DNA from: Streptomyces sp. B3I8
Lineage (GTDB): Bacteria > Actinomycetota > Actinomycetes > Streptomycetales > Streptomycetaceae
Assembly (NCBI RefSeq): GCF_030816915.1
Contig: NZ_JAUSYN010000002.1
Coordinates: 744,001-808,000, forward strand
DNA length: 64,000 nt
Direction of reading: 5' to 3'
Shown: positions 1 to 64,000 of the stretch, piece after piece
How positions within the stretch are numbered: position 1 is the stretch's first letter
Layout of the letters: the number at the start of each line of letters is the position of its first letter
Program-made: the position numbers and the translations under genes
Notes under the pieces: model-generated
Told to the model about the DNA's origin: nothing
The model's database searches: none
The model's input: the letters and a program-made list of their open reading frames with translations, nothing else

Positions 1-262
1 CTACTGGGTCAGTGGCGCCATCGGCACCTCGTTCACGCCGTACGCGGAGAGCGGGCCGAAGCCGGCCGGGCGGATCGGCGCGCCGGCCGCCTTCACCGTC
101 TTCCCGAAGGACCTCGTCAACGCCCCGCGCGAGTTCGCGGCCCGCTTCTTCGACGTCCGCTCCTGGGTCGAGAACTCCGCCGGGGGCCACTTCGCGGCGT
201 GGGAGTGCCCCGCGCAGTACGCGGCGGGCGTACGGACGGCGGTGGGCCTGGCCGGGCTCTGA
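1..262 (+). CDS. Epoxide hydrolase family protein, C-terminal fragment
   Basis: Only the last 86 residues lie in the window; the reading frame enters at base 2 and stops with TGA at 260-262. The end of the protein carries a GGHFAAWE motif, which in alpha/beta-hydrolase epoxide hydrolases contains the catalytic histidine of the Asp-His-acid triad. The family opens epoxides to diols in the cytoplasm. The N-terminal cap and nucleophile region are outside the window, so the substrate cannot be judged. It is followed by a strong hairpin and then by an unrelated sugar operon, so it is probably the last gene of its own transcript. Confidence 0.75.
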   Translation, partial: YWVSGAIGTSFTPYAESGPKPAGRIGAPAAFTVFPKDLVNAPREFAARFFDVRSWVENSAGGHFAAWECPAQYAAGVRTAVGLAGL

Positions 263-268
263 GGGCCG

Positions 269-314
269 GAGCGGGCGGCGCGCCCCCCTTCCGGCCGGGT
301 GGTGCCGCCCGCTC
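269..314 (+). terminator. Hairpin after epoxide hydrolase
   Basis: An 11-bp perfect inverted repeat (GAGCGGGCGGC at 269-279, its complement at 304-314) lies 7 nt after the stop codon, with a 24-nt loop. There is no T-run, which is common for Streptomyces terminators. It is inferred to separate the epoxide hydrolase from the sugar operon. Confidence 0.5.
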
Positions 315-418
315 ACGGCGGTCGGCTCCGCCCCGGCCGCCCCGCTCCCTTCCGCTCCGCGCCACCCCTTGACCCCGGCCCCCGCACTCCCTAAGGTCCT
401 CCCACCTCCTGAGGTACA

Positions 419-447
419 TCGATTAACCAATCGTTAACCGCTTGGTT
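419..447 (+). promoter_or_regulatory. Candidate LacI operator of sugar operon
   Basis: This AT-rich island just upstream of the binding-protein gene holds TTAAC-N5-GTTAA (423-437), an overlapping dyad AACCAA-N11-TTGGTT (425-430 and 442-447), and a near-direct repeat of TCG(A)TTAACC at 419 and 431. Its composition contrasts with the GC-rich surroundings and it ends next to the ribosome-binding site (GGAGAC, 448-453). It is the obvious target for the LacI-family regulator encoded inside the operon at 3612-4655, but binding is inferred. Confidence 0.5.
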
Positions 448-459
448 GGAGACCCCGCT

Positions 460-1749
460 GTGCGCTCCTCGCTGACCCGGCGCGACCTGCTCGCCGCCGG
501 TACCGGTCTGGCCGCGGCCGCCGCCCTGCCCGCCCTGTCCGGCTGCTCGGCACTGGCCGCGGCGGACTCCGATCCCGACACCCTCGTCGTCCACACCCAG
601 CTCGGCACCACCGCGCCGGGCTCCCCCACCTACCTGAAGGCCGTCGACCGCTTCCAGGACGAGAACCCCGGTCTGAAGGTCAAGAACCTCATCAACGGCG
701 ACGACCTCGGCCAGGTCTACGAGACCTCGCGGCTGGCCCGCAAGGAGGCCGACGTCGTGATGGTCAACCTCTACGACAAGACCCTGGCCTGGACGGATGT
801 CGACGCCACCGTCGACGTCATGCCCTACCTGGACGACTGGGGGCTGCGCGACCGCGTGCTGCCCGCCGCGCTCTCCGCGTGGACCGACGGCAGGGGCAGG
901 CTGCGCGCCTTCCCCTACTTCGCCACGAACTGGCCCGTCGCCTTCAACCGCGCCCTGCTCGACAGGGCGGGCGTCGACGAGATACCCACCACCGGCGACG
1001 CCCTCATCGCGGCCGCCCGCAAGCTGCGCGCCAAGGGCATCGCCCCCGTGACCGTGGGCGGCAACGACTGGACCGGCCAGAAGCTCCTCGCGCAGATCAT
1101 CCAGACGTACCTGTCCCAGGACGAGGCCCGGCACGCCTACTCCACCGGCGACTTCGGCAGCCGGGGCGCCCGCGAGGGCATCGAGTACTTCACCACCCTG
1201 CGCGACGCGGGCGTCTTCGCGGACAAGGCCCAGGGGCTGACCTCCGACACGATGACCACGCAGTACAACACCCGGTCCGCGGCGATCGAGTCGGCGATGT
1301 CCTCCGCGCTGGCGAAGGTGCCCGCGGAGGTGGCCCGGCACACCGAGGTGGGCGGCTGGCCGCTCGCCGACGGGGCGGCGCACGAACACCCCACCATCAT
1401 CCGGGCGTTCACCCTCATCGGGTTCTGGATCAGCCCCAACGGCGTCCGCAAGATCGGGCACGTCGAGAAGTTCCTGCGCTTCATGTACCGGCCCGACACC
1501 GTCTCCCGCTTCATCACCGAGAGCGGCCGCGACATGGCCGTGCGCTCGGACACCGTCAGCAAGGGCTTCCCGCTGGTGGCGGCGGCCCAGCGGCTCGGCT
1601 CCGGTGTGAGCGAGGTGCTGCTGCCCGACGTGTACGTGCCGCCCGCCGCCACCCAGCCGCTGATCACGGCGACCAGTACCTCGTTCACCAGGGGCACGAG
1701 CGCGGCGAAGGTCCGCGCCGCCCTCGAGTCCGCGTACCGGTCCGCCTGA
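460..1749 (+). CDS. Sugar ABC transporter substrate-binding lipoprotein
   Basis: The protein has 429 residues and is the extracellular solute-binding component (family 1 type) of a carbohydrate importer. The N-terminus shows a twin-arginine-like stretch (TRRDLLAAG), a hydrophobic core and a lipobox LSGC, so the mature protein is expected to be lipid-anchored on the outer face of the membrane. I chose GTG 460 because GGAGAC lies 6 nt upstream; the in-frame TTG at 442 would overlap the candidate operator and lacks spacing to a ribosome-binding site. It is the first gene of an operon with two permeases, a LacI regulator and two glycosidases, so the ligand is probably an oligosaccharide. No ATPase is encoded here. 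Streptomyces sugar importers usually borrow the shared MsiK ATPase, and that is inferred here. Confidence 0.85.
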   Translation: MRSSLTRRDLLAAGTGLAAAAALPALSGCSALAAADSDPDTLVVHTQLGTTAPGSPTYLKAVDRFQDENPGLKVKNLINGDDLGQVYETSRLARKEADVVMVNLYDKTLAWTDVDATVDVMPYLDDWGLRDRVLPAALSAWTDGRGRLRAFPYFATNWPVAFNRALLDRAGVDEIPTTGDALIAAARKLRAKGIAPVTVGGNDWTGQKLLAQIIQTYLSQDEARHAYSTGDFGSRGAREGIEYFTTLRDAGVFADKAQGLTSDTMTTQYNTRSAAIESAMSSALAKVPAEVARHTEVGGWPLADGAAHEHPTIIRAFTLIGFWISPNGVRKIGHVEKFLRFMYRPDTVSRFITESGRDMAVRSDTVSKGFPLVAAAQRLGSGVSEVLLPDVYVPPAATQPLITATSTSFTRGTSAAKVRAALESAYRSA

Positions 1750-1831
1750 TGCGCCGGCCGACACCCACGACAGGCACCACACGCACGACGGACACGACGC
1801 CTGAGCCGACCCGATTCCCGGGAGTCACCGC

Positions 1832-2773
1832 ATGACGACGCTGACGACGACACCGGACGGGACCGCGGCCCCCCGCCCCGTCCCGCCCTCGGGCCGCTCC
1901 TCGGCCCCGCGCACGCTCCGGCAGGGCGGCACCGTCCTCGCCGTGCCCGCCCTGGTGTGGTACCTGCTCTTCATGGTCGGGCCGCTGCTCGCCATCTTCG
2001 TGATCGCGGCCCTGCACTGGCCGGGCATGCTGCAACCGGTCTCCTACGCGGGCCTCGACAACGTCCGCACGGTCCTGGACGACCCGGTGTTCTGGGACTC
2101 GGTCCAGAACACCGCGGTCCAACTGGCCGTCGCGCTGCCGCTGATGGTCGTGTGCGCGTACATGCTCGGCTACTACGTGGCCCAGCGCCCGCCGGGGCAC
2201 CGGGTCATCCGCTACCTGCTGTTCATCCCCGGACTGATCTCGACACCGGCGAAGGCCATGGTCTTCTACGCGGCCCTGTCCCCGGACGGCCTGGTCAACG
2301 GCGCGCTGGAGGGCGTCGGTCTGGGCTCGCTCACCGATGCCTGGCTGGCCTCGCCCTCCACCGCGCTGGCCTGTCTGATCGCCCTGGACGTGTGGAGCGG
2401 CATCGGCTTCACCGCCGTCCTGTTCGCCGCCCGGCTGAGCAGCGTGCCGGACGAACTCGGCGAGGCCGCGCAGCTCGACGGGGCGGGGCACTGGCGGACG
2501 ATGTGGACGGTGCACTTCCCGGTGATCCGCGACTACGTCGGCGTCGTGACGATGCTGCAGTTCCTGTGGACGCTGTTCGGCTCCGCGCAGCACGTGCTGC
2601 TGCTCACCCAGGGCGGCCCCGGCACGTCGTCCACGACGCTGTCCTTCCTCGTCTACCAGAAGGCGTTCATCGCCGCGGACCTCGGTTACAGCCAGACCGT
2701 CGGCGTCTTCCTCTTCCTCGTCGGGCTCGTCGGGCTCCTGGCGATCCGCCGCGTCTTCCGCCAGACCTACTGA
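1832..2773 (+). CDS. Sugar ABC transporter permease 1
   Basis: A 313-residue MalF/LacF-type inner-membrane permease. After a short proline-rich cytoplasmic N-terminus there are about six hydrophobic segments. The conserved ATPase-coupling (EAA) loop is readable as ELGEAAQLDGAGHWRTM near residue 210, just before the segment that faces the ATPase. It starts 82 nt after the binding protein, with GGGAG ahead of the ATG. With the next gene it forms the heterodimeric channel for the sugar captured by the upstream lipoprotein. The substrate is not deducible from the permease itself. Confidence 0.85.
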   Translation: MTTLTTTPDGTAAPRPVPPSGRSSAPRTLRQGGTVLAVPALVWYLLFMVGPLLAIFVIAALHWPGMLQPVSYAGLDNVRTVLDDPVFWDSVQNTAVQLAVALPLMVVCAYMLGYYVAQRPPGHRVIRYLLFIPGLISTPAKAMVFYAALSPDGLVNGALEGVGLGSLTDAWLASPSTALACLIALDVWSGIGFTAVLFAARLSSVPDELGEAAQLDGAGHWRTMWTVHFPVIRDYVGVVTMLQFLWTLFGSAQHVLLLTQGGPGTSSTTLSFLVYQKAFIAADLGYSQTVGVFLFLVGLVGLLAIRRVFRQTY

Positions 2774-2787
2774 TCGGAGCAGCAACG

Positions 2788-3615
2788 ATGAAGCTCGGCA
2801 AACGCTGGCTGCCGGCCCACATCCTGGTGTGGACGTACGCGGTGCTGCTCGTGGTCCCGCTCTACTACTTCCTCGCCTCGGCGTTCAAGTCGAACGACGA
2901 CATCTTCGCCCACCCCTTCGCCCCGCCGTCCTCCCTCGGCCTCGGCAACTTCCGCGTCGCCTTCGACAACGGCGACCTGGGGCTCGCGGTCGTCAACTCC
3001 GCGCTGGTGACGGTGTTCTCGCTGGCGCTGACCCTGCTCCTCGCGGTCCCCGCCTCGTTCGCCCTCGCGCGCACGACCGGACGCCTGGCGGGGCTCATCG
3101 AGAAGGTCTTCTCACTGGGCTTCCTCATCCCCACCTTCGCCGCCCTCTTCCCCACCTTCCTCCTCGCGGCGGCCACCGGGCTGTTCCACACCCGCACGTT
3201 CATGGTGCTGTTCCTGCCGGCCACGGCGCTGCCGCTGTCGGTCGTGATCCTGGTGCAGTTCATGCGGACCATTCCCGCCGAGATGGAGGAGGCCGCCCGG
3301 CTCGACGGGGCGTCCACGTACGCGGTGCTGCGGCACGTCTACACGCCGATGTGTCTCCCGGGCATCGCCACGGTGGTGCTGCTGAACTTCCTGACCTTCT
3401 GGAACGAGTACCTGTACTCCCTGGTCATCATCGGCCCCGACCCCTCGCAGCGCACGGTCCAGGTGGCGCTGCCCACGCTGAAGTCGGTCACCGGCACGGA
3501 CTACGGCGTGCTCACCGCGGGCACCGTGCTGACCCTGATCCCGGTGTGGGCGGTCTACACGATCCTGCAGAAGCGCATGCAGCAGGCCCTGGTCAACGGC
3601 GCGGTGAAGATGTGA
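2788..3615 (+). CDS. Sugar ABC transporter permease 2
   Basis: A 275-residue MalG-type permease with about six membrane segments and the EAA-loop motif EMEEAARLDGASTYAVL near residue 170. It begins 14 nt after the first permease behind GGAGC and ends in an ATGTGA junction that supplies the GTG start of the LacI gene, so translation of the two is probably coupled. Its role is to pair with permease 1 to form the transmembrane pore. Confidence 0.87.
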   Translation: MKLGKRWLPAHILVWTYAVLLVVPLYYFLASAFKSNDDIFAHPFAPPSSLGLGNFRVAFDNGDLGLAVVNSALVTVFSLALTLLLAVPASFALARTTGRLAGLIEKVFSLGFLIPTFAALFPTFLLAAATGLFHTRTFMVLFLPATALPLSVVILVQFMRTIPAEMEEAARLDGASTYAVLRHVYTPMCLPGIATVVLLNFLTFWNEYLYSLVIIGPDPSQRTVQVALPTLKSVTGTDYGVLTAGTVLTLIPVWAVYTILQKRMQQALVNGAVKM

Positions 3616-4655
3616 GCGCACCCACCGGACGGGCGGGCCGGCGCCCCACCATCAAGGCGGTCGCGGCGGCGGCGGGCGTCTCCACCGCCGCCGTCTCCCA
3701 GGCCTTCAACCACAAGGGACGGCTCTCCGAGGCGACCCGCCGCCGCATCCTCGACGCGGCACTGGAGCTCGGCTGGTCCCCCAGCGCCCCGGCGGCCGCC
3801 CTGCGCAACGCCCGCACCCGCAGCCTCGCCCTGGTGGTGCGGCGCCCCACCGACGTGCTCGGCTCCGACCCGCACTTCAGCGAGCTGATCACCGGCATAG
3901 AGGGCGAACTCGCGCCGCGCGGCTACGGTCTGCTGCTGCACCTGGTCACCGGCCCGCCCGAGGAGCACGCGCTGTACGAGCGCCTCGCCGCCGAGGGCCG
4001 GGTGGACGGCGCCGTCCTCACCGACGCCCGCGACGACGACACCCGGCCCGCCCTGCTGGCCCGCCTCGGCCTGCCCGCGGTGCTGCTCGGGTCGCCGGAC
4101 GGCACCGCCGTCGTCCCCCGGATCGGCCTGGGCGACCAGGGCGCCGGGGTCGCGGAGGCCGTACGGCACCTGCTGGGGCTCGGCCACCGGCGCATCGCCT
4201 ACGTCGCCGGGCCGCCGGAGCTGCAGCACACCCGGGTGCGCCGGGCCGCCTTCGAGGACGCCCTGCGCGGGGCCGGGCTGCGCCCGTTCGCCGTGCTGCA
4301 CACCGACTTCAGCGAGCGGCGGGCGGTCGGCGCCACCGAAGCCCTCCTCGACGCCGCCGACCGGCCCACCGCGCTCGTCTTCGCCAACGACTCCATGGCC
4401 GTCTGCGGCATCGGCACCGCGCAGCGCGCCGGACTGGCCGTCCCCGCGGACGTGTCCGTCGTCGGCTACGACAACCTGCCGCTGGGGAGCTGGCTGCACC
4501 CCCGGCTCACCACCGTCGACCAGCAGGTGCAGCGGGTCGGCGCGGCCGCCGCGCGCATGCTGCTCGCCCTGTGCGGCGAGGACGTCGAGGAGCCCGCCCT
4601 CACCGGACGGCCGCGACTCGTCGTCCGCGAGTCCACCGGCCCGGCCCCCGGCTGA
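3612..4655 (+). CDS. LacI-family transcriptional regulator
   Basis: A 347-residue repressor whose GTG start at 3612 overlaps the permease stop by 4 nt. The N-terminal helix-turn-helix reads TIKAVAAAAGVSTAAVSQAFN, the classic LacI pattern, followed by the hinge (AAALRNARTRS) and a periplasmic-binding-protein-like effector domain ending near residue 340. Regulators of this type bind the imported sugar and release the operator. Because it sits between the transporter and the glycosidase genes it should be autoregulated with the whole operon, most simply through the dyads at 419-447. The inducer is unknown. Confidence 0.87.
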   Translation: MSAPTGRAGRRPTIKAVAAAAGVSTAAVSQAFNHKGRLSEATRRRILDAALELGWSPSAPAAALRNARTRSLALVVRRPTDVLGSDPHFSELITGIEGELAPRGYGLLLHLVTGPPEEHALYERLAAEGRVDGAVLTDARDDDTRPALLARLGLPAVLLGSPDGTAVVPRIGLGDQGAGVAEAVRHLLGLGHRRIAYVAGPPELQHTRVRRAAFEDALRGAGLRPFAVLHTDFSERRAVGATEALLDAADRPTALVFANDSMAVCGIGTAQRAGLAVPADVSVVGYDNLPLGSWLHPRLTTVDQQVQRVGAAAARMLLALCGEDVEEPALTGRPRLVVRESTGPAPG

Positions 4656-4711
4656 TCCCCGCGGCCCTCACGCACCACCCCTGCCCAGCCCCCTCCCCCA
4701 CGAGAAGGACC

Positions 4712-6646
4712 ATGCGACGCCACAGCGCCCAGCTCGCCCACCAGCCCGACGTCCTGCCCTGGCTCGGCGCCAACTTCTGGTCCCGCACCGGCGGTCCGCT
4801 GATGTGGCGGAACTACGACCCGGGGATCGTCCGCGAGGAGCTGCGGGTACTCGCAGGCCACGGGCTGACCATGACCCGGTCCTTCTTCTACTGGCCCGAC
4901 TTCCACCCGGAGCCGCACCGCATCGACGAGGAACTGTGCGCCAGGTTCGAGGACTTCCTCGACGCCCACCGGGAGGCGGGCATGGGAACGGTGCCCACGT
5001 TCATCGTCGGGCACATGTCCGGGGAGAACTGGGACCCGGCCTGGCGCGGCGGCCGGGACCTGTACGAGGACGTGTGGATGGTGGGCCGGCAGGCCTGGTT
5101 CGTGCGGCGGATGGCCCGCCGCTTCAAGGACCACCCGGCGGTCACCGGCTGGCTGATCACCAACGAGATGCCCGGCTACGGACGTGTCTACCAGGTCGAC
5201 CCGCCGTCCTGCGACGTGGTGACCGCGTGGGCCCAGGCCATGTGCAACGCGGTGCGCGCGGCCGGCGCCACCCAGCCGGTGTCGCTGGGCGACGGGGCCT
5301 GGGGCATCGAGGTGACCGGCCGCGACAACGGCTTCTCGCTGCGGGAGACCGCCGAGTACGTCGACTTCGTGGGCCCGCACGTGTACCGCTCGGACACCGA
5401 CCGGCCGCGCCAGCACTACCGTGCCGCCTTCGAGTGCGAGCTGGCCGCGGTGACCGGACAGCCGGTCGTACTGGAGGAGTTCGGCCTGTCCACCGACACC
5501 GTCTCGGCGGCCAACGCGGGTGTCTTCTACCGCCAGACCCTGCACAACTCGCTGCTCGGCGGGGCCACCGGCTGGATCGCCTGGAACAACACCGACTACG
5601 ACGGCCTGTGGGACCAGGCTCCCTACGACCACCACCCCTTCGAGATGCACTTCGGCATCACCGACTCCACCGGCGCCCCCAAGGAACCACTGCGCGAACT
5701 GGCCGCGTTCGCGGACGTGTTGAAGGCCGTAGACTTCGCGCACTGCGCCCGCGCCGACGCCGACGCCGCCCTGGTGGTGCCCGCCTTCCTCGAACGCGGC
5801 TACCCCTACAGCCGTCCCGCCGACCGGCCGCTCATCTTCACCTCCCTGCACCAGGGTTACGTCACCGCGCGCGCGGCCGACCTGCCGGTGGCGTTCACCC
5901 GCGAGGCCGACGGCCTGCCCGGTGAGGCGTCGCTCTACCTGCTGCCGGCCACCCGCCAGCTCACCACCCGCACCCGCCGCGAACTGGCCCGCCGGGCGGA
6001 GGCGGGCGCCACCGTCTACCTGTCGTTCTGCTCCGGTGAACACCCGGCCACCCGGGGCCCCTGGTTCGACGACCTCGACGGACTGTTCGGCGTGGAGCTG
6101 CAGTTGTCGTACGGCGTCGCCGAGCCGATCGAGGACGACGTGCTGGAGATGACGTTCACCGAGGACTTCGGCGGGGTGCGGGCGGGCGAGGTGCTGCGGG
6201 TCCCGGTCGCCGGGAACGAGGACAGCCGCGCCTATCTGCCCGTGGTGCCCCGTGCGGGCCGCGTGGTGGCCGTGGACGCGCACGGCAGGCCGGCGCTGGT
6301 CGTGCGCGAGACCGGGGCGGGGCGCACGGTGCTGGCCACCTACCCGCTGGAGCACATGGCGGCCCGCACCCCGCGCGCCAACCCGGACGCCACGCACCGC
6401 CTGTACCGGGCGCTGGCGGAGGTCGCGGGCGTTCGGCGGCCGGTCACGGTCGCCGACCCGCACGTCTCGGCGGACGTCCTGGTGCACGCCGACGGACGGC
6501 GCTTCGTGTGGCTCGTCAGCCAGCACCCGGAGCCGCTCGTGGTACGACCGGCCGCCGACGGCACGCTCCACGGTCTGGGGGACGGTGCCCCCGTCGCAGA
6601 CGTGGCGCTCGACGCGTACGGGGTCGCCGTGCTGGAACTGCGATGA
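4712..6646 (+). CDS. GH5-like (clan A) glycoside hydrolase
   Basis: A 644-residue protein without a signal peptide, hence probably cytoplasmic and acting on imported oligosaccharides. The N-terminal TIM-barrel half resembles GH5: TNEMPGYG carries the likely acid/base Glu152, and LEEFGLS carries the likely nucleophile Glu256. The barrel is followed by a Rossmann-like domain (about residues 400-500, LPATRQLTTRTRRELARRAE region) and a beta-rich tail, an arrangement also seen in GH42-like enzymes. The barrel recalls actinobacterial GH5_18 exo-beta-mannosidases, but I am not certain of the subfamily. The start at 4712 follows GAGAAGGAC. It overlaps the GH3 gene by ATGA, so the two hydrolases are co-translated. 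Confidence 0.7.
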   Translation: MRRHSAQLAHQPDVLPWLGANFWSRTGGPLMWRNYDPGIVREELRVLAGHGLTMTRSFFYWPDFHPEPHRIDEELCARFEDFLDAHREAGMGTVPTFIVGHMSGENWDPAWRGGRDLYEDVWMVGRQAWFVRRMARRFKDHPAVTGWLITNEMPGYGRVYQVDPPSCDVVTAWAQAMCNAVRAAGATQPVSLGDGAWGIEVTGRDNGFSLRETAEYVDFVGPHVYRSDTDRPRQHYRAAFECELAAVTGQPVVLEEFGLSTDTVSAANAGVFYRQTLHNSLLGGATGWIAWNNTDYDGLWDQAPYDHHPFEMHFGITDSTGAPKEPLRELAAFADVLKAVDFAHCARADADAALVVPAFLERGYPYSRPADRPLIFTSLHQGYVTARAADLPVAFTREADGLPGEASLYLLPATRQLTTRTRRELARRAEAGATVYLSFCSGEHPATRGPWFDDLDGLFGVELQLSYGVAEPIEDDVLEMTFTEDFGGVRAGEVLRVPVAGNEDSRAYLPVVPRAGRVVAVDAHGRPALVVRETGAGRTVLATYPLEHMAARTPRANPDATHRLYRALAEVAGVRRPVTVADPHVSADVLVHADGRRFVWLVSQHPEPLVVRPAADGTLHGLGDGAPVADVALDAYGVAVLELR

Positions 6647-8997
6647 CGCTCCCCCGCTACCGGGACCCGGCCGCCCCGGTGGCGGACCGGGTCCGCGACC
6701 TGCTGGGCCGGATGACACTCACCGAGAAGGTGGGGCAGGTCAACCAGCGCATGTACGGCTGGAACGCCTACGAGCGCACCGGGGACGGCCACCGCCTCAC
6801 CTCCGCCTTCCGTGAGGAGGTCGCCGCCTTCGACGGCATGGGCGCGCTCTACGGGCTCCAGCGGGCCGACGCGTGGTCCGGCGTCGGCTTCGCGGACGGG
6901 CTGGACGCGCGGGACGGCGCGCGCATGGCGGCCGAGGTGCAGCGGCACGTGCGCGCGCACACCCGGCTCGGCATCCCGGTCCTCCTGGTGGAGGAGATGC
7001 CGCACGGCCACCAGGCCCTGGACGGCACCGTGCTCCCGGTGAACCTGGCGGTCGGCGCCACCTGGGATCCGGACCTGTATGCCGAGGCGGCCGCGGCCGC
7101 CGCGGCCGGACTGCGCGCCCGGGGTGCGCACCTGGCGCTGGTGTCCGCCCTGGACCTGGTGCGCGATCCGCGCTGGGGGCGGGCCGAGGAGTGCTTCGGG
7201 GAGGACCCGTACCTCGCGGCCCGGCTGACCGAGGCGCTGGTCGAGGGCGCCCGGCGGGCCGGGGTGGGCGTGGTGCTCAAGCACTTCGCCGGCCAGGGCG
7301 CCACGGTCGGCGGCCGCAACAGCGCCGCGACCGAGCTCGGGGTACGGGAGCTGCACGAGATCCACCTCGCGGCGGCGCGGGCGGGCGCGGCGGCGGGCGC
7401 GGCCGGTGTGATGGCGGCGTACAACGAGTTCGACGGCCTGCCGTGCGTGGCGAACCGCTACCTGCTGACCGAGGTGCTGCGCGAGCGCTGGGGGTTCGAC
7501 GGCATCGTGATGGCGGACGGCACGGCGGTGGACCGGCTGGTGCGGCTGACCGGTGATCCGGTGTCGGCCGGGGCCCTGGCCCTGGACGCCGGCTGCGACG
7601 TGAGCCTCTGGGACGACTGTTTCACGCGGCTGGGCGAGGCGGTGGAACGCGGTCTGGTGACCGAGTCGGCGCTGGACGCGGCGGTGGCGCGGGTTCTCAC
7701 GCTGAAGTTCCGCCTCGGCCTGTTCGAACAGCCAGTGCCGTCCGCCGGCCCCAAAACCGCGGCCCTGCCGGACCCCGCCGAGCTGGGCGAACGCCTCGCC
7801 CGCGCCTCGGTGACGCTGCTCTCGCACGAGGGCGGTGTGCTGCCCCTGTCCCGTGCGCCCGGCGCGCTGCGGCGCATCGCCGTCCTCGGCCCGAACGCCG
7901 ACGCCCTGGCGCGGCAGCTCGGCGACTACACGGCGCCGCAGCGGCCCGGCACCGGCGTCACGGTCCTGGAGGGCATCCGCGCGGCGGCCCCGCCCGGCAC
8001 CGAGGTGGTGCACGCGCGGGGCTGCGAGCTGGTGGGAGGCGAGGTCTCGGGCGTGCCCGCGGCGCTCGAGGCGGCGGCCGAGTCCGATGTGGCCGTACTC
8101 GTGCTGGGCGGTTCCAGCGCCCGTACCGGGGACACCGTCTTCGCGGCCAACGGGGCCGCCGTGACCGGCTCCGGGGCATCCTCCGGCATGACCTGCGGGG
8201 AGGGCGTCGACCTGGCGGACCTCGCGCTGCCGGCCGGGCAACGGGCGCTGCTGGAGGCGGTGTCGGCGACCGGTACCCCGGTCGTCGTGGTCCTCGTCCA
8301 GGGCCGCCCGCACGCCCTGCCGGAGGTGACCGGCACCGCGTCGGCGGTGCTGAGCGCCTGGTACCCGGGGCCGCCGGGCGGCCGGGCCGTGGCCGACGTC
8401 CTGTTCGGCGTGTGCGAGCCGCGCGGACGCCTGCCGGTGTCCGTGCCGCGCTCGGCCGCCCAACTGCCCGTCTTCTACAACGGGAAGGACCACCGCTACC
8501 GGGGTTACGTCGACCAGAGCGCCCGGCCCCGCCACGCGTTCGGCCACGGTCTGTCGTACACGACCGTCGAGTACGGCCCGCCCCGGCTGTCGACTGGGTG
8601 CGTCAGCGCCGACGCGCCGGACCTGACCTGCCGGGTCACCGTCCGCAACACCGGCCCGCGCCCGGCTCACGAAACGGTCCAGCTCTACGTCCGCCGCCTG
8701 ACGGGCGCCACGTCCTGGCCCCGCGTCCGGGAACTGCGCGGCTTCGTCCACCTGGACCTCGCCCCGGGCGCCGAGGCCGAGGCGGTCTTCACGATCGGCC
8801 GCGACACCCTGGCCTCGACCGACCGCGCCCTCCACCTCACGGTGGAGCCCGGGGAGGTCGCCCTGGAGACGGGCCCCTCGTCCGACCGGACTCAGCCGGC
8901 TCCCCTGGAGATCACGGCACCCGCCGCGGCCGGAACGCCGGATCTCCGCCGGAGCGAGACGTCGTCATGGGGCGATGATCTCGACGAACGGCATTGA
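6643..8997 (+). CDS. GH3 family beta-glycosidase
   Basis: A 784-residue glycoside hydrolase family 3 enzyme with no signal peptide. The (beta/alpha)8 domain includes KHF (Lys213-His214) and the nucleophile region GFDGIVMADGTAVD (Asp292). The alpha/beta sandwich domain spans about residues 350-620, and a fibronectin-III-like C-terminal domain follows HAFGHGLSYT (about 640-760). Such enzymes remove terminal beta-D-glucose or beta-D-xylose residues; the exact sugar is not predictable here. It is the last enzyme of the sugar operon, translationally coupled to the GH5-like gene by the ATGA overlap at 6643, and would finish degradation of the oligosaccharide taken up by the upstream transporter. 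Confidence 0.85.
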   Translation: MTLPRYRDPAAPVADRVRDLLGRMTLTEKVGQVNQRMYGWNAYERTGDGHRLTSAFREEVAAFDGMGALYGLQRADAWSGVGFADGLDARDGARMAAEVQRHVRAHTRLGIPVLLVEEMPHGHQALDGTVLPVNLAVGATWDPDLYAEAAAAAAAGLRARGAHLALVSALDLVRDPRWGRAEECFGEDPYLAARLTEALVEGARRAGVGVVLKHFAGQGATVGGRNSAATELGVRELHEIHLAAARAGAAAGAAGVMAAYNEFDGLPCVANRYLLTEVLRERWGFDGIVMADGTAVDRLVRLTGDPVSAGALALDAGCDVSLWDDCFTRLGEAVERGLVTESALDAAVARVLTLKFRLGLFEQPVPSAGPKTAALPDPAELGERLARASVTLLSHEGGVLPLSRAPGALRRIAVLGPNADALARQLGDYTAPQRPGTGVTVLEGIRAAAPPGTEVVHARGCELVGGEVSGVPAALEAAAESDVAVLVLGGSSARTGDTVFAANGAAVTGSGASSGMTCGEGVDLADLALPAGQRALLEAVSATGTPVVVVLVQGRPHALPEVTGTASAVLSAWYPGPPGGRAVADVLFGVCEPRGRLPVSVPRSAAQLPVFYNGKDHRYRGYVDQSARPRHAFGHGLSYTTVEYGPPRLSTGCVSADAPDLTCRVTVRNTGPRPAHETVQLYVRRLTGATSWPRVRELRGFVHLDLAPGAEAEAVFTIGRDTLASTDRALHLTVEPGEVALETGPSSDRTQPAPLEITAPAAAGTPDLRRSETSSWGDDLDERH

Positions 8998-9495
8998 GCG
9001 CGCCGCGGGCACCGGCCTCACCGAGGTGCGGGAGAAGGCACCCGATCTCGTCGACCTGTACAAGACGGCGGGCTCCAGCGTGCGCAGGCACGGACTGGAG
9101 GACGTACGGGCCGCGGTGTATCTCGTGCTGGACCGTTCCGGGTCGATGCATCCCTATTACCGGGACGGCAGCATGCAGCACCTGGCCGAACAGGTGCTGT
9201 CGCTCTCCACCCCCTTCGATGACGACGGCACCGTACCGGTGGTGTTCTTCTCCACCGGTGTCGACGGCCGTCGGGGTCGCCGAAGCCGATGAACTGCCAG
9301 AACGACAACGGGTTCGCCTTCCGGCGCAAGCTGGACACCCTCGCCGTTCCGGCCCGCCGCGTCGTCGACAACGCGGGCTTCTTCCACGCCGGACGCACGC
9401 CGCGGGCCATTGCGGACCACCGGCTCTTCGATCGGCTGCTGCGGGAGTTCCCCGACCGGCCGACCGCTGCCCGGACCGCCGGCATCGTGCGGTGA
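8975..9495 (+). pseudogene. vWA/TerF-type protein remnant with inversion
   Basis: The first half (8975-9270) encodes VREKAPDLVDLYKTAG and VYLVLDRSGSM, a vWA metal-ion-binding site (DxSxS) as in TerF-like tellurium-resistance proteins, down to VVFFSTGVDG. The last half (about 9303-9495) encodes the family's C-terminus, RRKLDTLAVPARRVVDNAGFFHAG, in another frame. Between them about 70-80 codons are missing compared with what I remember of the family. The expected FWQFIGFGDPD block is present but reads on the opposite strand at 9271-9302. The gene is therefore broken by a deletion plus a micro-inversion. It follows the GH3 gene and ends before a convergent hairpin. Confidence 0.75.
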
Positions 9496-9497
9496 GG

Positions 9498-9531
9498 CGT
9501 CCGGGTCGAGGGCGAGGGTGCCGCCCGGACG
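9498..9531. terminator. Convergent hairpin
   Basis: CGTCCGGG at 9498-9505 pairs with CCCGGACG at 9524-9531 (8-bp perfect stem, 18-nt loop). It lies exactly between the stops of the TerF remnant (+) and the DUF4177 gene (-), so it may serve as a bidirectional terminator. Confidence 0.45.
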
Positions 9532-9532
9532 G

Positions 9533-9748
9533 TTACGCGCGCGGACGCTCGAAGGTCAGCAGCAGTCCCTCGACGGCGCCGGGACCTATGCGGCCCTTGA
9601 CGTCGGCGGAGGTGACGGCCTTGAGGCCCCAGCCGTCCTCGGCGTGCTTGTTCAGGACCTTCTCCAGCTTGTCGCTGTCCAACGCGTCACCGACCAACGA
9701 CTCACGGAAGGTGACGACCTTGTATTCGTACGTGTAGGAGCTGCTCAT
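9533..9748 (-). CDS. DUF4177 domain protein
   Basis: A 71-residue protein that begins YTYEYKVVTF and contains the family signature LEKVLNKHAEDGW followed by a glycine-rich VEGLLLTFERP end. It matches small actinobacterial DUF4177 proteins over their full length. No biochemical function is established for the family; it has no membrane segment or signal. GGAGG lies about 12 nt before the ATG. It is a single-gene unit converging on the TerF remnant. Confidence 0.8.
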   Translation of the reverse strand: MSSSYTYEYKVVTFRESLVGDALDSDKLEKVLNKHAEDGWGLKAVTSADVKGRIGPGAVEGLLLTFERPRA

Positions 9749-10573
9749 GGTTGTTCTGGTCCTCCAGCCGGCTGAGCCGGGTAGGTGTGGGACTGCCGGG
9801 GCCGGCCCATCATCCCTCGGCACCCTCCCGCGCCGCGACCCGCGTCCCGGAGCACTCCCGCCGGCGCTGTTCTGACCACGGACCACGCCGGTCCTGTCCG
9901 CACACGAACGGCCGTCGGGCCGGGCCCGGTCGATGCTCCGGCCGCGTCCCGCCCCGGTGAGTACGGCTCCCGGCTCGGACTTCTGGACCTCGCGGGCCAC
10001 GGGTCAGGAGCGTCCGCCCGGCCGGCCGTGCGGGTGGCGGCCTCCGGCTTCTCCCCGGCTGCAGAAGTACGTCTGCACGCCGTTCCGTCGTCCGTGTGCG
10101 CCGGGCAGAGCCACCGGCACTTCTCGGCCATCGCGCCGGACTCGCGGCGGGACGCGGCGACGTGGTCCTCCTGTGTCACACGGACCGGGGCACGGCCGGG
10201 CGCCGTGCCCCTCGTCCGGCCGCCCGGTACGCCGCGAAGGCGCCCTGCGGGACCGCCCCGCTCTCATCGAGGCGGTTCCCCGTGCGTCGGACCAGCGGGT
10301 TCCGGCGCCTGCCGGCTGCTCCCGACGTCCCCCGGCACCGTGGAGCCCGTGTGGCACCTCGTCGCCGACGGCGCGCGGTCCAGGGCGGGGTACGCGGAGA
10401 ATCGCGACATGACGGCCATTGTGCCGAGAACGACTCGTCCTCCTCACCCGGCCTCACCCACCACCGCGAGAACCGGAACCACTACTCCCGGCCGTCTCCT
10501 CCTCCGCCCGGGAACCCCTTCCCGTACAGGGGCGTTGACAGGGGTTGCGGGCAGGGGCGAGGGGAGTGGCACT
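9749..10573. other. 825-bp region without a supported gene
   Basis: Long open frames occur here only as GC-frame artefacts: none shows a recognisable motif, a good ribosome-binding site or Streptomyces-like third-position bias together with a plausible start. The region presumably carries the promoters of the DUF4177 gene (-) and the two-component system (+). It may also contain decayed sequence, but I see no homology to support that. Confidence 0.5.
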
Positions 10574-11254
10574 GTGACTCAAGTGAAGGCGCGGGATCCT
10601 CGACGGCTGCTGTTGGTCGAGGACGACCGGGAGCTGGCCGACATGCTCTCCGGCACACTGCGCGACGAGGGGTACGCGGTCGATGTCGCGACCGACGGTC
10701 AACGGGGCCTGCATCTCGGCCTCTCCCGGGAGTACGACGTCCTCGTCGTCGACCGGCGCCTGCCGGCGCTCGACGGCCTGGACCTGCTCGGCCGGCTGAG
10801 ATCCCGCGCGGTCCGTACCCCGGTGCTGATGCTGACCGGGATGGGAGCGGTGAACGACCGGATCGACGGGCTGGACGCCGGCGCCGACGACTATCTGGTC
10901 AAACCGTTCGACCTCGACGAACTGAGCGCCAGATTAAGGGCGTTGTGCCGTCGGGCGCTCGACAGCGCGGACGTCCTCAGCATCGGCTCGGGGCGTCTGT
11001 TCGTCGGCCGCCGGGAAGTGGAGTTGGCCGGCGGCGAGCGGATAGCGCTGGCTGCCCGGGAGTTCGCCCTGCTCTGGGTGCTCGCCTCCCACCCCGACGC
11101 CGTGTTCTCGCGGGCACAGCTTCGCCGGCTGGTGTTCCAGGAGGCGCCGGCGTCGTCGATCGTCGACACGTACGTCTACTACCTGCGCCGCAAGCTCGGC
11201 CGCAAGGTCGTGCGCACGGTTCGCGGCTCCGGTTACCGGCTGGGGGCGCTGTGA
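10574..11254 (+). CDS. OmpR-family response regulator
   Basis: A 226-residue response regulator. The receiver domain (about 11-125) has the acidic pair Asp17/Asp18, phospho-acceptor Asp60 (VVDRRLPALDG), Thr88 and Lys110 (LVKPF). The winged-helix DNA-binding domain (about 130-226) ends VRTVRGSGYRLGAL. The GTG start at 10574 lies 7 nt after GGGGAG. It overlaps the sensor kinase gene by GTGA, so they form one translationally coupled pair. Its targets are unknown. It is the nearest regulator to the biosynthetic cluster that begins at 12488, but OmpR-type sites are usually direct repeats, unlike the palindromes found there. Confidence 0.9.
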   Translation: MTQVKARDPRRLLLVEDDRELADMLSGTLRDEGYAVDVATDGQRGLHLGLSREYDVLVVDRRLPALDGLDLLGRLRSRAVRTPVLMLTGMGAVNDRIDGLDAGADDYLVKPFDLDELSARLRALCRRALDSADVLSIGSGRLFVGRREVELAGGERIALAAREFALLWVLASHPDAVFSRAQLRRLVFQEAPASSIVDTYVYYLRRKLGRKVVRTVRGSGYRLGAL

Positions 11255-12582
11255 GACCGTCGTCGCCCGCCGAGTGTGCGGCGGTGCGGCGGGCCCGGTT
11301 ACGGATCGCCGTGATCACCGGGGCGATCATCACCCTGCTGGTCACGGTCGTCGGCGGCGTCGCGTACACGGTGATGGTGCGCGCGCAGAACGGCCAGGTG
11401 TGGCGCGAGGTGCGTTACAGCGCCGAGTACGGCGACCTGACCAGCCCTCCGGCGTGCACCTGGCTGTACGCGCCCGGCGTGACACCGCAGGCCGACGCCC
11501 CACCCGGCTTCCCCTCGCGCGCCGACGTGGACCGGGTGCGCGGGAGCCACGAGGCCGTGGAACGCACGGTGCGGCGCAACGGCACGGTCTACGTGGTGCG
11601 TACGCAGGTCCGGACGGACGGGACCGTCGTACAGGCGGCGTTCGACATGCGTTTCCAGCTGGCCGACCGCGGCCATCTGTGGTTCGCGCTGGCCGTCGCG
11701 GAGCTGGTGGGGCTGTTCGCCGCCGCCGTCACCGGCGCGGTCCTCGGCCGGCGGGCGGTGGCCCCGCTGGTGGAGGCCCTCACCCGGCAGGAACGCTTCG
11801 TCACGGACGCCAGCCACGAGCTGCGCACACCGATCACCCAGGTGTACACGCGGGCCCAGGTGCTGGCCCGCCAGGCCGCCGCCCAGCGGTTGCCGGGCCC
11901 GCACCGCGCCGATCTGATCCGGCTGGCCGACTCGGCCGGCCGACTCGGCGAGGTGCTCGACGACCTGCTGCTGTCCGCGAGCCTCGCGGCGGATCCGGCT
12001 CGCCCGGCGGAACGCCGGCCGGTCGACCTGGTCGCGCTGGCCCGGTCGGTGGTGGCCGAGGAGTCGGACCGGGCGCGGTCCCGTCGTCTCACCGTCGCCG
12101 TGGACGGCCCGCCGCACCCCCTCGTCGTCGCCGGCATCGAGTCCGCGCTGCGCCGCGCCGTCGGCGAGTTGCTGTCCAACGCGATCAGCCACACCCCGGC
12201 AGGGGGGCGGGTCGAGGTGGGCCTGTCGCGCTCCGGCGGCGTGGTCGGACTGACCGTCACGGACACCGGGCCCGGCTTCGACCCCGCCGCGGTCGACCAG
12301 TTGTTCCAGCGGTTCCACCGGGGCAGCGGCGACGGCGGACGGTACGGGCTGGGGCTCGCACTGCTGCGCGAGGTCGTCACGAGCCACCGGGGCACGGTCG
12401 CCGCCACCGGCCGCCCGGGCCACGGCGCCCGGTTCACCATCCGGCTGCCCGAGTACGTACCCGCCGTCCCGGTCCCGGCGCGTGCGGTCACGGCAGTGCA
12501 CGTGTGGCGAGCAGCCGGGCCGCGGCGCGGACGTCCGCGTCCAGCGGGCGGTCCGGCTCGACCGGGGGAATCTCCTCGATGA
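11251..12582 (+). CDS. Two-component sensor histidine kinase
   Basis: A 443-residue membrane kinase. Transmembrane segments at about 19-43 and 143-165 flank an extracytoplasmic sensor of roughly 100 residues. The H-box is FVTDASHELRTP (His189), followed by an N-box around Asn310, DTGPGF (Asp338) and a GLGLAL G-box. There is almost no HAMP linker between TM2 and the H-box. The kinase fold ends near residue 402 (FTIRLPEYVP), but the frame runs on for about 40 low-complexity residues. The final 95 bp are antisense to the end of the ammonia-lyase gene, suggesting that the original stop was lost at a rearrangement junction. Confidence 0.88.
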   Translation: MRPSSPAECAAVRRARLRIAVITGAIITLLVTVVGGVAYTVMVRAQNGQVWREVRYSAEYGDLTSPPACTWLYAPGVTPQADAPPGFPSRADVDRVRGSHEAVERTVRRNGTVYVVRTQVRTDGTVVQAAFDMRFQLADRGHLWFALAVAELVGLFAAAVTGAVLGRRAVAPLVEALTRQERFVTDASHELRTPITQVYTRAQVLARQAAAQRLPGPHRADLIRLADSAGRLGEVLDDLLLSASLAADPARPAERRPVDLVALARSVVAEESDRARSRRLTVAVDGPPHPLVVAGIESALRRAVGELLSNAISHTPAGGRVEVGLSRSGGVVGLTVTDTGPGFDPAAVDQLFQRFHRGSGDGGRYGLGLALLREVVTSHRGTVAATGRPGHGARFTIRLPEYVPAVPVPARAVTAVHVWRAAGPRRGRPRPAGGPARPGESPR

Positions 12583-14002
12583 GCGCGTCGAGGAGGTCCG
12601 CGCACCGTGGCGCGGTGGGGCGGCGGGCGCCGACGTGGACCGCCTGGCGCAGACCGAGCGCGAGCGACCCGCACAGCAGGCCGAGCAGCTCCGCCATGTC
12701 GTAGGAGCGCAGGGCGGCCTGGGTGCCGAACGGTACGACGTCCTGGTTGTGCAGGTTCGTCGGCAGGCTCTGCATGCTCGCCGGTGTCGCGTTCCGGCGG
12801 ATCTCCGCCACGAACGCGGTGCCGGCGAGCTGCACGCCCTGGAGGCCGTGCTGCAGACCCGGCGCCGTGGCGAGCATCGGCGGCAGCCCGCCGTTGCGTG
12901 CCGGGTCCGTCAGCAGGTCGAGCTGGCGTTCGGCGAGGTTGCCCAGCTGGGCGGTGACCGAGGCGAGCAGGTCGGCCGCGAACGCGGCGGGCTGGCCGAA
13001 GAAGTTGCCGCCGTGCACCACCTTTCCCTGCTCCGTCCCGTCGTCGGGGAAGAACAGCGGGTTGTCGCTGATGCCGCCGAGATCCGCGGCGACCACGCCG
13101 TCGACGTAACGCAGCGCGTCCTCTGCGGCGCCGAGCAGCTGCGGGGCGCAACGGATGCTGTACGGCTCCTGCAGCGGCCGGGTGCCGGACGGGGTGAGGC
13201 CGGTGAGCGTGCCCCGCATCCGGGCGCCGACGGCGACCGCGCCCGGATGGCCGTAGACGCGCAGCAGGTCCGCGTCGAGGAAGCCGGGGTCGCAGCCGAG
13301 GAGGTCGGCCAGCAGACAGGTGAGGGCGGCCAGTGACCGGTGCGCCGCGCGCACGGCGTCGCGGGCCAGGGCCGTGGCCGCGGTGGTGACGGAGGTGCCG
13401 TTGACGAGGGCGAGCGCGTCGCGGCCGTTCAGGGCCAGCGGGCGCAGCCCGGCGGCGGTCAGTGCCTCGTCGGCCGGCATGCGGCGGCCGTCCAGGTAGG
13501 CGTGTCCCCGGCCGCGCAGTGCCTGGGTGGCGTAGGCGAGCGGGATGAGGTCACCGCTCGCCCCGACGGAGCCGTAGCGCGGAACGGCGGGCGAGAAGGT
13601 CGTGGCGAACATCGCGGCGAGCCGGTCGACGACCTCGGCGGACACGCCGGAGACGCCCTGGGCGAGGGACCAGGTGCGCAGCAGGAGGGCGGCACGGCAG
13701 ATCTCGTGCGGCAGGTCGGGCCCCTGGCCGGCCCCGAGGTGGGCCAAAGTGTTGTCGCACTGGTCGGCTTCGTCGGGCCGGCCGGCGTACCCCACGAGGG
13801 CGCCGAACCCGGTGGTGGCGCCGTAGATGCGGGGGGCCTCGCCGTCGCCGCCGTGCCGCAGGCCGTGGAAGAAGCGGCGGCCGCGGTCCAGACGCGAGCG
13901 GGCCCCGTCGTCCACGGTGACGGTGAGCGGGTCCGCCGCGCGGCGCAGGACGGCGGAGTCCGGGGGGCCGGTGAGGGAGACGGTGTTCGTGGTGGTGAGC
14001 AC
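12488..14002 (-). CDS. MIO-type aromatic ammonia-lyase/aminomutase, tyrosine type
   Basis: A 504-residue member of the histidine/phenylalanine ammonia-lyase family. The Ala148-Ser149-Gly150 triad (GSVGASGDLIPLAY) cyclises to the electrophilic MIO prosthetic group. The catalytic Tyr60 sits in YGATTGFG, and NGTSV is conserved. The selectivity pair His88-Leu89 (NTLAHLGAG) aligns with the His-Leu pair of Rhodobacter tyrosine ammonia-lyase, which favours tyrosine over phenylalanine or histidine. The product would be p-coumarate, or beta-tyrosine if the enzyme is an aminomutase; sequence alone does not decide. The GTG start at 14002 is 7 nt from a TACGTT -10 box, implying a leaderless mRNA. It is divergent from the flavoprotein operon and shares its palindrome. 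Confidence 0.85.
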   Translation of the reverse strand: MLTTTNTVSLTGPPDSAVLRRAADPLTVTVDDGARSRLDRGRRFFHGLRHGGDGEAPRIYGATTGFGALVGYAGRPDEADQCDNTLAHLGAGQGPDLPHEICRAALLLRTWSLAQGVSGVSAEVVDRLAAMFATTFSPAVPRYGSVGASGDLIPLAYATQALRGRGHAYLDGRRMPADEALTAAGLRPLALNGRDALALVNGTSVTTAATALARDAVRAAHRSLAALTCLLADLLGCDPGFLDADLLRVYGHPGAVAVGARMRGTLTGLTPSGTRPLQEPYSIRCAPQLLGAAEDALRYVDGVVAADLGGISDNPLFFPDDGTEQGKVVHGGNFFGQPAAFAADLLASVTAQLGNLAERQLDLLTDPARNGGLPPMLATAPGLQHGLQGVQLAGTAFVAEIRRNATPASMQSLPTNLHNQDVVPFGTQAALRSYDMAELLGLLCGSLALGLRQAVHVGARRPTAPRCADLLDALIEEIPPVEPDRPLDADVRAAARLLATRALP

Positions 14003-14064
14003 GTGACGAAACGTAGGCGGTGAATCTCAGAGCGTTCTGAAAACCGCTGGCTAGCTTCCGGAAC
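14003..14064. promoter_or_regulatory. Divergent leaderless promoters with shared operator
   Basis: On the plus strand TAGCTT (14052-14057) is followed by 7 nt and the ATG at 14065. On the minus strand TACGTT (complement at 14010-14015) is followed by 7 nt and the GTG at 14002. A 14-bp imperfect palindrome, TCAGAGCGTTCTGA (14027-14040), lies precisely midway, 11 bp from each -10 box, covering both -35 positions. The same arrangement recurs at 22863-22900. Transcription would begin at or beside the start codons. Confidence 0.7.
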
Positions 14065-15702
14065 ATGACCCATGACTACCTGACGACTCACGACTACCTG
14101 ATCATCGGCGCGGGGCCCGCCGGGCTGCAACTCGCCGCCCTCCTGGAACGGGACGGCGCGGACTACGTCGTTCTGGAGCGTGGCAGTGGTCCGGGTACGT
14201 TCTTCACCCGGTTCCCCCGGCACCGGTACCTGATCTCGAACAACAAGGTGCACACGGGGTACGACGATCCGGAGCTGCGGCTGCGGATGGACTGGAACTC
14301 CCTGCTGAGCGACGATCCGGAGCTGGTGTTCACCCGGTACAGCCCCCGCTACTTCCCGCCGGCCGACGACCTGGTGCGCTATCTGACGGACTTCGCCTCC
14401 CGCACCGGGGTGCGCGTACGGTACGACACCGCCGTCGAGAAGGTCTCCCGCGGCGCCGGGGGCTTCACCGTCACCGACGGCTCGGGCACGGCGTGGCGGG
14501 CCCGGCACCTGGTGGTCGCCACCGGGATGCCCGTGCCGAACCTGCCGTCGGTCCCGGGCGTCGAACTGGCCGAGCGGTACGACACGATCGACACCGATCC
14601 GGAGAACTTCACCGATCAGCGGGTTCTCCTCATCGGCCGGGGCAACTCCGCCTTCGAGACGGCCGAGAACCTGATGGAGCACGCGGCGGTCATCCACATG
14701 GTCGGCTCGGGCTCGCTGAAGATGGCCTGGCGGACGCACTACGTGGGGCATCTGCGCGCGGTCTACAACAACTTCCTGGACAGCTACCAGCTCAAGTCGC
14801 AGAACGCCCTCCTGGACGGCCGGGTCGTCTCCATCGAGAAGCGATCGGACGGCTACCACGTGCGGGTCTCCTTCGAGCGGGTCGACGAGGTGGTCAAGGA
14901 GATCCGCTACGACCGGGTGATCGTGGCGACCGGGTTCCGTTTCGACCGCTCGGTCTTCGACGAGACCTGCACGCCGGACGTGATCGTCGACGACCGCTTC
15001 CCGGCGCTGACGCCGCTCGGCGAGTCGGTCAACGTGCCCGGCCTGTACTTCGCGGGGACGCTGATGCAGGGCCGCGACTTCGGGAAGGCCACCACCGGCT
15101 TCATCCACGGCTTCCGCTACACGGTGCGGGCGCTGCACCGCGGGCTGCGGCAGCGTCACGACGGCGTGCCCTGGCCGACGACCGAGCTCGGGGACGCCAC
15201 CGAGCGGGCCGTCGACGCCGTGATCACCCGGGTCAACCGGTCCTCCGCGCTGTGGCAGCAGTTCGCCGTCCTCGGCGATCTGCTGCTCCTCGGCCCGGAC
15301 GGCACCCTGCGCTACGCCGAGGAGGTGCCCGTCGCCCATGTACCGGGAGCCGTGCGCGCCGGAGACTTCGGCGAGGTGGCCGCCCACGCGGTGATCACCC
15401 TGGAGTACGGGGAGGGCCACGACCGGATCGACCCGTTCGACGTCTCGGCGAGCCGCAAATCGCAACAGGACACGTCGGGGCTGGACGGCCGCTATCTGCA
15501 TCCGGTCGTGCGCTGGTACCGGGACGGCGAGTTCGTCGCCGACCACCACCTGACCGAGAACCTGGAGAACGAGTGGGACAGCGAGGAGTTCCACCGCGCC
15601 CCGCTCACAACGTTCCTCACCACGCACCGGAGCGCCGTCACCCCGACCACCACCGCCGCGCACACCGCCACCCCGAGCGCCGCCGCCCCGGTGGCGCCGT
15701 GA
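14065..15702 (+). CDS. FOXRED2-like FAD/NADPH monooxygenase
   Basis: A 545-residue class-B-type flavoprotein. The N-terminal FAD-binding Rossmann motif is GAGPAG (15-20), followed by a segment resembling FOXRED2 (PGTFFTRFPRHR and MDWNSLLSDDPEL). A second nucleotide-binding motif, GRGNSAFETAE, near 190-200 is for NAD(P)H. It resembles the flavoprotein at 21299-22862 from end to end. Distant relatives include bacterial N-oxygenases that make nitroso or nitro groups, but I cannot assign the substrate. Transcription is probably leaderless. It is the first gene of a five-gene operon, overlapping the next gene by GTGA. Confidence 0.8.
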   Translation: MTHDYLTTHDYLIIGAGPAGLQLAALLERDGADYVVLERGSGPGTFFTRFPRHRYLISNNKVHTGYDDPELRLRMDWNSLLSDDPELVFTRYSPRYFPPADDLVRYLTDFASRTGVRVRYDTAVEKVSRGAGGFTVTDGSGTAWRARHLVVATGMPVPNLPSVPGVELAERYDTIDTDPENFTDQRVLLIGRGNSAFETAENLMEHAAVIHMVGSGSLKMAWRTHYVGHLRAVYNNFLDSYQLKSQNALLDGRVVSIEKRSDGYHVRVSFERVDEVVKEIRYDRVIVATGFRFDRSVFDETCTPDVIVDDRFPALTPLGESVNVPGLYFAGTLMQGRDFGKATTGFIHGFRYTVRALHRGLRQRHDGVPWPTTELGDATERAVDAVITRVNRSSALWQQFAVLGDLLLLGPDGTLRYAEEVPVAHVPGAVRAGDFGEVAAHAVITLEYGEGHDRIDPFDVSASRKSQQDTSGLDGRYLHPVVRWYRDGEFVADHHLTENLENEWDSEEFHRAPLTTFLTTHRSAVTPTTTAAHTATPSAAAPVAP

Positions 15703-16769
15703 CGCTGCGCGAACTGCACGAGAGGGCACAAAGGACGCTGGACCCTGTCGTCTACGACTACGTGGCGGGCGGCGCGGGCGAGGAGCGCGTCCTCACCGGC
15801 AACGAGCAGGCGTTCGAACGGTACGCGCTGCTGCCGCGGGTGCTGCGCGGCAGCGCGACCCGGGACACCGCCGTCGACCTGCCGGGCGCCCCGCGTACGG
15901 CACCGGTGCTCGTCGCGCCCACCGCCTTCCACCGGCTGGTGCACCCGGGCGGCGAGCGGGCCACGGCCCGCGCCGCCGCGGCCGAGGGTGCCGTCCTGGT
16001 GACGGGGGCGGCCGCGACGACCGCGGTCGCCGACGTCGTCGGCGCGGCGCGCGAGGCGGCCCCGGACCCGGCCGTGTGGTTCCAGCTCTATCCGCATCCC
16101 CGCCGGGAGGTCACCGCGGCCCTCGTCCGGCGTGCCGAGGACGCGGGCTGCACGGCCCTGGTGGTCACCGTCGACTCGCCGGTGTTCGGCCGGCACGTCC
16201 GGGACCTGCGCAACGGGTTCACCGACCTGCCGCCGGGCTACGCCGCGGAGAACATGCGCGATCTGCCCGGCTCCCCGCCGGGAGGCCTCACCGACATCCC
16301 CATGTCGCCCGAGGCCGGCTGGCCGGACCTCGCGGAGATCGTGCGCGGTGCCGCGCTGCCCGTGCTGGTCAAGGGGGTGCTGCACCCGGACGACGCGCGG
16401 CTGGCCGTCGGGCACGGCGCGGCCGGGGTGATCGTGTCCAACCACGGCGGCCGCCAGAGCGACGCGGTCCCGGCGGCAGTGGACCGTCTGCCCGCGGTCG
16501 CCGACGCGGTCGCGGGCCGGGTGCCGGTCCTGCTCGACGGAGGGGTGCGCCGGGGCAGCGACGTGGCGGTGGCACTGGCCCTGGGTGCGCGCGCCGTCGG
16601 CGTCGGCCGCCCCGTGGTGTGGGGCCTGGCCGCCGAGGGCGAGGCGGGGGTGCGGCGGGTGCTGGCGACACTGCGGGACGAGTACGACCACACGCTCGCC
16701 CTGTGCGGCGGCCGCCGGAACGCCGATCTGACCGCCGACATGGTGGTGCGGGAGGGCGGGGCACGATGA
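15699..16769 (+). CDS. FMN-dependent alpha-hydroxy-acid oxidase
   Basis: A 356-residue member of the glycolate oxidase / lactate / hydroxymandelate dehydrogenase family, a TIM barrel binding FMN. Visible signatures are YDYVAGGAGEE near the N-terminus, WFQLYPH, LVVTVDSPVFG, and the active-site loop VSNHGGRQSD with catalytic His and substrate-carboxylate-binding Arg. It oxidises an alpha-hydroxy acid to the alpha-keto acid, using oxygen or a carrier. The closest functional analogues in Streptomyces are hydroxymandelate oxidases, which fits an aromatic pathway, but this is inference. Its GTG overlaps the preceding stop and its own TGA overlaps the ATG of the P450 gene, so it is tightly coupled. 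Confidence 0.83.
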   Translation: MTLRELHERAQRTLDPVVYDYVAGGAGEERVLTGNEQAFERYALLPRVLRGSATRDTAVDLPGAPRTAPVLVAPTAFHRLVHPGGERATARAAAAEGAVLVTGAAATTAVADVVGAAREAAPDPAVWFQLYPHPRREVTAALVRRAEDAGCTALVVTVDSPVFGRHVRDLRNGFTDLPPGYAAENMRDLPGSPPGGLTDIPMSPEAGWPDLAEIVRGAALPVLVKGVLHPDDARLAVGHGAAGVIVSNHGGRQSDAVPAAVDRLPAVADAVAGRVPVLLDGGVRRGSDVAVALALGARAVGVGRPVVWGLAAEGEAGVRRVLATLRDEYDHTLALCGGRRNADLTADMVVREGGAR

Positions 16770-18130
16770 GCGGCGGTACGGAGACGTGGTGGCTGCCGCG
16801 CGCCGTGGTGGCGCTGCGCGTACGCATCTTCGAGAAGGTGAACGGCGACCGTGCGGTGACGCTGCCCAACGCCACGCACGGCCCTGAGGTGTTCGAGCGG
16901 GTCTACGCCCACCCGGCGGCGAACGGGCGCAGCGAGGGGGCGGGGCTCTCCGACCTGTTCTGGTACTGGCTGGCGCCGGGGCCCGAGGTGCACCAGGAGC
17001 ACCTGGAGCCCGGCGAGCGCTACGAGGACGTGGCCGCGACGACGCGGCGCATCGTCGCCGGAAGCTCCGAGGAGCTCACCGCGGCGGCCGCCCGCGCGGT
17101 CGCCGGCGTGCTGGACACGCTGCCGGACGACCGCGTCGGTCTCGTCCGGCTGCGGGACCTGGTGATGCCCGCGTGGGCGGAGTTCGCCTACGAGCTGGTC
17201 TTCCGGGAGCCGTGCCCACCGCGTGCCCGGGAGTTGATCGTCGCGCACGCCGACGACGTGGTCACCGCCCTGAAGTGCACCGGTCTGCGCCACCCGCGGC
17301 GCCGGGCCCGGCTGACGGAGTACCTGCGGGAGCGGGTCGCGGCCGGTGACGTGCCGTACCGCCTCCCGGCCTCCCTGTCGCCGGCGGAGCAGGTGCACTA
17401 TCTGCAGGGCACCTTCTTCAACACGGCGGTCGTGCAGCTCTCCGAGGCGACCGCGCACGTCCTGCTCGCCCTCGCCCACCACCCCCGGGTACAGGGGCGC
17501 CTGGCGGCGGCCCCCGAGGACGACCGGTACCTGACGCACGTCCTCGACGAGACGATGCGCCGGTACCCGCTGTTCGGCATCGCCCACCGCGTCACCACCG
17601 GTGAGATCCCCCTCGACGACGAGACGGTACTGCCGGCCGACACCGTGGTGTGCTTCAGCTACCCCGACTACCACGCCACCGGATACGACCGGCCCGACGT
17701 GTTCGACCCGGACCGCTGGACGGCTCTGGCCGCCAGGGACGCGCACCACATCCCGTACGGCGTGGCGAGGAACCGGCCCTGTCCGGCCTGGCGGCTCTCA
17801 CCGCTCGTGCTGCGCGCGGCGGTCCGCGAGGTGCTCGGCCGGTTCCGGCTCGACTCCACGGCCTCGCACACCCGTTCCATTCCGCACCGGGCGCCCTGCC
17901 TGCTGATCCCGCACGGTCTGCCCCCCGCGTCCCGCCGGGTGCGCGCGCTGCGGACCTTCGTCCGGCTGCGGGACGGTGTGGAGGACGTCACCCGGGGCGT
18001 ACGGCAGTTGGTGCTCGGCACGGTCATGGTGCTGCACGCCCGCCGACTGCGCCCGGCCGGCCGGTACTTCGACGAGCGGCGGACCGGCGGCTGCCCGGTC
18101 GTCCACGCCGCGGAAGGAGGCAGGGGATGA
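16766..18130 (+). CDS. Atypical cytochrome P450
   Basis: A 454-residue P450-like protein. The K-helix ExxR is present (Glu262-x-x-Arg265) and the heme-ligand cysteine is Cys339 in PYGVARNRPCPAW. That loop is not canonical: it has one extra residue and lacks the usual glycines. The I-helix reads FFNTAVVQLSEATAH and lacks the acid-alcohol pair (normally AGxxTT-like) used for oxygen activation. About 70 residues extend beyond the normal C-terminus. These features suggest chemistry other than simple hydroxylation, or use of peroxide or a substrate group for proton delivery. No ferredoxin gene is adjacent. It overlaps the oxidase gene by ATGA and a 19-codon ORF at its end. Confidence 0.75.
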   Translation: MSGGTETWWLPRAVVALRVRIFEKVNGDRAVTLPNATHGPEVFERVYAHPAANGRSEGAGLSDLFWYWLAPGPEVHQEHLEPGERYEDVAATTRRIVAGSSEELTAAAARAVAGVLDTLPDDRVGLVRLRDLVMPAWAEFAYELVFREPCPPRARELIVAHADDVVTALKCTGLRHPRRRARLTEYLRERVAAGDVPYRLPASLSPAEQVHYLQGTFFNTAVVQLSEATAHVLLALAHHPRVQGRLAAAPEDDRYLTHVLDETMRRYPLFGIAHRVTTGEIPLDDETVLPADTVVCFSYPDYHATGYDRPDVFDPDRWTALAARDAHHIPYGVARNRPCPAWRLSPLVLRAAVREVLGRFRLDSTASHTRSIPHRAPCLLIPHGLPPASRRVRALRTFVRLRDGVEDVTRGVRQLVLGTVMVLHARRLRPAGRYFDERRTGGCPVVHAAEGGRG

Positions 18131-18186
18131 CACCCGCGGAGCCCGGGCCCGTGTCCGTTCCGACCGCTCGAGGAGTGGAGACGTGA
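18127..18186 (+). CDS. 19-codon ORF bridging P450 and MFS genes
   Basis: The ATG at 18127 overlaps the P450 stop (ATGA) and has the best Shine-Dalgarno in the operon, a GGAAGGAGG stretch within 18111-18119. The 19-residue product, MTPAEPGPVSVPTARGVET, ends in a TGA that overlaps the GTG of the transporter gene (GTGA). It could be a genuine micro-protein or a translational coupling device that reloads ribosomes onto the transporter message. No homology is recognised. Confidence 0.4.
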   Translation: MTPAEPGPVSVPTARGVET

Positions 18187-19787
18187 CGATTCCCGCGCGG
18201 CCGGCCGCGCTGATCCCCCGGCCCCTGATGTTCTGGACCGGCGTCGCCCTCACGTGCGCCGGCGTGGGCCAGCACGTGTGGATGTTCGTCGACTCCGCGT
18301 CCATGGACTACCACATGGCCATGATGGGGACGTCATGGACGATGTGGGCCGCCATGGCCGCCATCGTCGCGGGCGTGCTGGTCTCCGGGTTCTCGGTGGT
18401 GCAGCCTCCCGGGACGGGTCCCTCGGCGGCCCCCGCGCCGGCCGCGACGTCCCGGAGGGACCGGCACCGCCTCATCGGCGTGCTGAGCTTCGCGCTGATG
18501 GTGGACCAGATGAAACCCGCCACCCTGGCCTTCATCCAGCCCGGCATGCGCGCCGAGTTCCACCTGGGCGCCTCCGGGATCGCGTGGCTGCCCACGGTGG
18601 CGCTCAGCGGGACGGTACTGGGCTCGCTCCTCGGGGGCCGCGCCGCGGACCGCGTCGGGCGCCGGGCCACGATCCTCATCGCGTCCCTGCTGTTCCTCGG
18701 CACGACGGTGTGCGGCGCCATGCCGACCTTCGCCGGCGTCCTCGTGATGTGCGCGCTGATGGGGATGGCGGCCGGCGGCATGCTGCCCGTCGTCTACGCG
18801 CTGATGACCGAGAGCCTGCCGCCCGGCCGGCGCGCCGCCATCATGGTGCTCCAGGCCGGACTCACCACCACCGGCGGCTACATGACCGCCGCCGGTCTTG
18901 CCGCGGTGCTCATCCCGCTCACCGGGTGGCGCATCGCCTGGTTCGCCCAGCTCCCGTTGGTCCTCGTCCTGATCGGGCTGAACCGGTGGATACCGGAGTC
19001 GGCCGCCTTCGCCGCCCAGCGTGCGCGGACCCGACGCGTGCCCGCCTCCACCCTGTTCAAGCGCCCCCACCGGGTGAAGACTCTGGTCGTCGGCGGCTAC
19101 GCGCTGGCGTGGGGCCTCGTCTACTGGGGCTTCATCACCTTCCTGCCCAGCCAGTTGGAGTCCTCGCACCCCCACGGCATGTCCGCCGCCACCCTGCTGT
19201 TCATCTCGTCGCTGTTGTCGATCCCCACCTGTGTGGTGGCCGCGTGGCTGTACATGCGCTGGTCGGCGAAGGGCACCATGGTCGTCTACGCGGCGCTCAC
19301 CGTCACCGCCCTGCTCCTGCTGGCCCTCGTCGGGATGAACGGCGGCCGGCCCGTCCTGCTGACGGCCGTGATGCTGCTGTTCGCCGGAACCGCCGGGGTC
19401 ATCGCGCTCATCGGCCCCTACACGGCCGAGATCTACCCCCTGGCCATCCGGGGGACGGCGGGCGGCTGGGCCGCGGCGGTCGGGAAGTCCGGCGGGGCCT
19501 TCGGTCCCCCTCTGGTCGCGCTGATCCTCTCCGCGCCGGGAGGCATGCGCACCGCCGCGGTCCTCGTCGCGCTCCCCGTGGCTCTGGCGGGGATCGCCGT
19601 CGCCCTCCGCGGCAGCGACCCCCGGTCCGCCGCCGCCGGCCCCGGGGACACCACCGTCCGGCTGGACGCCGAACTCGACGCCCTCGTGCACGGCGCGGGC
19701 GTCCCCGCCACCAAGGCGCCCGCGCCGGCATCGCGCACACCGGAGAAGGAGGACGCGCCGGGAGGCGACCCGGATCCGGCCCGCTGA
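18183..19787 (+). CDS. MFS transporter, aromatic-acid/sugar-porter-like
   Basis: A 534-residue major facilitator. Two extra hydrophobic segments (about 14-35 and 50-70) and a proline/alanine linker precede the standard 12-helix body that starts near residue 95. MFS motif A (GGRAADRVGRR) follows the second core helix, and EIYPLAIRGTAGG marks helix 10-11. Overall it resembles aromatic-acid:H+ symporters and sugar porters. In this operon it probably exports the product or imports a precursor. The GTG start is preceded by GGAGTGGAG. The two-helix N-terminal addition is unusual for the family. It is the last gene of the plus-strand arm and converges on the ligase gene. Confidence 0.85.
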   Translation: MTIPARPAALIPRPLMFWTGVALTCAGVGQHVWMFVDSASMDYHMAMMGTSWTMWAAMAAIVAGVLVSGFSVVQPPGTGPSAAPAPAATSRRDRHRLIGVLSFALMVDQMKPATLAFIQPGMRAEFHLGASGIAWLPTVALSGTVLGSLLGGRAADRVGRRATILIASLLFLGTTVCGAMPTFAGVLVMCALMGMAAGGMLPVVYALMTESLPPGRRAAIMVLQAGLTTTGGYMTAAGLAAVLIPLTGWRIAWFAQLPLVLVLIGLNRWIPESAAFAAQRARTRRVPASTLFKRPHRVKTLVVGGYALAWGLVYWGFITFLPSQLESSHPHGMSAATLLFISSLLSIPTCVVAAWLYMRWSAKGTMVVYAALTVTALLLLALVGMNGGRPVLLTAVMLLFAGTAGVIALIGPYTAEIYPLAIRGTAGGWAAAVGKSGGAFGPPLVALILSAPGGMRTAAVLVALPVALAGIAVALRGSDPRSAAAGPGDTTVRLDAELDALVHGAGVPATKAPAPASRTPEKEDAPGGDPDPAR

Positions 19788-19857
19788 CTCCTCGGCGATC
19801 CGGCCCGTAGGCCCGGCCCCGTCGATGCGGCCCGTTGGCGCTCGACGGTCCGGCCCG

Positions 19858-21306
19858 CTAACTCCCCACCGCGAGGCGGCGCTTGTCGGGCTTCCCGGCG
19901 GCGGTGAGCGGTACCTCGTCGAGGAGGGTGAGCCGGGTCGGCGCGCAGGCCCCGCCCAGCTCGGCCGTCACCCACGCGCGCAGCTCGCCGAGGTCCGGGA
20001 GGCGGCCGGCGGCGGGCACCACGAAGGCGTGGACGGCCTCGCCGGTGCTGTCGTCGGGCACGGCGACCACGTACGCCTCGGCCACCGAGCGATGGGCGGC
20101 GAGCCGCCGCTCGACGGGCCCGGCGTAGTACACGTTGGCGTTGACGATGACCACGTCGCGGACGCGCCCCGTGAGCCACAGTCGTCCCGACGCGTCGAGA
20201 CGGCCGAGGTCGCGGGTGCGCACCCACCCGTCGGTGAACACCTCCGCGCTGAGGTCCGGTTCCCGCCAGTAGCCGGAGCCCTGGGCCGGGGTGCGGACGA
20301 ACAGCTCGCCGTCGGTGCCGGGCGGGACCGGGCGGCCGGAGCGGTCGCGGATCTCCAGATCGACGGGCGGCAGGCCGAGGGAGCCCGCCGGCTCGTCCGG
20401 GGTGGCCATGGAGATCATGCCGGTCTCGGTCTGTCCGTAGCCATGGAAGACGACCGGGCCGAGCACCTCGGCGGCCTCCCGCAGCCGCCCCGGCTCCAGC
20501 GGTGAACCCGACACCATCAGCGCCCGCAGGCTGCCGAGGTCCACGGGCGAGGCGCGCTGCGACGCCACGAGTTTCGTCAGCCGGGCGACCGTGATGACGC
20601 TCGCGGTCGCCCGGTACCGCACCAGGGCGTCGGGGAGGACCGGCGGGTCGGCGGTGACGAGGGTGCCGCCGGCGGCGAGCGCCAGCAGCCCGTACTCCAT
20701 CATCACCTGGCTGGCCAGGGTGCCGAACACCAGGAACCGGTCCAGGCGCCCGGCGAGTTCGCGCACGGCGGGCGGCCAGGCCTCCGGGCGGTGGGCCCAG
20801 CCCGCGGTCATCGCCGCGTAGGTCTGGACGCACGCCTTGGGGAGGCCGGTGCTGCCGCTGGTGTGCAGGAGCCGGGCGACGTCCCCGGGCCGTGCCCGCA
20901 CCCGCGGCCGCTCGCCGCCGTCGGGCGCCGACAGCAGGTCGTCGAGCGCGAGGACGAGCCCGGCCCCGTGGGCGGCGGAGTCGTCGAAGCGGTCGGTGAC
21001 CCGCACGGCGACGTCCCGCAGCAGATGCTCCCGCTGCGGTCCCGTGAGACCGGGGCGCACGCCGACCACACGGGCCCCGACGACATGGGCGGCGATGATC
21101 GCGGCGAACGCCCCGGGCCCGACCCCCAGCAGCATGGCGACGCCGTCCCCGGGTCCGACCCCGTGTTTGCCCAGGCCGCGCACCGCGCGCCGCACCATGC
21201 CGAGGAGCCGGGCCCCCGAGACCTCCTCGCCGCCGTGCTCGAACACCGTGCGTCCGCCCGCCGCGTCGAGGAGGTCCAGCACGGGGCCGGGGAACTGCTC
21301 AGCCAA
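19858..21306 (-). CDS. ANL-superfamily acyl/aryl-AMP ligase
   Basis: A 482-residue adenylating enzyme. Motif A3 is LLHTSGSTGLPK near residue 150, A5 is YGQTETG near 285, A7 is TRDLGRLDASGRLWLTGR near 385, and the C-terminal A10 lysine is in PLTAAGKPDKRR. It activates a carboxylate as acyl-AMP and usually forms a CoA thioester. A hydroxycinnamate from the cluster's ammonia-lyase would be a natural substrate. Some homologues instead act as ATP-dependent diazotases, an alternative worth noting beside a possible N-oxygenase. The TTG start at 21306 follows GGGAG and overlaps the preceding flavoprotein stop by 8 nt. It is the second gene of the minus-strand arm. Confidence 0.8.
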   Translation of the reverse strand: MAEQFPGPVLDLLDAAGGRTVFEHGGEEVSGARLLGMVRRAVRGLGKHGVGPGDGVAMLLGVGPGAFAAIIAAHVVGARVVGVRPGLTGPQREHLLRDVAVRVTDRFDDSAAHGAGLVLALDDLLSAPDGGERPRVRARPGDVARLLHTSGSTGLPKACVQTYAAMTAGWAHRPEAWPPAVRELAGRLDRFLVFGTLASQVMMEYGLLALAAGGTLVTADPPVLPDALVRYRATASVITVARLTKLVASQRASPVDLGSLRALMVSGSPLEPGRLREAAEVLGPVVFHGYGQTETGMISMATPDEPAGSLGLPPVDLEIRDRSGRPVPPGTDGELFVRTPAQGSGYWREPDLSAEVFTDGWVRTRDLGRLDASGRLWLTGRVRDVVIVNANVYYAGPVERRLAAHRSVAEAYVVAVPDDSTGEAVHAFVVPAAGRLPDLGELRAWVTAELGGACAPTRLTLLDEVPLTAAGKPDKRRLAVGS

Positions 21307-22862
21307 GGCTCTCCCTCACAAAGGCGATGAGCGGCTGCCGGTGGACGGCCGGCAGGTTCCACTCGTTCTCCAGGTTCTCCGCCAGGTGGTGGGTCCCCGC
21401 GAGCACGCCGTCCCGGTAGTGCCGGACGACGGGGTGGAGATACGTGGAGTCCATGGCGTGCTCGACGTCGTTCTCCAGGACGCGCGGGACGCCCACGTCG
21501 AAGGGGGTCGGCCTGGTCGTGGTCGAGCCCGTACTCCAGGTCGACGACGAACCGGTGCGCGGCGGTCCCGAGGGACCCGTCGACGACGTAGTCGAGCGGA
21601 ACCTCTTCCTGGTACACGGCCCGGTCGCCGTCCACGCCCCCTACGCCGTCCACACCGACCACGTCACCGAGGAACGCGAACTGCTGCCACAGGTCCGAGG
21701 AACGGTTGACCCGGGCGATGACGGCGTCGGCGATCGCCTCCGGTGTCGCCTCCAACTCCCGCGCCGGCCAGGGGGTGTCGAGGTGGCGGGCGCCCAGGAT
21801 GCGGTGCAGGGCGCGGGTCGCGTAGCGGAAGCCGTGGATGAAGCCGTTGGTCGACTTCTTGAAGTCCCGCTGCTGCATCAGCGTGCCGGTGAAGTAGAGG
21901 TCCGGCACGTTGACGGATTCGAAGGACGAGGTCTGCTCCGGGAAGCGGTCCTTGATGACGAGGGCGGGGCGGCAGTCCTCGTCGAAGACGGAGGCGTCGA
22001 AGCGGAAGCCGGTGCACGCGATGATCCGGTCGTAGTACAGCTCGCGCAGCGGTTCCGAGGTCCGGGCGTAGCGGAGCATCACCCGGAAGCCGCCGCCGTC
22101 GGCCTTCTCGATGCTCTCCACGGTGCCGTCGAGCACCGCGTTCTGGGACTTGAGCTGGTAGGTGTCCAGGAAGTTGTTGTTCACCGCGCGCAGATGGCCG
22201 AGGTAGTGGGTCTTCCACGCGAGCTTGACCGAGTGCGGTCCGGCCAGATGGATGACCGCGGCCTTCTCGATGAGGCCGTCCGCGGTCTCGAACGCGGAGT
22301 TCCCCTTGCCGATGACGAGCACTCGCTGGTTGGTGAAGGAGGCGGGATCCGGGTCGAAGGTGTCGTACCGCTCGGCGAGTTCGAAGCCCGGGATGTCCGG
22401 CTCGTAGAGCCGGGAGATGCCGGTGGCCATGACGAGGCGTCTGGCCCGCCAGGTCCGTCCGCCGCCGTCGTGCACGGTGAAGACGCCGTCCGTGCGGGAG
22501 ACCCGGACCACCTCCGTCCCGTACTCGACGCGTACGCCGGTACGTGCGGCGAAGTCGGTCAAATAGCGCACGAAGTCGTCCGCCGGCGGGAAGTAGCGCT
22601 CGGTGTACCGGGTGAACAGCAGCTCCGGGTCGTCGCTGAGCAGCGAGTTCCAGTCCATGCGCAGCTTGAGCTCCGGGTCCGTGAAGCCCGTGTTCACCTT
22701 GTTGGTCGATATCAGTTGCCGATGGCGGGGGTACCGGGTGAAGAACGTCCCCGGCCCGCTCCCCCGCTCCAGGACGACGTAGTCGCGCCCGTCGCGTTCC
22801 AGCAGTGAGGCGAGTTGAAGTCCGGCCGGTCCGGCCCCGACGATGAGATAGTCGCGCACCAT
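21299..22862 (-). pseudogene. FOXRED2-like FAD monooxygenase with single-base frameshift
   Basis: This is a paralogue of the enzyme at 14065-15702. The ATG at 22862 opens a frame with GAGPAG, the PGTFFTRYPRHR and MDWNSLLSDDPEL blocks and GKGNSAFETAD. It stays in frame as far as LEYGLDHDQADP. There one extra base in a run of five (plus-strand G's at 21503-21507) shifts it. Removing one base restores DPFDVGVPRVLE and the conserved tail YLHPVVRHYRDG...HHLAENLENEWN to the stop at 21299, giving about 520 residues. The lesion could be a sequencing error or a real, perhaps phase-variable, homopolymer change. An insert VGVDGVGGVDGD is not in the paralogue. Transcription is probably leaderless. Confidence 0.78.
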
Positions 22863-22900
22863 GGGCCGGACGCTAGCGAGGCGAAATCAGAGGCCTTTGA
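22863..22900 (-). promoter_or_regulatory. Leaderless promoter with cluster operator
   Basis: On the minus strand TAGCGT (complement at 22870-22875) is 7 nt from the ATG at 22862. A 14-bp imperfect palindrome at 22887-22900 (plus strand TCAGAGGCCTTTGA) ends 11 bp upstream of the -10 box. Spacing and sequence, including the flanking GAATCTCA and CTAGC...TCCGG blocks, match 14003-14064. It drives the flavoprotein-ligase arm of the cluster. Confidence 0.68.
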
Positions 22901-23412
22901 GATTCGGCGGCGTCCCGGGGCGCGCCCGGAGCGCCCCGGCGGCCGCTCGCCCGGTTTCGGCACCCGACTTCGGGCCCCGGGCCCCGATCCTCGCTCCCCC
23001 GGGCCGGCGGTCCGCCGCCTGCCCGCCGCCTGCCCGCCGTACCCGCGGGGTTCCGGGCGCTCCGGTTGCACACGCTCCTCGGCGTCTGCGAGCCTTCACG
23101 GTGGAGGGCTGTGAGAACGGCCACCACTGTGCGCGGGAGAGCGGGCGGTCCGGAACGACCTGCGGCACCGGCGAGCGGCGGCGCGGCGACGACGCCGCGA
23201 CGACACCGTGCACGGGCTGCCGGAGGCCGTGACGATGCCCGTGTCGGCGTGAGGCGGCTCCGCAAGCCGTCGCAGTCGTGCGCCGTCGTGCGCCGTCGTG
23301 CGGCGTCGTGCGAGTCCACATGGTTTCGCGCACGTGTGCGTGACCGCGGGCCGTCTGCCATGGAATGCTCCAGGCGGGGTAGCTGGACTTGCGTTTCGGA
23401 CCGAGGAGAGAC
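22901..23412. other. Intergenic region with decamer repeats
   Basis: There is no supported gene in this 512-bp stretch between the cluster promoter and the SpoIIE-type phosphatase. Positions 23271-23314 hold about 4.4 copies of a 10-bp tandem repeat with consensus CGCCGTCGTG. The last part should contain the phosphatase promoter. Confidence 0.55.
23271..23314. repeat. 10-bp tandem repeat, 4.4 copies
   Basis: The successive units are CGCAGTCGTG, CGCCGTCGTG twice, CGGCGTCGTG and a partial CGAG. They lie about 100 nt upstream of the phosphatase start. The function is unknown; replication slippage is the simplest origin. Confidence 0.75.
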
Positions 23413-25146
23413 ATGAACGACACCGCCGCTGCCGGCTCGGGGAACCCTCCCGGGCAACGGGCACGGCTCGGTGCGCCTCTCGACGCGACGCTGGAGGGGG
23501 TGGGCACGGCTGCCCTCGTCCTCGATCAGGCAGGCCTCGTCGTCGCGGCCAACGAGCCGGCTCTCAGGACGCTGGACCGGCGGCTGGAGGAGCTCGTCGG
23601 GAAGGACTTCCACGACCTGCTGCACCGTGACGAGCACGGCAACGCCGTACCCCGCCTCCGCTGCCGGCTGAGGAACGCGGTCCTCGGCAAGGACACCCGG
23701 CACGGCGACGCCGAGTGGTTCGCCCGGGGGGACGGCACCCTGTTCCAGTCGTGCTGGCTGGTCACGCCCTACACGTCGGCCCCGGAGACGGCCGGCGCCC
23801 TCGTACTGCTGTACGAGCCGCCGCAGCCGGGCGAATCCCTCCCCGGCGAGGACGTCCACTCCACACGACTGACCGAACTCGACCGGCTGGCCCTGCTCGC
23901 GGAGACGACCACGCAGCTCACCTCGACCCTGGACGTGGACGAGGCGCTGCACCGGCTGGCGGCCCTCACCATCCCCCGGCTGGCGGACTGGGCGGTCTTC
24001 GACCTGCTCACCGAACGCGACGAGGTGCGACGGGCCCTGGTCGTGGAGCACAAGGACGGGGTCCTCGTCGAACGGGACGACCTGCAGGGCCCCATGCCTC
24101 CCGTGCCGGAGGAGTCCCCGATGCCGCTGTCGCGTGCGCTGCGCGGCACCGCCTCCTCGCTGGCCGGCCCCTCCACCTACCAGGGCGCGCCCGATTCCGG
24201 CATCGCGGTCGAACAGCAGCGCCTGTTCACCGCGACGGGCATGCACTCCGCCGCCATCGCACCGATCCGGGGTCTGCGCGACGTGCTCGGCGCCCTCACC
24301 CTGGGCCGCGCGCGGCACCGTGAGCCCTTCACCCTCGCGGACCTGCCGTTGCTGGAAGATCTCACCCGCCGCACCGGCCTGGCCCTGGACAACGCGCGCC
24401 TGTACCAGCGTCAGCGCAAGGTCGCCGAGACCATGCAGCGCCATCTGCTGCCCCAGCTCCCCACCGTGCGCGGACTGGAGATGACCGCGCGGTACCTGCC
24501 GTCCCCGGATGCCTCGTCCGTGGGCGGCGACTGGTACGACGCCTTCACACTCGGCGACGGCACCCACGCACTGGCCATCGGCGACGTCGTCGGCCACGAC
24601 CTCGACGCCGCGGCCGGCATGGCGCAGGTCCGCAACATGCTGCGCGCCTTCGTCTGGTCCCGGCCGGCGGCCGCACCCAGCGCCGTCGTCACCCAGCTCG
24701 ACGAGGCCGTGATGCACATAGCCGAGGTCCCCATGGTGACCATGATCCTCGCCAGGCTCACCCGCGGTGACGACGCGCTGTGGCGCCTGCACTGGACGAA
24801 CGCCGGCCACCCGCCGCCCCTGCTCATCACCCACGACGGTCAGGCCGAGTACCTCGACGGCGCCCACGGCATGCTGCTCGGGACAGAGGTCGTCAGACCC
24901 CGCCCCGACTCCGTCACCGTCCTGCCGCCCCGGTCCACGCTGCTGTTCTACACCGACGGGCTGGTCGAATCACCCCATCACTCCATCGACCACGGGCTCA
25001 GCCGCCTGTACCGTCACGCGGCCTCCCTCGCCCACCGCAACCTGGACTCCTTCTGCGACGCCCTGCTGGAACGGGTACGCCCCGACGACAACGACGACGA
25101 CGTCGCCATGCTCGCGCTGCGCACCCCCTTCCACACGGCGGCATAG
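23413..25146 (+). CDS. PAS-GAF-SpoIIE protein phosphatase
   Basis: A 577-residue cytoplasmic PP2C-type phosphatase. A PAS-like domain (about 22-135) is followed by a GAF domain (about 165-330) and the SpoIIE/RsbU catalytic domain (about 345-572). Metal-binding motifs of the last are readable: GGDWYDAF, IGDVVGHDLDAA, NAGHPPPLL and FYTDGLVE. Such proteins dephosphorylate anti-sigma-factor antagonists in response to signals sensed by the PAS and GAF domains, releasing alternative sigma factors. There is no transmembrane region and no kinase or antagonist gene beside it. The ATG at 23413 follows GAGGAGAG. Confidence 0.88.
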   Translation: MNDTAAAGSGNPPGQRARLGAPLDATLEGVGTAALVLDQAGLVVAANEPALRTLDRRLEELVGKDFHDLLHRDEHGNAVPRLRCRLRNAVLGKDTRHGDAEWFARGDGTLFQSCWLVTPYTSAPETAGALVLLYEPPQPGESLPGEDVHSTRLTELDRLALLAETTTQLTSTLDVDEALHRLAALTIPRLADWAVFDLLTERDEVRRALVVEHKDGVLVERDDLQGPMPPVPEESPMPLSRALRGTASSLAGPSTYQGAPDSGIAVEQQRLFTATGMHSAAIAPIRGLRDVLGALTLGRARHREPFTLADLPLLEDLTRRTGLALDNARLYQRQRKVAETMQRHLLPQLPTVRGLEMTARYLPSPDASSVGGDWYDAFTLGDGTHALAIGDVVGHDLDAAAGMAQVRNMLRAFVWSRPAAAPSAVVTQLDEAVMHIAEVPMVTMILARLTRGDDALWRLHWTNAGHPPPLLITHDGQAEYLDGAHGMLLGTEVVRPRPDSVTVLPPRSTLLFYTDGLVESPHHSIDHGLSRLYRHAASLAHRNLDSFCDALLERVRPDDNDDDVAMLALRTPFHTAA

Positions 25147-25171
25147 CCTCGGCGACGACGTACCGCCCGAT

Positions 25172-25594
25172 TCATCCCAAAAAGCTCAACCGGACCGTGC
25201 GGTCGGCATTGTCCACGTTCGTGTCGACCAGGCACACGGACTGCCATGTGCCGAGCTGGAGCGTGCCGTCGACCACCGGGAGGGTGGCGTGGGGCGGGAC
25301 GAGGGCCGGCAGGACGTGGTCGCGGCCGTGGCCGGGGCTGCCGTGGCGGTGCTGCCAGCGGTCGTCGGCGGGCAGCAGGGTGTGCAGGGCCGCGAGCAGG
25401 TCGTCGTCGCTGCCGGCGCCGGTCTCGATGACCGCGACGCCCGCGGTGGCGTGCGGGACGAAGACGTTCAGCAGGCCGTCACGGCCCGCCGCGGCGTCGC
25501 GCAGGAAGGCCTCGCAGTCGCGGGTGAGGTCGACGACCCTCTCCGAGCTGCCGGAGGACACGTTCAGGACACGAGTGGTGAAGGCTTCGGGCAT
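25172..25594 (-). CDS. YjbQ/UPF0047 family protein
   Basis: A 140-residue protein with the UPF0047 hallmarks: GLLNVFVPHATAGVAVIE, the HRHG...GHGRDHVLPAL region with conserved histidines, and LQLGTWQSVCLVD. E. coli YjbQ has weak thiamin-phosphate synthase activity, and the true role of the family is unsettled. It is soluble with no signal. It converges on the phosphatase gene and is divergent from the flavin monooxygenase at 25695. Confidence 0.88.
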   Translation of the reverse strand: MPEAFTTRVLNVSSGSSERVVDLTRDCEAFLRDAAAGRDGLLNVFVPHATAGVAVIETGAGSDDDLLAALHTLLPADDRWQHRHGSPGHGRDHVLPALVPPHATLPVVDGTLQLGTWQSVCLVDTNVDNADRTVRLSFLG

Positions 25595-25694
25595 GCCCCC
25601 ATCCTCACCCGGGTGCGCTGTTTCACACTCCTCGGCTCGCCCGCCGCCGGGGCGGACCGGGAAGACCGACGCTTGCACCGGGGTTGGTAGAAAC

Positions 25695-26780
25695 ATGAAC
25701 GACAGTGGGGCGCGTGAGGTCGACGTCGTGGTCATCGGTGCCGGGCAGGCGGGGCTGTCCGCCGCGTACCATCTGCGGCGCACAGGCTCCGAGCCGGAGA
25801 CCGGTTTCGTGGTCCTGGACCACGCCCCGCGCCCGGGTGGCGCCTGGCAGTTCCGCTGGCCGTCGCTGACGTACGGCAAGGTGCACGGGATGCACTCGCT
25901 GCCGGGCATGGAGCTGACGGACGCGGACCCGGAGCGCCCCTCCTCCGAGGTGATCGCCGCGTATTTCGCCGCGTACGAGAGCGCCTTCGACCTACGGGTG
26001 CGGCGTCCGGTGGACGTCTCCGCCGTGCGGGAGGGCGTGGGCGGCCGGCTACGTGTGGAGTCCTCCGCCGGTGTCTGGTCGGCACGGGCGCTGATCAACG
26101 CGACCGGCACCTGGGACCGCCCGTTCTGGCCCCGCTACCCGGGCCGGGACACCTTCCGCGGACGGCAGTTGCACACCGCCCAGTACCCCGGCCCCGAGGA
26201 GTTCGCCGGGCAGCGGGTGATCGTGGTGGGCGGTGGCGCGTCCGGGACCCAGCACCTGATGGAGATCGCCCCGTACGCCGCCGAGACCACGTGGGTCACC
26301 CGGCGCCCGCCGGTCTTCCGCGACGTTCCGTTCACCGAGGACGTGGGGCGGGCCGCCGTGGCGCTGGTCGAGGAACGGGTGCGCCGGGGGCTGCCGCCCC
26401 AGAGCGTCGTCTCGGTGACCGGGCTGCCGCTGAACGACGCGATCCGGCAGGCGCTCGCCGACGGCGTCCTGGACCGCAGGCCGATGTTCGACCGGATGAC
26501 GGAGAACGGCGTGGAGTGGGACGACGGGCAGCGGGTGGACGCCGACGTCGTCCTGTGGGCGACCGGTTTTCGGGCCGCCATCGGGCACCTCGCCCCACTG
26601 CGGCTGCGTGAGCCGGGCGGTGGCATCCGCGTCGAGGGCACCCGCGCGGTGGCCGACCCCCGCGTCCACCTCGTCGGCTACGGTCCCTCGGCCAGCACCA
26701 TCGGTGCCAACCGGGCGGGCCGGGCGGCGGTACGGGACATCCTCCGTCTGCCGACCGCGGAACCGGCAGCGGTCGCCTGA
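25695..26780 (+). CDS. Flavin-containing NAD(P)-binding monooxygenase
   Basis: A 361-residue FAD oxidoreductase of the class B type. GAGQAG near residue 15 binds FAD, a YPG-rich middle segment (RYPGRDTFRG) and a second GGGASG motif near 180 bind NADPH, and ATGFR near 295 is typical of flavin monooxygenases and Baeyer-Villiger relatives. It is shorter than most and not closely related to the two FOXRED2-like enzymes. The start has only a weak ribosome-binding site. It is monocistronic and its substrate is unknown. Confidence 0.82.
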   Translation: MNDSGAREVDVVVIGAGQAGLSAAYHLRRTGSEPETGFVVLDHAPRPGGAWQFRWPSLTYGKVHGMHSLPGMELTDADPERPSSEVIAAYFAAYESAFDLRVRRPVDVSAVREGVGGRLRVESSAGVWSARALINATGTWDRPFWPRYPGRDTFRGRQLHTAQYPGPEEFAGQRVIVVGGGASGTQHLMEIAPYAAETTWVTRRPPVFRDVPFTEDVGRAAVALVEERVRRGLPPQSVVSVTGLPLNDAIRQALADGVLDRRPMFDRMTENGVEWDDGQRVDADVVLWATGFRAAIGHLAPLRLREPGGGIRVEGTRAVADPRVHLVGYGPSASTIGANRAGRAAVRDILRLPTAEPAAVA

Positions 26781-26879
26781 GTCGCTCGTCCGGGGGCCGG
26801 GGCCGGGAGCCAAAGGCCGGGGGCCTTGGGCCGGTTGTTCAGCTCCGGCGCCGGGCATGTGGCTTTTGTGTCGGCACGC

Positions 26880-27480
26880 GGCGTTCGCGTCAGCGCGACG
26901 CCGGAACGCGTCCCGCTCGCCCGGAGCCGGTCGAGTGCGGCCATGTTGCGCCGGTGTTCCTCGTACGCCGCGGTGAAGCGGGGGTCGCCCGGCTCGACGG
27001 TGACGAAGCACAGCCGGTTCCGGGGTCGGTTTCAGTGCGGCGCACAGCACGTCCTCGCCGGGGTTGGAGATCACTTCTTCCTGACGGTGTCGACCAGCAA
27101 CCGCAGCAGGGGCCCCGGCGTCGTCTTCTCGTCGACCGGGTACGTCGCCGGGAAACGGTAGCCCGCCGGGTCGCCGTGAGCCTGCGCCGGCAGCTTCAGG
27201 TCCGCCTTCGGCAGGGACTTCACGGTGGTGCTCGCGGGCGGTCCGAGGGCCTCGTCGGCGGCCGCGTGGACCTGGTCGGCCCGCCACTCCTCCGGGATCA
27301 CGAGTGTCCGGGGCCGGTGCTCCCGGTTCCCGCCGCCCACAGTGGCCGGCGGCACCGACACGGCGCGGCCGCGAGGACGGCTCCGGCCGTGAGGAGGGCG
27401 GCGCGGCCGCGAGGGGTCAGACGGACCGAACTCCTCGTGTGCCCTCGCTGGGGCGTGCGTCCGCATGCGGCACCGCAACC
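26880..27480 (-). pseudogene. MltG/YceG endolytic transglycosylase remnant
   Basis: Three fragments in different minus-strand frames match the small Streptomyces YceG-like proteins in order. RLTPRGRAALLTAGAVL is the membrane anchor. RTLVIPEEWRADQVHAAADEAL through GYRFPATYPVDEKTTP (about 27350-27072) is the LysM-like and N-terminal catalytic part. ISNPGEDVLCAALKPTP and then CFVTVEPGDPRFTAAYEEH (about 27070-26930) are the C-terminus. The catalytic core between VDTVRKK and ISNPGED is deleted, and frameshifts occur near 27360 and 27020. The intact enzyme would cleave nascent peptidoglycan strands. No functional product is expected. Confidence 0.7.
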
Positions 27481-27508
27481 CGCATATTTTGACGAACCTG
27501 ACATACCT

Positions 27509-29359
27509 TCATCCCGTCGGCTCCAGCTGGGCGTCCCGGTTGACGAGCGCCGCGTACCGGCCCCCCCGGGCCAGCAGTTCGTCGTGCGTCCCTCGTTCGA
27601 CCGTGCGCCCGGAGTCCAGGACCACGATCTGATCGGCGCCGCGGATGGTGGAGAGCCGGTGGGCGATGGTCAGGGTGGTGCGGTTGGCCGACAGCGCGTC
27701 GATTGCCTCCTGCACGGCGTGCTCGGTGCGGGTGTCCAGGGCGCTGGTCGCCTCGTCGAGGATGAGCACGGGCGGGTCCCGGAGGATGGTGCGGGCGATG
27801 GCGAGGCGTTGTTTCTCCCCGCCCGAGAATCGGTGGCCGCGCTCGCCCACCACCGTGTCGTAGCCGTCGGGCAGGGACGCGATGTGGTCGTGGATCTGCG
27901 CCGCCGTGGCCGCCGCGTACAGCTCCTCGTCGGTGGCCTCGGGCTTGGCGAATCTGAGGTTCTCGGCGACCGAAGCGTGGAAGAGGTATGTCTCCTGGGA
28001 GACGACGCCGACCGCGCGGGCCAGCGTGTCGAAGTCCAGGTCGCGCACGTCGGTGCCGTCGAGGGTGACCCGGCCGCCCGTGACGTCGTACAGCCTGGGC
28101 ACCAGATGGCTGAGCGTGGACTTGCCGGAGCCGGTGGGGCCGACGACGGCGAGGCTGCCGCCGGCCGGGATCGAGAGGTCGATGTCCCGCAGGATGGGAC
28201 CGCTCTTGTCGTCGTAGGCGAAGGCGACCTTCTCGAAACGGATCTCGCCCCTGACCTTGTCCAGGTGGACGGGGTTCTCCCGCTCGGTGATGTCGATGGG
28301 AAGGTCGAGGTATTCGAAGATGCGCTGGAACAGTGCCAGGGAGGTCTGGATCTGTACTCCCGTGGCCAGCAGGCTGACGGTCGGCCGGAACAGGCCCTGT
28401 TGCAGGGAGACGAACGCGACCAGCGTGCCCAGGGAGATCGACGGTCCGCCGACCTGGAGGGCGATGCCCGCCACCCAGTAGATGAAGGCGGGCATGGCGG
28501 CCATGACGACGCTGATGACGGCCATGCGCCAGCGCCCGGCCATGTTCGACCGGACTTCGAGGTCGACGAGGCTCTCGGACTCGGCGGCGAAGGAGTGGGT
28601 GAGGGAATCGGCACGGCCCATGGTGCGGCCGAGCAGGATGCCGCTCACCGAGAGCGACTCGGTGACCGTCGCCGCCATGACGGCCATCTGTTTCTGGCGC
28701 TGGGTGGCGATCTTCTTGCGCTCCCTGCCCACCCGGCGGCTGATCCAGACGAAGACCGGCAGCAGGAGCAGCGAGGCGACGGTGAGCCGCCAGTCGAGGG
28801 CGATCATGGCCACGACGGTGGCGACGACACTGGTGACGTTGGAGACCAGGGAGGTCGCGGTGGAGGTGACGGTCGCCTGCATGCCGCCGATGTCGTTGGC
28901 GATGCGGGACTGCACCTCGCCGGTGCGGGTGCGGGTGAAGAACGCGAGCGACATGCGCTGCAGCCGACCGTAGACCTGGGTGCGCAGGTCGTGCATGACG
29001 CGCTGGCCGACGGTCGTGGAGACCAGGGTCTGCAGGACACCGAAGACGCTGGTGACGACGGCGCTGAGGATCATGCCGAGCGCCAGCAGGCTCAGCAGCC
29101 CGGTGCGGCCCTGGGGGATCGCGACGTCGAGAATCTCCCTGAGCAGGAAGGGTGTCGCGACGGCGACCAGCGAGGAGGCGCCGACCAGGAGGCCGACGAC
29201 CGTGAGCCGGCCGCGGTAGGGCTTGAAGAGTCTCAGGATGCGGCGCACCTGCCGGGGCTGGTCGGGCGAGGTGCCGGGGGACGGGGTCCAGTTGATGTCG
29301 TCGCGGGGCATGGCTCCTACGGGTGGTGAGGCGTCGATGACGGACGGAGCATAGCTCAT
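27509..29359 (-). CDS. ABC exporter (fused membrane and ATPase domains)
   Basis: A 616-residue half-transporter of the multidrug/lipid exporter class. Six transmembrane helices span about 45-330. The ATPase domain has Walker A GPTGSGKST, the Q-loop SQETYLF, signature FSGGEKQRLAIAR, Walker B VLILDEATSALD and the switch AHRL. All motifs are intact, so it can act as a homodimer. The start codon ATG at 29359 lies inside a 19-bp imperfect palindrome, and the divergent neighbour is a MarR regulator, a common drug-exporter arrangement. The substrate is unknown. Confidence 0.88.
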   Translation of the reverse strand: MSYAPSVIDASPPVGAMPRDDINWTPSPGTSPDQPRQVRRILRLFKPYRGRLTVVGLLVGASSLVAVATPFLLREILDVAIPQGRTGLLSLLALGMILSAVVTSVFGVLQTLVSTTVGQRVMHDLRTQVYGRLQRMSLAFFTRTRTGEVQSRIANDIGGMQATVTSTATSLVSNVTSVVATVVAMIALDWRLTVASLLLLPVFVWISRRVGRERKKIATQRQKQMAVMAATVTESLSVSGILLGRTMGRADSLTHSFAAESESLVDLEVRSNMAGRWRMAVISVVMAAMPAFIYWVAGIALQVGGPSISLGTLVAFVSLQQGLFRPTVSLLATGVQIQTSLALFQRIFEYLDLPIDITERENPVHLDKVRGEIRFEKVAFAYDDKSGPILRDIDLSIPAGGSLAVVGPTGSGKSTLSHLVPRLYDVTGGRVTLDGTDVRDLDFDTLARAVGVVSQETYLFHASVAENLRFAKPEATDEELYAAATAAQIHDHIASLPDGYDTVVGERGHRFSGGEKQRLAIARTILRDPPVLILDEATSALDTRTEHAVQEAIDALSANRTTLTIAHRLSTIRGADQIVVLDSGRTVERGTHDELLARGGRYAALVNRDAQLEPTG

Positions 29360-29377
29360 TGTTACCTATACTCACAA
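29359..29377. promoter_or_regulatory. MarR-type operator candidate
   Basis: A 19-bp AT-rich imperfect palindrome centred on TATA (ends TTGT and ACAA) overlaps the exporter start codon. The divergent marR start is 28 nt away. TATTGT at 29393-29398 could be the -10 box of a near-leaderless marR transcript. Size and symmetry fit MarR dimers. Confidence 0.5.
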
Positions 29378-29404
29378 TGAACTGCATCCTGATATTGTTC
29401 CGTC

Positions 29405-29968
29405 ATGACCATGTCCGGCTCCGCCGACCACGACGGCCCGTCCCACCACCCTCAGGGCCCGTCCGACCGTTTTGACGCGGAAGGGCTGCTCGCCGAGCAG
29501 TTGATGCGGCTCACCCGTCGGGTGCACCGCATTCAGAAGCATCATCTGCAGGAGCGCAACCTGGGCGTCACCCCTGCCCAGTCCCGGCTGCTGCGCACTC
29601 TGGCGCACTACGGGGAGCCGCCGCGCATGGCGGATCTCGCCGCCCGGCTCGAGGTCGTTCCCCGGGCCGTGACGACGCTGGTCGACGGATTGGAGGCGAG
29701 CGGCAAGGTGCGCCGGGTGCCCGATCCCACGAACCGCCGGGTCACCCGGATCGAACTCACGGACGACGGATTGGCGTCACTGCGCGAACTGCACGCGGCA
29801 CGCCGGTCGGCGGTGGAGGAGATCCTCGCGCCCCTGTCGGTCGATCAGCGCACGGCGCTCGAGGACCTGCTGGACGCGCTGGTGGAGGGACCGCACGGCG
29901 GCGGCACGCGGACCGCACCACCGCCGAACGCGCCCGCTAGACCTTCAGATCGGCCTTGTCCCCCATGA
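29405..29968 (+). CDS. MarR-family transcriptional regulator
   Basis: A 187-residue winged-helix regulator. The core (about 30-160) contains TPAQSRLLRTLAHYGEPPRMADLAARLEV and the recognition-wing segment RRVPDPTNRRVTRIELT. The last 20 residues are proline-rich and disordered and overlap, by 32 nt, the convergent L,D-transpeptidase gene. It is divergent from the ABC exporter and probably represses it through the palindrome at 29359-29377, with release by a small lipophilic ligand. The start could also be the ATG at 29411. Confidence 0.88.
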   Translation: MTMSGSADHDGPSHHPQGPSDRFDAEGLLAEQLMRLTRRVHRIQKHHLQERNLGVTPAQSRLLRTLAHYGEPPRMADLAARLEVVPRAVTTLVDGLEASGKVRRVPDPTNRRVTRIELTDDGLASLRELHAARRSAVEEILAPLSVDQRTALEDLLDALVEGPHGGGTRTAPPPNAPARPSDRPCPP

Positions 29969-30689
29969 CCACCACCGGGTGCTGGTTCGGGTCGAGCGTG
30001 CGCAGCAGGTACTCCATCCCGGACTTGGACAGGCTGACGCACGCGGAGGTCCCGCTGCCGTGGTCCATGTGCAGCCAGATGCTGCCACCCTTGGTCTGTC
30101 CCTCGGGCCGGGTCGGGTCGTTGGGCGAGGTGCCCTTGACGCGGTTGTAGTCGATGGCGATGACGTAGTCGAAGTCGTGCCAGTGCGACTTGGACCAGTA
30201 GTGCGGCGCCTGGAAGGACGCGGACCGGGTGTACGGCAGCTTGGCGCCGGGGTCTGCGAGGACACCGCCGGCGTCGCTGAGCGTGAACACTCCCACGGGG
30301 CTGCGGTTGTCGCCCTCGTGATGATCGGTGGTCCAGCCCTTCTTGCCGTTGTGCCCCTGCCAGACGCGGGTGCGGTCCCAGGTGGAGCCGTGCCGGGTGT
30401 ACAGGGCGACCGTGGAGCCGGTGGAGTTCCGGCCGTCGCCGTAGACCGCCACGACCTGGCGGGAGGCGGAGGGGATCTGACTCCGCAGCCGGTCGCCGAC
30501 ATCCGGGATCGCCTTCAGACCGGTCGTCCGCGCCTTGGCCTGACCGGTGCGGACGGCCGCCGCGCCGTCGGCCTTCGCCCCGCCACCGCCGTCCGAACCG
30601 CCGCATGCCGACAGGGACATCAGCAGGACACCACAGGCCGCGGCCGCGGCTCCGGCGCGTACAGCATCCTTCACACCGCCTATTCGCAT
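29937..30689 (-). CDS. L,D-transpeptidase-like (YkuD) lipoprotein
   Basis: A 250-residue exported protein. The signal peptide ends in the lipobox LSAC, followed by a glycine-rich linker. The catalytic part (about 60-245) ends with IWLHMDHGSGTSACVSLS, which supplies the His and Cys expected of YkuD-type L,D-transpeptidases. Such enzymes form 3-3 peptidoglycan cross-links or attach proteins to the wall, though the family also includes members of unknown role. An in-frame ATG at 30698 is an alternative start. Confidence 0.8.
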   Translation of the reverse strand: MRIGGVKDAVRAGAAAAACGVLLMSLSACGGSDGGGGAKADGAAAVRTGQAKARTTGLKAIPDVGDRLRSQIPSASRQVVAVYGDGRNSTGSTVALYTRHGSTWDRTRVWQGHNGKKGWTTDHHEGDNRSPVGVFTLSDAGGVLADPGAKLPYTRSASFQAPHYWSKSHWHDFDYVIAIDYNRVKGTSPNDPTRPEGQTKGGSIWLHMDHGSGTSACVSLSKSGMEYLLRTLDPNQHPVVVMGDKADLKV

Positions 30690-30959
30690 GCCGTCCATCG
30701 TCCCATCGTTTCCTCGGCAACCACGCACGGCCCCTCGTTTGTGGGCGGGTTGAGACACGACGGAGTCCCGATGGGCACACGGGCACGCAGCGGGTGGAAA
30801 ATCGGTTGCCTCCACGTACTCCGCGCGGCGAACCTGACACGGTTTGCTGTGCACCCGCCCGCCGGCTCCCCCGGCCCGTCGACCGGGACGGACCGGCACC
30901 GGAACCGCACCCCGAGCACCGTCCGCCCCACCCGAGCACACCCGAACTGCTGGGACGTC

Positions 30960-32810
30960 ATGCAGATCCAAGACCTTCCGTATCCCGATCCGGGCGTGCC
31001 GGACGCACGTTCGGGTCCCCGCTTCCTGTGGTGGCTCTTCCGCAATCAGCTCGGGGGGCAGTTGCGGAGCCTGCTGTGGGGCCTGCTGCACTTCCTCTCC
31101 GTCTCCGGGCTGTCCTTCTGCGTCGGCCTGGCGGTGCAGTCCGTCGTCGACGGTTCCGCGACCCGGCTGGCCTGGACGGGCGGGCTGCTGGCCCTGTGCG
31201 GGGCCGCCATCGCCCTGGGCGACACGATGCTGCACCGCACCGCGGTGACCAACTGGATCACCGCTGCCGCCCGCGTCCAGCAGTTGCTGGCCCGCAAGGC
31301 CGCACTGGTCGGCGCGGCGCTGACCCGGCGGGTGGCCGCCGGAGAGATCGTCTCCGTGTCCACCGGTGACGTCGAGAAGATCGGCTGGCTGGTCGAGGCC
31401 GTGTCCCGGTTCACCGCCGCGGCGGTGACCGTCATCGTGGTCTGCGTGGCCCTCGTCGTCTATCAGCCGGCGCTCGGCGTGCTCGTCGCCGTCGGCGTTC
31501 CCGTGCTGGCGCTCGCCGTGCTGCCGCTGCTGCCGCGCGCCACCCGGCGCGCCGACGTCCAGCGCGAGAAGGCGGGCCGTGCCACCGAGCTGGCCTCGGA
31601 CACCGTCGCCGGGTTGCGGGTACTGCGCGGCATCGGTGGTGAGGCGCTCTTCCTCGACCGCTACCGCCGGGCCTCCCAGGAGGTACGCAAGGCGGCGGTG
31701 CACAACGCCCGGATGTGGTCGCTGATCTCCGCCGTCCAGGTGCTGCTGCCCGGTCTGCTGCTGATCGCGGTGGTCTGGCGGGGCGTGGCCCTGGCGCGGG
31801 ACGGCCGGATCGACGTCGGTGAACTGGTCACCGTCTACAGCTCGGTGCTGCTGCTGACCTATCCGTTGCAGCACTTCGAGGAGTTCGCGATGGCGTACTC
31901 CTTCTCGCGGCCCTCCGCGCGGCGGGCGGCCCGGGTGCTGTCCCTGGAGCGCGCCACCGACGCCGGGGGAACGGGAGAGGCCGCGGTGCCCTCCGGTGAC
32001 CTGTACGACCCCGCGACCGGGCTGCTCGCCCCCGCCGGGCGGCTGACCGCGGTGGTCTGCGGGGACCCCGACGCGGCGGGTCTGCTGGCCGAACGGCTTG
32101 GCGGACATCCCGCCGAGAGGAGTACCTCCGTGCTGCTGGGCGGGGTGGCGCTGGACGAACTGCCGCTCGACGTGGCCCGCACCGCCGTCCTGGTGCAGGA
32201 CAAGGATCCGGTGCTGCTCTCCGGCACGCTGCGCGATCTGCTGGACGTGCCCACCTCGGGTCTCGTCGGCAGCGAGGAGGCGCTCGCCGCCGCCCAGTGC
32301 GGTGACGTGCTGGACGCCCTGGCGCAGGCCTCGCCGTCCGCGCGGGAACCGCTGGAGACCCGGATCACCGAGCGCGGGCGTTCGCTGTCGGGCGGGCAGC
32401 GCCAGCGGCTGGCCCTGGCCCGGTCGCTGCTCACCGATCCGGAGGTGCTGGTGCTGGACGAGCCGACCTCCGCCGTCGACGCGCACACCGAGGCGCGTGT
32501 CGCCGAGGGTCTGCGCTCCCTGCGCGCCGGCCGTACCACCGTCGTGTTCACCTCCTCGCCGTTGCTGCTGGATCTGGCGGACCGGGTGGTCCTGGTGCAC
32601 CACGGTGCGGTCGCGGCGGTCGGTGAGCACCGCGAGCTGGTGCACACCGACCCTCGGTACCGGGCGGTCGTGACGCGCGAGACCGACGAGGAGACCGCCT
32701 CGGCCCGAGGGGACGCCCGTGCGCCGGCCGGAACCGAACCGACCCCGGACGCGGAGGACGCGTCACCGTCGGCGGACGGTGTACGCGAAGAGATCGAGGA
32801 GAACGCATGA
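30960..32810 (+). CDS. ABC exporter subunit with degenerate Walker A
   Basis: A 616-residue half-transporter with six transmembrane helices (about 25-310). Its ATPase domain keeps a perfect signature, LSGGQRQRLALAR, and Walker B VLVLDEPTSAVD. The Walker A position reads VVCGDPDAAGLLAERL without the GK[ST] lysine, and the H-switch reads FTSSP instead of AHR. It therefore cannot hydrolyse ATP at its own site and must work with the next gene product, which has the opposite defects. The stop overlaps that gene by ATGA. The C-terminal 45 residues are acidic and disordered. The ribosome-binding site before ATG 30960 is weak. Confidence 0.85.
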   Translation: MQIQDLPYPDPGVPDARSGPRFLWWLFRNQLGGQLRSLLWGLLHFLSVSGLSFCVGLAVQSVVDGSATRLAWTGGLLALCGAAIALGDTMLHRTAVTNWITAAARVQQLLARKAALVGAALTRRVAAGEIVSVSTGDVEKIGWLVEAVSRFTAAAVTVIVVCVALVVYQPALGVLVAVGVPVLALAVLPLLPRATRRADVQREKAGRATELASDTVAGLRVLRGIGGEALFLDRYRRASQEVRKAAVHNARMWSLISAVQVLLPGLLLIAVVWRGVALARDGRIDVGELVTVYSSVLLLTYPLQHFEEFAMAYSFSRPSARRAARVLSLERATDAGGTGEAAVPSGDLYDPATGLLAPAGRLTAVVCGDPDAAGLLAERLGGHPAERSTSVLLGGVALDELPLDVARTAVLVQDKDPVLLSGTLRDLLDVPTSGLVGSEEALAAAQCGDVLDALAQASPSAREPLETRITERGRSLSGGQRQRLALARSLLTDPEVLVLDEPTSAVDAHTEARVAEGLRSLRAGRTTVVFTSSPLLLDLADRVVLVHHGAVAAVGEHRELVHTDPRYRAVVTRETDEETASARGDARAPAGTEPTPDAEDASPSADGVREEIEENA

Positions 32811-34588
32811 TCGGCGTGACGCCCCCGGCCTACGACCCGGCGGCCCCGACGACGGCGCACACGCTCCCCGTCGGCGCCCCGGCCACCGTGCGCGCGTACG
32901 TCGTCGAACTGTTCCGGCGGCACCGCCGGGCCTTCCTCCTCCTCATCACGGTGAACACGATCGCCGTGGTCGCCTCGATGGTGGGCCCGTACCTGCTGGG
33001 CGGCCTGGTGGAGCGGGTCTCCGAGCACGCCCGCGACATTCATCTGGAGCGCGTCATCGCGCTGTTCGTGGTGGCGCTCGTGGTCCAGGCCGTGTTCGTG
33101 CGGGAACTCCGTCTGCGCGGCGCGGTGCTCGGCGAGCGGATGCTCGCCGATCTGCGTGAGGACTTCCTTGTACGGTCGGTGGGACTGCCGCCCGGGGTCC
33201 TGGAGCGGGCCGGGACCGGCGACCTGCTCTCCCGGATCACCACCGACATCGACCGGCTGGCCAACGCGATGCGCGAGGCCGTCCCCCAGCTCGCCATCGG
33301 CGTGGTGTGGGCGGCGCTGCTGATCGGCGGCCTCGCCGTGACCGCACCGCCGCTCGCGCCGGCCGTGCTGCTCGCCGTGCCGCTGCTGGTGGTCGGCTGC
33401 CGCTGGTACTTCCGGCGGGCGCCGTCCGCCTACCGCTCCGAGGCCGCGGGCTACGCCGCCGTCGCCGCGGCCCTCGCCGAGACCGTGGACTCCGGCCGCA
33501 CCGTCGAGGCGCACCGTCTCGGTGGACGCCGGATCGCACTGTCGGAGCTGCGTGTGCGGCAGTGGACCGCGTGGGAGCGGTACACGCTCTGGCTGCGGTC
33601 GGTGCTGTTCCCGGTCGTCAACCTCACGCACACCACCGTTCTCTGCTCGGTGCTGATGGTCGGCGGCGTCTTCGTCCTCAACGGCTGGATCGACGTCGGA
33701 CAGCTCACCACGGGCGCCCTCATCGCGCAGATGCTGGTCGAACCGGTGGGCATGATCCTGCGCTGGTACGACGAGTTGCAGGTGGCCCAGGTGTCCCTGG
33801 CACGGCTGGTCGGCGTCCGGGACATCGAGCCCGACGCGGGCGACGGTGCGCTGACGCCCGAGGGCCGCGACATCCGGGCCGACCGTGTGCGCTTCGGCTA
33901 CCGGGAAGGCATCGACGTACTGCACCAGGTGTCGCTGTCGGTCGCGCCCGGAACCCGGGTCGCGCTGGTCGGGCCGTCCGGGGCGGGGAAGTCCACACTG
34001 GGCCGGCTGCTCGCCGGTATCTACGCCCCTCGTGAAGGAGCGATCACCCTGGGCGGCGCCGAGCTGTCCCGGATGCCCGCCGAGCGGGTCCGCTCCCATG
34101 TCGCCCTCGTCAACCAGGAGCACCACGTCTTCGTGGGTTCCCTGCGCGACAACCTGCTGCTCGCCCGCACCGGCGCGCAGGACGCGGAACTGTGGGCGGC
34201 GCTGGGTGCGGTCGACGCGGACGACTGGGCGCGGGCGCTGGCCGAGGGACTGGACACCGAGGTGGGTTCCGGCGGCTTCGCCCTCACCCCCGCCCAGGCC
34301 CAGCAGATCGCGCTGGCCAGGCTGGTCCTCGCCGATCCGCACACCCTGGTCCTGGACGAGGCGACCTCGCTGCTCGACCCGCGTGCCGCCCGCCATCTGG
34401 AGCGTTCGCTCGCCCGAGTGCTGGATGGCCGCACCGTCGTCGCCATCGCCCACCGGCTGCACACGGCGCACGACGCGGACATCATCGCCGTGGTCGAGGA
34501 GGGCCGGATCAGTGAGCTCGGCAGCCATGTGGACCTGGTGGCCGCCGACGGGGCGTACGCGGCCCTGTGGCGTTCCTGGCACGGGTGA
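32807..34588 (+). CDS. ABC exporter subunit with degenerate signature motif
   Basis: A 593-residue partner of the preceding protein. It has six transmembrane helices (about 35-305). Walker A GPSGAGKST, Walker B LVLDEATSLLD and switch AIAHRL are intact, but the signature is LTPAQAQQIALAR instead of LSGGQ. In a heterodimer this Walker A faces the intact signature of the upstream subunit, forming one competent ATP site, while the second site lacks everything. This is the extreme form of the asymmetry known in heterodimeric exporters. The ATG overlaps the upstream stop. The substrate is unknown and there is no adjacent biosynthetic or peptide gene. Confidence 0.87.
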   Translation: MIGVTPPAYDPAAPTTAHTLPVGAPATVRAYVVELFRRHRRAFLLLITVNTIAVVASMVGPYLLGGLVERVSEHARDIHLERVIALFVVALVVQAVFVRELRLRGAVLGERMLADLREDFLVRSVGLPPGVLERAGTGDLLSRITTDIDRLANAMREAVPQLAIGVVWAALLIGGLAVTAPPLAPAVLLAVPLLVVGCRWYFRRAPSAYRSEAAGYAAVAAALAETVDSGRTVEAHRLGGRRIALSELRVRQWTAWERYTLWLRSVLFPVVNLTHTTVLCSVLMVGGVFVLNGWIDVGQLTTGALIAQMLVEPVGMILRWYDELQVAQVSLARLVGVRDIEPDAGDGALTPEGRDIRADRVRFGYREGIDVLHQVSLSVAPGTRVALVGPSGAGKSTLGRLLAGIYAPREGAITLGGAELSRMPAERVRSHVALVNQEHHVFVGSLRDNLLLARTGAQDAELWAALGAVDADDWARALAEGLDTEVGSGGFALTPAQAQQIALARLVLADPHTLVLDEATSLLDPRAARHLERSLARVLDGRTVVAIAHRLHTAHDADIIAVVEEGRISELGSHVDLVAADGAYAALWRSWHG

Positions 34589-34655
34589 CACGATGGCACG
34601 GGGCCGCCTTCGTCGATGGAGGGGATCGGAGGGAAGGCCGGGCGTGGCACGCCCC

Positions 34656-35434
34656 TCAGCGCGTGGTGGTGCTGTTGAACAACGAGCGGCACCACACGTA
34701 GCCGACCGTGGCGATGCCGGCGCACCAGGCGAGGGATATCCAGCCGTTGGTGCCGATCGCCGAACCGGAGAGCAGCCCGCGCAGCGTCTCGGTCATCGGT
34801 GTGAAGGGCTGGTTCTCGGCGAACCAGCGCAGCCCCGGCGACATCGAGTCCGCCGGTACGAACGCCGAGCCGAGGAACGGGAGGAACTGGACCAGCAGGG
34901 GCTTGTTGCTCGCCGACTCGACGGTCTTCGAGATCAGTCCGAGCGCGGCCGACAACCAGGTCACCGCGAACGCGATGGCCGCGAGGAGGCCGGTGGCGGC
35001 GAGCCATTCGAGAGGGCTCGCGTCCGACCGGAAACCGACGGCGAACGCGATCCCCACGACCGGGACGAGGCACATCATCGTCTGCAGCACGCTGCCGAGG
35101 ACGTGTCCCGTCATGAACGACGAGCGTGTGATGTTCATGGTGCGGAAGCGGTTGATGATGCCCTCGGTCATGTCGGAGCACACCGCGATCGAGGTGGACA
35201 TCGAGCCGGCGGCCACACCCATGATGATGATGCCGGGCGTCAGGTAGTCGAGATACGCGTCCCGCCCTCCGCCCATCCCCGCGCCGATGGAGTCACCGAA
35301 GGCATACACGAAAAGCAGCAGCATCAGGATGGGCGTCAACGCGCTGCCGAAACCGACGGCCGGGTAGCGAATCGCGTGTTTCAGGTTGCGCCGCAGCATC
35401 GTCATCGAGTCGTGCACGGCGTAGGTGACAGTGC

Positions 35435-35438
<4 letters not shown>
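34656..35438 (-). CDS. ABC-2 type transporter permease
   Basis: A 260-residue DrrB-like membrane protein with six hydrophobic segments and the ABC-2 signature around NQPFTPMTETLRGLLSG near the C-terminus. It forms the membrane part of an exporter whose ATPase is encoded directly upstream; the ATG at 35438 overlaps the ATPase stop by 4 nt. Homologues export antibiotics such as anthracyclines, but many have unknown cargo. Confidence 0.87.
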
Positions 35439-36463
<1,025 letters not shown>

Positions 36464-36623
36464 GGAGTTCTCCTTCTGGAAGGTGCGGCTGGAGGGTGAC
36501 GCGAGGGGAGGGGCCCGGGCGACCAGACGGTGACGGCTGGTCGGCGGGTGGCCGGGTGCGCGGTACGGGTGTTCAGGGCCGGGCGCGATGCGAGGGTTCA
36601 AGCATGGGCGCCGTACAGGGCGT

Positions 36624-37466
36624 TCAGGCCCGGGCGCGCAGCACGTCGATGTTGCCGTGCCGGGTCCGGGCACGGACCTCGACGGTCTCCTCGGTGGTCG
36701 CCGGGGCGTCGGAAACCGAAAGGGTGTTGCGCACCTGCCCGGAACCGGAGCTCGCATCGATCCAGGCGGCCGTGCCCTCGCGGATTCCCACCTCTATGGC
36801 GCCGTAGGAGGTTTCCATCTGCACGGTGCCGCGGGCGACATCGGCGATCCGCAGGGCGCCGTGAGCGGTGGTGGCGGTGACGGAGCCTTCGGCCCGCGCG
36901 ATGTCGATGTCGCCGTTGGCCCCGCTCACTCGCAGGTCACCGATGACGGCGCCGACGACCGTGGTGCCGTGCGAGTTCTTCAGGACCGCGGAACCGCTGA
37001 GAGTACCGAAGCGCAAACTGCCGAAGCTGGCGGTGACCTCGGCCGCGCCCTCGACCCGTTCCACTGTGATCGACCCGTGGGAGACGGTCAGTGCCAGTGG
37101 CCCTGTCGTGTCGAGGCGGACATCACCCCCCGAAGTCTTGACCCGGACCTCGCCGAGCCGGCCCACGCCGATCACCTGGGTCCAGGAACCGGTGGCGTCG
37201 ACGCGCGAGTCCGCGGGCAGTGCCACCGTCACGTCGACAAGACCGGAGGGCCCGAGCATGCGACGCTCCTTCGTCCTGATGGTCAGCTCACCGCCCGCGT
37301 ACGCGATCTCGGTCTGCTCGGCGGCCCGTACGTCCTTGTCCCGCTTCGGGTCGCGGGGCCGCACCTCGACGACCGTCTCGGAGCGGTCGCCCGCGGCGAG
37401 GCGGAGGGAGCCGGCGCCCACGTGGGCGGTGACCGCGATGGGCTCGGAAGTGTCGAAAGAAGGCAT
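36624..37466 (-). CDS. DUF4097 beta-repeat protein
   Basis: A 280-residue protein composed of repeated short beta strands with GxxxV/I turns (for example SHGSITVERVEG, SFGSLRFGTLSG, AHGALRIADVA), typical of DUF4097 adhesin-like solenoids. There is no signal peptide, so it should be cytoplasmic. Members often lie next to DrrAB-type exporters in actinobacteria, as here, and may be regulatory or scaffold proteins, but no biochemical role is established. The ATG at 37466 has AGGA upstream. The MITE-like element lies upstream of its promoter region. Confidence 0.83.
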   Translation of the reverse strand: MPSFDTSEPIAVTAHVGAGSLRLAAGDRSETVVEVRPRDPKRDKDVRAAEQTEIAYAGGELTIRTKERRMLGPSGLVDVTVALPADSRVDATGSWTQVIGVGRLGEVRVKTSGGDVRLDTTGPLALTVSHGSITVERVEGAAEVTASFGSLRFGTLSGSAVLKNSHGTTVVGAVIGDLRVSGANGDIDIARAEGSVTATTAHGALRIADVARGTVQMETSYGAIEVGIREGTAAWIDASSGSGQVRNTLSVSDAPATTEETVEVRARTRHGNIDVLRARA

Positions 37467-37567
37467 GGCTGTCCCGTCCTCTTGGCTCGTGTGGTCGTCC
37501 CCACTGGTGGGACGTGGTCTCGTGTGAGCGCGCTTTTCCTGGTGCGGGGGCGTGGGCGTGGGCGCGG

Positions 37568-37748
37568 CTAGGGCCTGTCTCTCAATTCCCGTCGTCCGCC
37601 TGGAGGGCGGGCCGGGCGGCGTCAAGTGCGTGCTCTCGGCGTGCCGGCCCCTGGCCCTCGTACTGGATGTACTCGGGTCAGGGGCCGGTGCGGCGAGAGT
37701 GCGTGCATGGCGTCGCCCGGCAGGCGGGAATTGAGAGACAGGCCCTAG
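37568..37748. mobile_element. MITE-like element with 24-bp inverted ends
   Basis: This 181-bp element has perfect 24-bp inverted ends (37568-37591 and 37725-37748) beginning CTAGGGCCTGTCTCTC. The outer CTAG at each end is probably the duplicated palindromic target. A second, internal stem of 20 bp (37644-37663 with 37669-37688, 17 of 20 paired) closes on a 5-nt loop. There is no transposase, so it would need to be mobilised in trans by an insertion sequence with the same ends. The right CTAG contains the TAG stop of the ribbon-helix-helix gene. Confidence 0.75.
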
Positions 37749-38263
37749 CGCACCCAGCCCTTGAAGCTCTGTCCGATGGTGGTCCGCTCCGCCGTACGTG
37801 ACGGCGTGCCGCCCTCGACGGCGGCCGACACGGCCCGGACCAGCCAGGCGTTGACCGACAGCCCCTCGCGACTCGCGGCCTCCTCCGCGCGCACCTTGAG
37901 GTGGGCAGGCAGGCGCAGGTTCACCCGTGCGGTGCCGCCCTCGTCACCTCCGACGGACGCCGACGCCTTGAGTGGCTGGACGTGGTGGGTGACGGCCGTT
38001 TCCGCGGCGACGATGTCGACGGGCGGTGGTGTCACCACGAAGTCGGGGTCCAGCCCGCGCAGCCGTAGATCGACGGACCCCGGGGCGAGCTCCCGCGTGA
38101 TCTCGTCCATCGCGGCCGAGAGCACGTTCAGCATGGTCAGACGGGTCGCCGACTCCAGGGGGGCGGTGAGCCGTTCGGCCAGCTCGCGGGCGTCCTCGCC
38201 GCCGGCCTCGGCGGCCACCGCGAGTTCGCGGCGGAGGGTCTCGACGTACGGGGTGAGGTCCAT
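37745..38263 (-). CDS. HicB/Arc-type ribbon-helix-helix protein
   Basis: A 172-residue protein. The C-terminal half contains a ribbon-helix-helix DNA-binding unit, RVNLRLPAHLKVRAEEAASREGLSVNAWLVRAV (about 108-145), as in HicB-family antitoxins and Arc-like repressors. The N-terminal half (about 1-60) is helical, followed by a short strand-rich segment. No HicA toxin is adjacent. The ATG at 38263 lies within the first of three TGGCRCCA repeats spaced 11 bp apart, and eight more with 10-bp spacing lie 160 bp upstream, strongly suggesting autoregulation. Its stop codon is part of the CTAG target of the MITE-like element. Confidence 0.8.
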   Translation of the reverse strand: MDLTPYVETLRRELAVAAEAGGEDARELAERLTAPLESATRLTMLNVLSAAMDEITRELAPGSVDLRLRGLDPDFVVTPPPVDIVAAETAVTHHVQPLKASASVGGDEGGTARVNLRLPAHLKVRAEEAASREGLSVNAWLVRAVSAAVEGGTPSRTAERTTIGQSFKGWVR

Positions 38264-38292
38264 GGCGCCATCATGGCACCACAGTGGCGCCA
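38263..38292. repeat. Three operator-like repeats, 11-bp period
   Basis: TGGCGCCA at 38263-38270, TGGCACCA at 38274-38281 and TGGCGCCA at 38285-38292 are spaced exactly 11 bp apart and begin on the start codon of the ribbon-helix-helix gene. One helical turn of spacing suggests cooperative binding on one DNA face. They are inferred to be an autoregulatory operator. Confidence 0.75.
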
Positions 38293-38426
38293 CCTGCAAC
38301 CCCTCACGGCGACCGACATGGGGCGCTGATCGCCGAAAACGCGCCCGAGCTGCAACGACACCTGGCAGCCCGATCCGACGAGTTCACATGGCACACCGGC
38401 TGCACAGGCCGCGCAAGGCAAGAGCT

Positions 38427-38497
38427 TGGCACTAAATGGCGCCACTTGGCACCACGTTGCGCCCGATGGCGCCACTCGTGCGCCACTCGGCGCCTTC
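38427..38497. repeat. Decamer operator-like array, about 7 copies
   Basis: Units with consensus TGGCGCCACT begin at 38427, 38437, 38447, 38457, 38467, 38478 and 38488, with 10 bp (once 11) between starts. Units 2 and 5 carry the perfect palindrome TGGCGCCA; others vary at one to three positions. The core is the same as in the 11-bp array on the adjacent gene start. The array lies between the ribbon-helix-helix gene and the divergent DUF5709 gene. Confidence 0.75.
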
Positions 38498-38713
38498 CAG
38501 GCGGTGCGAGCACGCGAGGGGCCCTGCGGAAATCCCGCCCCCGAGCGGGCCGTTTGCGAAGGGTCCGGACAAGGTGGAACGCTTGAGGTGTCACCGGTCG
38601 CGGAGACCGCCGTAGCCCGTACGGCTCACGGCATCCCGGTCCGTGCCGGGTACGTGCGCTCCTCCGGCCGCACCAGGCGGCCCGGGCGCGCGTCCCCTTC
38701 CTTGGAGGTACTC

Positions 38714-39187
38714 GTGTCCAGCGCCGACGGATGGGGGGACGACGTCTACCAGCCCGACGGATCCGAGATCCAGGAGGACTCGGGACTTCTCGACGTCGAG
38801 GACACCCTGGAGAGCGACGGAGTGGCCGATCCACTCGATCGGGGCTGGTCGCCCCCGGAGCGGCCCTGGGCGGTGGAGCACACGGGGGTGACCGCGGCGG
38901 AGCGCAGGCGGGGCGAGTCTCTGGACCAACGTCTGGCGGAGGAGCTGCCCGACCCGACAGCCGTGGACGGCGACGGCATCGGCGACACGCCGGACGGTGA
39001 CGGGGAGCCCGTCGACAACGAGGTGGGCGCCGCCCGTTCCGGTCGCCTGGTGGCTCCCGACGAAGGCGCTCACGAGGACGAGGAAAGCAGGCTCCTGGCC
39101 ACGGATGTCGGCATCGACGGTGCCGCGGCGTCCGCCGAGGAGGCGGCCGTGCACATCGTCGACGAGGACACCGCCCCGTACGCCTGA
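38714..39187 (+). CDS. DUF5709 family protein
   Basis: A 157-residue, strongly acidic, probably disordered protein with the family pattern (YQPDGSEIQEDSGLLDVEDTL near the start, PLDRGWSPPERP, GESLDQRLAEELPD). It has no cysteine, signal or membrane segment. The function of the family is unknown; it is widespread in Streptomyces. The GTG at 38714 is preceded by GGAGG at the right distance, so I prefer it to longer in-frame starts that run through the repeat array. Confidence 0.82.
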   Translation: MSSADGWGDDVYQPDGSEIQEDSGLLDVEDTLESDGVADPLDRGWSPPERPWAVEHTGVTAAERRRGESLDQRLAEELPDPTAVDGDGIGDTPDGDGEPVDNEVGAARSGRLVAPDEGAHEDEESRLLATDVGIDGAAASAEEAAVHIVDEDTAPYA

Positions 39188-39209
39188 CGGCCGGCGGGTG
39201 GGCCGTGGC

Positions 39210-40022
39210 TCAGATGTAGTTGAGCGCCGCCGCGCCGCCGACCCCGCCGAGCACCATGAACGCCGGCATGAGCACTTTCAGTTCGACCCAGCTGCCCGCC
39301 CTGAACCGCATCGCCTTCGGCGGGCCGATCGGATACCACCGCTTGCGGCCCACCGGTATCGGCCACAGGACCGGGCAGCCGGAGACCGTCAGCGCGTCCC
39401 CGATGTCATGCACCAGCGCGCCCAGCACGATCGGCAGTCCCAGCCACAGGTACTCCTGGCCCGGCGCCGTGAACAGCCAGTCCGCCCCGTTGCCCGGCTT
39501 GTCGAGGATGCCCGCGAGGATCCAGGCGCTCGTCGCGGCCAGCAACCACACCAGGACGTCGCTACTGGACCCGCGCGCCGCGCGCCACAGCAGGCCTTCA
39601 ATGGCCAGCACCATGTGCACGAAGAGGATCGCCAGCACCGCCCAGCGTCCGCCCGTGATGGCGAGGACGGAGGTGCCGGCGCCGATCAGTACGGCCCACA
39701 GCCACGTATGCGTCAACGTGCGGTGACCGCCCGAGCGTCGGGGGTCGCCCTGTTTCCTCGTGCTCTTGTAGGCGGCGTAGGACAGTTTGTCGACAATTTC
39801 GCACAGCCAGCGGGACAAGGGTCCGAAGGCCCTCGAGATGGTGGCCGCCTTGTGGTCCAGGTCGGGAGCCAGCGCGGCCCCCGCGCAGATCAGGGCGCCG
39901 ACCAGCAGCACCGGCCAGGGCATCGGGTGCCCGGCCGCGGCCGTCGCCGCTCCGACGCCGAGCCAGGCCGCCGCTCCCGACAGTGAGTGCGCTGGTCCCA
40001 TCATGGCCGTGTCCCGCCCCAT
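39210..40022 (-). CDS. Membrane-bound metal-dependent hydrolase (YdjM-like)
   Basis: A 270-residue integral membrane protein of the DUF457/LexA-binding hydrolase family. Motifs typical of the family are HSLSG near the start, APDLDHKAAT near residue 60, HRTLTHTW near 110 and VHDIGDALT near 220, giving a likely metal site of His and Asp residues. About five hydrophobic segments surround these. The physiological substrate is unknown. The start could be ATG 40022 or the ATG pair near 40004; no Shine-Dalgarno is decisive. It is divergent from the helicase gene. Confidence 0.75.
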   Translation of the reverse strand: MGRDTAMMGPAHSLSGAAAWLGVGAATAAAGHPMPWPVLLVGALICAGAALAPDLDHKAATISRAFGPLSRWLCEIVDKLSYAAYKSTRKQGDPRRSGGHRTLTHTWLWAVLIGAGTSVLAITGGRWAVLAILFVHMVLAIEGLLWRAARGSSSDVLVWLLAATSAWILAGILDKPGNGADWLFTAPGQEYLWLGLPIVLGALVHDIGDALTVSGCPVLWPIPVGRKRWYPIGPPKAMRFRAGSWVELKVLMPAFMVLGGVGGAAALNYI

Positions 40023-40148
40023 TCCTCGTTCGCTCTGCCGAGTTGTGCGCGTGAGCCGACGCCGCACCGGCGCCACAGCCTAGCGTTCGCGATCTTCGCG
40101 CCCGCAGCCGATTCCCCCTCCGGTGCCGTCGGCAGGCAAGATGGGAGG

Positions 40149-42662
40149 GTGACCCTTATCGATCAGCTCCCACAGACCCCCGACCCCGACGCCCTGTACG
40201 AAGCCTTCGAGTCGTGGGTCGGGGAACGGGGGCTGACCCTCTACCCGCACCAGGAGGAGGCGCTGATCGAGGTGGTCTCCGGCGCGAATGTGATCGTCTC
40301 CACCCCGACGGGTTCGGGCAAGAGCATGATCGCCGCCGCCGCGCACTTCGCGGCGCTCGCCCGGGACGAGGTCACGTTCTACACCGCGCCGATCAAGGCG
40401 CTGGTCTCGGAGAAGTTCTTCGAGCTGTGCAAGGTGTTCGGCACCGAGAACGTCGGCATGCTCACCGGTGACGCCTCCGTCAACGCCGACGCCCCTGTCA
40501 TCTGCTGCACGGCCGAGGTGCTGGCGTCCATCGCGCTGCGCGACGGTCGGCAGGCCGACGTCGGCCAGGTCGTGATGGACGAGTTCCACTTCTACGCCGA
40601 GGGCGACCGCGGCTGGGCCTGGCAGATCCCGATCCTGGAGCTGCCGCAAGCCCAGTTCGTCCTGATGTCGGCGACGCTCGGCGACGTTTCCTTCTTCGAG
40701 AGCGACCTCACGCGCCGCACCGGCCGCCCCACCGCGGTGGTGCGTTCGGCAACCCGCCCGGTGCCGCTGTCGTACGAGTACCGCTACACCCCGATGACCG
40801 AGACGCTCACCGAACTGCTGGCCAACCGGCAGGCGCCGGTGTACATCGTGCACTTCACCCAGGCGCAGGCCGTGGAGCGGGCGCAGGCGCTGATGAGCAT
40901 CAACATGTGCACCAGGGAGGAGAAGGAGCAGATCGCGGAGCTGATCGGCAGCTTCCGCTTCACCACCAAGTTCGGCAGCAACCTCTCCCGCTACGTACGC
41001 CATGGCATCGGTGTGCACCACGCCGGCATGCTGCCCAAGTACCGGCGGTTGGTGGAGAAGCTCGCACAGGCCGGTCTGCTGAAGGTCATCTGCGGCACCG
41101 ACACCTTGGGTGTGGGGGTGAACGTGCCCATCCGGACCGTGCTGTTCACCGCGCTGACGAAGTACGACGGCAATCGGGTGCGCACTCTGCGCGCGCGGGA
41201 GTTCCACCAGATCGCGGGCCGCGCGGGACGGGCGGGTTATGACACCGCCGGTTTCGTCGTCGCCCAGGCGCCCGAGCATGTCATCGAGAACGAGAAGGCG
41301 CTCGCCAAGGCCGGTGACGATGCGAAGAAGCGCCGCAAGGTGGTACGCAAGAAGGCGCCCGAGGGTTTCGTCAGCTGGACCGAGAACACCTTCGAAAAGC
41401 TGATCGACTCGCAGCCCGAGCCGCTCACCTCCCGTTTCCGCGTGACCCACACGATGCTGCTGTCGGTGATCGCCCGCCCGGGCAACGCCTTCGAGGCGAT
41501 GCGACATCTGCTGGAGGACAATCACGAGCCGCGCAGGCAGCAGTTGCGGCACATCCGGCGGGCCATCGCCATCTATCGCTCGCTGCTTGACGGCGGGGTC
41601 GTGGAGAAGCTCGACACTCCGGACTCCACCGGCCGGATCGTGCGCCTCACCGTCGACCTCCAGCAGGACTTCGCGCTCAACCAGCCGCTGTCGACCTTCG
41701 CGCTGGCCGCGTTCGAACTGCTGGACCCCGAGTCGCCGTCCTACGCGCTCGACATGGTCTCCGTCGTGGAGTCCACCCTGGACGATCCCCGGCAGATCCT
41801 CGCCGCCCAGCAGAACAAGGCGCGTGGTGAGGCCGTGGCGGCGATGAAGGCGGACGGCGTCGAGTACGAGGAGCGGATGGAACGGCTCCAGGACGTGACG
41901 TACCCCAAACCGCTGGAGGAACTGCTCTTCCACGCGTACCACACGTACCGCAAGAGCCACCCGTGGGTCGGCGACCATCCGCTGTCGCCGAAGTCCGTCA
42001 TCCGCGACATGTACGAACGGGCGCTTTCCTTCACCGAGTTCGTGTCGTTGTACGAGCTCGCCCGCACCGAGGGCATCGTGCTGCGCTACCTGGCCAGCGC
42101 CTACAAGGCCCTCGACCACACCGTCCCCGACGACCTGAAGTCCGACGACCTCGAGGACCTCATCGCCTGGCTGGGCGAGATGGTCCGTCAGGTCGATTCC
42201 AGCCTGCTGGACGAGTGGGAACAGCTCGCCAACCCGGAGGTGATGACCGCCGAGCAGGCCCAGGAGAAGGCCGACCAGGTCAAGCCGGTCACCGCCAACT
42301 CCCGCGCCTTCCGGGTGCTGGTGCGCAACGCCATGTTCCGGCGGGTCGAGCTGGCCGCGTTGGATCATGTCGAGGAACTCGGCGAGCTGGACGGGGAGGC
42401 CGGCTGGGACGCGGACGCCTGGGGCGAGGCGATGGACAAGTACTGGGACGAGTACGAGGAGCTCGGCACCGGTCCGGACGCGCGCGGCCCCCGACTGCTG
42501 ATGATCGAGGAGGATGCGGGCGCCGGGGTGTGGCGGGTCCGCCAGGCCTTCGCGGACCCGAACGGCGACCACGACTGGGGCATCAGCGCCGAGGTCGATC
42601 TGACGGCCTCGGACGCCGAGGGCCGCGCCGTCATCCGAGTCACCGACGTCGGCCAGCTCTGA
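40149..42662 (+). CDS. SKI2-like DEAD/DEAH helicase with DUF3516
   Basis: An 837-residue superfamily 2 helicase. Motif I is STPTGSGKS (near 55), motif II is VVMDEFHFYAEGDRGW, motif III is MSATL, and motif VI is HQIAGRAGRAGYD (near 360). The C-terminal half (about 440-837) corresponds to the DUF3516 region found in actinobacterial homologues, thought to act on RNA. The GTG at 40149 matches the conserved N-terminus TLIDQLP, although GGGAGG directly abuts it, so initiation may be leaderless or start slightly upstream. The thioesterase gene follows after 19 nt. Confidence 0.87.
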   Translation: MTLIDQLPQTPDPDALYEAFESWVGERGLTLYPHQEEALIEVVSGANVIVSTPTGSGKSMIAAAAHFAALARDEVTFYTAPIKALVSEKFFELCKVFGTENVGMLTGDASVNADAPVICCTAEVLASIALRDGRQADVGQVVMDEFHFYAEGDRGWAWQIPILELPQAQFVLMSATLGDVSFFESDLTRRTGRPTAVVRSATRPVPLSYEYRYTPMTETLTELLANRQAPVYIVHFTQAQAVERAQALMSINMCTREEKEQIAELIGSFRFTTKFGSNLSRYVRHGIGVHHAGMLPKYRRLVEKLAQAGLLKVICGTDTLGVGVNVPIRTVLFTALTKYDGNRVRTLRAREFHQIAGRAGRAGYDTAGFVVAQAPEHVIENEKALAKAGDDAKKRRKVVRKKAPEGFVSWTENTFEKLIDSQPEPLTSRFRVTHTMLLSVIARPGNAFEAMRHLLEDNHEPRRQQLRHIRRAIAIYRSLLDGGVVEKLDTPDSTGRIVRLTVDLQQDFALNQPLSTFALAAFELLDPESPSYALDMVSVVESTLDDPRQILAAQQNKARGEAVAAMKADGVEYEERMERLQDVTYPKPLEELLFHAYHTYRKSHPWVGDHPLSPKSVIRDMYERALSFTEFVSLYELARTEGIVLRYLASAYKALDHTVPDDLKSDDLEDLIAWLGEMVRQVDSSLLDEWEQLANPEVMTAEQAQEKADQVKPVTANSRAFRVLVRNAMFRRVELAALDHVEELGELDGEAGWDADAWGEAMDKYWDEYEELGTGPDARGPRLLMIEEDAGAGVWRVRQAFADPNGDHDWGISAEVDLTASDAEGRAVIRVTDVGQL

Positions 42663-42681
42663 GCACGGGAAGGCGCGTTCC

Positions 42682-43551
42682 ATGACTCCGAATCCGGCGG
42701 AGAGACTCGTCGACCTGCTCGATCTGGAGCAGATCGAGGTCAACATCTTCCGCGGCCGCAGCCCCCAGGAGTCCCTGCAGCGGGTCTTCGGCGGCCAGGT
42801 CGCCGGCCAGGCACTGGTCGCGGCGGGCCGTACCACCGACGGTGAACGCCCGGTGCACTCGCTGCACGCGTACTTCCTGCGCCCGGGCATCCCGGGTGTG
42901 CCCATCGTGTATCAGGTCGAACGGGTGCGTGACGGGCGGTCCTTCACGACCCGCCGCGTCACCGCCGTGCAGCAGGGCCGCACGATCTTCACCTTGACCG
43001 CCTCCTTCCACAAGCCGGAACAGGGGGGTTTCACACACCAGCTGCCTCCGGCGCGGGAGGTGCCGGATCCTGAGTCGCTGCCGACGGTGTCGCAGGAGGT
43101 GCGGGAGCATCTCGGCGCGGTCCCGGAGGTACTGGAGCGGATGGCCCGGCGGCAGCCTTTCGACATCCGCTATGTGGATCGGCTGCGCTGGACGTCCGAG
43201 GATGTCGGGAACGCCGAACCGCGCAGCGCCGTGTGGATGCGGGCCGTCGGGGCGCTGGGCGACGACCCCCTCGTGCACACCTGCGCGCTGACCTATGCGA
43301 GCGACATGACGCTCCTGGACGCCGTGCGCCTGCCCGTCGAGCCGCTGTGGGGGCCGCGCGGCTTCGACATGGCCTCGCTGGACCACGCCATGTGGTTCCA
43401 CCGCCCCTTCCGCGCGGACGAATGGTTCCTCTACGACCAGGAGTCACCGATCGCGGTGGGCGGCCGTGGTCTGGCCCGCGGGCGCATCTACGACCGTCAG
43501 GGGCGGATGCTGGTGTCAGTGGTCCAGGAGGGGCTGTTCAGGGCGTTGTAG
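42682..43551 (+). CDS. tesB: Acyl-CoA thioesterase II
   Basis: A 289-residue double-hotdog thioesterase covering both TesB domains: N-terminal FGGQVAGQALVAAGRT and HSLHAYFLRPG; C-terminal YASDMTLLDAV and MASLDHAMWFHRPFRADEW, where the Asp and the Ser/Gln-type catalytic residues lie. It hydrolyses medium- and long-chain acyl-CoA in the cytoplasm. The ATG at 42682 follows GGAAGG. It is downstream of the helicase and probably cotranscribed with it, a conserved pairing in Streptomyces as far as I recall. Its stop overlaps the convergent gene by 14 nt. Confidence 0.92.
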   Translation: MTPNPAERLVDLLDLEQIEVNIFRGRSPQESLQRVFGGQVAGQALVAAGRTTDGERPVHSLHAYFLRPGIPGVPIVYQVERVRDGRSFTTRRVTAVQQGRTIFTLTASFHKPEQGGFTHQLPPAREVPDPESLPTVSQEVREHLGAVPEVLERMARRQPFDIRYVDRLRWTSEDVGNAEPRSAVWMRAVGALGDDPLVHTCALTYASDMTLLDAVRLPVEPLWGPRGFDMASLDHAMWFHRPFRADEWFLYDQESPIAVGGRGLARGRIYDRQGRMLVSVVQEGLFRAL

Positions 43552-44614
43552 CGGAGGCGTCGCTCCGGTGCCTCCCCCGAGGCACCGACTCCCGAGACAC
43601 CGGCCCCCGGCTTTCCGGCCCCCGGTACGCCCGCCTGTGGGGACGGAGTCGGCCGCGGCCCAGCCATCGCAGCGGTTGTCGCCGTCGGACCCGTTCCGGG
43701 TCGGCCGGGCTCGGCCCTGGCCCGGTCACCTGGGCTGCCTCGGGCTGCTGTACGAGCGACAGCGACCGGGTGGGGCGTGGGGCGGGCCGGTGTCGCCGCG
43801 CCGCGGCGAGCTCCTGCTCCAGGCCGGCCTGGAGCCAGTCGATCTCGTCCGGGTCGTCGGCCTTCATGACGTGTGCGGTGATCCGGGCGGCTGGTGACTC
43901 CGCGACGAAGAGGGCGGGCCGGTCGGGCCGGTGGCGGTTGAGGTGTGCCCGCTCGTAGGGGTCGGGCACCAGCTCCGCCACGAGAAGGGGATCGAGCAGG
44001 GAGGCCGTCGCGCCCGCCCGTGCCCATGGGTCCTCGGTCCGGCGCAACAGGAAGCGCAGATGCCTGCCGCGCCAGTTGCGGGGCCGCAGGTCCAGGCCGG
44101 CCTCCAGTTGGTCGCGCAGTCCCTGCGGGGTGCGGCCGGTCAGCAACGGGGCGTTGTTCCTGTCGGCGGCGAACCGCTGCGTCTCCTCCGCCAGGTACAG
44201 CCAGACCACGGCCCGGTAGCGGTTGAGGTAGAACGTGACCGGCACGACCAGGCCCAGCCGGGCGAACCGGGTGAACCGCGCTGTCGTCACTCCCATCAGC
44301 TCCGCGCCCTCCTGGGTGCCGACGGTGCGCACGCGTTCCCGCAGACTCTCGGGGAATCCCGGATCGTCGCGCAGCCGCTCGATCTCCTCCTGCGCCACCC
44401 GGTGGCTCTCGCCCCCGCCTCCCTCGTCGGGCACCGTACGGATGCGCCCGAGATGCACGGCGAGGTCGAACTCGGCTCGTCGCAGTTGCAGTTCACGCGC
44501 GGCCCGGGCGAACGTGACGGTGGCGCCCGAGGGTGCGGAGTACGGCGCCCGTTGCGAGTGCTGCGGTGGGGCCGACGTGTGCATGACGTTCAGGAACTTG
44601 GTCTTGCCGGACAT
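43538..44614 (-). CDS. Conserved DUF6397-like protein
   Basis: A 358-residue soluble protein. The N-terminal 250 residues look like a chain of helix-turn-helix-like units (ARELQLRRAEFDLAVHLGRI, GAELMGVTTARFTRFARLG, LYLAEETQRFA, LRDQLEAGLD); the last 90 residues are proline/arginine-rich and disordered. It resembles proteins I know as DUF6397 in Streptomyces, with no assigned function. A DNA-associated role is possible from the MerR-like helix pattern. The ATG at 44614 follows GGGGGAGAA. Confidence 0.68.
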   Translation of the reverse strand: MSGKTKFLNVMHTSAPPQHSQRAPYSAPSGATVTFARAARELQLRRAEFDLAVHLGRIRTVPDEGGGGESHRVAQEEIERLRDDPGFPESLRERVRTVGTQEGAELMGVTTARFTRFARLGLVVPVTFYLNRYRAVVWLYLAEETQRFAADRNNAPLLTGRTPQGLRDQLEAGLDLRPRNWRGRHLRFLLRRTEDPWARAGATASLLDPLLVAELVPDPYERAHLNRHRPDRPALFVAESPAARITAHVMKADDPDEIDWLQAGLEQELAAARRHRPAPRPTRSLSLVQQPEAAQVTGPGPSPADPERVRRRQPLRWLGRGRLRPHRRAYRGPESRGPVSRESVPRGRHRSDASATTP

Positions 44615-44891
44615 GGTGGTTCTCCCCCGTGGAGCGGTGCTCGCGCCGGTGTGCGCTCGCCTCGGAAAAACGTAGCCACATTCGCGCAGCACCGGGTGAG
44701 CCTGTGGATAACTCACCGGCGCGCATCGTTCACGCAGGACGGAGGAGTCGGGGCGAGGGTCGGAAGTGAGTTCCGGACGCACCGCATGCGCACGGGCATG
44801 CGGGACCCGGCGGAGGCCGTGGGCGGCGGGCCCGGTGGCGGGGCAGTACCCAGTACCGGCGACCGGCAACGCGCGGCTGCCGGCGGCCGGC

Positions 44892-45305
44892 TCAGAACCC
44901 GGTGGTGGGTGGCCGCTCCGGTCCTCGTGTGTCCACATCGAGGTGTTCACCGACTCGGTTGACGAGCAGTGCCATCTCGTAGGCGAGCCGGCCCACGTCG
45001 GCCTCGGCGGCACTCAGGACGCACAGGCAGCTGCTCTCGCCGGCGGCGGTCACGAAGAGGACGGCGTCGTCGAACTCGATCACGGTCTGCCGGACGCCAC
45101 CGGCACCGAAGTACCGCCCCGATCCCTTGGCCAGGCTGTGCAGTCCTGAGGAGACGGCCGCCAGATGCTCGGCGTCCTCCCTGCGTAAACCCGTGCTTGT
45201 GCTGGTCACCAGCCCGTCGTTGGACAGCACCAGCGCGTGCCTCACGTGCTCGACGCGTTGGGTCAGGTCGTCGAGCAGCCAGCCGAGCCCCTTGTTGTGT
45301 GCCAT
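44892..45305 (-). CDS. Roadblock/LC7 domain protein (orphan CvnB-like)
   Basis: A 137-residue protein that is a single roadblock/LC7 domain (LGWLLDDLTQRVEHVRHALVLSNDGLVTSTSTGL at the start, then VIEFDDAVLFVTAAGE). In Streptomyces such proteins are the B component of conservon (Cvn) systems, working with a sensor kinase-like A, DUF742 C and small GTPase D protein. None of these partners is adjacent here, so it is an orphan. The ATG at 45305 follows GGGGAG. Confidence 0.85.
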   Translation of the reverse strand: MAHNKGLGWLLDDLTQRVEHVRHALVLSNDGLVTSTSTGLRREDAEHLAAVSSGLHSLAKGSGRYFGAGGVRQTVIEFDDAVLFVTAAGESSCLCVLSAAEADVGRLAYEMALLVNRVGEHLDVDTRGPERPPTTGF

Positions 45306-45517
45306 GGTCCGTCTCCCCCCGTCCGGCTCCCCCTCTCCGGGGTCCGCCCGGCCAGCCTTCACCACGGGCGGCGCACGGGCAAGCAGGACCGGGGTGCGGC
45401 ACGGAAGTTGACCGAGGACCGACGGCGGCCGATTACCGGTCCCGGCACAGTGGGAGCGCCGGGACCGGGTGCGGGACGACCGGCGCGTCTCCCCCGCGGT
45501 GCGGGATCATGCCGTGC

Positions 45518-46117
45518 ATGAGTGATGACCACGCACGCGTACAGGAGTTCTTCACCGCTCGGGCCGCCGACTGGGACCGGAGGTTCCCGGACGACGGTCC
45601 CGCGTACGCCGCCGCCGTCGCCGGCCTCGGGCTGCGGACCGGTGACCGGGTCCTGGACGCGGGATGCGGCACGGGGCGGGCCCTGCCGGCACTGAGGTCG
45701 GTGGTGGGTGACGCGGGGACGGTGGTGGGCGTCGATCTGACCCCGGCGATGCTGGCGGCCGCCGTACGGGCCGGGCGGGAGCGGGCCGGTCGACTGCTGC
45801 TCGCCGACGTGGCACGGCTGCCGATGCGCGACGCGTCGTTCGACGCCGTGTTCGCCGCAGGCCTTGTCTCGCATCTGCCCGATCCGGCTGGAAATCTACG
45901 GGAGTTGGCGCGTGTCGTGCGCTCTGGTGGCGTCCTCGCGCTGTTCCATCCGATCGGCCGGGCGGCCCTCGCCGCGCGCCAGGGCCGCCCTCTCACTTCT
46001 GGGGATCTGCGCGCCGAAGCGAATCTGGGACCGCTGCTCGCGCGTTCCGACTGGCGCATGACGTCGTACGTCGACGAGGACACGCGGTTCCTGGCACTGG
46101 CCGTGCGTGAGCCCTGA
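45518..46117 (+). CDS. Class I SAM-dependent methyltransferase
   Basis: A 199-residue methyltransferase. Motif I is VLDAGCGTGRALPAL (about 46-60), followed by VVGVDLTPAMLAAA and a DAVFAAGLVSHLPDP post-motif of the UbiE/Methyltransf_11 class, then LRELARVVRSGGVLALFHP. The substrate is unknown. An in-frame ATG three codons upstream (45509) is possible, but 45518 gives the conserved MSDDHARVQEFF start. Confidence 0.82.
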   Translation: MSDDHARVQEFFTARAADWDRRFPDDGPAYAAAVAGLGLRTGDRVLDAGCGTGRALPALRSVVGDAGTVVGVDLTPAMLAAAVRAGRERAGRLLLADVARLPMRDASFDAVFAAGLVSHLPDPAGNLRELARVVRSGGVLALFHPIGRAALAARQGRPLTSGDLRAEANLGPLLARSDWRMTSYVDEDTRFLALAVREP

Positions 46118-46236
46118 GCAGGACCGGGCGAGCGGCACACGCGCAGGTCCGCGTGTGCTTCGCACTCGTGACAACTGGTGCGTGAGCGCATTAGGGTGCG
46201 CGGAGCGCCGAGGGGCGAGCAGAGAGGAGGAGGGCA

Positions 46237-47163
46237 ATGGCCGGGACGGATGAGGACGTCGTGACTGTCGAGGACGATGCGCTGTATGTGCTGACGGCAA
46301 TCCTGTTGACGCCTGCGAACTTCCCCAGTGTGCTGGGCGACGACTATCCGGCGGCCTGCGCGGCTCTGGGACTGGCGCCTCTCGCGGACGGGTACGGCCT
46401 TGTGATCGGTCAGGACAGTGAGGGCGCACGGTGGACGGTCGTCGTCGACGACGTGTCACTGGTCGCCGTCGCCATCGCCTCCTGGGACTGCGGGATGGAG
46501 TACGACCTGTCGCCCGACGAGCGGTCGGTCGTCGCCGCACTGCCCGGCTGGCCCCTCGCGGTCGCCGTAGCGGCGCCCGGGGTGCCCGCACCACATGATC
46601 CGCCGCCCGAGCTCACGGACCGGCCTCCGCTGGCCCCACCGGACACCACCGTCTGGGGTCCGGCTCAACGTCGGCTCGGTGCCGACGAGATCGCACTGCA
46701 GTGGGCGGCCTGGCGGTCGCAGATCGACGACGACGTCTCCGCTCAAGCGGGAGGAAACACCACAGCCGACAGCTCCGGCACGACCGGGGACGCCTCACCC
46801 TCCGAAGTGGGCGCCGGGAGCAGCGGAGCCGGGCAGGGTGACGCGGGTGCGGGCGCACCTGCCGGAAACGGCGGGCAGGGGGCGCCGGGAAGCAAGTCCC
46901 GTGAAATCCGCCGCGTCCTCGCCGAGGCGCGGGCCTATGCGGACAATCCTCCGCCGCTGGGCCGGGTCCGTTCCTCCTTCGCGTCCGACAACGCGCGTAC
47001 GTTGCGGGCCGACGGTCCGGGCTGGTCCTTGGTCGCCCGGACCGACGACATGGCGTTCCTTCTGCTGGACGACGAGCCCGGGGAAATCCTCCCTGTGGGG
47101 CGCGGCCCCGAGCTGCCGGGCCTGCTGGAGGCTCTGGACAGGATGGCGGTCCGCCCGGCCTGA
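46237..47163 (+). CDS. Conserved hypothetical protein
   Basis: A 308-residue protein with a folded N-terminal domain (about 10-125, ALYVLTAILLTPANFPSVLGDDY and WTVVVDDVSLVAVAIASW), a long Gly/Ser/Ala-rich linker (about 170-220) and a C-terminal domain (about 225-300, ARAYADNPPPLGRVRSSFASDN, TDDMAFLLLDDEPGE). I do not recognise the family. There is no signal or membrane segment. The start is firm: GAGAGGAGGAGGG precedes the ATG at 46237. It stands alone between the methyltransferase and a convergent small membrane protein. Confidence 0.72.
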   Translation: MAGTDEDVVTVEDDALYVLTAILLTPANFPSVLGDDYPAACAALGLAPLADGYGLVIGQDSEGARWTVVVDDVSLVAVAIASWDCGMEYDLSPDERSVVAALPGWPLAVAVAAPGVPAPHDPPPELTDRPPLAPPDTTVWGPAQRRLGADEIALQWAAWRSQIDDDVSAQAGGNTTADSSGTTGDASPSEVGAGSSGAGQGDAGAGAPAGNGGQGAPGSKSREIRRVLAEARAYADNPPPLGRVRSSFASDNARTLRADGPGWSLVARTDDMAFLLLDDEPGEILPVGRGPELPGLLEALDRMAVRPA

Positions 47164-47330
47164 GCGTGAACCGGCGAACACTACGTAGTGGTTCCGGGCC
47201 GACGAGCCGCACGACCGCCCCCCGACCCGCCTGACCGGCGACCCGGTCCGCCTCACGGGCACTCCCGTCGGCTCGGGCGCGCCTCGGTGATGTGGGGGTC
47301 AGGACTCCCCGACCATGCCCGGGGTTTCGG

Positions 47331-47513
47331 TCAGCGCCCGAGTTCCTTGCGCGACACACGCCGCAGCCGACGACGCTGCGAGGGGTCCAGGGCCAGGTAC
47401 GCGGCCGCCGGTATCCCCAGGACGATCAGCAGAGCCGCCCACCAGGGCAGCCAGATCCACAGGATGAGGCCGACGAGCACTCCGCCCACGGCGATCTTCG
47501 CGTTCCTCGACAT
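47331..47513 (-). CDS. Small two-helix membrane protein
   Basis: A 60-residue protein with two hydrophobic segments (about 7-24 and 26-42) and a basic tail (PSQRRRLRRVSRKELGR). GGAGG lies 7 nt before the ATG at 47513, supporting translation. No family is recognised with confidence; similar short proteins occur in many Streptomyces. Confidence 0.7.
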   Translation of the reverse strand: MSRNAKIAVGGVLVGLILWIWLPWWAALLIVLGIPAAAYLALDPSQRRRLRRVSRKELGR

Positions 47514-47851
47514 GTGTCGCCTCCTGCGCGGCAGCTGCCGCTCCTTGTCCGGACTCCGCCCGGACCCTTTCCAGAACTGCCCTCGGCCGTCTGCGCCGGC
47601 CCCTGGTGCGGAGTCTGCTCCGGCCCTCTGTGCAAAGAACGGGTGCGGGCCTTGTGCGGTTCCTTCCGCGACCCTGACACATCCCTGATCGCACCCCTGA
47701 GCCGACCCTGAGCCACACCCCCCAGTCTCCCCCCATACGCGCGTCCTTCACCTCCGGCGGAATCCGCGGGAACACCGTCCTCTCATCGGCGGAGCCGGGC
47801 ACCTCGAGCGCGGGAAGCGCTTGCGGCGTAGCGGCGTCCGAACGCGGGTCG
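47514..47851. other. Intergenic region, no gene seen
   Basis: I find no supported gene between the small membrane protein and the terminator downstream of xylA. Open frames here have neither start signals nor motifs. Confidence 0.5.
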
Positions 47852-47885
47852 GGGCGGTCTGACACACCCACGTGTCGGACCGCCC
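47852..47885. terminator. Strong hairpin terminator beyond xylA
   Basis: GGGCGGTCTGACAC (47852-47865) pairs with 47872-47885 over 14 bp with one G-U wobble and a 6-nt loop. A TTTT run follows on the plus strand. It lies 46 bp beyond the xylA stop (minus) and would also stop plus-strand readthrough into xylA. Confidence 0.75.
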
Positions 47886-47931
47886 TTTTCCCCTCCCCCG
47901 TTCCCCACTCCCCCGTGTGCGGGGCGTGCGG

Positions 47932-49140
<1,209 letters not shown>

Positions 49141-49142
49141 TT

Positions 49143-49152
49143 ACAAATTAGT
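49143..49152. promoter_or_regulatory. Candidate XylR (ROK) operator
   Basis: ACAAATTAGT, a near-perfect palindrome centred on AATT, sits in the only AT-rich patch of the xylA-xylB divergent region. It is a plausible binding site for the ROK repressor encoded after xylB. Binding is inferred. Confidence 0.4.
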
Positions 49153-49304
49153 ATGCGATCGCAGCTCTGGGAAGACACCCGGGGGTGCCGTCTCCGGCGC
49201 AGGGGTCCGAAGGCGCGGGACACGCCTGGGCCGCGAGCGGTCCGGGACACGCGAACAACCAGGTCAGGTCGGCTCCCGCGAGCCGCGGGAAGAGGGAGAG
49301 CCCG

Positions 49305-50744
49305 ATGTCAGCAGCCGAGGGTCCGCTCGTCGTCGGTGTGGACACATCCACCCAGTCCACCAAGGCGCTGGTCGTCGACGCGTCGACCGGGCGGGTGATC
49401 GCGAGCGGTCAGGCGCCGCACACCGTCTCGTCCGGGGCGGGCCGCGAGAGCGACCCGCGCCAGTGGTGGGACGCGCTGGGCGAGGCGCTGCGCCAGTGCG
49501 GTGACACGGCGCGCGAGGCGGCCGCGGTGTCGATCGGCGGCCAGCAGCACGGCCTGGTGACGCTCGACGCCCGGGGCGAGCCGGTGCGTCCGGCGATGCT
49601 GTGGAACGACGTCCGCTCGGCCGCCCAGGCACGCCGCCTGGTGGACGAGCTCGGCGGTCCCAAGGCGTGGGCGGAGCGCACCGGAAGCGTTCCGGGCGCC
49701 TCGTTCACGGTCACCAAGTGGGCCTGGCTCGCGGAGCACGAGCCGGAGGCGGCGGCCGCGACCGCGGCGGTGCGCCTGCCGCACGACTACCTCACCGAAC
49801 GCCTCACGGGCGAGGGCACCACCGACCGTGGTGACGCCTCGGGCACGGGCTGGTGGGCGTCCTCGACGGAGGACTACGACGCGGAGATCCTCGCCCGCGT
49901 GGGGCTCGATCGGACGCTGCTGCCCCGCGTGGTCCGGCCCGGCGAGGTGGCCGGCACCGTGCGCGACGGCCACGACCTGCCGTTCGCCAAGGGCACTCTG
50001 GTAGCTTGCGGCACCGGCGACAACGCGGCGGCCGCACTGGGCCTCGGCCTGCGCCCCGGCACCCCCGTCCTGAGCCTGGGCACCTCGGGCACGGTGTACG
50101 CCGTCTCGACACGCCGCCCGGCCGATCCGACCGGCACGGTGGCGGGCTTCGCCGATGCCCGCGGTGACTGGCTGCCGCTGGCGTGCACGCTGAACTGCAC
50201 CCTCGCCGTGGACCGGATCGCGGCCCTGCTCGGCCTGGACCGCGAGGCCGTCGAACCGGGCACCGGCGTCACCCTGCTGCCCTACCTGGACGGCGAGCGC
50301 ACCCCCGCACTCCCCCACGCCTCCGGACTGCTGCACGGCCTGCGGCACGACACGACCCCCGGGCAGCTGCTCCAGGCGGCGTACGACGGCGCCGTCCACG
50401 CACTGCTGGGCGCCCTGGACCTGGTTCTGGACGAGGACGCGGACCGGGACACCCCCTTGCTCCTCATCGGCGGCGGCGCCCGGGGCGCGGCGTGGCAGCA
50501 GACGGTGCGCCGGCTGTCGGGCCGCCCGGTGCAGGTGCCCGAGGCGAAGGAACTGGTCGCGCTCGGCGCCGCCGCCCAGGCCGCCGGGCTGCTGACGGGC
50601 GAGGACCCGGCGGCCGTCGCGCGACGCTGGGACACCGCCCGGGGGCCCGTGCTGGAGTCCGTGGAACGGGACGAGGCGACGATGGAACGGATCACCGGGG
50701 TACTCTCCGACGCGGCCGCGTTGCTGGAGAAGGAGTCGCGCTGA
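49305..50744 (+). CDS. xylB: Xylulokinase
   Basis: A 479-residue FGGY kinase that phosphorylates D-xylulose to xylulose-5-phosphate. The N-terminal phosphate loop is GVDTSTQSTKALVVD, the substrate-binding QQHGLV and MLWNDVRS blocks follow, and the catalytic Asp lies in RGDASGTGWW. The C-terminal domain has GGGARGAAWQQ near residue 390 and ALGAAAQAAGLL. The ATG follows GAGGGAG. It is divergent from xylA, and the ROK regulator follows after 82 nt, so the three genes form a complete xylose-catabolic locus. Confidence 0.95.
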   Translation: MSAAEGPLVVGVDTSTQSTKALVVDASTGRVIASGQAPHTVSSGAGRESDPRQWWDALGEALRQCGDTAREAAAVSIGGQQHGLVTLDARGEPVRPAMLWNDVRSAAQARRLVDELGGPKAWAERTGSVPGASFTVTKWAWLAEHEPEAAAATAAVRLPHDYLTERLTGEGTTDRGDASGTGWWASSTEDYDAEILARVGLDRTLLPRVVRPGEVAGTVRDGHDLPFAKGTLVACGTGDNAAAALGLGLRPGTPVLSLGTSGTVYAVSTRRPADPTGTVAGFADARGDWLPLACTLNCTLAVDRIAALLGLDREAVEPGTGVTLLPYLDGERTPALPHASGLLHGLRHDTTPGQLLQAAYDGAVHALLGALDLVLDEDADRDTPLLLIGGGARGAAWQQTVRRLSGRPVQVPEAKELVALGAAAQAAGLLTGEDPAAVARRWDTARGPVLESVERDEATMERITGVLSDAAALLEKESR

Positions 50745-50826
50745 GTGACCGGAGGCGCGGTTCCACCCCGTCCGTGCAAGCGGGCGCCGGGTGTGACCGG
50801 TGGACCGACGAGATGACGGGGGAGGC

Positions 50827-52035
50827 ATGACCACACCGCTGCACGAGGCCCATCCGACCAGCCCCGGCCGTCGGCTGCCGGACACCCAGGCGGGCATGCG
50901 TCGGCGCAATCTGGCGCGCGTGATGCACACCGTCGGCGCGGACGGACCGCTGTCGCGCGCCGCTGTCGCCTCGCGCATCGGTCTGACCCGCGCGGCCGTG
51001 TCCACCCTGGTCGACGAGCTCATCCGGTCCGGGCTCCTGGAGGAACTGGGTCCGGAACGGCCCGGCAGGGTGGGGCGGCCGGGCTCGGCGCTGACGGTGA
51101 GCGGACACGGTCCGGCGGGCATCGGCGCGGAGATCGGCGTCGACCACCTCGCCGTGTGCGCGGTCGACCTGCGCGGCGAGGTGCGGGCCCGGGCGATACG
51201 GCACGGCACCAACCGCGGCCGTCCCGCCGAGCCCGTGCTCGGTGAACTGACCGCGCTGGTACGCCAGGTCGTCGCCGACGTCGAGCGGGAGGGCCTGTGG
51301 GCGGCGGGCCTCGCGGTCGCCGTGCCGGGCCTGGTCGCCCCCGACGCCCGTACCGTCGTCCGGGCCCCCAACCTGGGCTGGAGAGAGCTCGATCTCGCCC
51401 CGCTGCTTCCCGCCGGGCTACCACTGACCGTCGACAACGAGGCCAACTTCGGCAGTCTGGCGGAGCTCTGGCTCGGTGAGGGCACGCCCCGCGACTTCCT
51501 GCACGTGTCCGCCGAGATCGGCATCGGTGGCGCCGTCGTCGTGGACGGGCGGCTGCTACGAGGGACGCGGGGGTTCGCGGGGGAGCTGGGGCATGTCCCG
51601 GTCCGCCCCGAGGGGCCGGCCTGTGTCTGCGGTGGGCGCGGTTGTCTGGAGCAGTACGCCGGTGAGGAGGCGGTACTGCGCGCGGCCGGACTGGAGCCGC
51701 GGGAGGACCGGGTCGGGCTGCTGGGCGAGCGAGCCGCCGCGGGCGACGCCGACGTACGGCGGGCGCTGCGCGGGGCGGGCACGGCGCTCGGCATCGCGCT
51801 GACCGGCGCGGTCAACCTTCTCGACCCCCAGGCGGTCGTGCTGGGCGGGGCGCTGTCCGGTCTCGCGCCCTGGCTGCTGCCGGCGCTGGAACGGGAACTG
51901 GACCGCCGCACGGCCGGGTCCGCCTGCCCCGTGACCGTGTCCCGGCTCGGTCCGCAGGGGCCTCTGCTCGGGGCAGCGCACTCGGTGGCCCGGGCGGTCC
52001 TCGACGATCCGGCGGCCGTGGCGGAACGCGGGTGA
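50827..52035 (+). CDS. xylR: ROK-family repressor of xylose genes
   Basis: A 402-residue regulator with an N-terminal winged helix (about 20-85; LSRAAVASRIGLTRAAVSTLVDEL) and a C-terminal ROK sugar-binding domain. The latter has the zinc motif CVCGGRGCLE near 270 and ELGHVPV with the conserved His. In related loci such proteins repress xylA/xylB and are released by xylose, so the gene name is a positional inference. The ATG follows GGGGGAGG. It is probably cotranscribed with xylB. A short hairpin lies just downstream. Confidence 0.85.
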   Translation: MTTPLHEAHPTSPGRRLPDTQAGMRRRNLARVMHTVGADGPLSRAAVASRIGLTRAAVSTLVDELIRSGLLEELGPERPGRVGRPGSALTVSGHGPAGIGAEIGVDHLAVCAVDLRGEVRARAIRHGTNRGRPAEPVLGELTALVRQVVADVEREGLWAAGLAVAVPGLVAPDARTVVRAPNLGWRELDLAPLLPAGLPLTVDNEANFGSLAELWLGEGTPRDFLHVSAEIGIGGAVVVDGRLLRGTRGFAGELGHVPVRPEGPACVCGGRGCLEQYAGEEAVLRAAGLEPREDRVGLLGERAAAGDADVRRALRGAGTALGIALTGAVNLLDPQAVVLGGALSGLAPWLLPALERELDRRTAGSACPVTVSRLGPQGPLLGAAHSVARAVLDDPAAVAERG

Positions 52036-52058
52036 CCTACGCGAGCCGGAGGAGCCCC

Positions 52059-52078
52059 CACTCACTCGTGTGAGTGAG
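52059..52078 (+). terminator. Small hairpin after the ROK gene
   Basis: CACTCAC (52059-52065) with GTGAGTG (52070-52076), or alternatively CTCACTC with GAGTGAG, forms a 7-bp stem with a 4-nt loop 24 nt after the stop. It could be a terminator or a protein-binding palindrome. Confidence 0.35.
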
Positions 52079-52278
52079 GGAGATATCCACAATTCGAGGG
52101 TTGTCCACCGATTCCCGTGCCGTTCCCCTGTCCTCCCGACGAGCGCCGTACCGTGATTCCCGCGAGGCACGCAGGCTCGACGAGGCACCTCCCGGCGAGC
52201 CTCGTGCCGCCGCGCACCGCACCACCCCTCGCGCGGCTCGCCTTCACCCCTCACCCCTCACGGAACAGGGACTCGATC

Positions 52279-52878
52279 ATGGAACGAGGCTTCTCCCCCC
52301 TCCACAGGCGACTGTTACTGAAGAGCGCCGTGCTCGCCGCCGTCACCCACCCGCTGCTCCCCACGTCGTCGGCGGGCGCGCGAACCCGCACGGTCGACTA
52401 CCCGAACGCCGAATGGGCGGCCGCGAGCAGCTCCAACTACACCGCTTCCAGCCGCCCGGCGAGCTACCCGGTCGATCACGTCGTCATCCATGTCACCCAG
52501 GAGACCTACGCCGACACCCTGAAGATCTTTCAGGATCCGAAGAAGCAGGTCTCCGCGCACTACGTCGTGCGGTCGGCCGACGGGCACGTGGCGCAGTGCG
52601 TAAGGGAGCACGACATCGCCTGGCACGCGGGGAACTGGGACTACAACACCCGCAGCATCGGCATCGAGCACGAAGGCTGGGTGGACCAGCCGGCGTACTT
52701 CACCGACGCACTGTACGAGGAGTCTGCCGGACTCACGGCCGCGCTGTGCGACACCTACGACATCCCCAAGGACCGTTCCCACATCCTCGGGCATGCCGAG
52801 GTGCCGGGCACGGACCACACCGATCCCGGATCCCACTGGGACTGGACGCGCTACATAAGACTCGTCAACAACGCCTGA
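52279..52878 (+). CDS. N-acetylmuramoyl-L-alanine amidase (PGRP type)
   Basis: A 199-residue secreted enzyme. A signal peptide with an arginine pair (RRLLLKSAVLAAVTH) ends near residue 32. The Amidase_2 domain follows with zinc and catalytic residues in VDHVVIHVTQE, IGIEHEG and ILGHAEVPGTDHTDPG. It cuts the bond between muramic acid and the stem peptide outside the cell. The gene is monocistronic. AGGGA precedes the ATG at 52279. Confidence 0.9.
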   Translation: MERGFSPLHRRLLLKSAVLAAVTHPLLPTSSAGARTRTVDYPNAEWAAASSSNYTASSRPASYPVDHVVIHVTQETYADTLKIFQDPKKQVSAHYVVRSADGHVAQCVREHDIAWHAGNWDYNTRSIGIEHEGWVDQPAYFTDALYEESAGLTAALCDTYDIPKDRSHILGHAEVPGTDHTDPGSHWDWTRYIRLVNNA

Positions 52879-53075
52879 CCCGCCGCCGTCCGCTCGACGG
52901 TGCCGGTCCGCGTCCCTTCGCACGGATACCCGTCGAAACGGTTGTCGGCGTCCGATTGCGGAGTGACGATGTGCCCAATGAGTGACGATGTGCGCAGCCC
53001 CACGCCGCGCACCGCTCGCACTGCCTCGCATCCCTCCACACAGCATCGCGCCGCACCACCTTCCGGGAGGCCGAC

Positions 53076-54353
53076 TTGACCGATCCCTGGGTGGCCCTGG
53101 AACCGGGTGCCGACCCCGTCGCGCGGGTCCGGGCCCTGCGGCAGGCCCATGACACGTTCACGCGGGCCGGCACGGTGCCGCGGCCGGTGCGGTCCGTGGT
53201 CGCCGACTCGTGGCGGCGCTCGGCACGGGCCGGGGTGGGGCCGGACGGCACAGCGGACGTGGAACTGTCCGGGACGGACCTCGGCGCCTACCGGGCGGAA
53301 CATCCACTGGCAACGGTGATGCCCCTCTTCCGGGAACTGCTGGGTTCGTTCGCGGCGGACGGCGAACACCTCCTGGCGGTGTGCGACGCGCAGGGCAGAC
53401 TGCTGTGGGTGGAAGGGCATCCGGCGACCCGGCGGCAGGCGGACCGGATGAACTTCGTCCCGGGCGCCCGCTGGGCGGAAAGCGCCGTCGGCACCAACGC
53501 GCCGGGAACGGCGGTGGCCGTCGACCGGCCGGTGCAGGTCTTCGCGGCCGAGCACTTCAGCCGTCGGGTGCAGCCGTGGACGTGCGCGGCGGCGCCGGTG
53601 CACGATCCACGGACGGGACGGGTGCTCGGCGCCGTCGACATCACCGGCGGAAACGGACTGGCGCATCCGCACAGTCTGGGCTTCGTACAGGCCGTGGCCC
53701 GGGCCGCTGAGTCGCAACTGTCGCTGCTCCGACCGCCGGGACCCGCCGCGGACACGGTCGAGCTGTCGGCGCTGGGCCGGGACGAGGCGCGGTTGCGGAT
53801 ACGCGGACGGACGCTGCGGCTCAGTCGTCGGCACAGCGAGATCGTCGTCCTGCTGGCCCGTCATCCGGAGGGGCTGAGCGGGGACGAGTTGCTGTGCGCC
53901 CTGTACGAGGACGAGTCGGTGACCCCGGTGACGCTGCGTGCCGAACTGGCCCGGCTGCGCCGGATCCTCGGGCCGGACCTGCTGGCCTCACGGCCGTACC
54001 GGCTGACGGCGGCGATCGAGTCCGACGTCACCGTCGTGGAACGTCGGCTGGAGACCGGTGCGGTGGCCGGCGCGGTCCTCGCCTACGTCGGTCCACTGCT
54101 GCCCGCCTCGCAGGCACCGGCGGTGGTACGGCTGCGGCGGCTGCTTGCCGACGGGCTGCGTGCGGCACTGCTGGCCCGACGCGATCCGGACCTGCTCGCC
54201 GGCTGGGCACACGCCGCGTGGGGCGAGGACGACCTGGAGGTGTGGCGCGCGCTGGCGACGCTGCGCCCTACGCCGACGGTCCGCGTCCATCTCCACCGGT
54301 TGGAGACGGAACTGGCGGCACCGGGGGGTGGGGGCGACGTGAGGGTGGGGTGA
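53076..54353 (+). CDS. GAF-domain transcriptional regulator (AcoR-like)
   Basis: A 425-residue protein. Residues 25-225 resemble the sensory part of AcoR/acetoin-type activators (SWRRSARAGV, then a GAF domain with GARWAESAVGTNAPGTA and FAAEHFSRRVQPWTCAAAPVHDP). There is no sigma-54 AAA+ domain. The C-terminal part has a winged-helix-like region (HSEIVVLLARHPEGLSGDELLCALYE, LRRILGPDLLASRPYRL). It lies 168 bp upstream of the aldehyde dehydrogenase and probably activates it in response to an alcohol or aldehyde. The TTG start at 53076 follows GGGAGG. Confidence 0.8.
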   Translation: MTDPWVALEPGADPVARVRALRQAHDTFTRAGTVPRPVRSVVADSWRRSARAGVGPDGTADVELSGTDLGAYRAEHPLATVMPLFRELLGSFAADGEHLLAVCDAQGRLLWVEGHPATRRQADRMNFVPGARWAESAVGTNAPGTAVAVDRPVQVFAAEHFSRRVQPWTCAAAPVHDPRTGRVLGAVDITGGNGLAHPHSLGFVQAVARAAESQLSLLRPPGPAADTVELSALGRDEARLRIRGRTLRLSRRHSEIVVLLARHPEGLSGDELLCALYEDESVTPVTLRAELARLRRILGPDLLASRPYRLTAAIESDVTVVERRLETGAVAGAVLAYVGPLLPASQAPAVVRLRRLLADGLRAALLARRDPDLLAGWAHAAWGEDDLEVWRALATLRPTPTVRVHLHRLETELAAPGGGGDVRVG

Positions 54354-54430
54354 GGGGTGGGAGGGGGCGGGGAGGGGGAGGGGCCCCACCCCCACTCCAT
54401 TCCCCGCCCCCCACTCCCCGCCCCCTCCCC
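54323..54430. repeat. G-tract followed by C-tract
   Basis: About 60 bp of closely spaced G runs (54323-54383), beginning in the last codons of the GAF regulator, are followed at once by about 47 bp of C runs (54384-54430). The two halves could pair as a long imperfect hairpin, or form G-quadruplexes on either strand. It lies between the regulator and the aldehyde dehydrogenase and may act as a terminator or attenuator. Confidence 0.6.
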
Positions 54431-54520
54431 TACGCAACCTCCCTGCAACCTCTGCCTCCATAGCGTCAGTTCGGGAGCTGCCCGGTGGTGGGCGGTGCTT
54501 CGTTCGGGAGGTAGAGCGGT

Positions 54521-56044
54521 ATGACCCGTTATTCAGCGCCGGGGACCGAGGGCGCGGTTGTCTCCTACCAGGGGCGCTACGACCACTTCATCGGCGGTGA
54601 GTACGTGCCGCCCGCCCGGGGGCAGTATTTCGAGAACCCGAGCCCGGTGAACGGGCAGCCGTTCACGGAGATCGCAAGGGGCACCGCCGAGGACGTCGAG
54701 CGCGCGCTGGACGCCGCGCATGCCGCGGCCCCCGCCTGGGGTCGCACGTCGGTGACCGATCGCTCCGATGTTCTCCTGCGCATCGCCGACCGGATGGAGG
54801 CGAACCTGGAGCGGTTGGCGGTCGCGGAGAGCTGGGAGAACGGCAAGCCGGTGCGGGAGACGCTGGCCGCGGACATTCCGCTGGCCATCGACCACTTCCG
54901 CTACTTCGCGGGCGCGATCCGGGCGCAGGAGGGTTCGCTCGGGGAGATCGACGACGACACGGTGGCGTACCACTTCCACGAGCCGCTGGGCGTGGTCGCT
55001 CAGATCATCCCGTGGAACTTCCCGATCCTGATGGCGACCTGGAAGCTCGCCCCGGCGCTGGCCGCGGGCAACACGGTGGTGCTGAAACCCGCGGAGCAGA
55101 CCCCGGCGTCGATCCACTACTGGCTGAGTCTGGTCTCCGACCTGCTGCCGCCGGGTGTGGTGAACGTCGTGAACGGTTTCGGGGTCGAGGCGGGCAAGCC
55201 GCTGGCGTCCAGTCCGCGGGTGGCGAAGGTGGCGTTCACGGGGGAGACGACCACTGGCCGGCTGATCATGCAGTACGCGTCGGAGAACATCACACCCGTC
55301 ACGCTCGAACTGGGCGGCAAGTCGCCGAACGTCTTCTTCGACGACGTGTCGTCCGCGCGTGACGACTTCCTCGACAAGGCGCTCGAGGGCTTCACCATGT
55401 TCGCTCTCAATCAGGGCGAGGTGTGTACGTGCCCCTCGCGCGCGCTGGTGCAGCGGGGCCACTACGCCGAGTTCATGGAGGCGGCGGTGGCGCGTACCGA
55501 GCGGATCACCACGGGGCATCCGCTGGACACCGACACCATGATCGGAGCACAGGCGTCCAACGATCAGTTGGAGAAGATCCTCTCCTACCTGGACATCGGC
55601 CGTCAGGAGGGGGCCCGCGTCCTGACCGGGGGCGAACGCATTCAGTATGAGGGCGAGTTGAAGGGCGGCTACTACGTCCAGCCGACGATCTTCGAGGGCG
55701 ACAATCGGATGCGGATCTTCCAGGAGGAGATCTTCGGACCGGTGGTGTCGGTGACGTCGTTCGACGACTTCGACGACGCTGTCAAGATCGCCAACGACAC
55801 CCTGTACGGGCTGGGCGCGGGCGTGTGGACCCGGGACGTCAACACGGCATACCGGGCGGGTCGCGCGATCCAGGCGGGACGTGTGTGGACCAACTGCTAC
55901 CACACGTATCCGGCGCACGCGGCGTTCGGCGGCTACAAGGGTTCCGGCATCGGTCGCGAGACGCACAAGATGATGCTGGAGCACTACCAGCAGACGAAGA
56001 ACCTCCTCGTGTCGTACTCGCCGAAGAGGCTGGGCTTCTTCTGA
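54521..56044 (+). CDS. NAD-dependent aldehyde dehydrogenase (ExaC-like)
   Basis: A 507-residue aldehyde dehydrogenase. The [20 protein letters not shown]-binding region is followed by FTGETTTGR, the general-base segment [11 protein letters not shown] and the nucleophile Cys302 in [11 protein letters not shown]. The Val-Cys-Thr-Cys pattern is typical of the acetaldehyde dehydrogenases of ethanol catabolism (ExaC class). It oxidises short aldehydes to acids in the cytoplasm. The upstream GAF regulator is its probable activator. GGGAGGTAG precedes the ATG at 54521. Confidence 0.92.
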
Positions 56045-56149
56045 CACCTACGAAAAGGCGCCTGCCCAGATGTTCGACCCGTCGTGCGCCCTTCGCTCGG
56101 CCCGCTCTCGAACGGGCCCGGAGCACGGGCGGGGCAGAGGTACCGGCGG

Positions 56150-56530
56150 CATCCTCTGCCTGTCGGGCGGCCTTTCTCCCCGACCTCGCGAAGGTCGGGG
56201 AGATGCGACGGGTAGCCGGGGTGTGCCTGCGGCGCTGCCGTGTTCCGGAGCCGGTCGCGGGGCTCGTCGTGCCGGCCGCTTCGGAGCTGGTCACCAACGC
56301 CCTGGTCACGGTGAGGACGAAGTCGTGCTTCGCGTCACGGCGGGCGTCGACGTCGGACGTGTCCCTGTATCCGACCGCGACCGGGCGCCCGCTGTGCCCA
56401 AGGGGGCCGGACCTGACGGTGGATCGGGGCGCGAGGGATCCTGCTGGTCGGTGCGATCTCACACGCATGGGAGAGCAGCGACGAGGAGACGTGGCTGAGT
56501 CCCGAGGCGCGAGAGCTGCAGCGCGAGCCT
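56150..56530 (+). pseudogene. RsbW-like ATP-binding (HATPase) protein remnant
   Basis: Three segments in successive frames match Streptomyces anti-sigma-like HATPase proteins in order. They are FLPDLAKVGEMRRVAGVCLRRC to ASELVTNAL (N-box), then HGEDEVVLRVTAGVD and SDRDRAPAVPK, then GILLVGAISHAWESSDEETW (G-box region). At least two frameshifts separate them, near 56305 and 56440, so no functional protein is expected. It lies just after the aldehyde dehydrogenase, tail to tail with a second decayed gene on the other strand. Confidence 0.7.
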
Positions 56531-56621
56531 GACCTCCAGTTGATTCCGACGATGTGGACGGCAAGCCGGGCGGCTCAGTCGCTTCTGTCATACAGGGCGC
56601 TCCGAGGGCCGTTCGCCTTGC

Positions 56622-57089
56622 CTTCGCCCAGTAATTGGGTTCGAGCATCTCGCCGGGCCAGGCGGGCTGACGGACCGGGCCACGAGGCCCCATCTGGTCG
56701 CAGTACGGTGCCACGTCGATCACGGGCGTTCCGTCTACAGCGTCGAAATCGGTGACCCAGAGGTTTCGTCCCTCGGCCTTGAGCAGCCGCGGGTGGCTGA
56801 TCGCCAGTTGATTGGGCCGCCGATGGTTGCGGTGGACGAAGGTACCGGTCGGCGGCCGGTCCGGATTACCGCGGGGGCTGCGTGCGTGGAGCTGAACGTC
56901 CTCCGGTCGCGCCAGATGGAAGACCCAGGTCACCGTCAGGTGGGAGAACCCTTCGATTCCCTGCAGCGTCTCAAGGGGTTACGCCTCGTTGAGACGGATG
57001 ACCGACTCGACCCCGCCCTGGTGATCGTCCTGAACGCGGGTGTGGCCCCCGACCACCGTTGCGCTCGATTCGACCTCGTACGTCGCCAT
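56622..57089 (-). pseudogene. TrmO/TsaA-like tRNA methyltransferase, nonsense-mutated
   Basis: Starting at ATG 57089 (GAGGAAC upstream), the frame encodes MATYEVESSATVVGGHTRV and then hits TAA at 56979-56981. After it, in the same frame, come LQGIEGFSHLTVTWVFHLARPED, RGNPDRPPTG, FDAVDGTPVIDVAPY and GPRGPVRQPAWPGEMLEPNYW, which is the TrmO/YaeB signature set in full order. TrmO methylates threonylcarbamoyl-adenosine at tRNA position 37 using SAM. One in-frame stop kills it, and no stop is found at the normal C-terminus. GTG 56933 could start a truncated product lacking the first strands. Confidence 0.72.
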
Positions 57090-57519
57090 CGGTGCTCGTT
57101 CCTCTCCAGCGGGGTCGCGTGTGCAGCATGTGCCGTCAGCAGCGTCTGCGGACCTGTCCTGTGGTCAGCGTGTGGGGCGGCATTCCCCGCGTCCGGCGGT
57201 CCGGTGTCCGACGTCTCATCCACGCCGCTCGGGGGCCTCGTCGGTCATCTGTCCTGCCGTACTCGACCTGCCCGGACGGTGAGCGGCTGAGGCAGAGGGC
57301 CATTGGGGAGGAACGGCATGCCGGAGACCGTGGCGTCGTCACAGGGGTGTCGCCTCACGATCTCTCGGCCCGAGGTCGCCTCGCTGTGGGGGGCTCCTCG
57401 CCGGGAGGGGCCCGGGCCGGTCTCCATGACAACGCGCCGCACCGGAGGGAGCCCGGAACGGGGCCACCGGCCACTGGGCGGGAGCTCCCGGGACGGACTC
57501 GGCTCCGTGTGCGCCGGCG
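57090..57519. other. Intergenic region, no gene seen
   Basis: This 430-bp stretch lies between the decayed tRNA methyltransferase and the first nuclease-domain gene. It has no supported coding frame. Given the two neighbouring pseudogenes it may be residual decayed sequence. Confidence 0.45.
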
Positions 57520-58248
57520 TCAGTGTGTCGCGCTCCGGATGCCGAGGACGTCGTAGAGGTGCTCTCCGTGGGCCCATCGTTTCAGTTCCGGGCGGCCCAT
57601 GAGGATGAGCTGGTGATGCCGGGCGAAGTCGATCGCCGGCTGTGTGAAACCGTTGAGCGCGATCATGATCGGGAGGTCGGCTCCGTGGTGCGGGCGGGCT
57701 GTCCCGTTGAACTTCTGCACGTGACCTGATCCGACTGGGCTCCGATACTGCTTGCACTGCACGATCAGGAGGCGGTCATCGTCATCGCGGGCAGTGACGT
57801 CCGCTCCGAGGTCACCGGCGCCGCCGACCCGCTCGGGACGCCGGAATCCGTCACGGGCCAGGAGATCAGTGCACGCCTGCTCGAAACCCGTCGCGCTCAT
57901 CGCCGCAAGCTGCTTCATCCTGAAGGTCAGCGCATCCGCTTCGATCGCATCGCCAGCGGGAGCGGGAGCGGGAGCGGCGAACCTGTCGTCCGCGCAGGTG
58001 CGGGCGTAGGCACCGAACAGGAAAGACAGGATTCCGCCGAGCAGGAGCAGCATGAACAGTCCGCCGACCACGAAGAGCCCGGTCCACCACGGGTGATCGT
58101 CTATCAGCCCCCACACATCCACGGTGATCCACTGACCGACGTCCTCGGTGAGCCACTCCCAGAGCATCTTGCCGACGGCCAGCGCGAGGACCACGTAGAG
58201 CAGGAACTTCAGCAGCGGGTCGAGCGACCCGTCCTCGTCGAACACCAC
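57520..58248 (-). CDS. Membrane-anchored Mrr-like restriction endonuclease
   Basis: A 242-residue protein. Two transmembrane helices (about 12-33 and 53-78) precede a cytoplasmic Mrr-type PD-(D/E)xK nuclease domain (about 115-235). Core residues are visible: Glu in FEQACTDLLARDGF, Asp in GGAGDLGADV, and the QxK motif in IVQCKQYR. Such domains cut DNA; membrane-anchored versions are common in actinobacteria, with suspected roles in defence or DNA processing. The GTG start at 58248 or 58245 follows GGAGG closely. It is third in a minus-strand operon with two other small membrane proteins. Confidence 0.82.
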   Translation of the reverse strand: MVFDEDGSLDPLLKFLLYVVLALAVGKMLWEWLTEDVGQWITVDVWGLIDDHPWWTGLFVVGGLFMLLLLGGILSFLFGAYARTCADDRFAAPAPAPAGDAIEADALTFRMKQLAAMSATGFEQACTDLLARDGFRRPERVGGAGDLGADVTARDDDDRLLIVQCKQYRSPVGSGHVQKFNGTARPHHGADLPIMIALNGFTQPAIDFARHHQLILMGRPELKRWAHGEHLYDVLGIRSATH

Positions 58249-58288
58249 ACCTCCAGACGTCTTGTGCAGCGATCACGCTCTCTGCCGG

Positions 58289-58963
58289 TCATGCCGCACG
58301 CCTGAATCGGCTCGGGCGGGAGCGCGCCGCCAGTCCGAGGAGTTCGTGCAGAGCGGCACCGTCCTCGGCCCAGCGCCGAAGCTTTTCCCGGTCGATCCAG
58401 TGGACGCCGTGCCGGTCACCCCATGCCATGGCATCGCGGGTGAACGCCCCGTTGGTGACGACGACAGCGTGATCGGCTCTGTGGACCGGCCCGGCCGTCC
58501 CCTTCACCGCGTACATCACAGCTGAGCCCACTTTCCCGCCCACGCGGGTGTGCTTGGCCTGCACCACGATCCGGCCGCGCTGCGGACGGTCACCGATGAC
58601 GTCGGCGGCCTGGTCGCCGGCGCCACCCACTCTGCGGGCCGGCCAGCCGTCGCGGACCAGCAGATCCCGCAGGGCGTACTCGAAGCGGCGGTCGTCCATG
58701 GTGTCGAACTCCGCAAGCGTGATCCGCAGAGTGGCCAGCCGTTCCCTCTTCCGACGCCGCATCGTGGTCGCCTGCCTGATCCGCCACGCGGCGACGGCTC
58801 CCGTGAGCAGGGCGAGAGCCGGCAGAACAGGCCAGGCCGCCTTCAGTGTGCCGACCGCCATGGCCGCCGTCCGCGCCAGCAGGACGAGCACAGCCAGGGC
58901 GACCACAGCCGCTGCGACCAGTTCCGCGGCTCCGCGAGGGCACCTCAGACGCATGCCTCCCAT
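58289..58963 (-). CDS. Second membrane-anchored Mrr-like nuclease
   Basis: A 224-residue relative of the downstream protein. Two transmembrane helices (about 13-36 and 42-62) are followed by an Mrr-type domain (about 85-215) with FEYALRDLLVRDGW, GGAGDQAADV and VVQAKHTR as the Glu, Asp and QxK elements. It ends in VHWIDREKLRRW like its neighbour. The ATG at 58963 shares its A with the TGA of the upstream 70-residue gene (TGATG), implying coupled translation. The two nucleases may form a heteromeric membrane complex. Confidence 0.82.
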   Translation of the reverse strand: MGGMRLRCPRGAAELVAAAVVALAVLVLLARTAAMAVGTLKAAWPVLPALALLTGAVAAWRIRQATTMRRRKRERLATLRITLAEFDTMDDRRFEYALRDLLVRDGWPARRVGGAGDQAADVIGDRPQRGRIVVQAKHTRVGGKVGSAVMYAVKGTAGPVHRADHAVVVTNGAFTRDAMAWGDRHGVHWIDREKLRRWAEDGAALHELLGLAARSRPSRFRRAA

Positions 58964-59175
58964 CAGCGGTCGGCCGTCGCGCCGGCCGTCGGCTTCGGAT
59001 CCGCCGGCGGTGTCGTGGCGGTGGACTCACTGAACCCGAACACCTGCCCCCACAGCCACACGCCGGCCAGTAGTCCGGCAAGCATCCAACCGCTCATGCG
59101 CTTGGCGCTCCTGGGCTTCGGATTGCGACGGATGTGTCCCCGTACCCGGTGGAACCCGTCCGGCACCTTCGACAT
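58963..59175 (-). CDS. Small one-helix membrane protein
   Basis: A 70-residue protein with a basic N-terminus (VPDGFHRVRGHIRRNPKPRSAKR), one transmembrane helix (about 30-48, WMLAGLLAGVWLWGQVFGF) and a short Thr/Pro-rich tail. GGGAGGGG precedes the ATG at 59175. It is the first gene of the operon with the two Mrr-like nucleases, overlapping the first by one base, and may be a partner or immunity/anchoring subunit. It is similar to short Streptomyces proteins of unknown function. Confidence 0.72.
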   Translation of the reverse strand: MSKVPDGFHRVRGHIRRNPKPRSAKRMSGWMLAGLLAGVWLWGQVFGFSESTATTPPADPKPTAGATADR

Positions 59176-59646
59176 GTTTCCCCTCCCGTCGGGTAAGCCG
59201 CGAAGCACGGCTCATCCCAACAAAAGGGTGTAGCAGTGGGCACTGACAGCAGCTGACGGGCCATCACGGCGCGACCCCCCGGTCGAGTCACCATCAAGCC
59301 AGGAGAGCCCATACCGTCGGGCCGATTCACGGGGCGGCGAGCCCGAGGCAGCTCAGCTGGGCGAATGCCCTTATCGGCTCCCGCGCGGTTCACCACGGCC
59401 CTTGCCGCAGGCGCGCACGCGGGGAGCGTGACCGTCCGTCCCTCACCTGCGGAAACAGCCCCGGTCACGCCCGGCGGAGCTCTGCCGACGAATGGCGTGA
59501 AGCAGCGGAGCGCACTCACAGCCGTGGTGCGCCGGCGCCGCCCCTTCGAACCGTGGTTCCGCGACCCAGTCCAGCCTTGGTGCGACCCGGTCGGCCCCTC
59601 CGCCCGGCAGCCCCTCCGCCCGGTGACTCGACTCAGGGAGCCGGAG
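59176..59646. other. Intergenic region, no gene seen
   Basis: These 471 bp lie between the small membrane protein operon and the DEAD-box helicase. I see no supported coding frame, RNA gene or repeat. It should contain the promoter of the nuclease operon. Confidence 0.5.
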
Positions 59647-61104
59647 TCAGCCGCCGCGTCGCACCCGAGCCGCCTTGCGGGCCTCAGCGAGTTTGCGGGC
59701 CTCGTCGTTCTTGCGGGACGGCCTGCCGCCGGCCGAGCCGTTCTCGGGGCCCTTGGCGCTGCCCAGGCCGCGGAAGGGGATGTTGTGGTTCTTGGGACTC
59801 GACGCGGCCGCCGCGCGGTCGAGAGGTTTCCCGGAGGGGGTCCTGGCGCCGGTGATCCGGCTCAGCTCCGCTTCACCGGAGCGCACCTTGGTGACCTTGG
59901 GGGTGACATCGGCGTCCGCCATGACCTGGCTCGCCTCGCGGCGCTGCCCCGGAAGGACGAGGGTCACGACGGTGCCGGAGCGGCCGGCCCGTGCCGTGCG
60001 GCCCGCGCGGTGCAGGTAGTCCTTCGGGTCGGTGGCCGGGTCGACGTTGACCACGAGGTCGAGGTCCTCGACGTGCAGGCCGCGGGCGGCGACGTTCGTC
60101 GCGACGAGGGAGGTGATCTGCCCGTTCTTGAAGCGGGCCAGGGTCGCGGTGCGCTGTGGCTGGGATTTCCCGCTGTGCAGTGCGGCGGCGGCCACGCCGT
60201 TGGCCCGTAGGTGCCGTGTGAGCTGGTCGACGCCGTGCTTGGTGTCGAGGAACAGCAGGACGCGGCCGTCGCGGGCGGCGATCTCCGTGGTCACGGCGTA
60301 TCGGTCCGGGCCGTGCACGACGAAGACGTGGTGCTCGATCGCGGCGACCGCGCTCGACGAGGGGTCGACGGAGTGGACGGCGGGGTCGCGCAGATAGGCC
60401 CGCACCAGTTGGTCGACGTCACGGTCGAGGGTCGCGGAGAACAGCATCCGCTGCCCGTCGGTGCGCACCTGGTCCAGGATGCCGGTGACCTGGGGCAGGA
60501 ATCCCAGGTCGCACATCCGGTCGGCCTCGTCCACGACCGCGATGCCCACGCGTCCCAGTCGGCAGCCCTTGCGCTCGACGAGGTCGTGCAGCCGGCCGGG
60601 GGTGGCGACGACGATCTCGGCGCCGTCCCGCAGTGCGGCGGCCTGCCGTCCGACGGAGACTCCCCCGACGACGGTCACGAGCCGCAGCCGCAGCGCCTCG
60701 GCATACGGGGTGAGTGCCTCGCCGACCTGCTGCGCGAGTTCTCTGGTGGGCACCAGCACGAGCCCCAGCGCCTCCTTGGGCTGTGCGCGCCGCCCGGCCG
60801 TCCGGGCGAGCATCCCCAGGCCGAAGGCGAGCGTCTTGCCGGATCCGGTGCGGCCGCGGCCCAGGACGTCCCGTCCCGCGAGCGCGTCCGGCAGTGCCGC
60901 GGCCTGGATGGGGAAGGGGACGGTCATACCGTGGTCGTCGAGCACCCGCAGGACCTCGGGCGGCAGCCCCAGCCCCGCGAAGGACGCCACGGCGGGCACC
61001 GTGGAAGCGGCCTCCGCCGCTTCCGGCGCCTCGGACGCGGACGCCTCCGACACCTCGGGCGCTTCGTCCTGGGGCCGAACGTCGGCACGTGTTGATTCGC
61101 TCAC
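59647..61104 (-). CDS. DEAD-box ATP-dependent RNA helicase
   Basis: A 485-residue helicase of the RhlE/DbpA type. After an acidic N-terminus come the Q-motif (FAGLGLPPEVLRVLDDHGMTVPFPIQ region), motif I GRGRTGSGKT, Ia PTRELAQQ, motif II VVDEADRM, III SATLDR, and VI HRAGRTARAG. The last 90 residues are basic and disordered, probably RNA-binding. It remodels RNA structures, often during cold stress or ribosome assembly. The GTG at 61104 follows GGAGGAA. Confidence 0.93.
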   Translation of the reverse strand: MSESTRADVRPQDEAPEVSEASASEAPEAAEAASTVPAVASFAGLGLPPEVLRVLDDHGMTVPFPIQAAALPDALAGRDVLGRGRTGSGKTLAFGLGMLARTAGRRAQPKEALGLVLVPTRELAQQVGEALTPYAEALRLRLVTVVGGVSVGRQAAALRDGAEIVVATPGRLHDLVERKGCRLGRVGIAVVDEADRMCDLGFLPQVTGILDQVRTDGQRMLFSATLDRDVDQLVRAYLRDPAVHSVDPSSSAVAAIEHHVFVVHGPDRYAVTTEIAARDGRVLLFLDTKHGVDQLTRHLRANGVAAAALHSGKSQPQRTATLARFKNGQITSLVATNVAARGLHVEDLDLVVNVDPATDPKDYLHRAGRTARAGRSGTVVTLVLPGQRREASQVMADADVTPKVTKVRSGEAELSRITGARTPSGKPLDRAAAASSPKNHNIPFRGLGSAKGPENGSAGGRPSRKNDEARKLAEARKAARVRRGG

Positions 61105-61343
61105 TGAGAGCCTTCCTCCGAAGGGACCGTACCGGGGAAGGCGCGGCGGGGACGCGTCACCGGTCGGGGCGCCCCTCGGGACCCCAGGACAGCGACTGCA
61201 AATGAACGACGTTAGCACGTGGCACGTCGCCCGGGCTTCCGCGGTACGCACGGCGGGCACTCCGCCGGCGGGCCGGAGTCACCGTGCCGGCGGCGGGCCC
61301 GAGTCACCGTGCCGGCCGGCTGTACCCCGGCCGGCCCAGATCA

Positions 61344-62366
61344 TCACGCCGACGGGTCCGTGCGGGGCGGTGCCGTGGAGGCGCGTACGACGAGTGCGGT
61401 GGCGAGTTCGATGTGGTGGGACTCGATCGTGTCGCCGTTGGCCAGCCGGAGGGCGGTGCGCAGGGCCGCGCCGCCCATCTCCCGCAGCGGCTGACGCACG
61501 GTGGTCAGTGGCGGTGACGCCATCCGGGCCAGGCTGGTGTCGTCGAATCCGACCACGCTGACGTCCTCGGGCACGCGCATGCCTCGGACGCGGGCGGCCT
61601 CGATGGCGCCGACGGCGATGTCGTCGTTGCCCGCGAAGATCGCCGTCGGAGGCTCCGGGAGATCCAGGAGGGCGGCGGCACCGTTCAGCCCGGTCGCATA
61701 CGTGAATTCGCCGGGCCGGATGTAGACGTCGGGCACCTTCGCCCCCTCCGCCTCCATGGCCGCGCGGTAGCCGTGCATACGTGCCTGGTTGCAGACGGCC
61801 ATGGTGGGTCCGCCGAGATAGGCGATGCGGCGGTGGCCCAGGGAGAGCAGGTGCTGGGTCGCGGTCAGGCCGCCGGCGAAGTTGGTCGCGCCGACGCTGT
61901 GCACTCGGCTGTCCGGCAGGTGCAGGGGGTCGAGGACGACCAACGGCAGTCCGGACCTGGCCAGTTCGTTCAGGTGTGCCGCGGTGTACACGCTGGTGAC
62001 CGCGATGACGGCGCGGCGTCCGGCGGAGACCAGGTCCCGGGCCCAGTGCGGAGCGCTGGTGGCCTTGCTGACCACCACCGAGGCGCCCAGTTCGGCCGCG
62101 GAGTCGATGATGCCTTCGAGGGTCTCGGCCACGTACGACCTGAGGCCGCCCTGGAACTGCACCTCGATGGTGGGGATGTCGGCTGCCTCGGTGTGACGGA
62201 ACACGGGCGCGAGGTAGTGGTGCTGGTGCAGCAGTTCCTGCACTCGCGTGCGGGTGTGCGGCGCCACGTCACCGCGGCCGTTGACCACTTTCGACACGGT
62301 AGCGACGGAGACTCCGGCCGCCTGGGCGATGTCCGCCAAAGTGGTGCGCCTGGCGTTCGGTCGCAT
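61344..62366 (-). CDS. LacI-family regulator of the adjacent sugar operon
   Basis: A 340-residue LacI protein. The helix-turn-helix reads TTLADIAQAAGVSVATVSKVVNGRGDV. The effector domain (about 65-335) follows, with YLGGPTMAVCNQARMHGY and the dimer segment DVSVVGFDDTSLARMASPPLTTVRQP. It is divergent from the binding-protein gene at 62803 and resembles regulators of xylobiose uptake (BxlR-like) in context, but this is only a suggestion. Two TTTCGAAAA-type sites lie in the shared intergenic region. The ATG at 62366 follows GGAGAGGAA. Confidence 0.87.
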   Translation of the reverse strand: MRPNARRTTLADIAQAAGVSVATVSKVVNGRGDVAPHTRTRVQELLHQHHYLAPVFRHTEAADIPTIEVQFQGGLRSYVAETLEGIIDSAAELGASVVVSKATSAPHWARDLVSAGRRAVIAVTSVYTAAHLNELARSGLPLVVLDPLHLPDSRVHSVGATNFAGGLTATQHLLSLGHRRIAYLGGPTMAVCNQARMHGYRAAMEAEGAKVPDVYIRPGEFTYATGLNGAAALLDLPEPPTAIFAGNDDIAVGAIEAARVRGMRVPEDVSVVGFDDTSLARMASPPLTTVRQPLREMGGAALRTALRLANGDTIESHHIELATALVVRASTAPPRTDPSA

Positions 62367-62519
62367 CGGTTCCTCTCCGCTGTACGTCTGTACGTCCACC
62401 CGCGCGGTGCTCCGCCGGACGGGCCGGCGGCGAGGGTGGAACCGATCAACCGTACGGCACCCCGTCACCGGGCCGGTCCACAGAGGCCATGGCATCGTAT
62501 CCCACCCTCCACCAGCAGG

Positions 62520-62535
62520 TTTCGAAAAGTTTCGG
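62520..62535. promoter_or_regulatory. LacI-type operator candidate, copy 1
   Basis: TTTCGAAAAGTTTCGG contains the dyad CGAAA-AG-TTTCG (62523-62534). The first 9 bp are repeated at 62673. GAAA...TTTC dyads are the known target type of Streptomyces xylan/xylobiose LacI repressors. It lies about 155 nt upstream of the LacI gene start. Confidence 0.6.
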
Positions 62536-62672
62536 ATTTCGACAAGGCTTTCCGGAGGGTGTTTCCTGACGATAAAAACCATTTGACACAAGGGAATAAC
62601 GCTACTGCACACGTCTTGACAGGGCTTCAGCCCGAAACCTAATTTGCACGCACAGAGCTTCGGGCAAGGCTG

Positions 62673-62688
62673 TTTCGAAAACCTTTCA
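62673..62688. promoter_or_regulatory. LacI-type operator candidate, copy 2
   Basis: TTTCGAAAACCTTTCA matches copy 1 at 12 of 16 positions and keeps the GAAA...TTTC arrangement. It lies 115 nt before the binding-protein ATG and directly upstream of the decamer repeat array, so it probably controls that operon. Confidence 0.55.
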
Positions 62689-62690
62689 CC

Positions 62691-62768
62691 ATGACTGGCC
62701 ACGGCTGGCCACGACTGGACACGACCGACCATGACTCATCGTGACTGACCATGACTCACATGACTCAC
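62691..62768. repeat. 10-bp tandem repeat array, 8 copies
   Basis: Seven decamers in perfect register (consensus ATGACTGACC) and one 9-bp unit fill the leader between the second operator and the ribosome-binding site of the binding-protein gene. Individual units differ at one to four bases. TGACT is invariant in most of them. Confidence 0.75.
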
Positions 62769-62802
62769 GAGAAGCCGCTGGCTCTCGAGTGCGGAGAAAA
62801 GA

Positions 62803-64000
62803 CATGGCGCTCTCCCGACGTACCCTTCTCGGCCTGGCCGCCGGCGTACCGGCCTCCGCGGCCCTGGCGGCCTGCGGCTCTTCCGGACCCGGCTCCGGCA
62901 AAGGGGCCACGTACTGGTACCTGAACGGCCAACCGCAGGAAGGCGTCAGGGCCGGGGCGGTGGACGCGTTCAACAAGGCCCATTCCAAGACGCAGATCAA
63001 GGACACGACCTACCAGAACGACGCGTACAAGACGAAGATCAAGACCGCCATCGGTGCCGGGAAGGCGCCCACCATCATCTGGGGCTGGGGCGGCGGGACG
63101 CTGCGCACCTACGTGGCGGCGGGGCAGGTCGAGGACCTCACGTCGTGGTTCGACTCCCACTCCGACATCAAGAAGCGGCTGTTCCCCTCCTCGTTCGGCG
63201 CGGCGACCGTCGACGGCAAGATCTACGCGATGCCGTGCGAAACGGTGCAGCCGATCATCCTCTACTACAACAGGAGGGTCTTCGAGAGGATCGGCGCGGA
63301 ACCGCCGAAGTCGTGGGACGACATCATGGCGCTGGTCCCCAGGTTCAACGCGAAGGGCATAGCGCCGTTCTCCCTCGGCGGTCAGTCCCGCTGGACGAAC
63401 ATGATGTGGCTGGAGTTCCTGTTCGACCGCATCGGCGGTGCGCAGCTGTTCCAGTCGATCGCCGAGGGCGAGAAGAACGCCTGGTCCCAGCCGGACGCCA
63501 TCGACGCGCTGACCAAGGTGCAGGACCTGGCCAAGGCGCACGGGTTCGTCAAGGGCTTCTCGTCGATCACCGCGGACTCCAACGCCGACCAGGCGCTGCT
63601 GTACACGGACAGGGCCGCGATGATGCTGCACGGCGCCTGGTCGTACGGCATCCAGAAGAACGACGGCAAGAAATTCGTCTCCAGTGGCGCGCTGGGTTAC
63701 ATGACCTTCCCGCCGGTGGAGGGTGGCAAGGGCGATCCGAGCGACACGGTCGGCAACCCCGCGCAGTACCTGTCGATCTCCTCGAAGGCGAGTGCCGAGC
63801 AGAAGAAGGTGGCCAGGGACTTCTTCGCCACGGGTGTCCTGCAGGACGAGGAGGTGAAGAAGTGGATCGACAACGGGTCGGTGCCGATCCGGCTGGGCAC
63901 GGAGAAACTGCTGGCCGCCTCGGACAGTGCCGACTTCCTGAAGTTCACCTATGACATCGCCAGCAAGGCGAAGGTGTTCGGGCAGTCCTGGGACCAGGCG
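62803..64000 (+). CDS. Sugar ABC transporter substrate-binding lipoprotein, partial
   Basis: The first 399 residues are present; the gene continues beyond the window. The N-terminus is a twin-arginine lipoprotein signal (SRRTLLGLAAGVPAS, lipobox LAAC). The body is an extracellular solute-binding protein family 1 fold with YNRRVFERIGAEPPKSWDDI, TVGNPAQYLSISSKAS and a long hinge region. Context (divergent LacI regulator, GAAA...TTTC operators) is like BxlE-type xylo-oligosaccharide importers, but the ligand cannot be fixed from sequence. GGAGAAAAG precedes the ATG at 62803. Permeases are expected just downstream. Confidence 0.87.

Follow-up and report, generated by a model that had tools for sequence, protein, structure and literature searches.

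The locus analysed here raises the question of how two arms of a biosynthetic gene cluster could be switched by one short DNA element, and which protein would read that element. The window, meaning the whole 64,000-nucleotide stretch of Streptomyces sp. B3I8 DNA, holds two 14-bp palindromes, TCAGAGCGTTCTGA at 14027-14040 and TCAGAGGCCTTTGA at 22887-22900. A sequence-only reading had described three promoters in which such a palindrome stands 11 bp from a TANNNT box and the box 7 nt from the start codon, and this geometry proved exact to the base. To the right of site 1, an 11-bp spacer leads to TAGCTT, 7 nt and the ATG at 14065; to its left, on the minus strand, the same spacer leads to TACGTT, 7 nt and the GTG at 14002; at site 2, again on the minus strand, it leads to TAGCGT, 7 nt and the ATG at 22862. 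Because the spacers on the two sides of site 1 are equal, the site lies exactly midway between its two -10 boxes. The longer conserved flanks reported for both sites are likewise present on direct reading. All features are listed in Table 1.

Table 1. Coordinates of the two-component genes, cluster genes, operators and promoter elements in the window.
Feature	Position	Strand	Remarks
OmpR-type response regulator, 226 aa	10574..11254	+	Receiver PF00072 and winged-helix Trans_reg_C PF00486; predicted operator reader
Histidine kinase	11284..12582	+	HisKA PF00512 and HATPase_c PF02518; start codon approximate
Aromatic amino acid ammonia-lyase (MIO type), tyrosine-type His-Leu pair	12488..14002	-	PF00221, E 9.7e-126; 2o6y alignment; leaderless GTG (predicted)
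-10 box TACGTT, lyase promoter	14010..14015	-	11 bp from operator core, 7 nt from GTG
Operator 1, inverted repeat CTCAGA-N4-TCTGAA	14024..14043	.	Core 14027-14040; common to both divergent promoters
-10 box TAGCTT, FMO1 promoter	14052..14057	+	11 bp from operator core, 7 nt from ATG
FAD-dependent monooxygenase FMO1	14065..15702	+	PF13738; leaderless ATG (predicted)
FMN-dependent alpha-hydroxy-acid dehydrogenase/oxidase	15699..16769	+	PF01070, E 1.7e-111; overlaps FMO1 end; presumably one operon with FMO1
Divergent cytochrome P450	16766..18130	+	PF00067, E 2.4e-11; presumably FMO1 operon
MFS transporter, aromatic-acid symporter-like	18183..19787	+	PF07690; TIGR00895 below cut-off; start approximate
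AMP-dependent acyl-CoA ligase, TTG start	19858..21306	-	PF00501, PF13193
FAD-dependent monooxygenase FMO2, FMO1 paralogue	21300..22862	-	PF13738; leaderless ATG (predicted); low end approximate
-10 box TAGCGT, FMO2-ligase promoter	22870..22875	-	11 bp from operator core, 7 nt from ATG
Operator 2	22884..22903	.	Core 22887-22900; -10 box on a single side

The genes between and beside these sites suggest a putative tyrosine-derived biosynthetic cluster of many actinobacteria. The His-Leu pair of the lyase aligns with the His-Leu of 2o6y, which we take to be a tyrosine lyase entry; among the matches listed, all NCBIfam lyase models score below cut-off, and no NCBIfam model for the cluster enzymes reaches its cut-off. 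The FMO2 reading frame is broken near 21.5 kb in this assembly, and the MFS transporter is found in just 11 of 80 orthologous loci. No description of a matching cluster was found in the open-licence PMC literature, and avenalumic acid, sought together with two-component systems, was absent among the best literature matches listed.

Within the window, TCAGAGNNNTYTGA has two exact places; allowing up to two mismatches yields 9 matches where 10.1 would be expected, so that in its loose form the motif says little by itself. A genome-wide motif search, proposed in the sequence-only reading, confined the exact TCARAGNNNTYTGA to the two cluster sites in the 7.98-Mb genome. A better description of the operator is CTCAGA-N4-TCTGAG, a 6-4-6 inverted repeat with half-sites offset by 10 bp, which extends a little beyond the 14-mer. 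Beyond the cluster, places in the same genome carry at least two mismatches to TCTCAGAGNNNTYTGARA, and at up to three mismatches 71 places compare with 43 in the control, a moderate excess; a wider regulon in this genome is therefore not claimed. A candidate further target near 1144 kb was rejected, as it belongs to another two-component pair.

What speaks decisively against chance is how widely the 20-bp site is conserved: 78 of 80 named orthologous loci, spread over 15 genus names, have it where the lyase gene begins. The earlier proposal had been staked on the palindrome's presence in orthologous clusters, and it survived this comparison. With spacers of 9-13 bp permitted and 11 attempted first, the distance from operator to TANNNT box was 11 bp in 75 of the 78 loci on the lyase side and in 73 on the divergent side; the remaining five lack a TANNNT at 9-13 bp, and in four of them neither FMO1, FMO2 nor the ligase was found to start at that place. 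This constancy agrees with the proposed two-fold site over the -35 region. Information content across the 78 loci is 1.8-2.0 bits for each core letter of TCAGA and TCTGA, and about 1 bit or less at most other positions outside the operator and -10 boxes. TCAGA-N4-TCTGA is present in 74 operators and the full CTCAGA-N4-TCTGAG in 33, with a variable centre (CG, TG, CC, AG, AA, TT and others). A second operator with an 11-bp spacer precedes the other arm in 33 of 39 Streptomyces loci, the other six being cut or without the FMO2-ligase arm. Of ten more distant lyases (57-63% identity) in other genus genomes, eight were inspected over 122 bases about the lyase start (L043, L044, L048, L050-L054), and all eight lacked the operator there. 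Counting against the proposal, exact CTCAGAGNNCTCTGA occurs in 8 of 370 genus genomes without a lyase at 83% identity or more and is absent from 5 of the 22 with one.

The distance from box to start codon is equally constrained. For the lyase, 77 of 78 loci have their first in-frame start codon 6-8 nt past the -10 box; in the exception, L108, a GTG at 7 nt is preceded by an in-frame TTG. The FMO1 start codon, where called, lies 7-8 nt past the box (70 of 78 loci). Since 6-8 nt leave no space for a Shine-Dalgarno site, the transcripts are read as leaderless, and the earlier prediction to that effect thus gains support from sequence. According to excerpts of two reports, the TANNNT box of leaderless Streptomyces promoters precedes the start codon by about 12 bp, and 21% of primary starts in S. 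coelicolor yield leaderless mRNAs (PMC4895711, PMC3160421). What distinguishes the present layout from such promoters generally is its tie to one common operator at the cluster arms.

The sequence-only reading saw no partner regulator in the cluster, and here it has to be corrected: an OmpR-type regulator and a histidine kinase directly adjoin the lyase gene and recur with it. All the OmpR/PhoB-family two-component domains of the pair (PF00072, PF00486, PF00512, PF02518) score above cut-off. All 20 fetched genus loci have a regulator copy of 80-96% identity close to the lyase, and 19 of the 20 have the kinase. When 433 window frames of at least 80 aa, with overlapping frames removed, were compared with 80 orthologous loci, recurrence in at least three of them was limited to the regulator-kinase pair plus the enzymes and transporter of the cluster; no other regulator recurs in these stretches. 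Against the CopR/CusR-type model TIGR01387 the regulator scores 160.3 bits, below the cut-off of 279.2, and the RppA, PmrA and TctD models score about equally, all below cut-off. Its 6-4-6 box is predicted to work like that of the CopR/CusR type, yet the regulator is not classed there.

Regulator and lyase are also inherited together. At identities of at least 80% and 83%, respectively, they occur in the identical 22 of 392 genus genomes (lyase and regulator searches took the best 3 and 7 first-look candidates per genome, at cut-offs of 1e-60 and 1e-70). The regulator lies within the fetched locus in 70 of 78 operator loci; the other eight comprise L175, a short contig, and seven that were followed up. 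It sits just beyond the fetched end in L184 and on another contig, taken to be G147:C422, in L124. Five operator loci of Nonomuraea/Actinomadura have one regulator match, 58-62% identical, elsewhere in the genome, in a second pathway piece with FMO1 and P450 homologues. The two loci without an operator, L143 and L144, belong to genomes with no regulator match at E<=1e-50 among 150 candidates scored in each. Their lyase retains TACGCT 7 nt before an in-frame start codon, and a Shine-Dalgarno-like leader is found on the divergent arm only. As this -10 layout is kept, the lyase leaderless promoter has no strict need for the operator, which counts against the regulator-box proposal.

The half-sites reappear near relatives of the regulator. 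Exact CTCAGA pairs within 25 bp were found in 10 of 13 neighbourhoods of 58-63% identical paralogues, all ten as direct repeats with an 11-bp period; these ten form two groups of related loci (four and six). Among the three without an exact direct repeat, L199 and L207 have one with one mismatch, and none was seen in L201. The 1.63 Mb of the 80 lyase loci contain no direct CTCAGA pairs 6-30 bp apart and 37 CTCAGA...TCTGAG pairs, all at 10 bp. The C-terminal segment VDTYV[YH][YH]LR is common to the cluster regulators and the 58-63% paralogues; a DTYV segment in three 50-55% regulators of another genome (L192-L194) counts against this correspondence. An exact CTCAGA-N5-CTCAGA occurs once in the B3I8 genome, a short way upstream of another OmpR-type pair whose regulator is 41% identical, so CTCAGA half-sites are not exclusive to the cluster regulator. 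Locus L178 combines an inverted pair with a third half-site (one mismatch) 11 bp further on, and its last half-site stands 11 bp from a TANNNT box. In the paralogue neighbourhood L202, frames resemble what we take to be the 3-amino-4-hydroxybenzoate pathway. Co-occurrence, joint absence and common half-sites together favour one predicted dedicated regulator for both arms, as had been proposed.

From the observed sequence, geometry, conservation, co-inheritance, joint absence in two loci and common half-sites, we infer that the regulator at 10574-11254 probably binds the palindrome where a -35 element would otherwise stand and so switches on both arms from leaderless promoters. The histidine kinase would switch on the neighbouring regulator, presumably by phosphorylation, and each of two regulator monomers would occupy one of the inverted CTCAGA half-sites, whose centres lie 10 bp apart (6-4-6). 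From there, in the -35 position 11 bp ahead of the -10 box, the monomers would recruit RNA polymerase by class II activation. Owing to its two-fold symmetry, site 1 could serve both directions and turn on the lyase and FMO1 arms; with just 36 bp between the divergent -10 boxes, two polymerases would be expected to alternate. The second copy, with its -10 box on one side, would turn on the FMO2-ligase arm, and transcripts would begin at or beside the start codons. Two observations count against this reading of the box: operator 2 has two mismatches to the half-sites, and the regulator's own gene has no clear operator copy in a window scan at up to two mismatches. If the proposal is right, a probable regulator, its box and three exact promoters are assigned to a cluster found under 15 actinobacterial genus names, and overexpression of the regulator (or its removal, should it repress) should switch the whole cluster and make its product testable.

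Known systems offer partial parallels. At PhoB-type class II promoters a box 10-11 bp upstream of the -10 box replaces the -35 element. Pho boxes are direct repeats serving one direction, whereas the single symmetric box of the window is predicted to serve two. The PmrA box is a direct repeat as well, with half-sites 5 letters apart and an 11-bp period. The same spacing and period are given for the short half-sites of MtrA, an OmpR-type regulator of S. coelicolor, in excerpts of PMC5650626. MtrA and PmrA boxes resemble the repeats near the paralogues of the window regulator, whereas the half-sites of the lyase cluster are inverted and offset by 10 bp. The same box layout belongs to the OmpR-family regulator AgrR, for which excerpts of PMC7380067 describe a 6-4-6 inverted repeat of hexameric half-sites 10 bp apart, accompanied at some operators by in-phase direct repeats; one of its sites is found between divergent genes, and AgrR is placed as for a Type II activator and may act so. 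According to the same excerpts, the CopR and PcoR boxes are inverted repeats within 16 bp, and AgrR activates without phosphorylation, which makes the phosphorylation step proposed here an assumption. The AgrR half-site given there is ATTACA, compared with CTCAGA here. The window regulator differs in scoring below the NCBIfam heavy-metal regulator cut-off, and the genes it is predicted to control form a biosynthetic cluster whose leaderless promoters follow a strict, symmetric geometry.

The same regulator and box could instead serve repression, with the dimer keeping the -35 region blocked at all three promoters until released by a signal. The box covers that region in every promoter, a place where repressors also sit, and L143 and L144, keeping the lyase -10 box and its 7-nt distance, look like promoters freed from a repressor. 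Simple blocking tolerates shifts, however, and the rigid 11-bp spacing better suits contact with polymerase; AgrR, with the same box layout, may moreover be a Type II activator (excerpts of PMC7380067). We therefore favour activation and regard repression as unlikely. Another reading, which we judge quite improbable, hands the palindrome to an outside regulator of LacI, TetR, MarR or other OmpR type and leaves the adjacent pair to control something else. A 14-bp palindrome with a central CG does resemble LacI-type operators, and this genome has another OmpR-type pair with CTCAGA direct repeats upstream. The operator centre varies, unlike LacI sites, including at the central CpG, and no LacI-, TetR- or MarR-type gene, nor any other regulator, recurs in the stretches compared; an operator of these three types was accordingly rejected. 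Operator and regulator match are also jointly absent in two loci and both retained, though unlinked, in five, and the half-sites are common to paralogues of the adjacent regulator.

We give almost no weight to a third account, that the sites are alike merely because FMO1 and FMO2 duplicated together with their promoter and that the palindrome has no regulatory role. The two genes are indeed paralogues whose promoters are alike beyond the core. Yet the core is near-invariant over 78 loci where most flanking positions vary, and the lyase, no FMO paralogue, uses site 1. Loci lacking FMO1 (L061, L072) moreover retain the operator; in those without FMO2 (L064, L065, L067, L070) it precedes the ligase gene, and in those with an inverted FMO2-ligase block (L110, L123, L125, L139) it goes along with the block. 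On this comparison of orthologous loci, bare duplication of the FMO promoter was dropped.

Returning to the proposed activation by the adjacent regulator, one can imagine a further step, which we put forward tentatively and lean slightly against: that within one clade sharing the recognition segment the box switched between one-way 11-bp direct repeats and a two-way 10-bp inverted repeat, and that the dyad-symmetric box is a common, reversible -35 element of two overlapping leaderless promoters, from which a single dimer fires polymerase alternately either way. If true, the switch would show a one-way activator becoming two-way. Beside one regulator clade the box is variously inverted, direct, mixed or lost, a natural series that bears on how winged-helix response regulators change their dimer arrangement on DNA.

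The window carries two copies of a palindromic operator, one between the lyase and FMO1 (site 1) and one before the FMO2-ligase arm (site 2), and on re-reading the sequence, the letters, distances and layout of sites, -10 boxes and starts given by the sequence-only reading were right at all three promoters. Searching the whole 7.98-Mb genome with TCARAGNNNTYTGA without mismatch retrieved sites 1 and 2 only. The loose motif with two mismatches was no commoner than chance in the window (9 observed, 10.1 expected from shuffles).

Features of the cluster and its promoters in the window
Feature	Position	Strand	Remarks
Aromatic ammonia-lyase		minus	
FMO1, flavin monooxygenase		plus	
FMN-dependent alpha-hydroxy-acid dehydrogenase		plus	
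P450, divergent		plus	
MFS transporter		plus	
FMO2, FMO1 paralogue	21300-22862	minus	from opposite end of cluster
Acyl-CoA ligase		minus	same arm as FMO2
OmpR-type response regulator	10574-11254		directly past lyase, convergent to it
Histidine kinase	11284-12582		directly past lyase, convergent to it
PP2C/SpoIIE-like gene	23389-25146	plus	adjoins cluster
Site 1 palindrome	14027-14040		between divergent lyase and FMO1 promoters
-10 box TACGTT	14015-14010	minus	11 bp from site 1, 7 nt from GTG 14002
-10 box TAGCTT	14052-14057	plus	11 bp from site 1, 7 nt from ATG 14065
Site 2 palindrome	22887-22900		
-10 box TAGCGT	22875-22870	minus	11 bp from site 2, 7 nt from ATG 22862

The FMO2 frame breaks in a short C run near 21.5 kb, past which the remaining homologous sequence runs in another frame to the ligase start; this may be a sequencing error or a real mutation, which cannot be told apart. 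Among the 20 regions fetched from other genomes, the PP2C/SpoIIE-like gene lay beside the cluster only in L058, and it was also found in L107, apparently the same contig.

The lyase was searched in 392 genomes of the genus, including that of the window, at E ≤ 1e-60, and was matched in 69; in 22 of these genomes the identity is at least 83%. Regions were fetched from 20 of the 21 other genomes at this level (G147, with its lyase on a 3.4-kb contig, was left out), and the palindrome preceded the lyase in all 20; a second palindrome preceded FMO2, or the ligase where FMO2 was missing, in all 17 regions holding that arm. Among named genomes, a further scan found 130 relatives and covered 80 loci, a set that overlaps the 20 regions, with several contigs apparently common to both. 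In 78 of the 80 the operator is retained where the lyase begins. The palindrome is a real, well conserved regulatory element and is present in orthologous clusters. The lyase match was split in four of the 22 genomes (L045, L046, L047 and L049), the pieces meeting near residue 320; since three of the four joined into a single alignment, additional residues at that point are a likelier explanation than broken genes.

Towards the lyase, operator and TANNNT box were 11 bp apart in 75 of the 78 loci, 12 bp in two and 10 bp in one. The first start codon in frame lay 6-8 nt past the box in 77 loci; the exception, L108, has a GTG at 7 nt but an in-frame TTG before it. On the divergent side, the spacer was 11 bp in 73 of 78 loci, and the start, called in 70, lay 7 or 8 nt from the box. 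No TANNNT box was found at 9-13 bp on this side in the other five; the gene start was not found in four of them, and a box lies farther out in the fifth, L178. Of 39 Streptomyces loci, 33 have a further operator, likewise spaced 11 bp from its -10 box, and in the other six (L114, L122, L124, L127, L131 and L141) the stretch or contig stops before that start or is without that arm. No second site of this geometry was found in the 41 loci from other genera, where FMO2 and the ligase continue from operator 1 in most cases, often followed by FMO1, the FMN enzyme and the P450. Neither FMO1 nor the rest of its operon was found in L116, L128 and L135, which keep the lyase palindrome with the lyase's own -10 box only; L061 is apparently the same contig as L116, and L072 the same as L135.

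The sequence-only reading had seen no obvious partner regulator in the cluster; one is probably encoded next door, as the OmpR-type pair beyond the lyase. When 433 window frames of at least 80 aa, with overlapping frames removed, were compared with the 80 loci, which span about 10 kb on the regulator side and only about 1 kb past FMO2, the frames recurring in at least three loci were only the two-component pair (as the kinase frame), the cluster enzymes and the transporter; 20 larger regions, reaching up to about 5 kb past FMO2, gave the identical list. When the top 3 and 7 candidates of each genome were scored, regulators of at least 80% identity turned up in 22 of the 392 genomes, the very ones that have the lyase, and the next-best matches among the candidates scored, at 60-63%, fell in eight other genomes. 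Exact CTCAGAGNNCTCTGA was present in 17 of the 22 lyase genomes and in 8 of the 370 others. Placement was counted for 77 of the 78 named loci that have the operator: the regulator lay within the fetched DNA in 70, was unlinked in five, lay just past the fetched end in one and was taken to be on another contig in one.

A box replacing the -35 element at rigid spacing to the -10 box fits class II activation, and the two-fold symmetry would allow one dimer to meet polymerase from either direction. In the window, 36 bp separate the -10 boxes that flank site 1, and start codons lie 61-63 bp apart in 69 of the 70 loci with both starts called, so two polymerases could hardly sit there at once. From the -10 box position we infer leaderless starts; leaderless mRNAs are described from 21% of primary starts in S. 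coelicolor, with TANNNT as the usual -10 (PMC4895711), and TANNNT about 12 bp ahead of the start codon is described as marking leaderless genes (PMC3160421). No operator was found in L143 and L144 (best score 10 of 20), and no regulator match in their genomes at E ≤ 1e-50. In both, the lyase is retained and has the ligase or FMO2 as a neighbour, and the divergent gene has a purine-rich, Shine-Dalgarno-like leader (GGAGG). The lyase, however, keeps TACGCT 7 nt ahead of an in-frame start codon: operator and regulator are missing together, yet one leaderless promoter persists without them. This persistence, seen in two loci, is a point for repression by the regulator; alternatively, the lyase promoter may have gained other help.

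Across the 1.63 Mb of the 80 lyase loci, 37 CTCAGA...TCTGAG pairs, counted in this order only, all had a 10-bp offset, and no direct CTCAGA pairs 6-30 bp apart were found. Around the paralogues, exact CTCAGA pairs within 25 bp were direct repeats of 11-bp period in four of five Nonomuraea/Actinomadura neighbourhoods, where the regulator homologue lies within a second piece of the pathway, and in six of eight Streptomyces ones; these 10 of 13 neighbourhoods form two groups of related loci, and no other kind of pair occurred. In the part taken to contact DNA, the segment VDTYV[YH][YH]LR is common to the cluster regulators and the paralogues, and DTYVHYLR is also present in three regulators of 50-55% identity. 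L178 combines an inverted pair with one in-phase direct half-site, and 11 bp again separate its final half-site from a TANNNT box; mixed operators of this inverted and in-phase direct kind are described for AgrR (PMC7380067). Each component is of a known type; what makes this a variant worth testing is the strict two-way symmetry of the layout, its spread and the switch between inverted and direct half-sites within one regulator clade.

The sole exact CTCAGA-N5-CTCAGA in the window's own genome (L208, contig 2, about 1144153) immediately precedes another OmpR-type pair, with a regulator 41% identical, a caution that the half-site belongs to a broader regulator group. In six Streptomyces loci (L200 and L202-L206), a regulator paralogue of 60-63% identity lies about 5 kb from two or three direct repeats of the CTCAGA type with an 11-bp period; L202, the single locus among them that was read, seems to encode a 3-amino-4-hydroxybenzoate-like pathway. 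L207 has TCTGGG-N5-TCTGAG at about 10401, near a 60% paralogue; TAACGT comes after it with the same 11-bp spacer, and an MFS gene follows.
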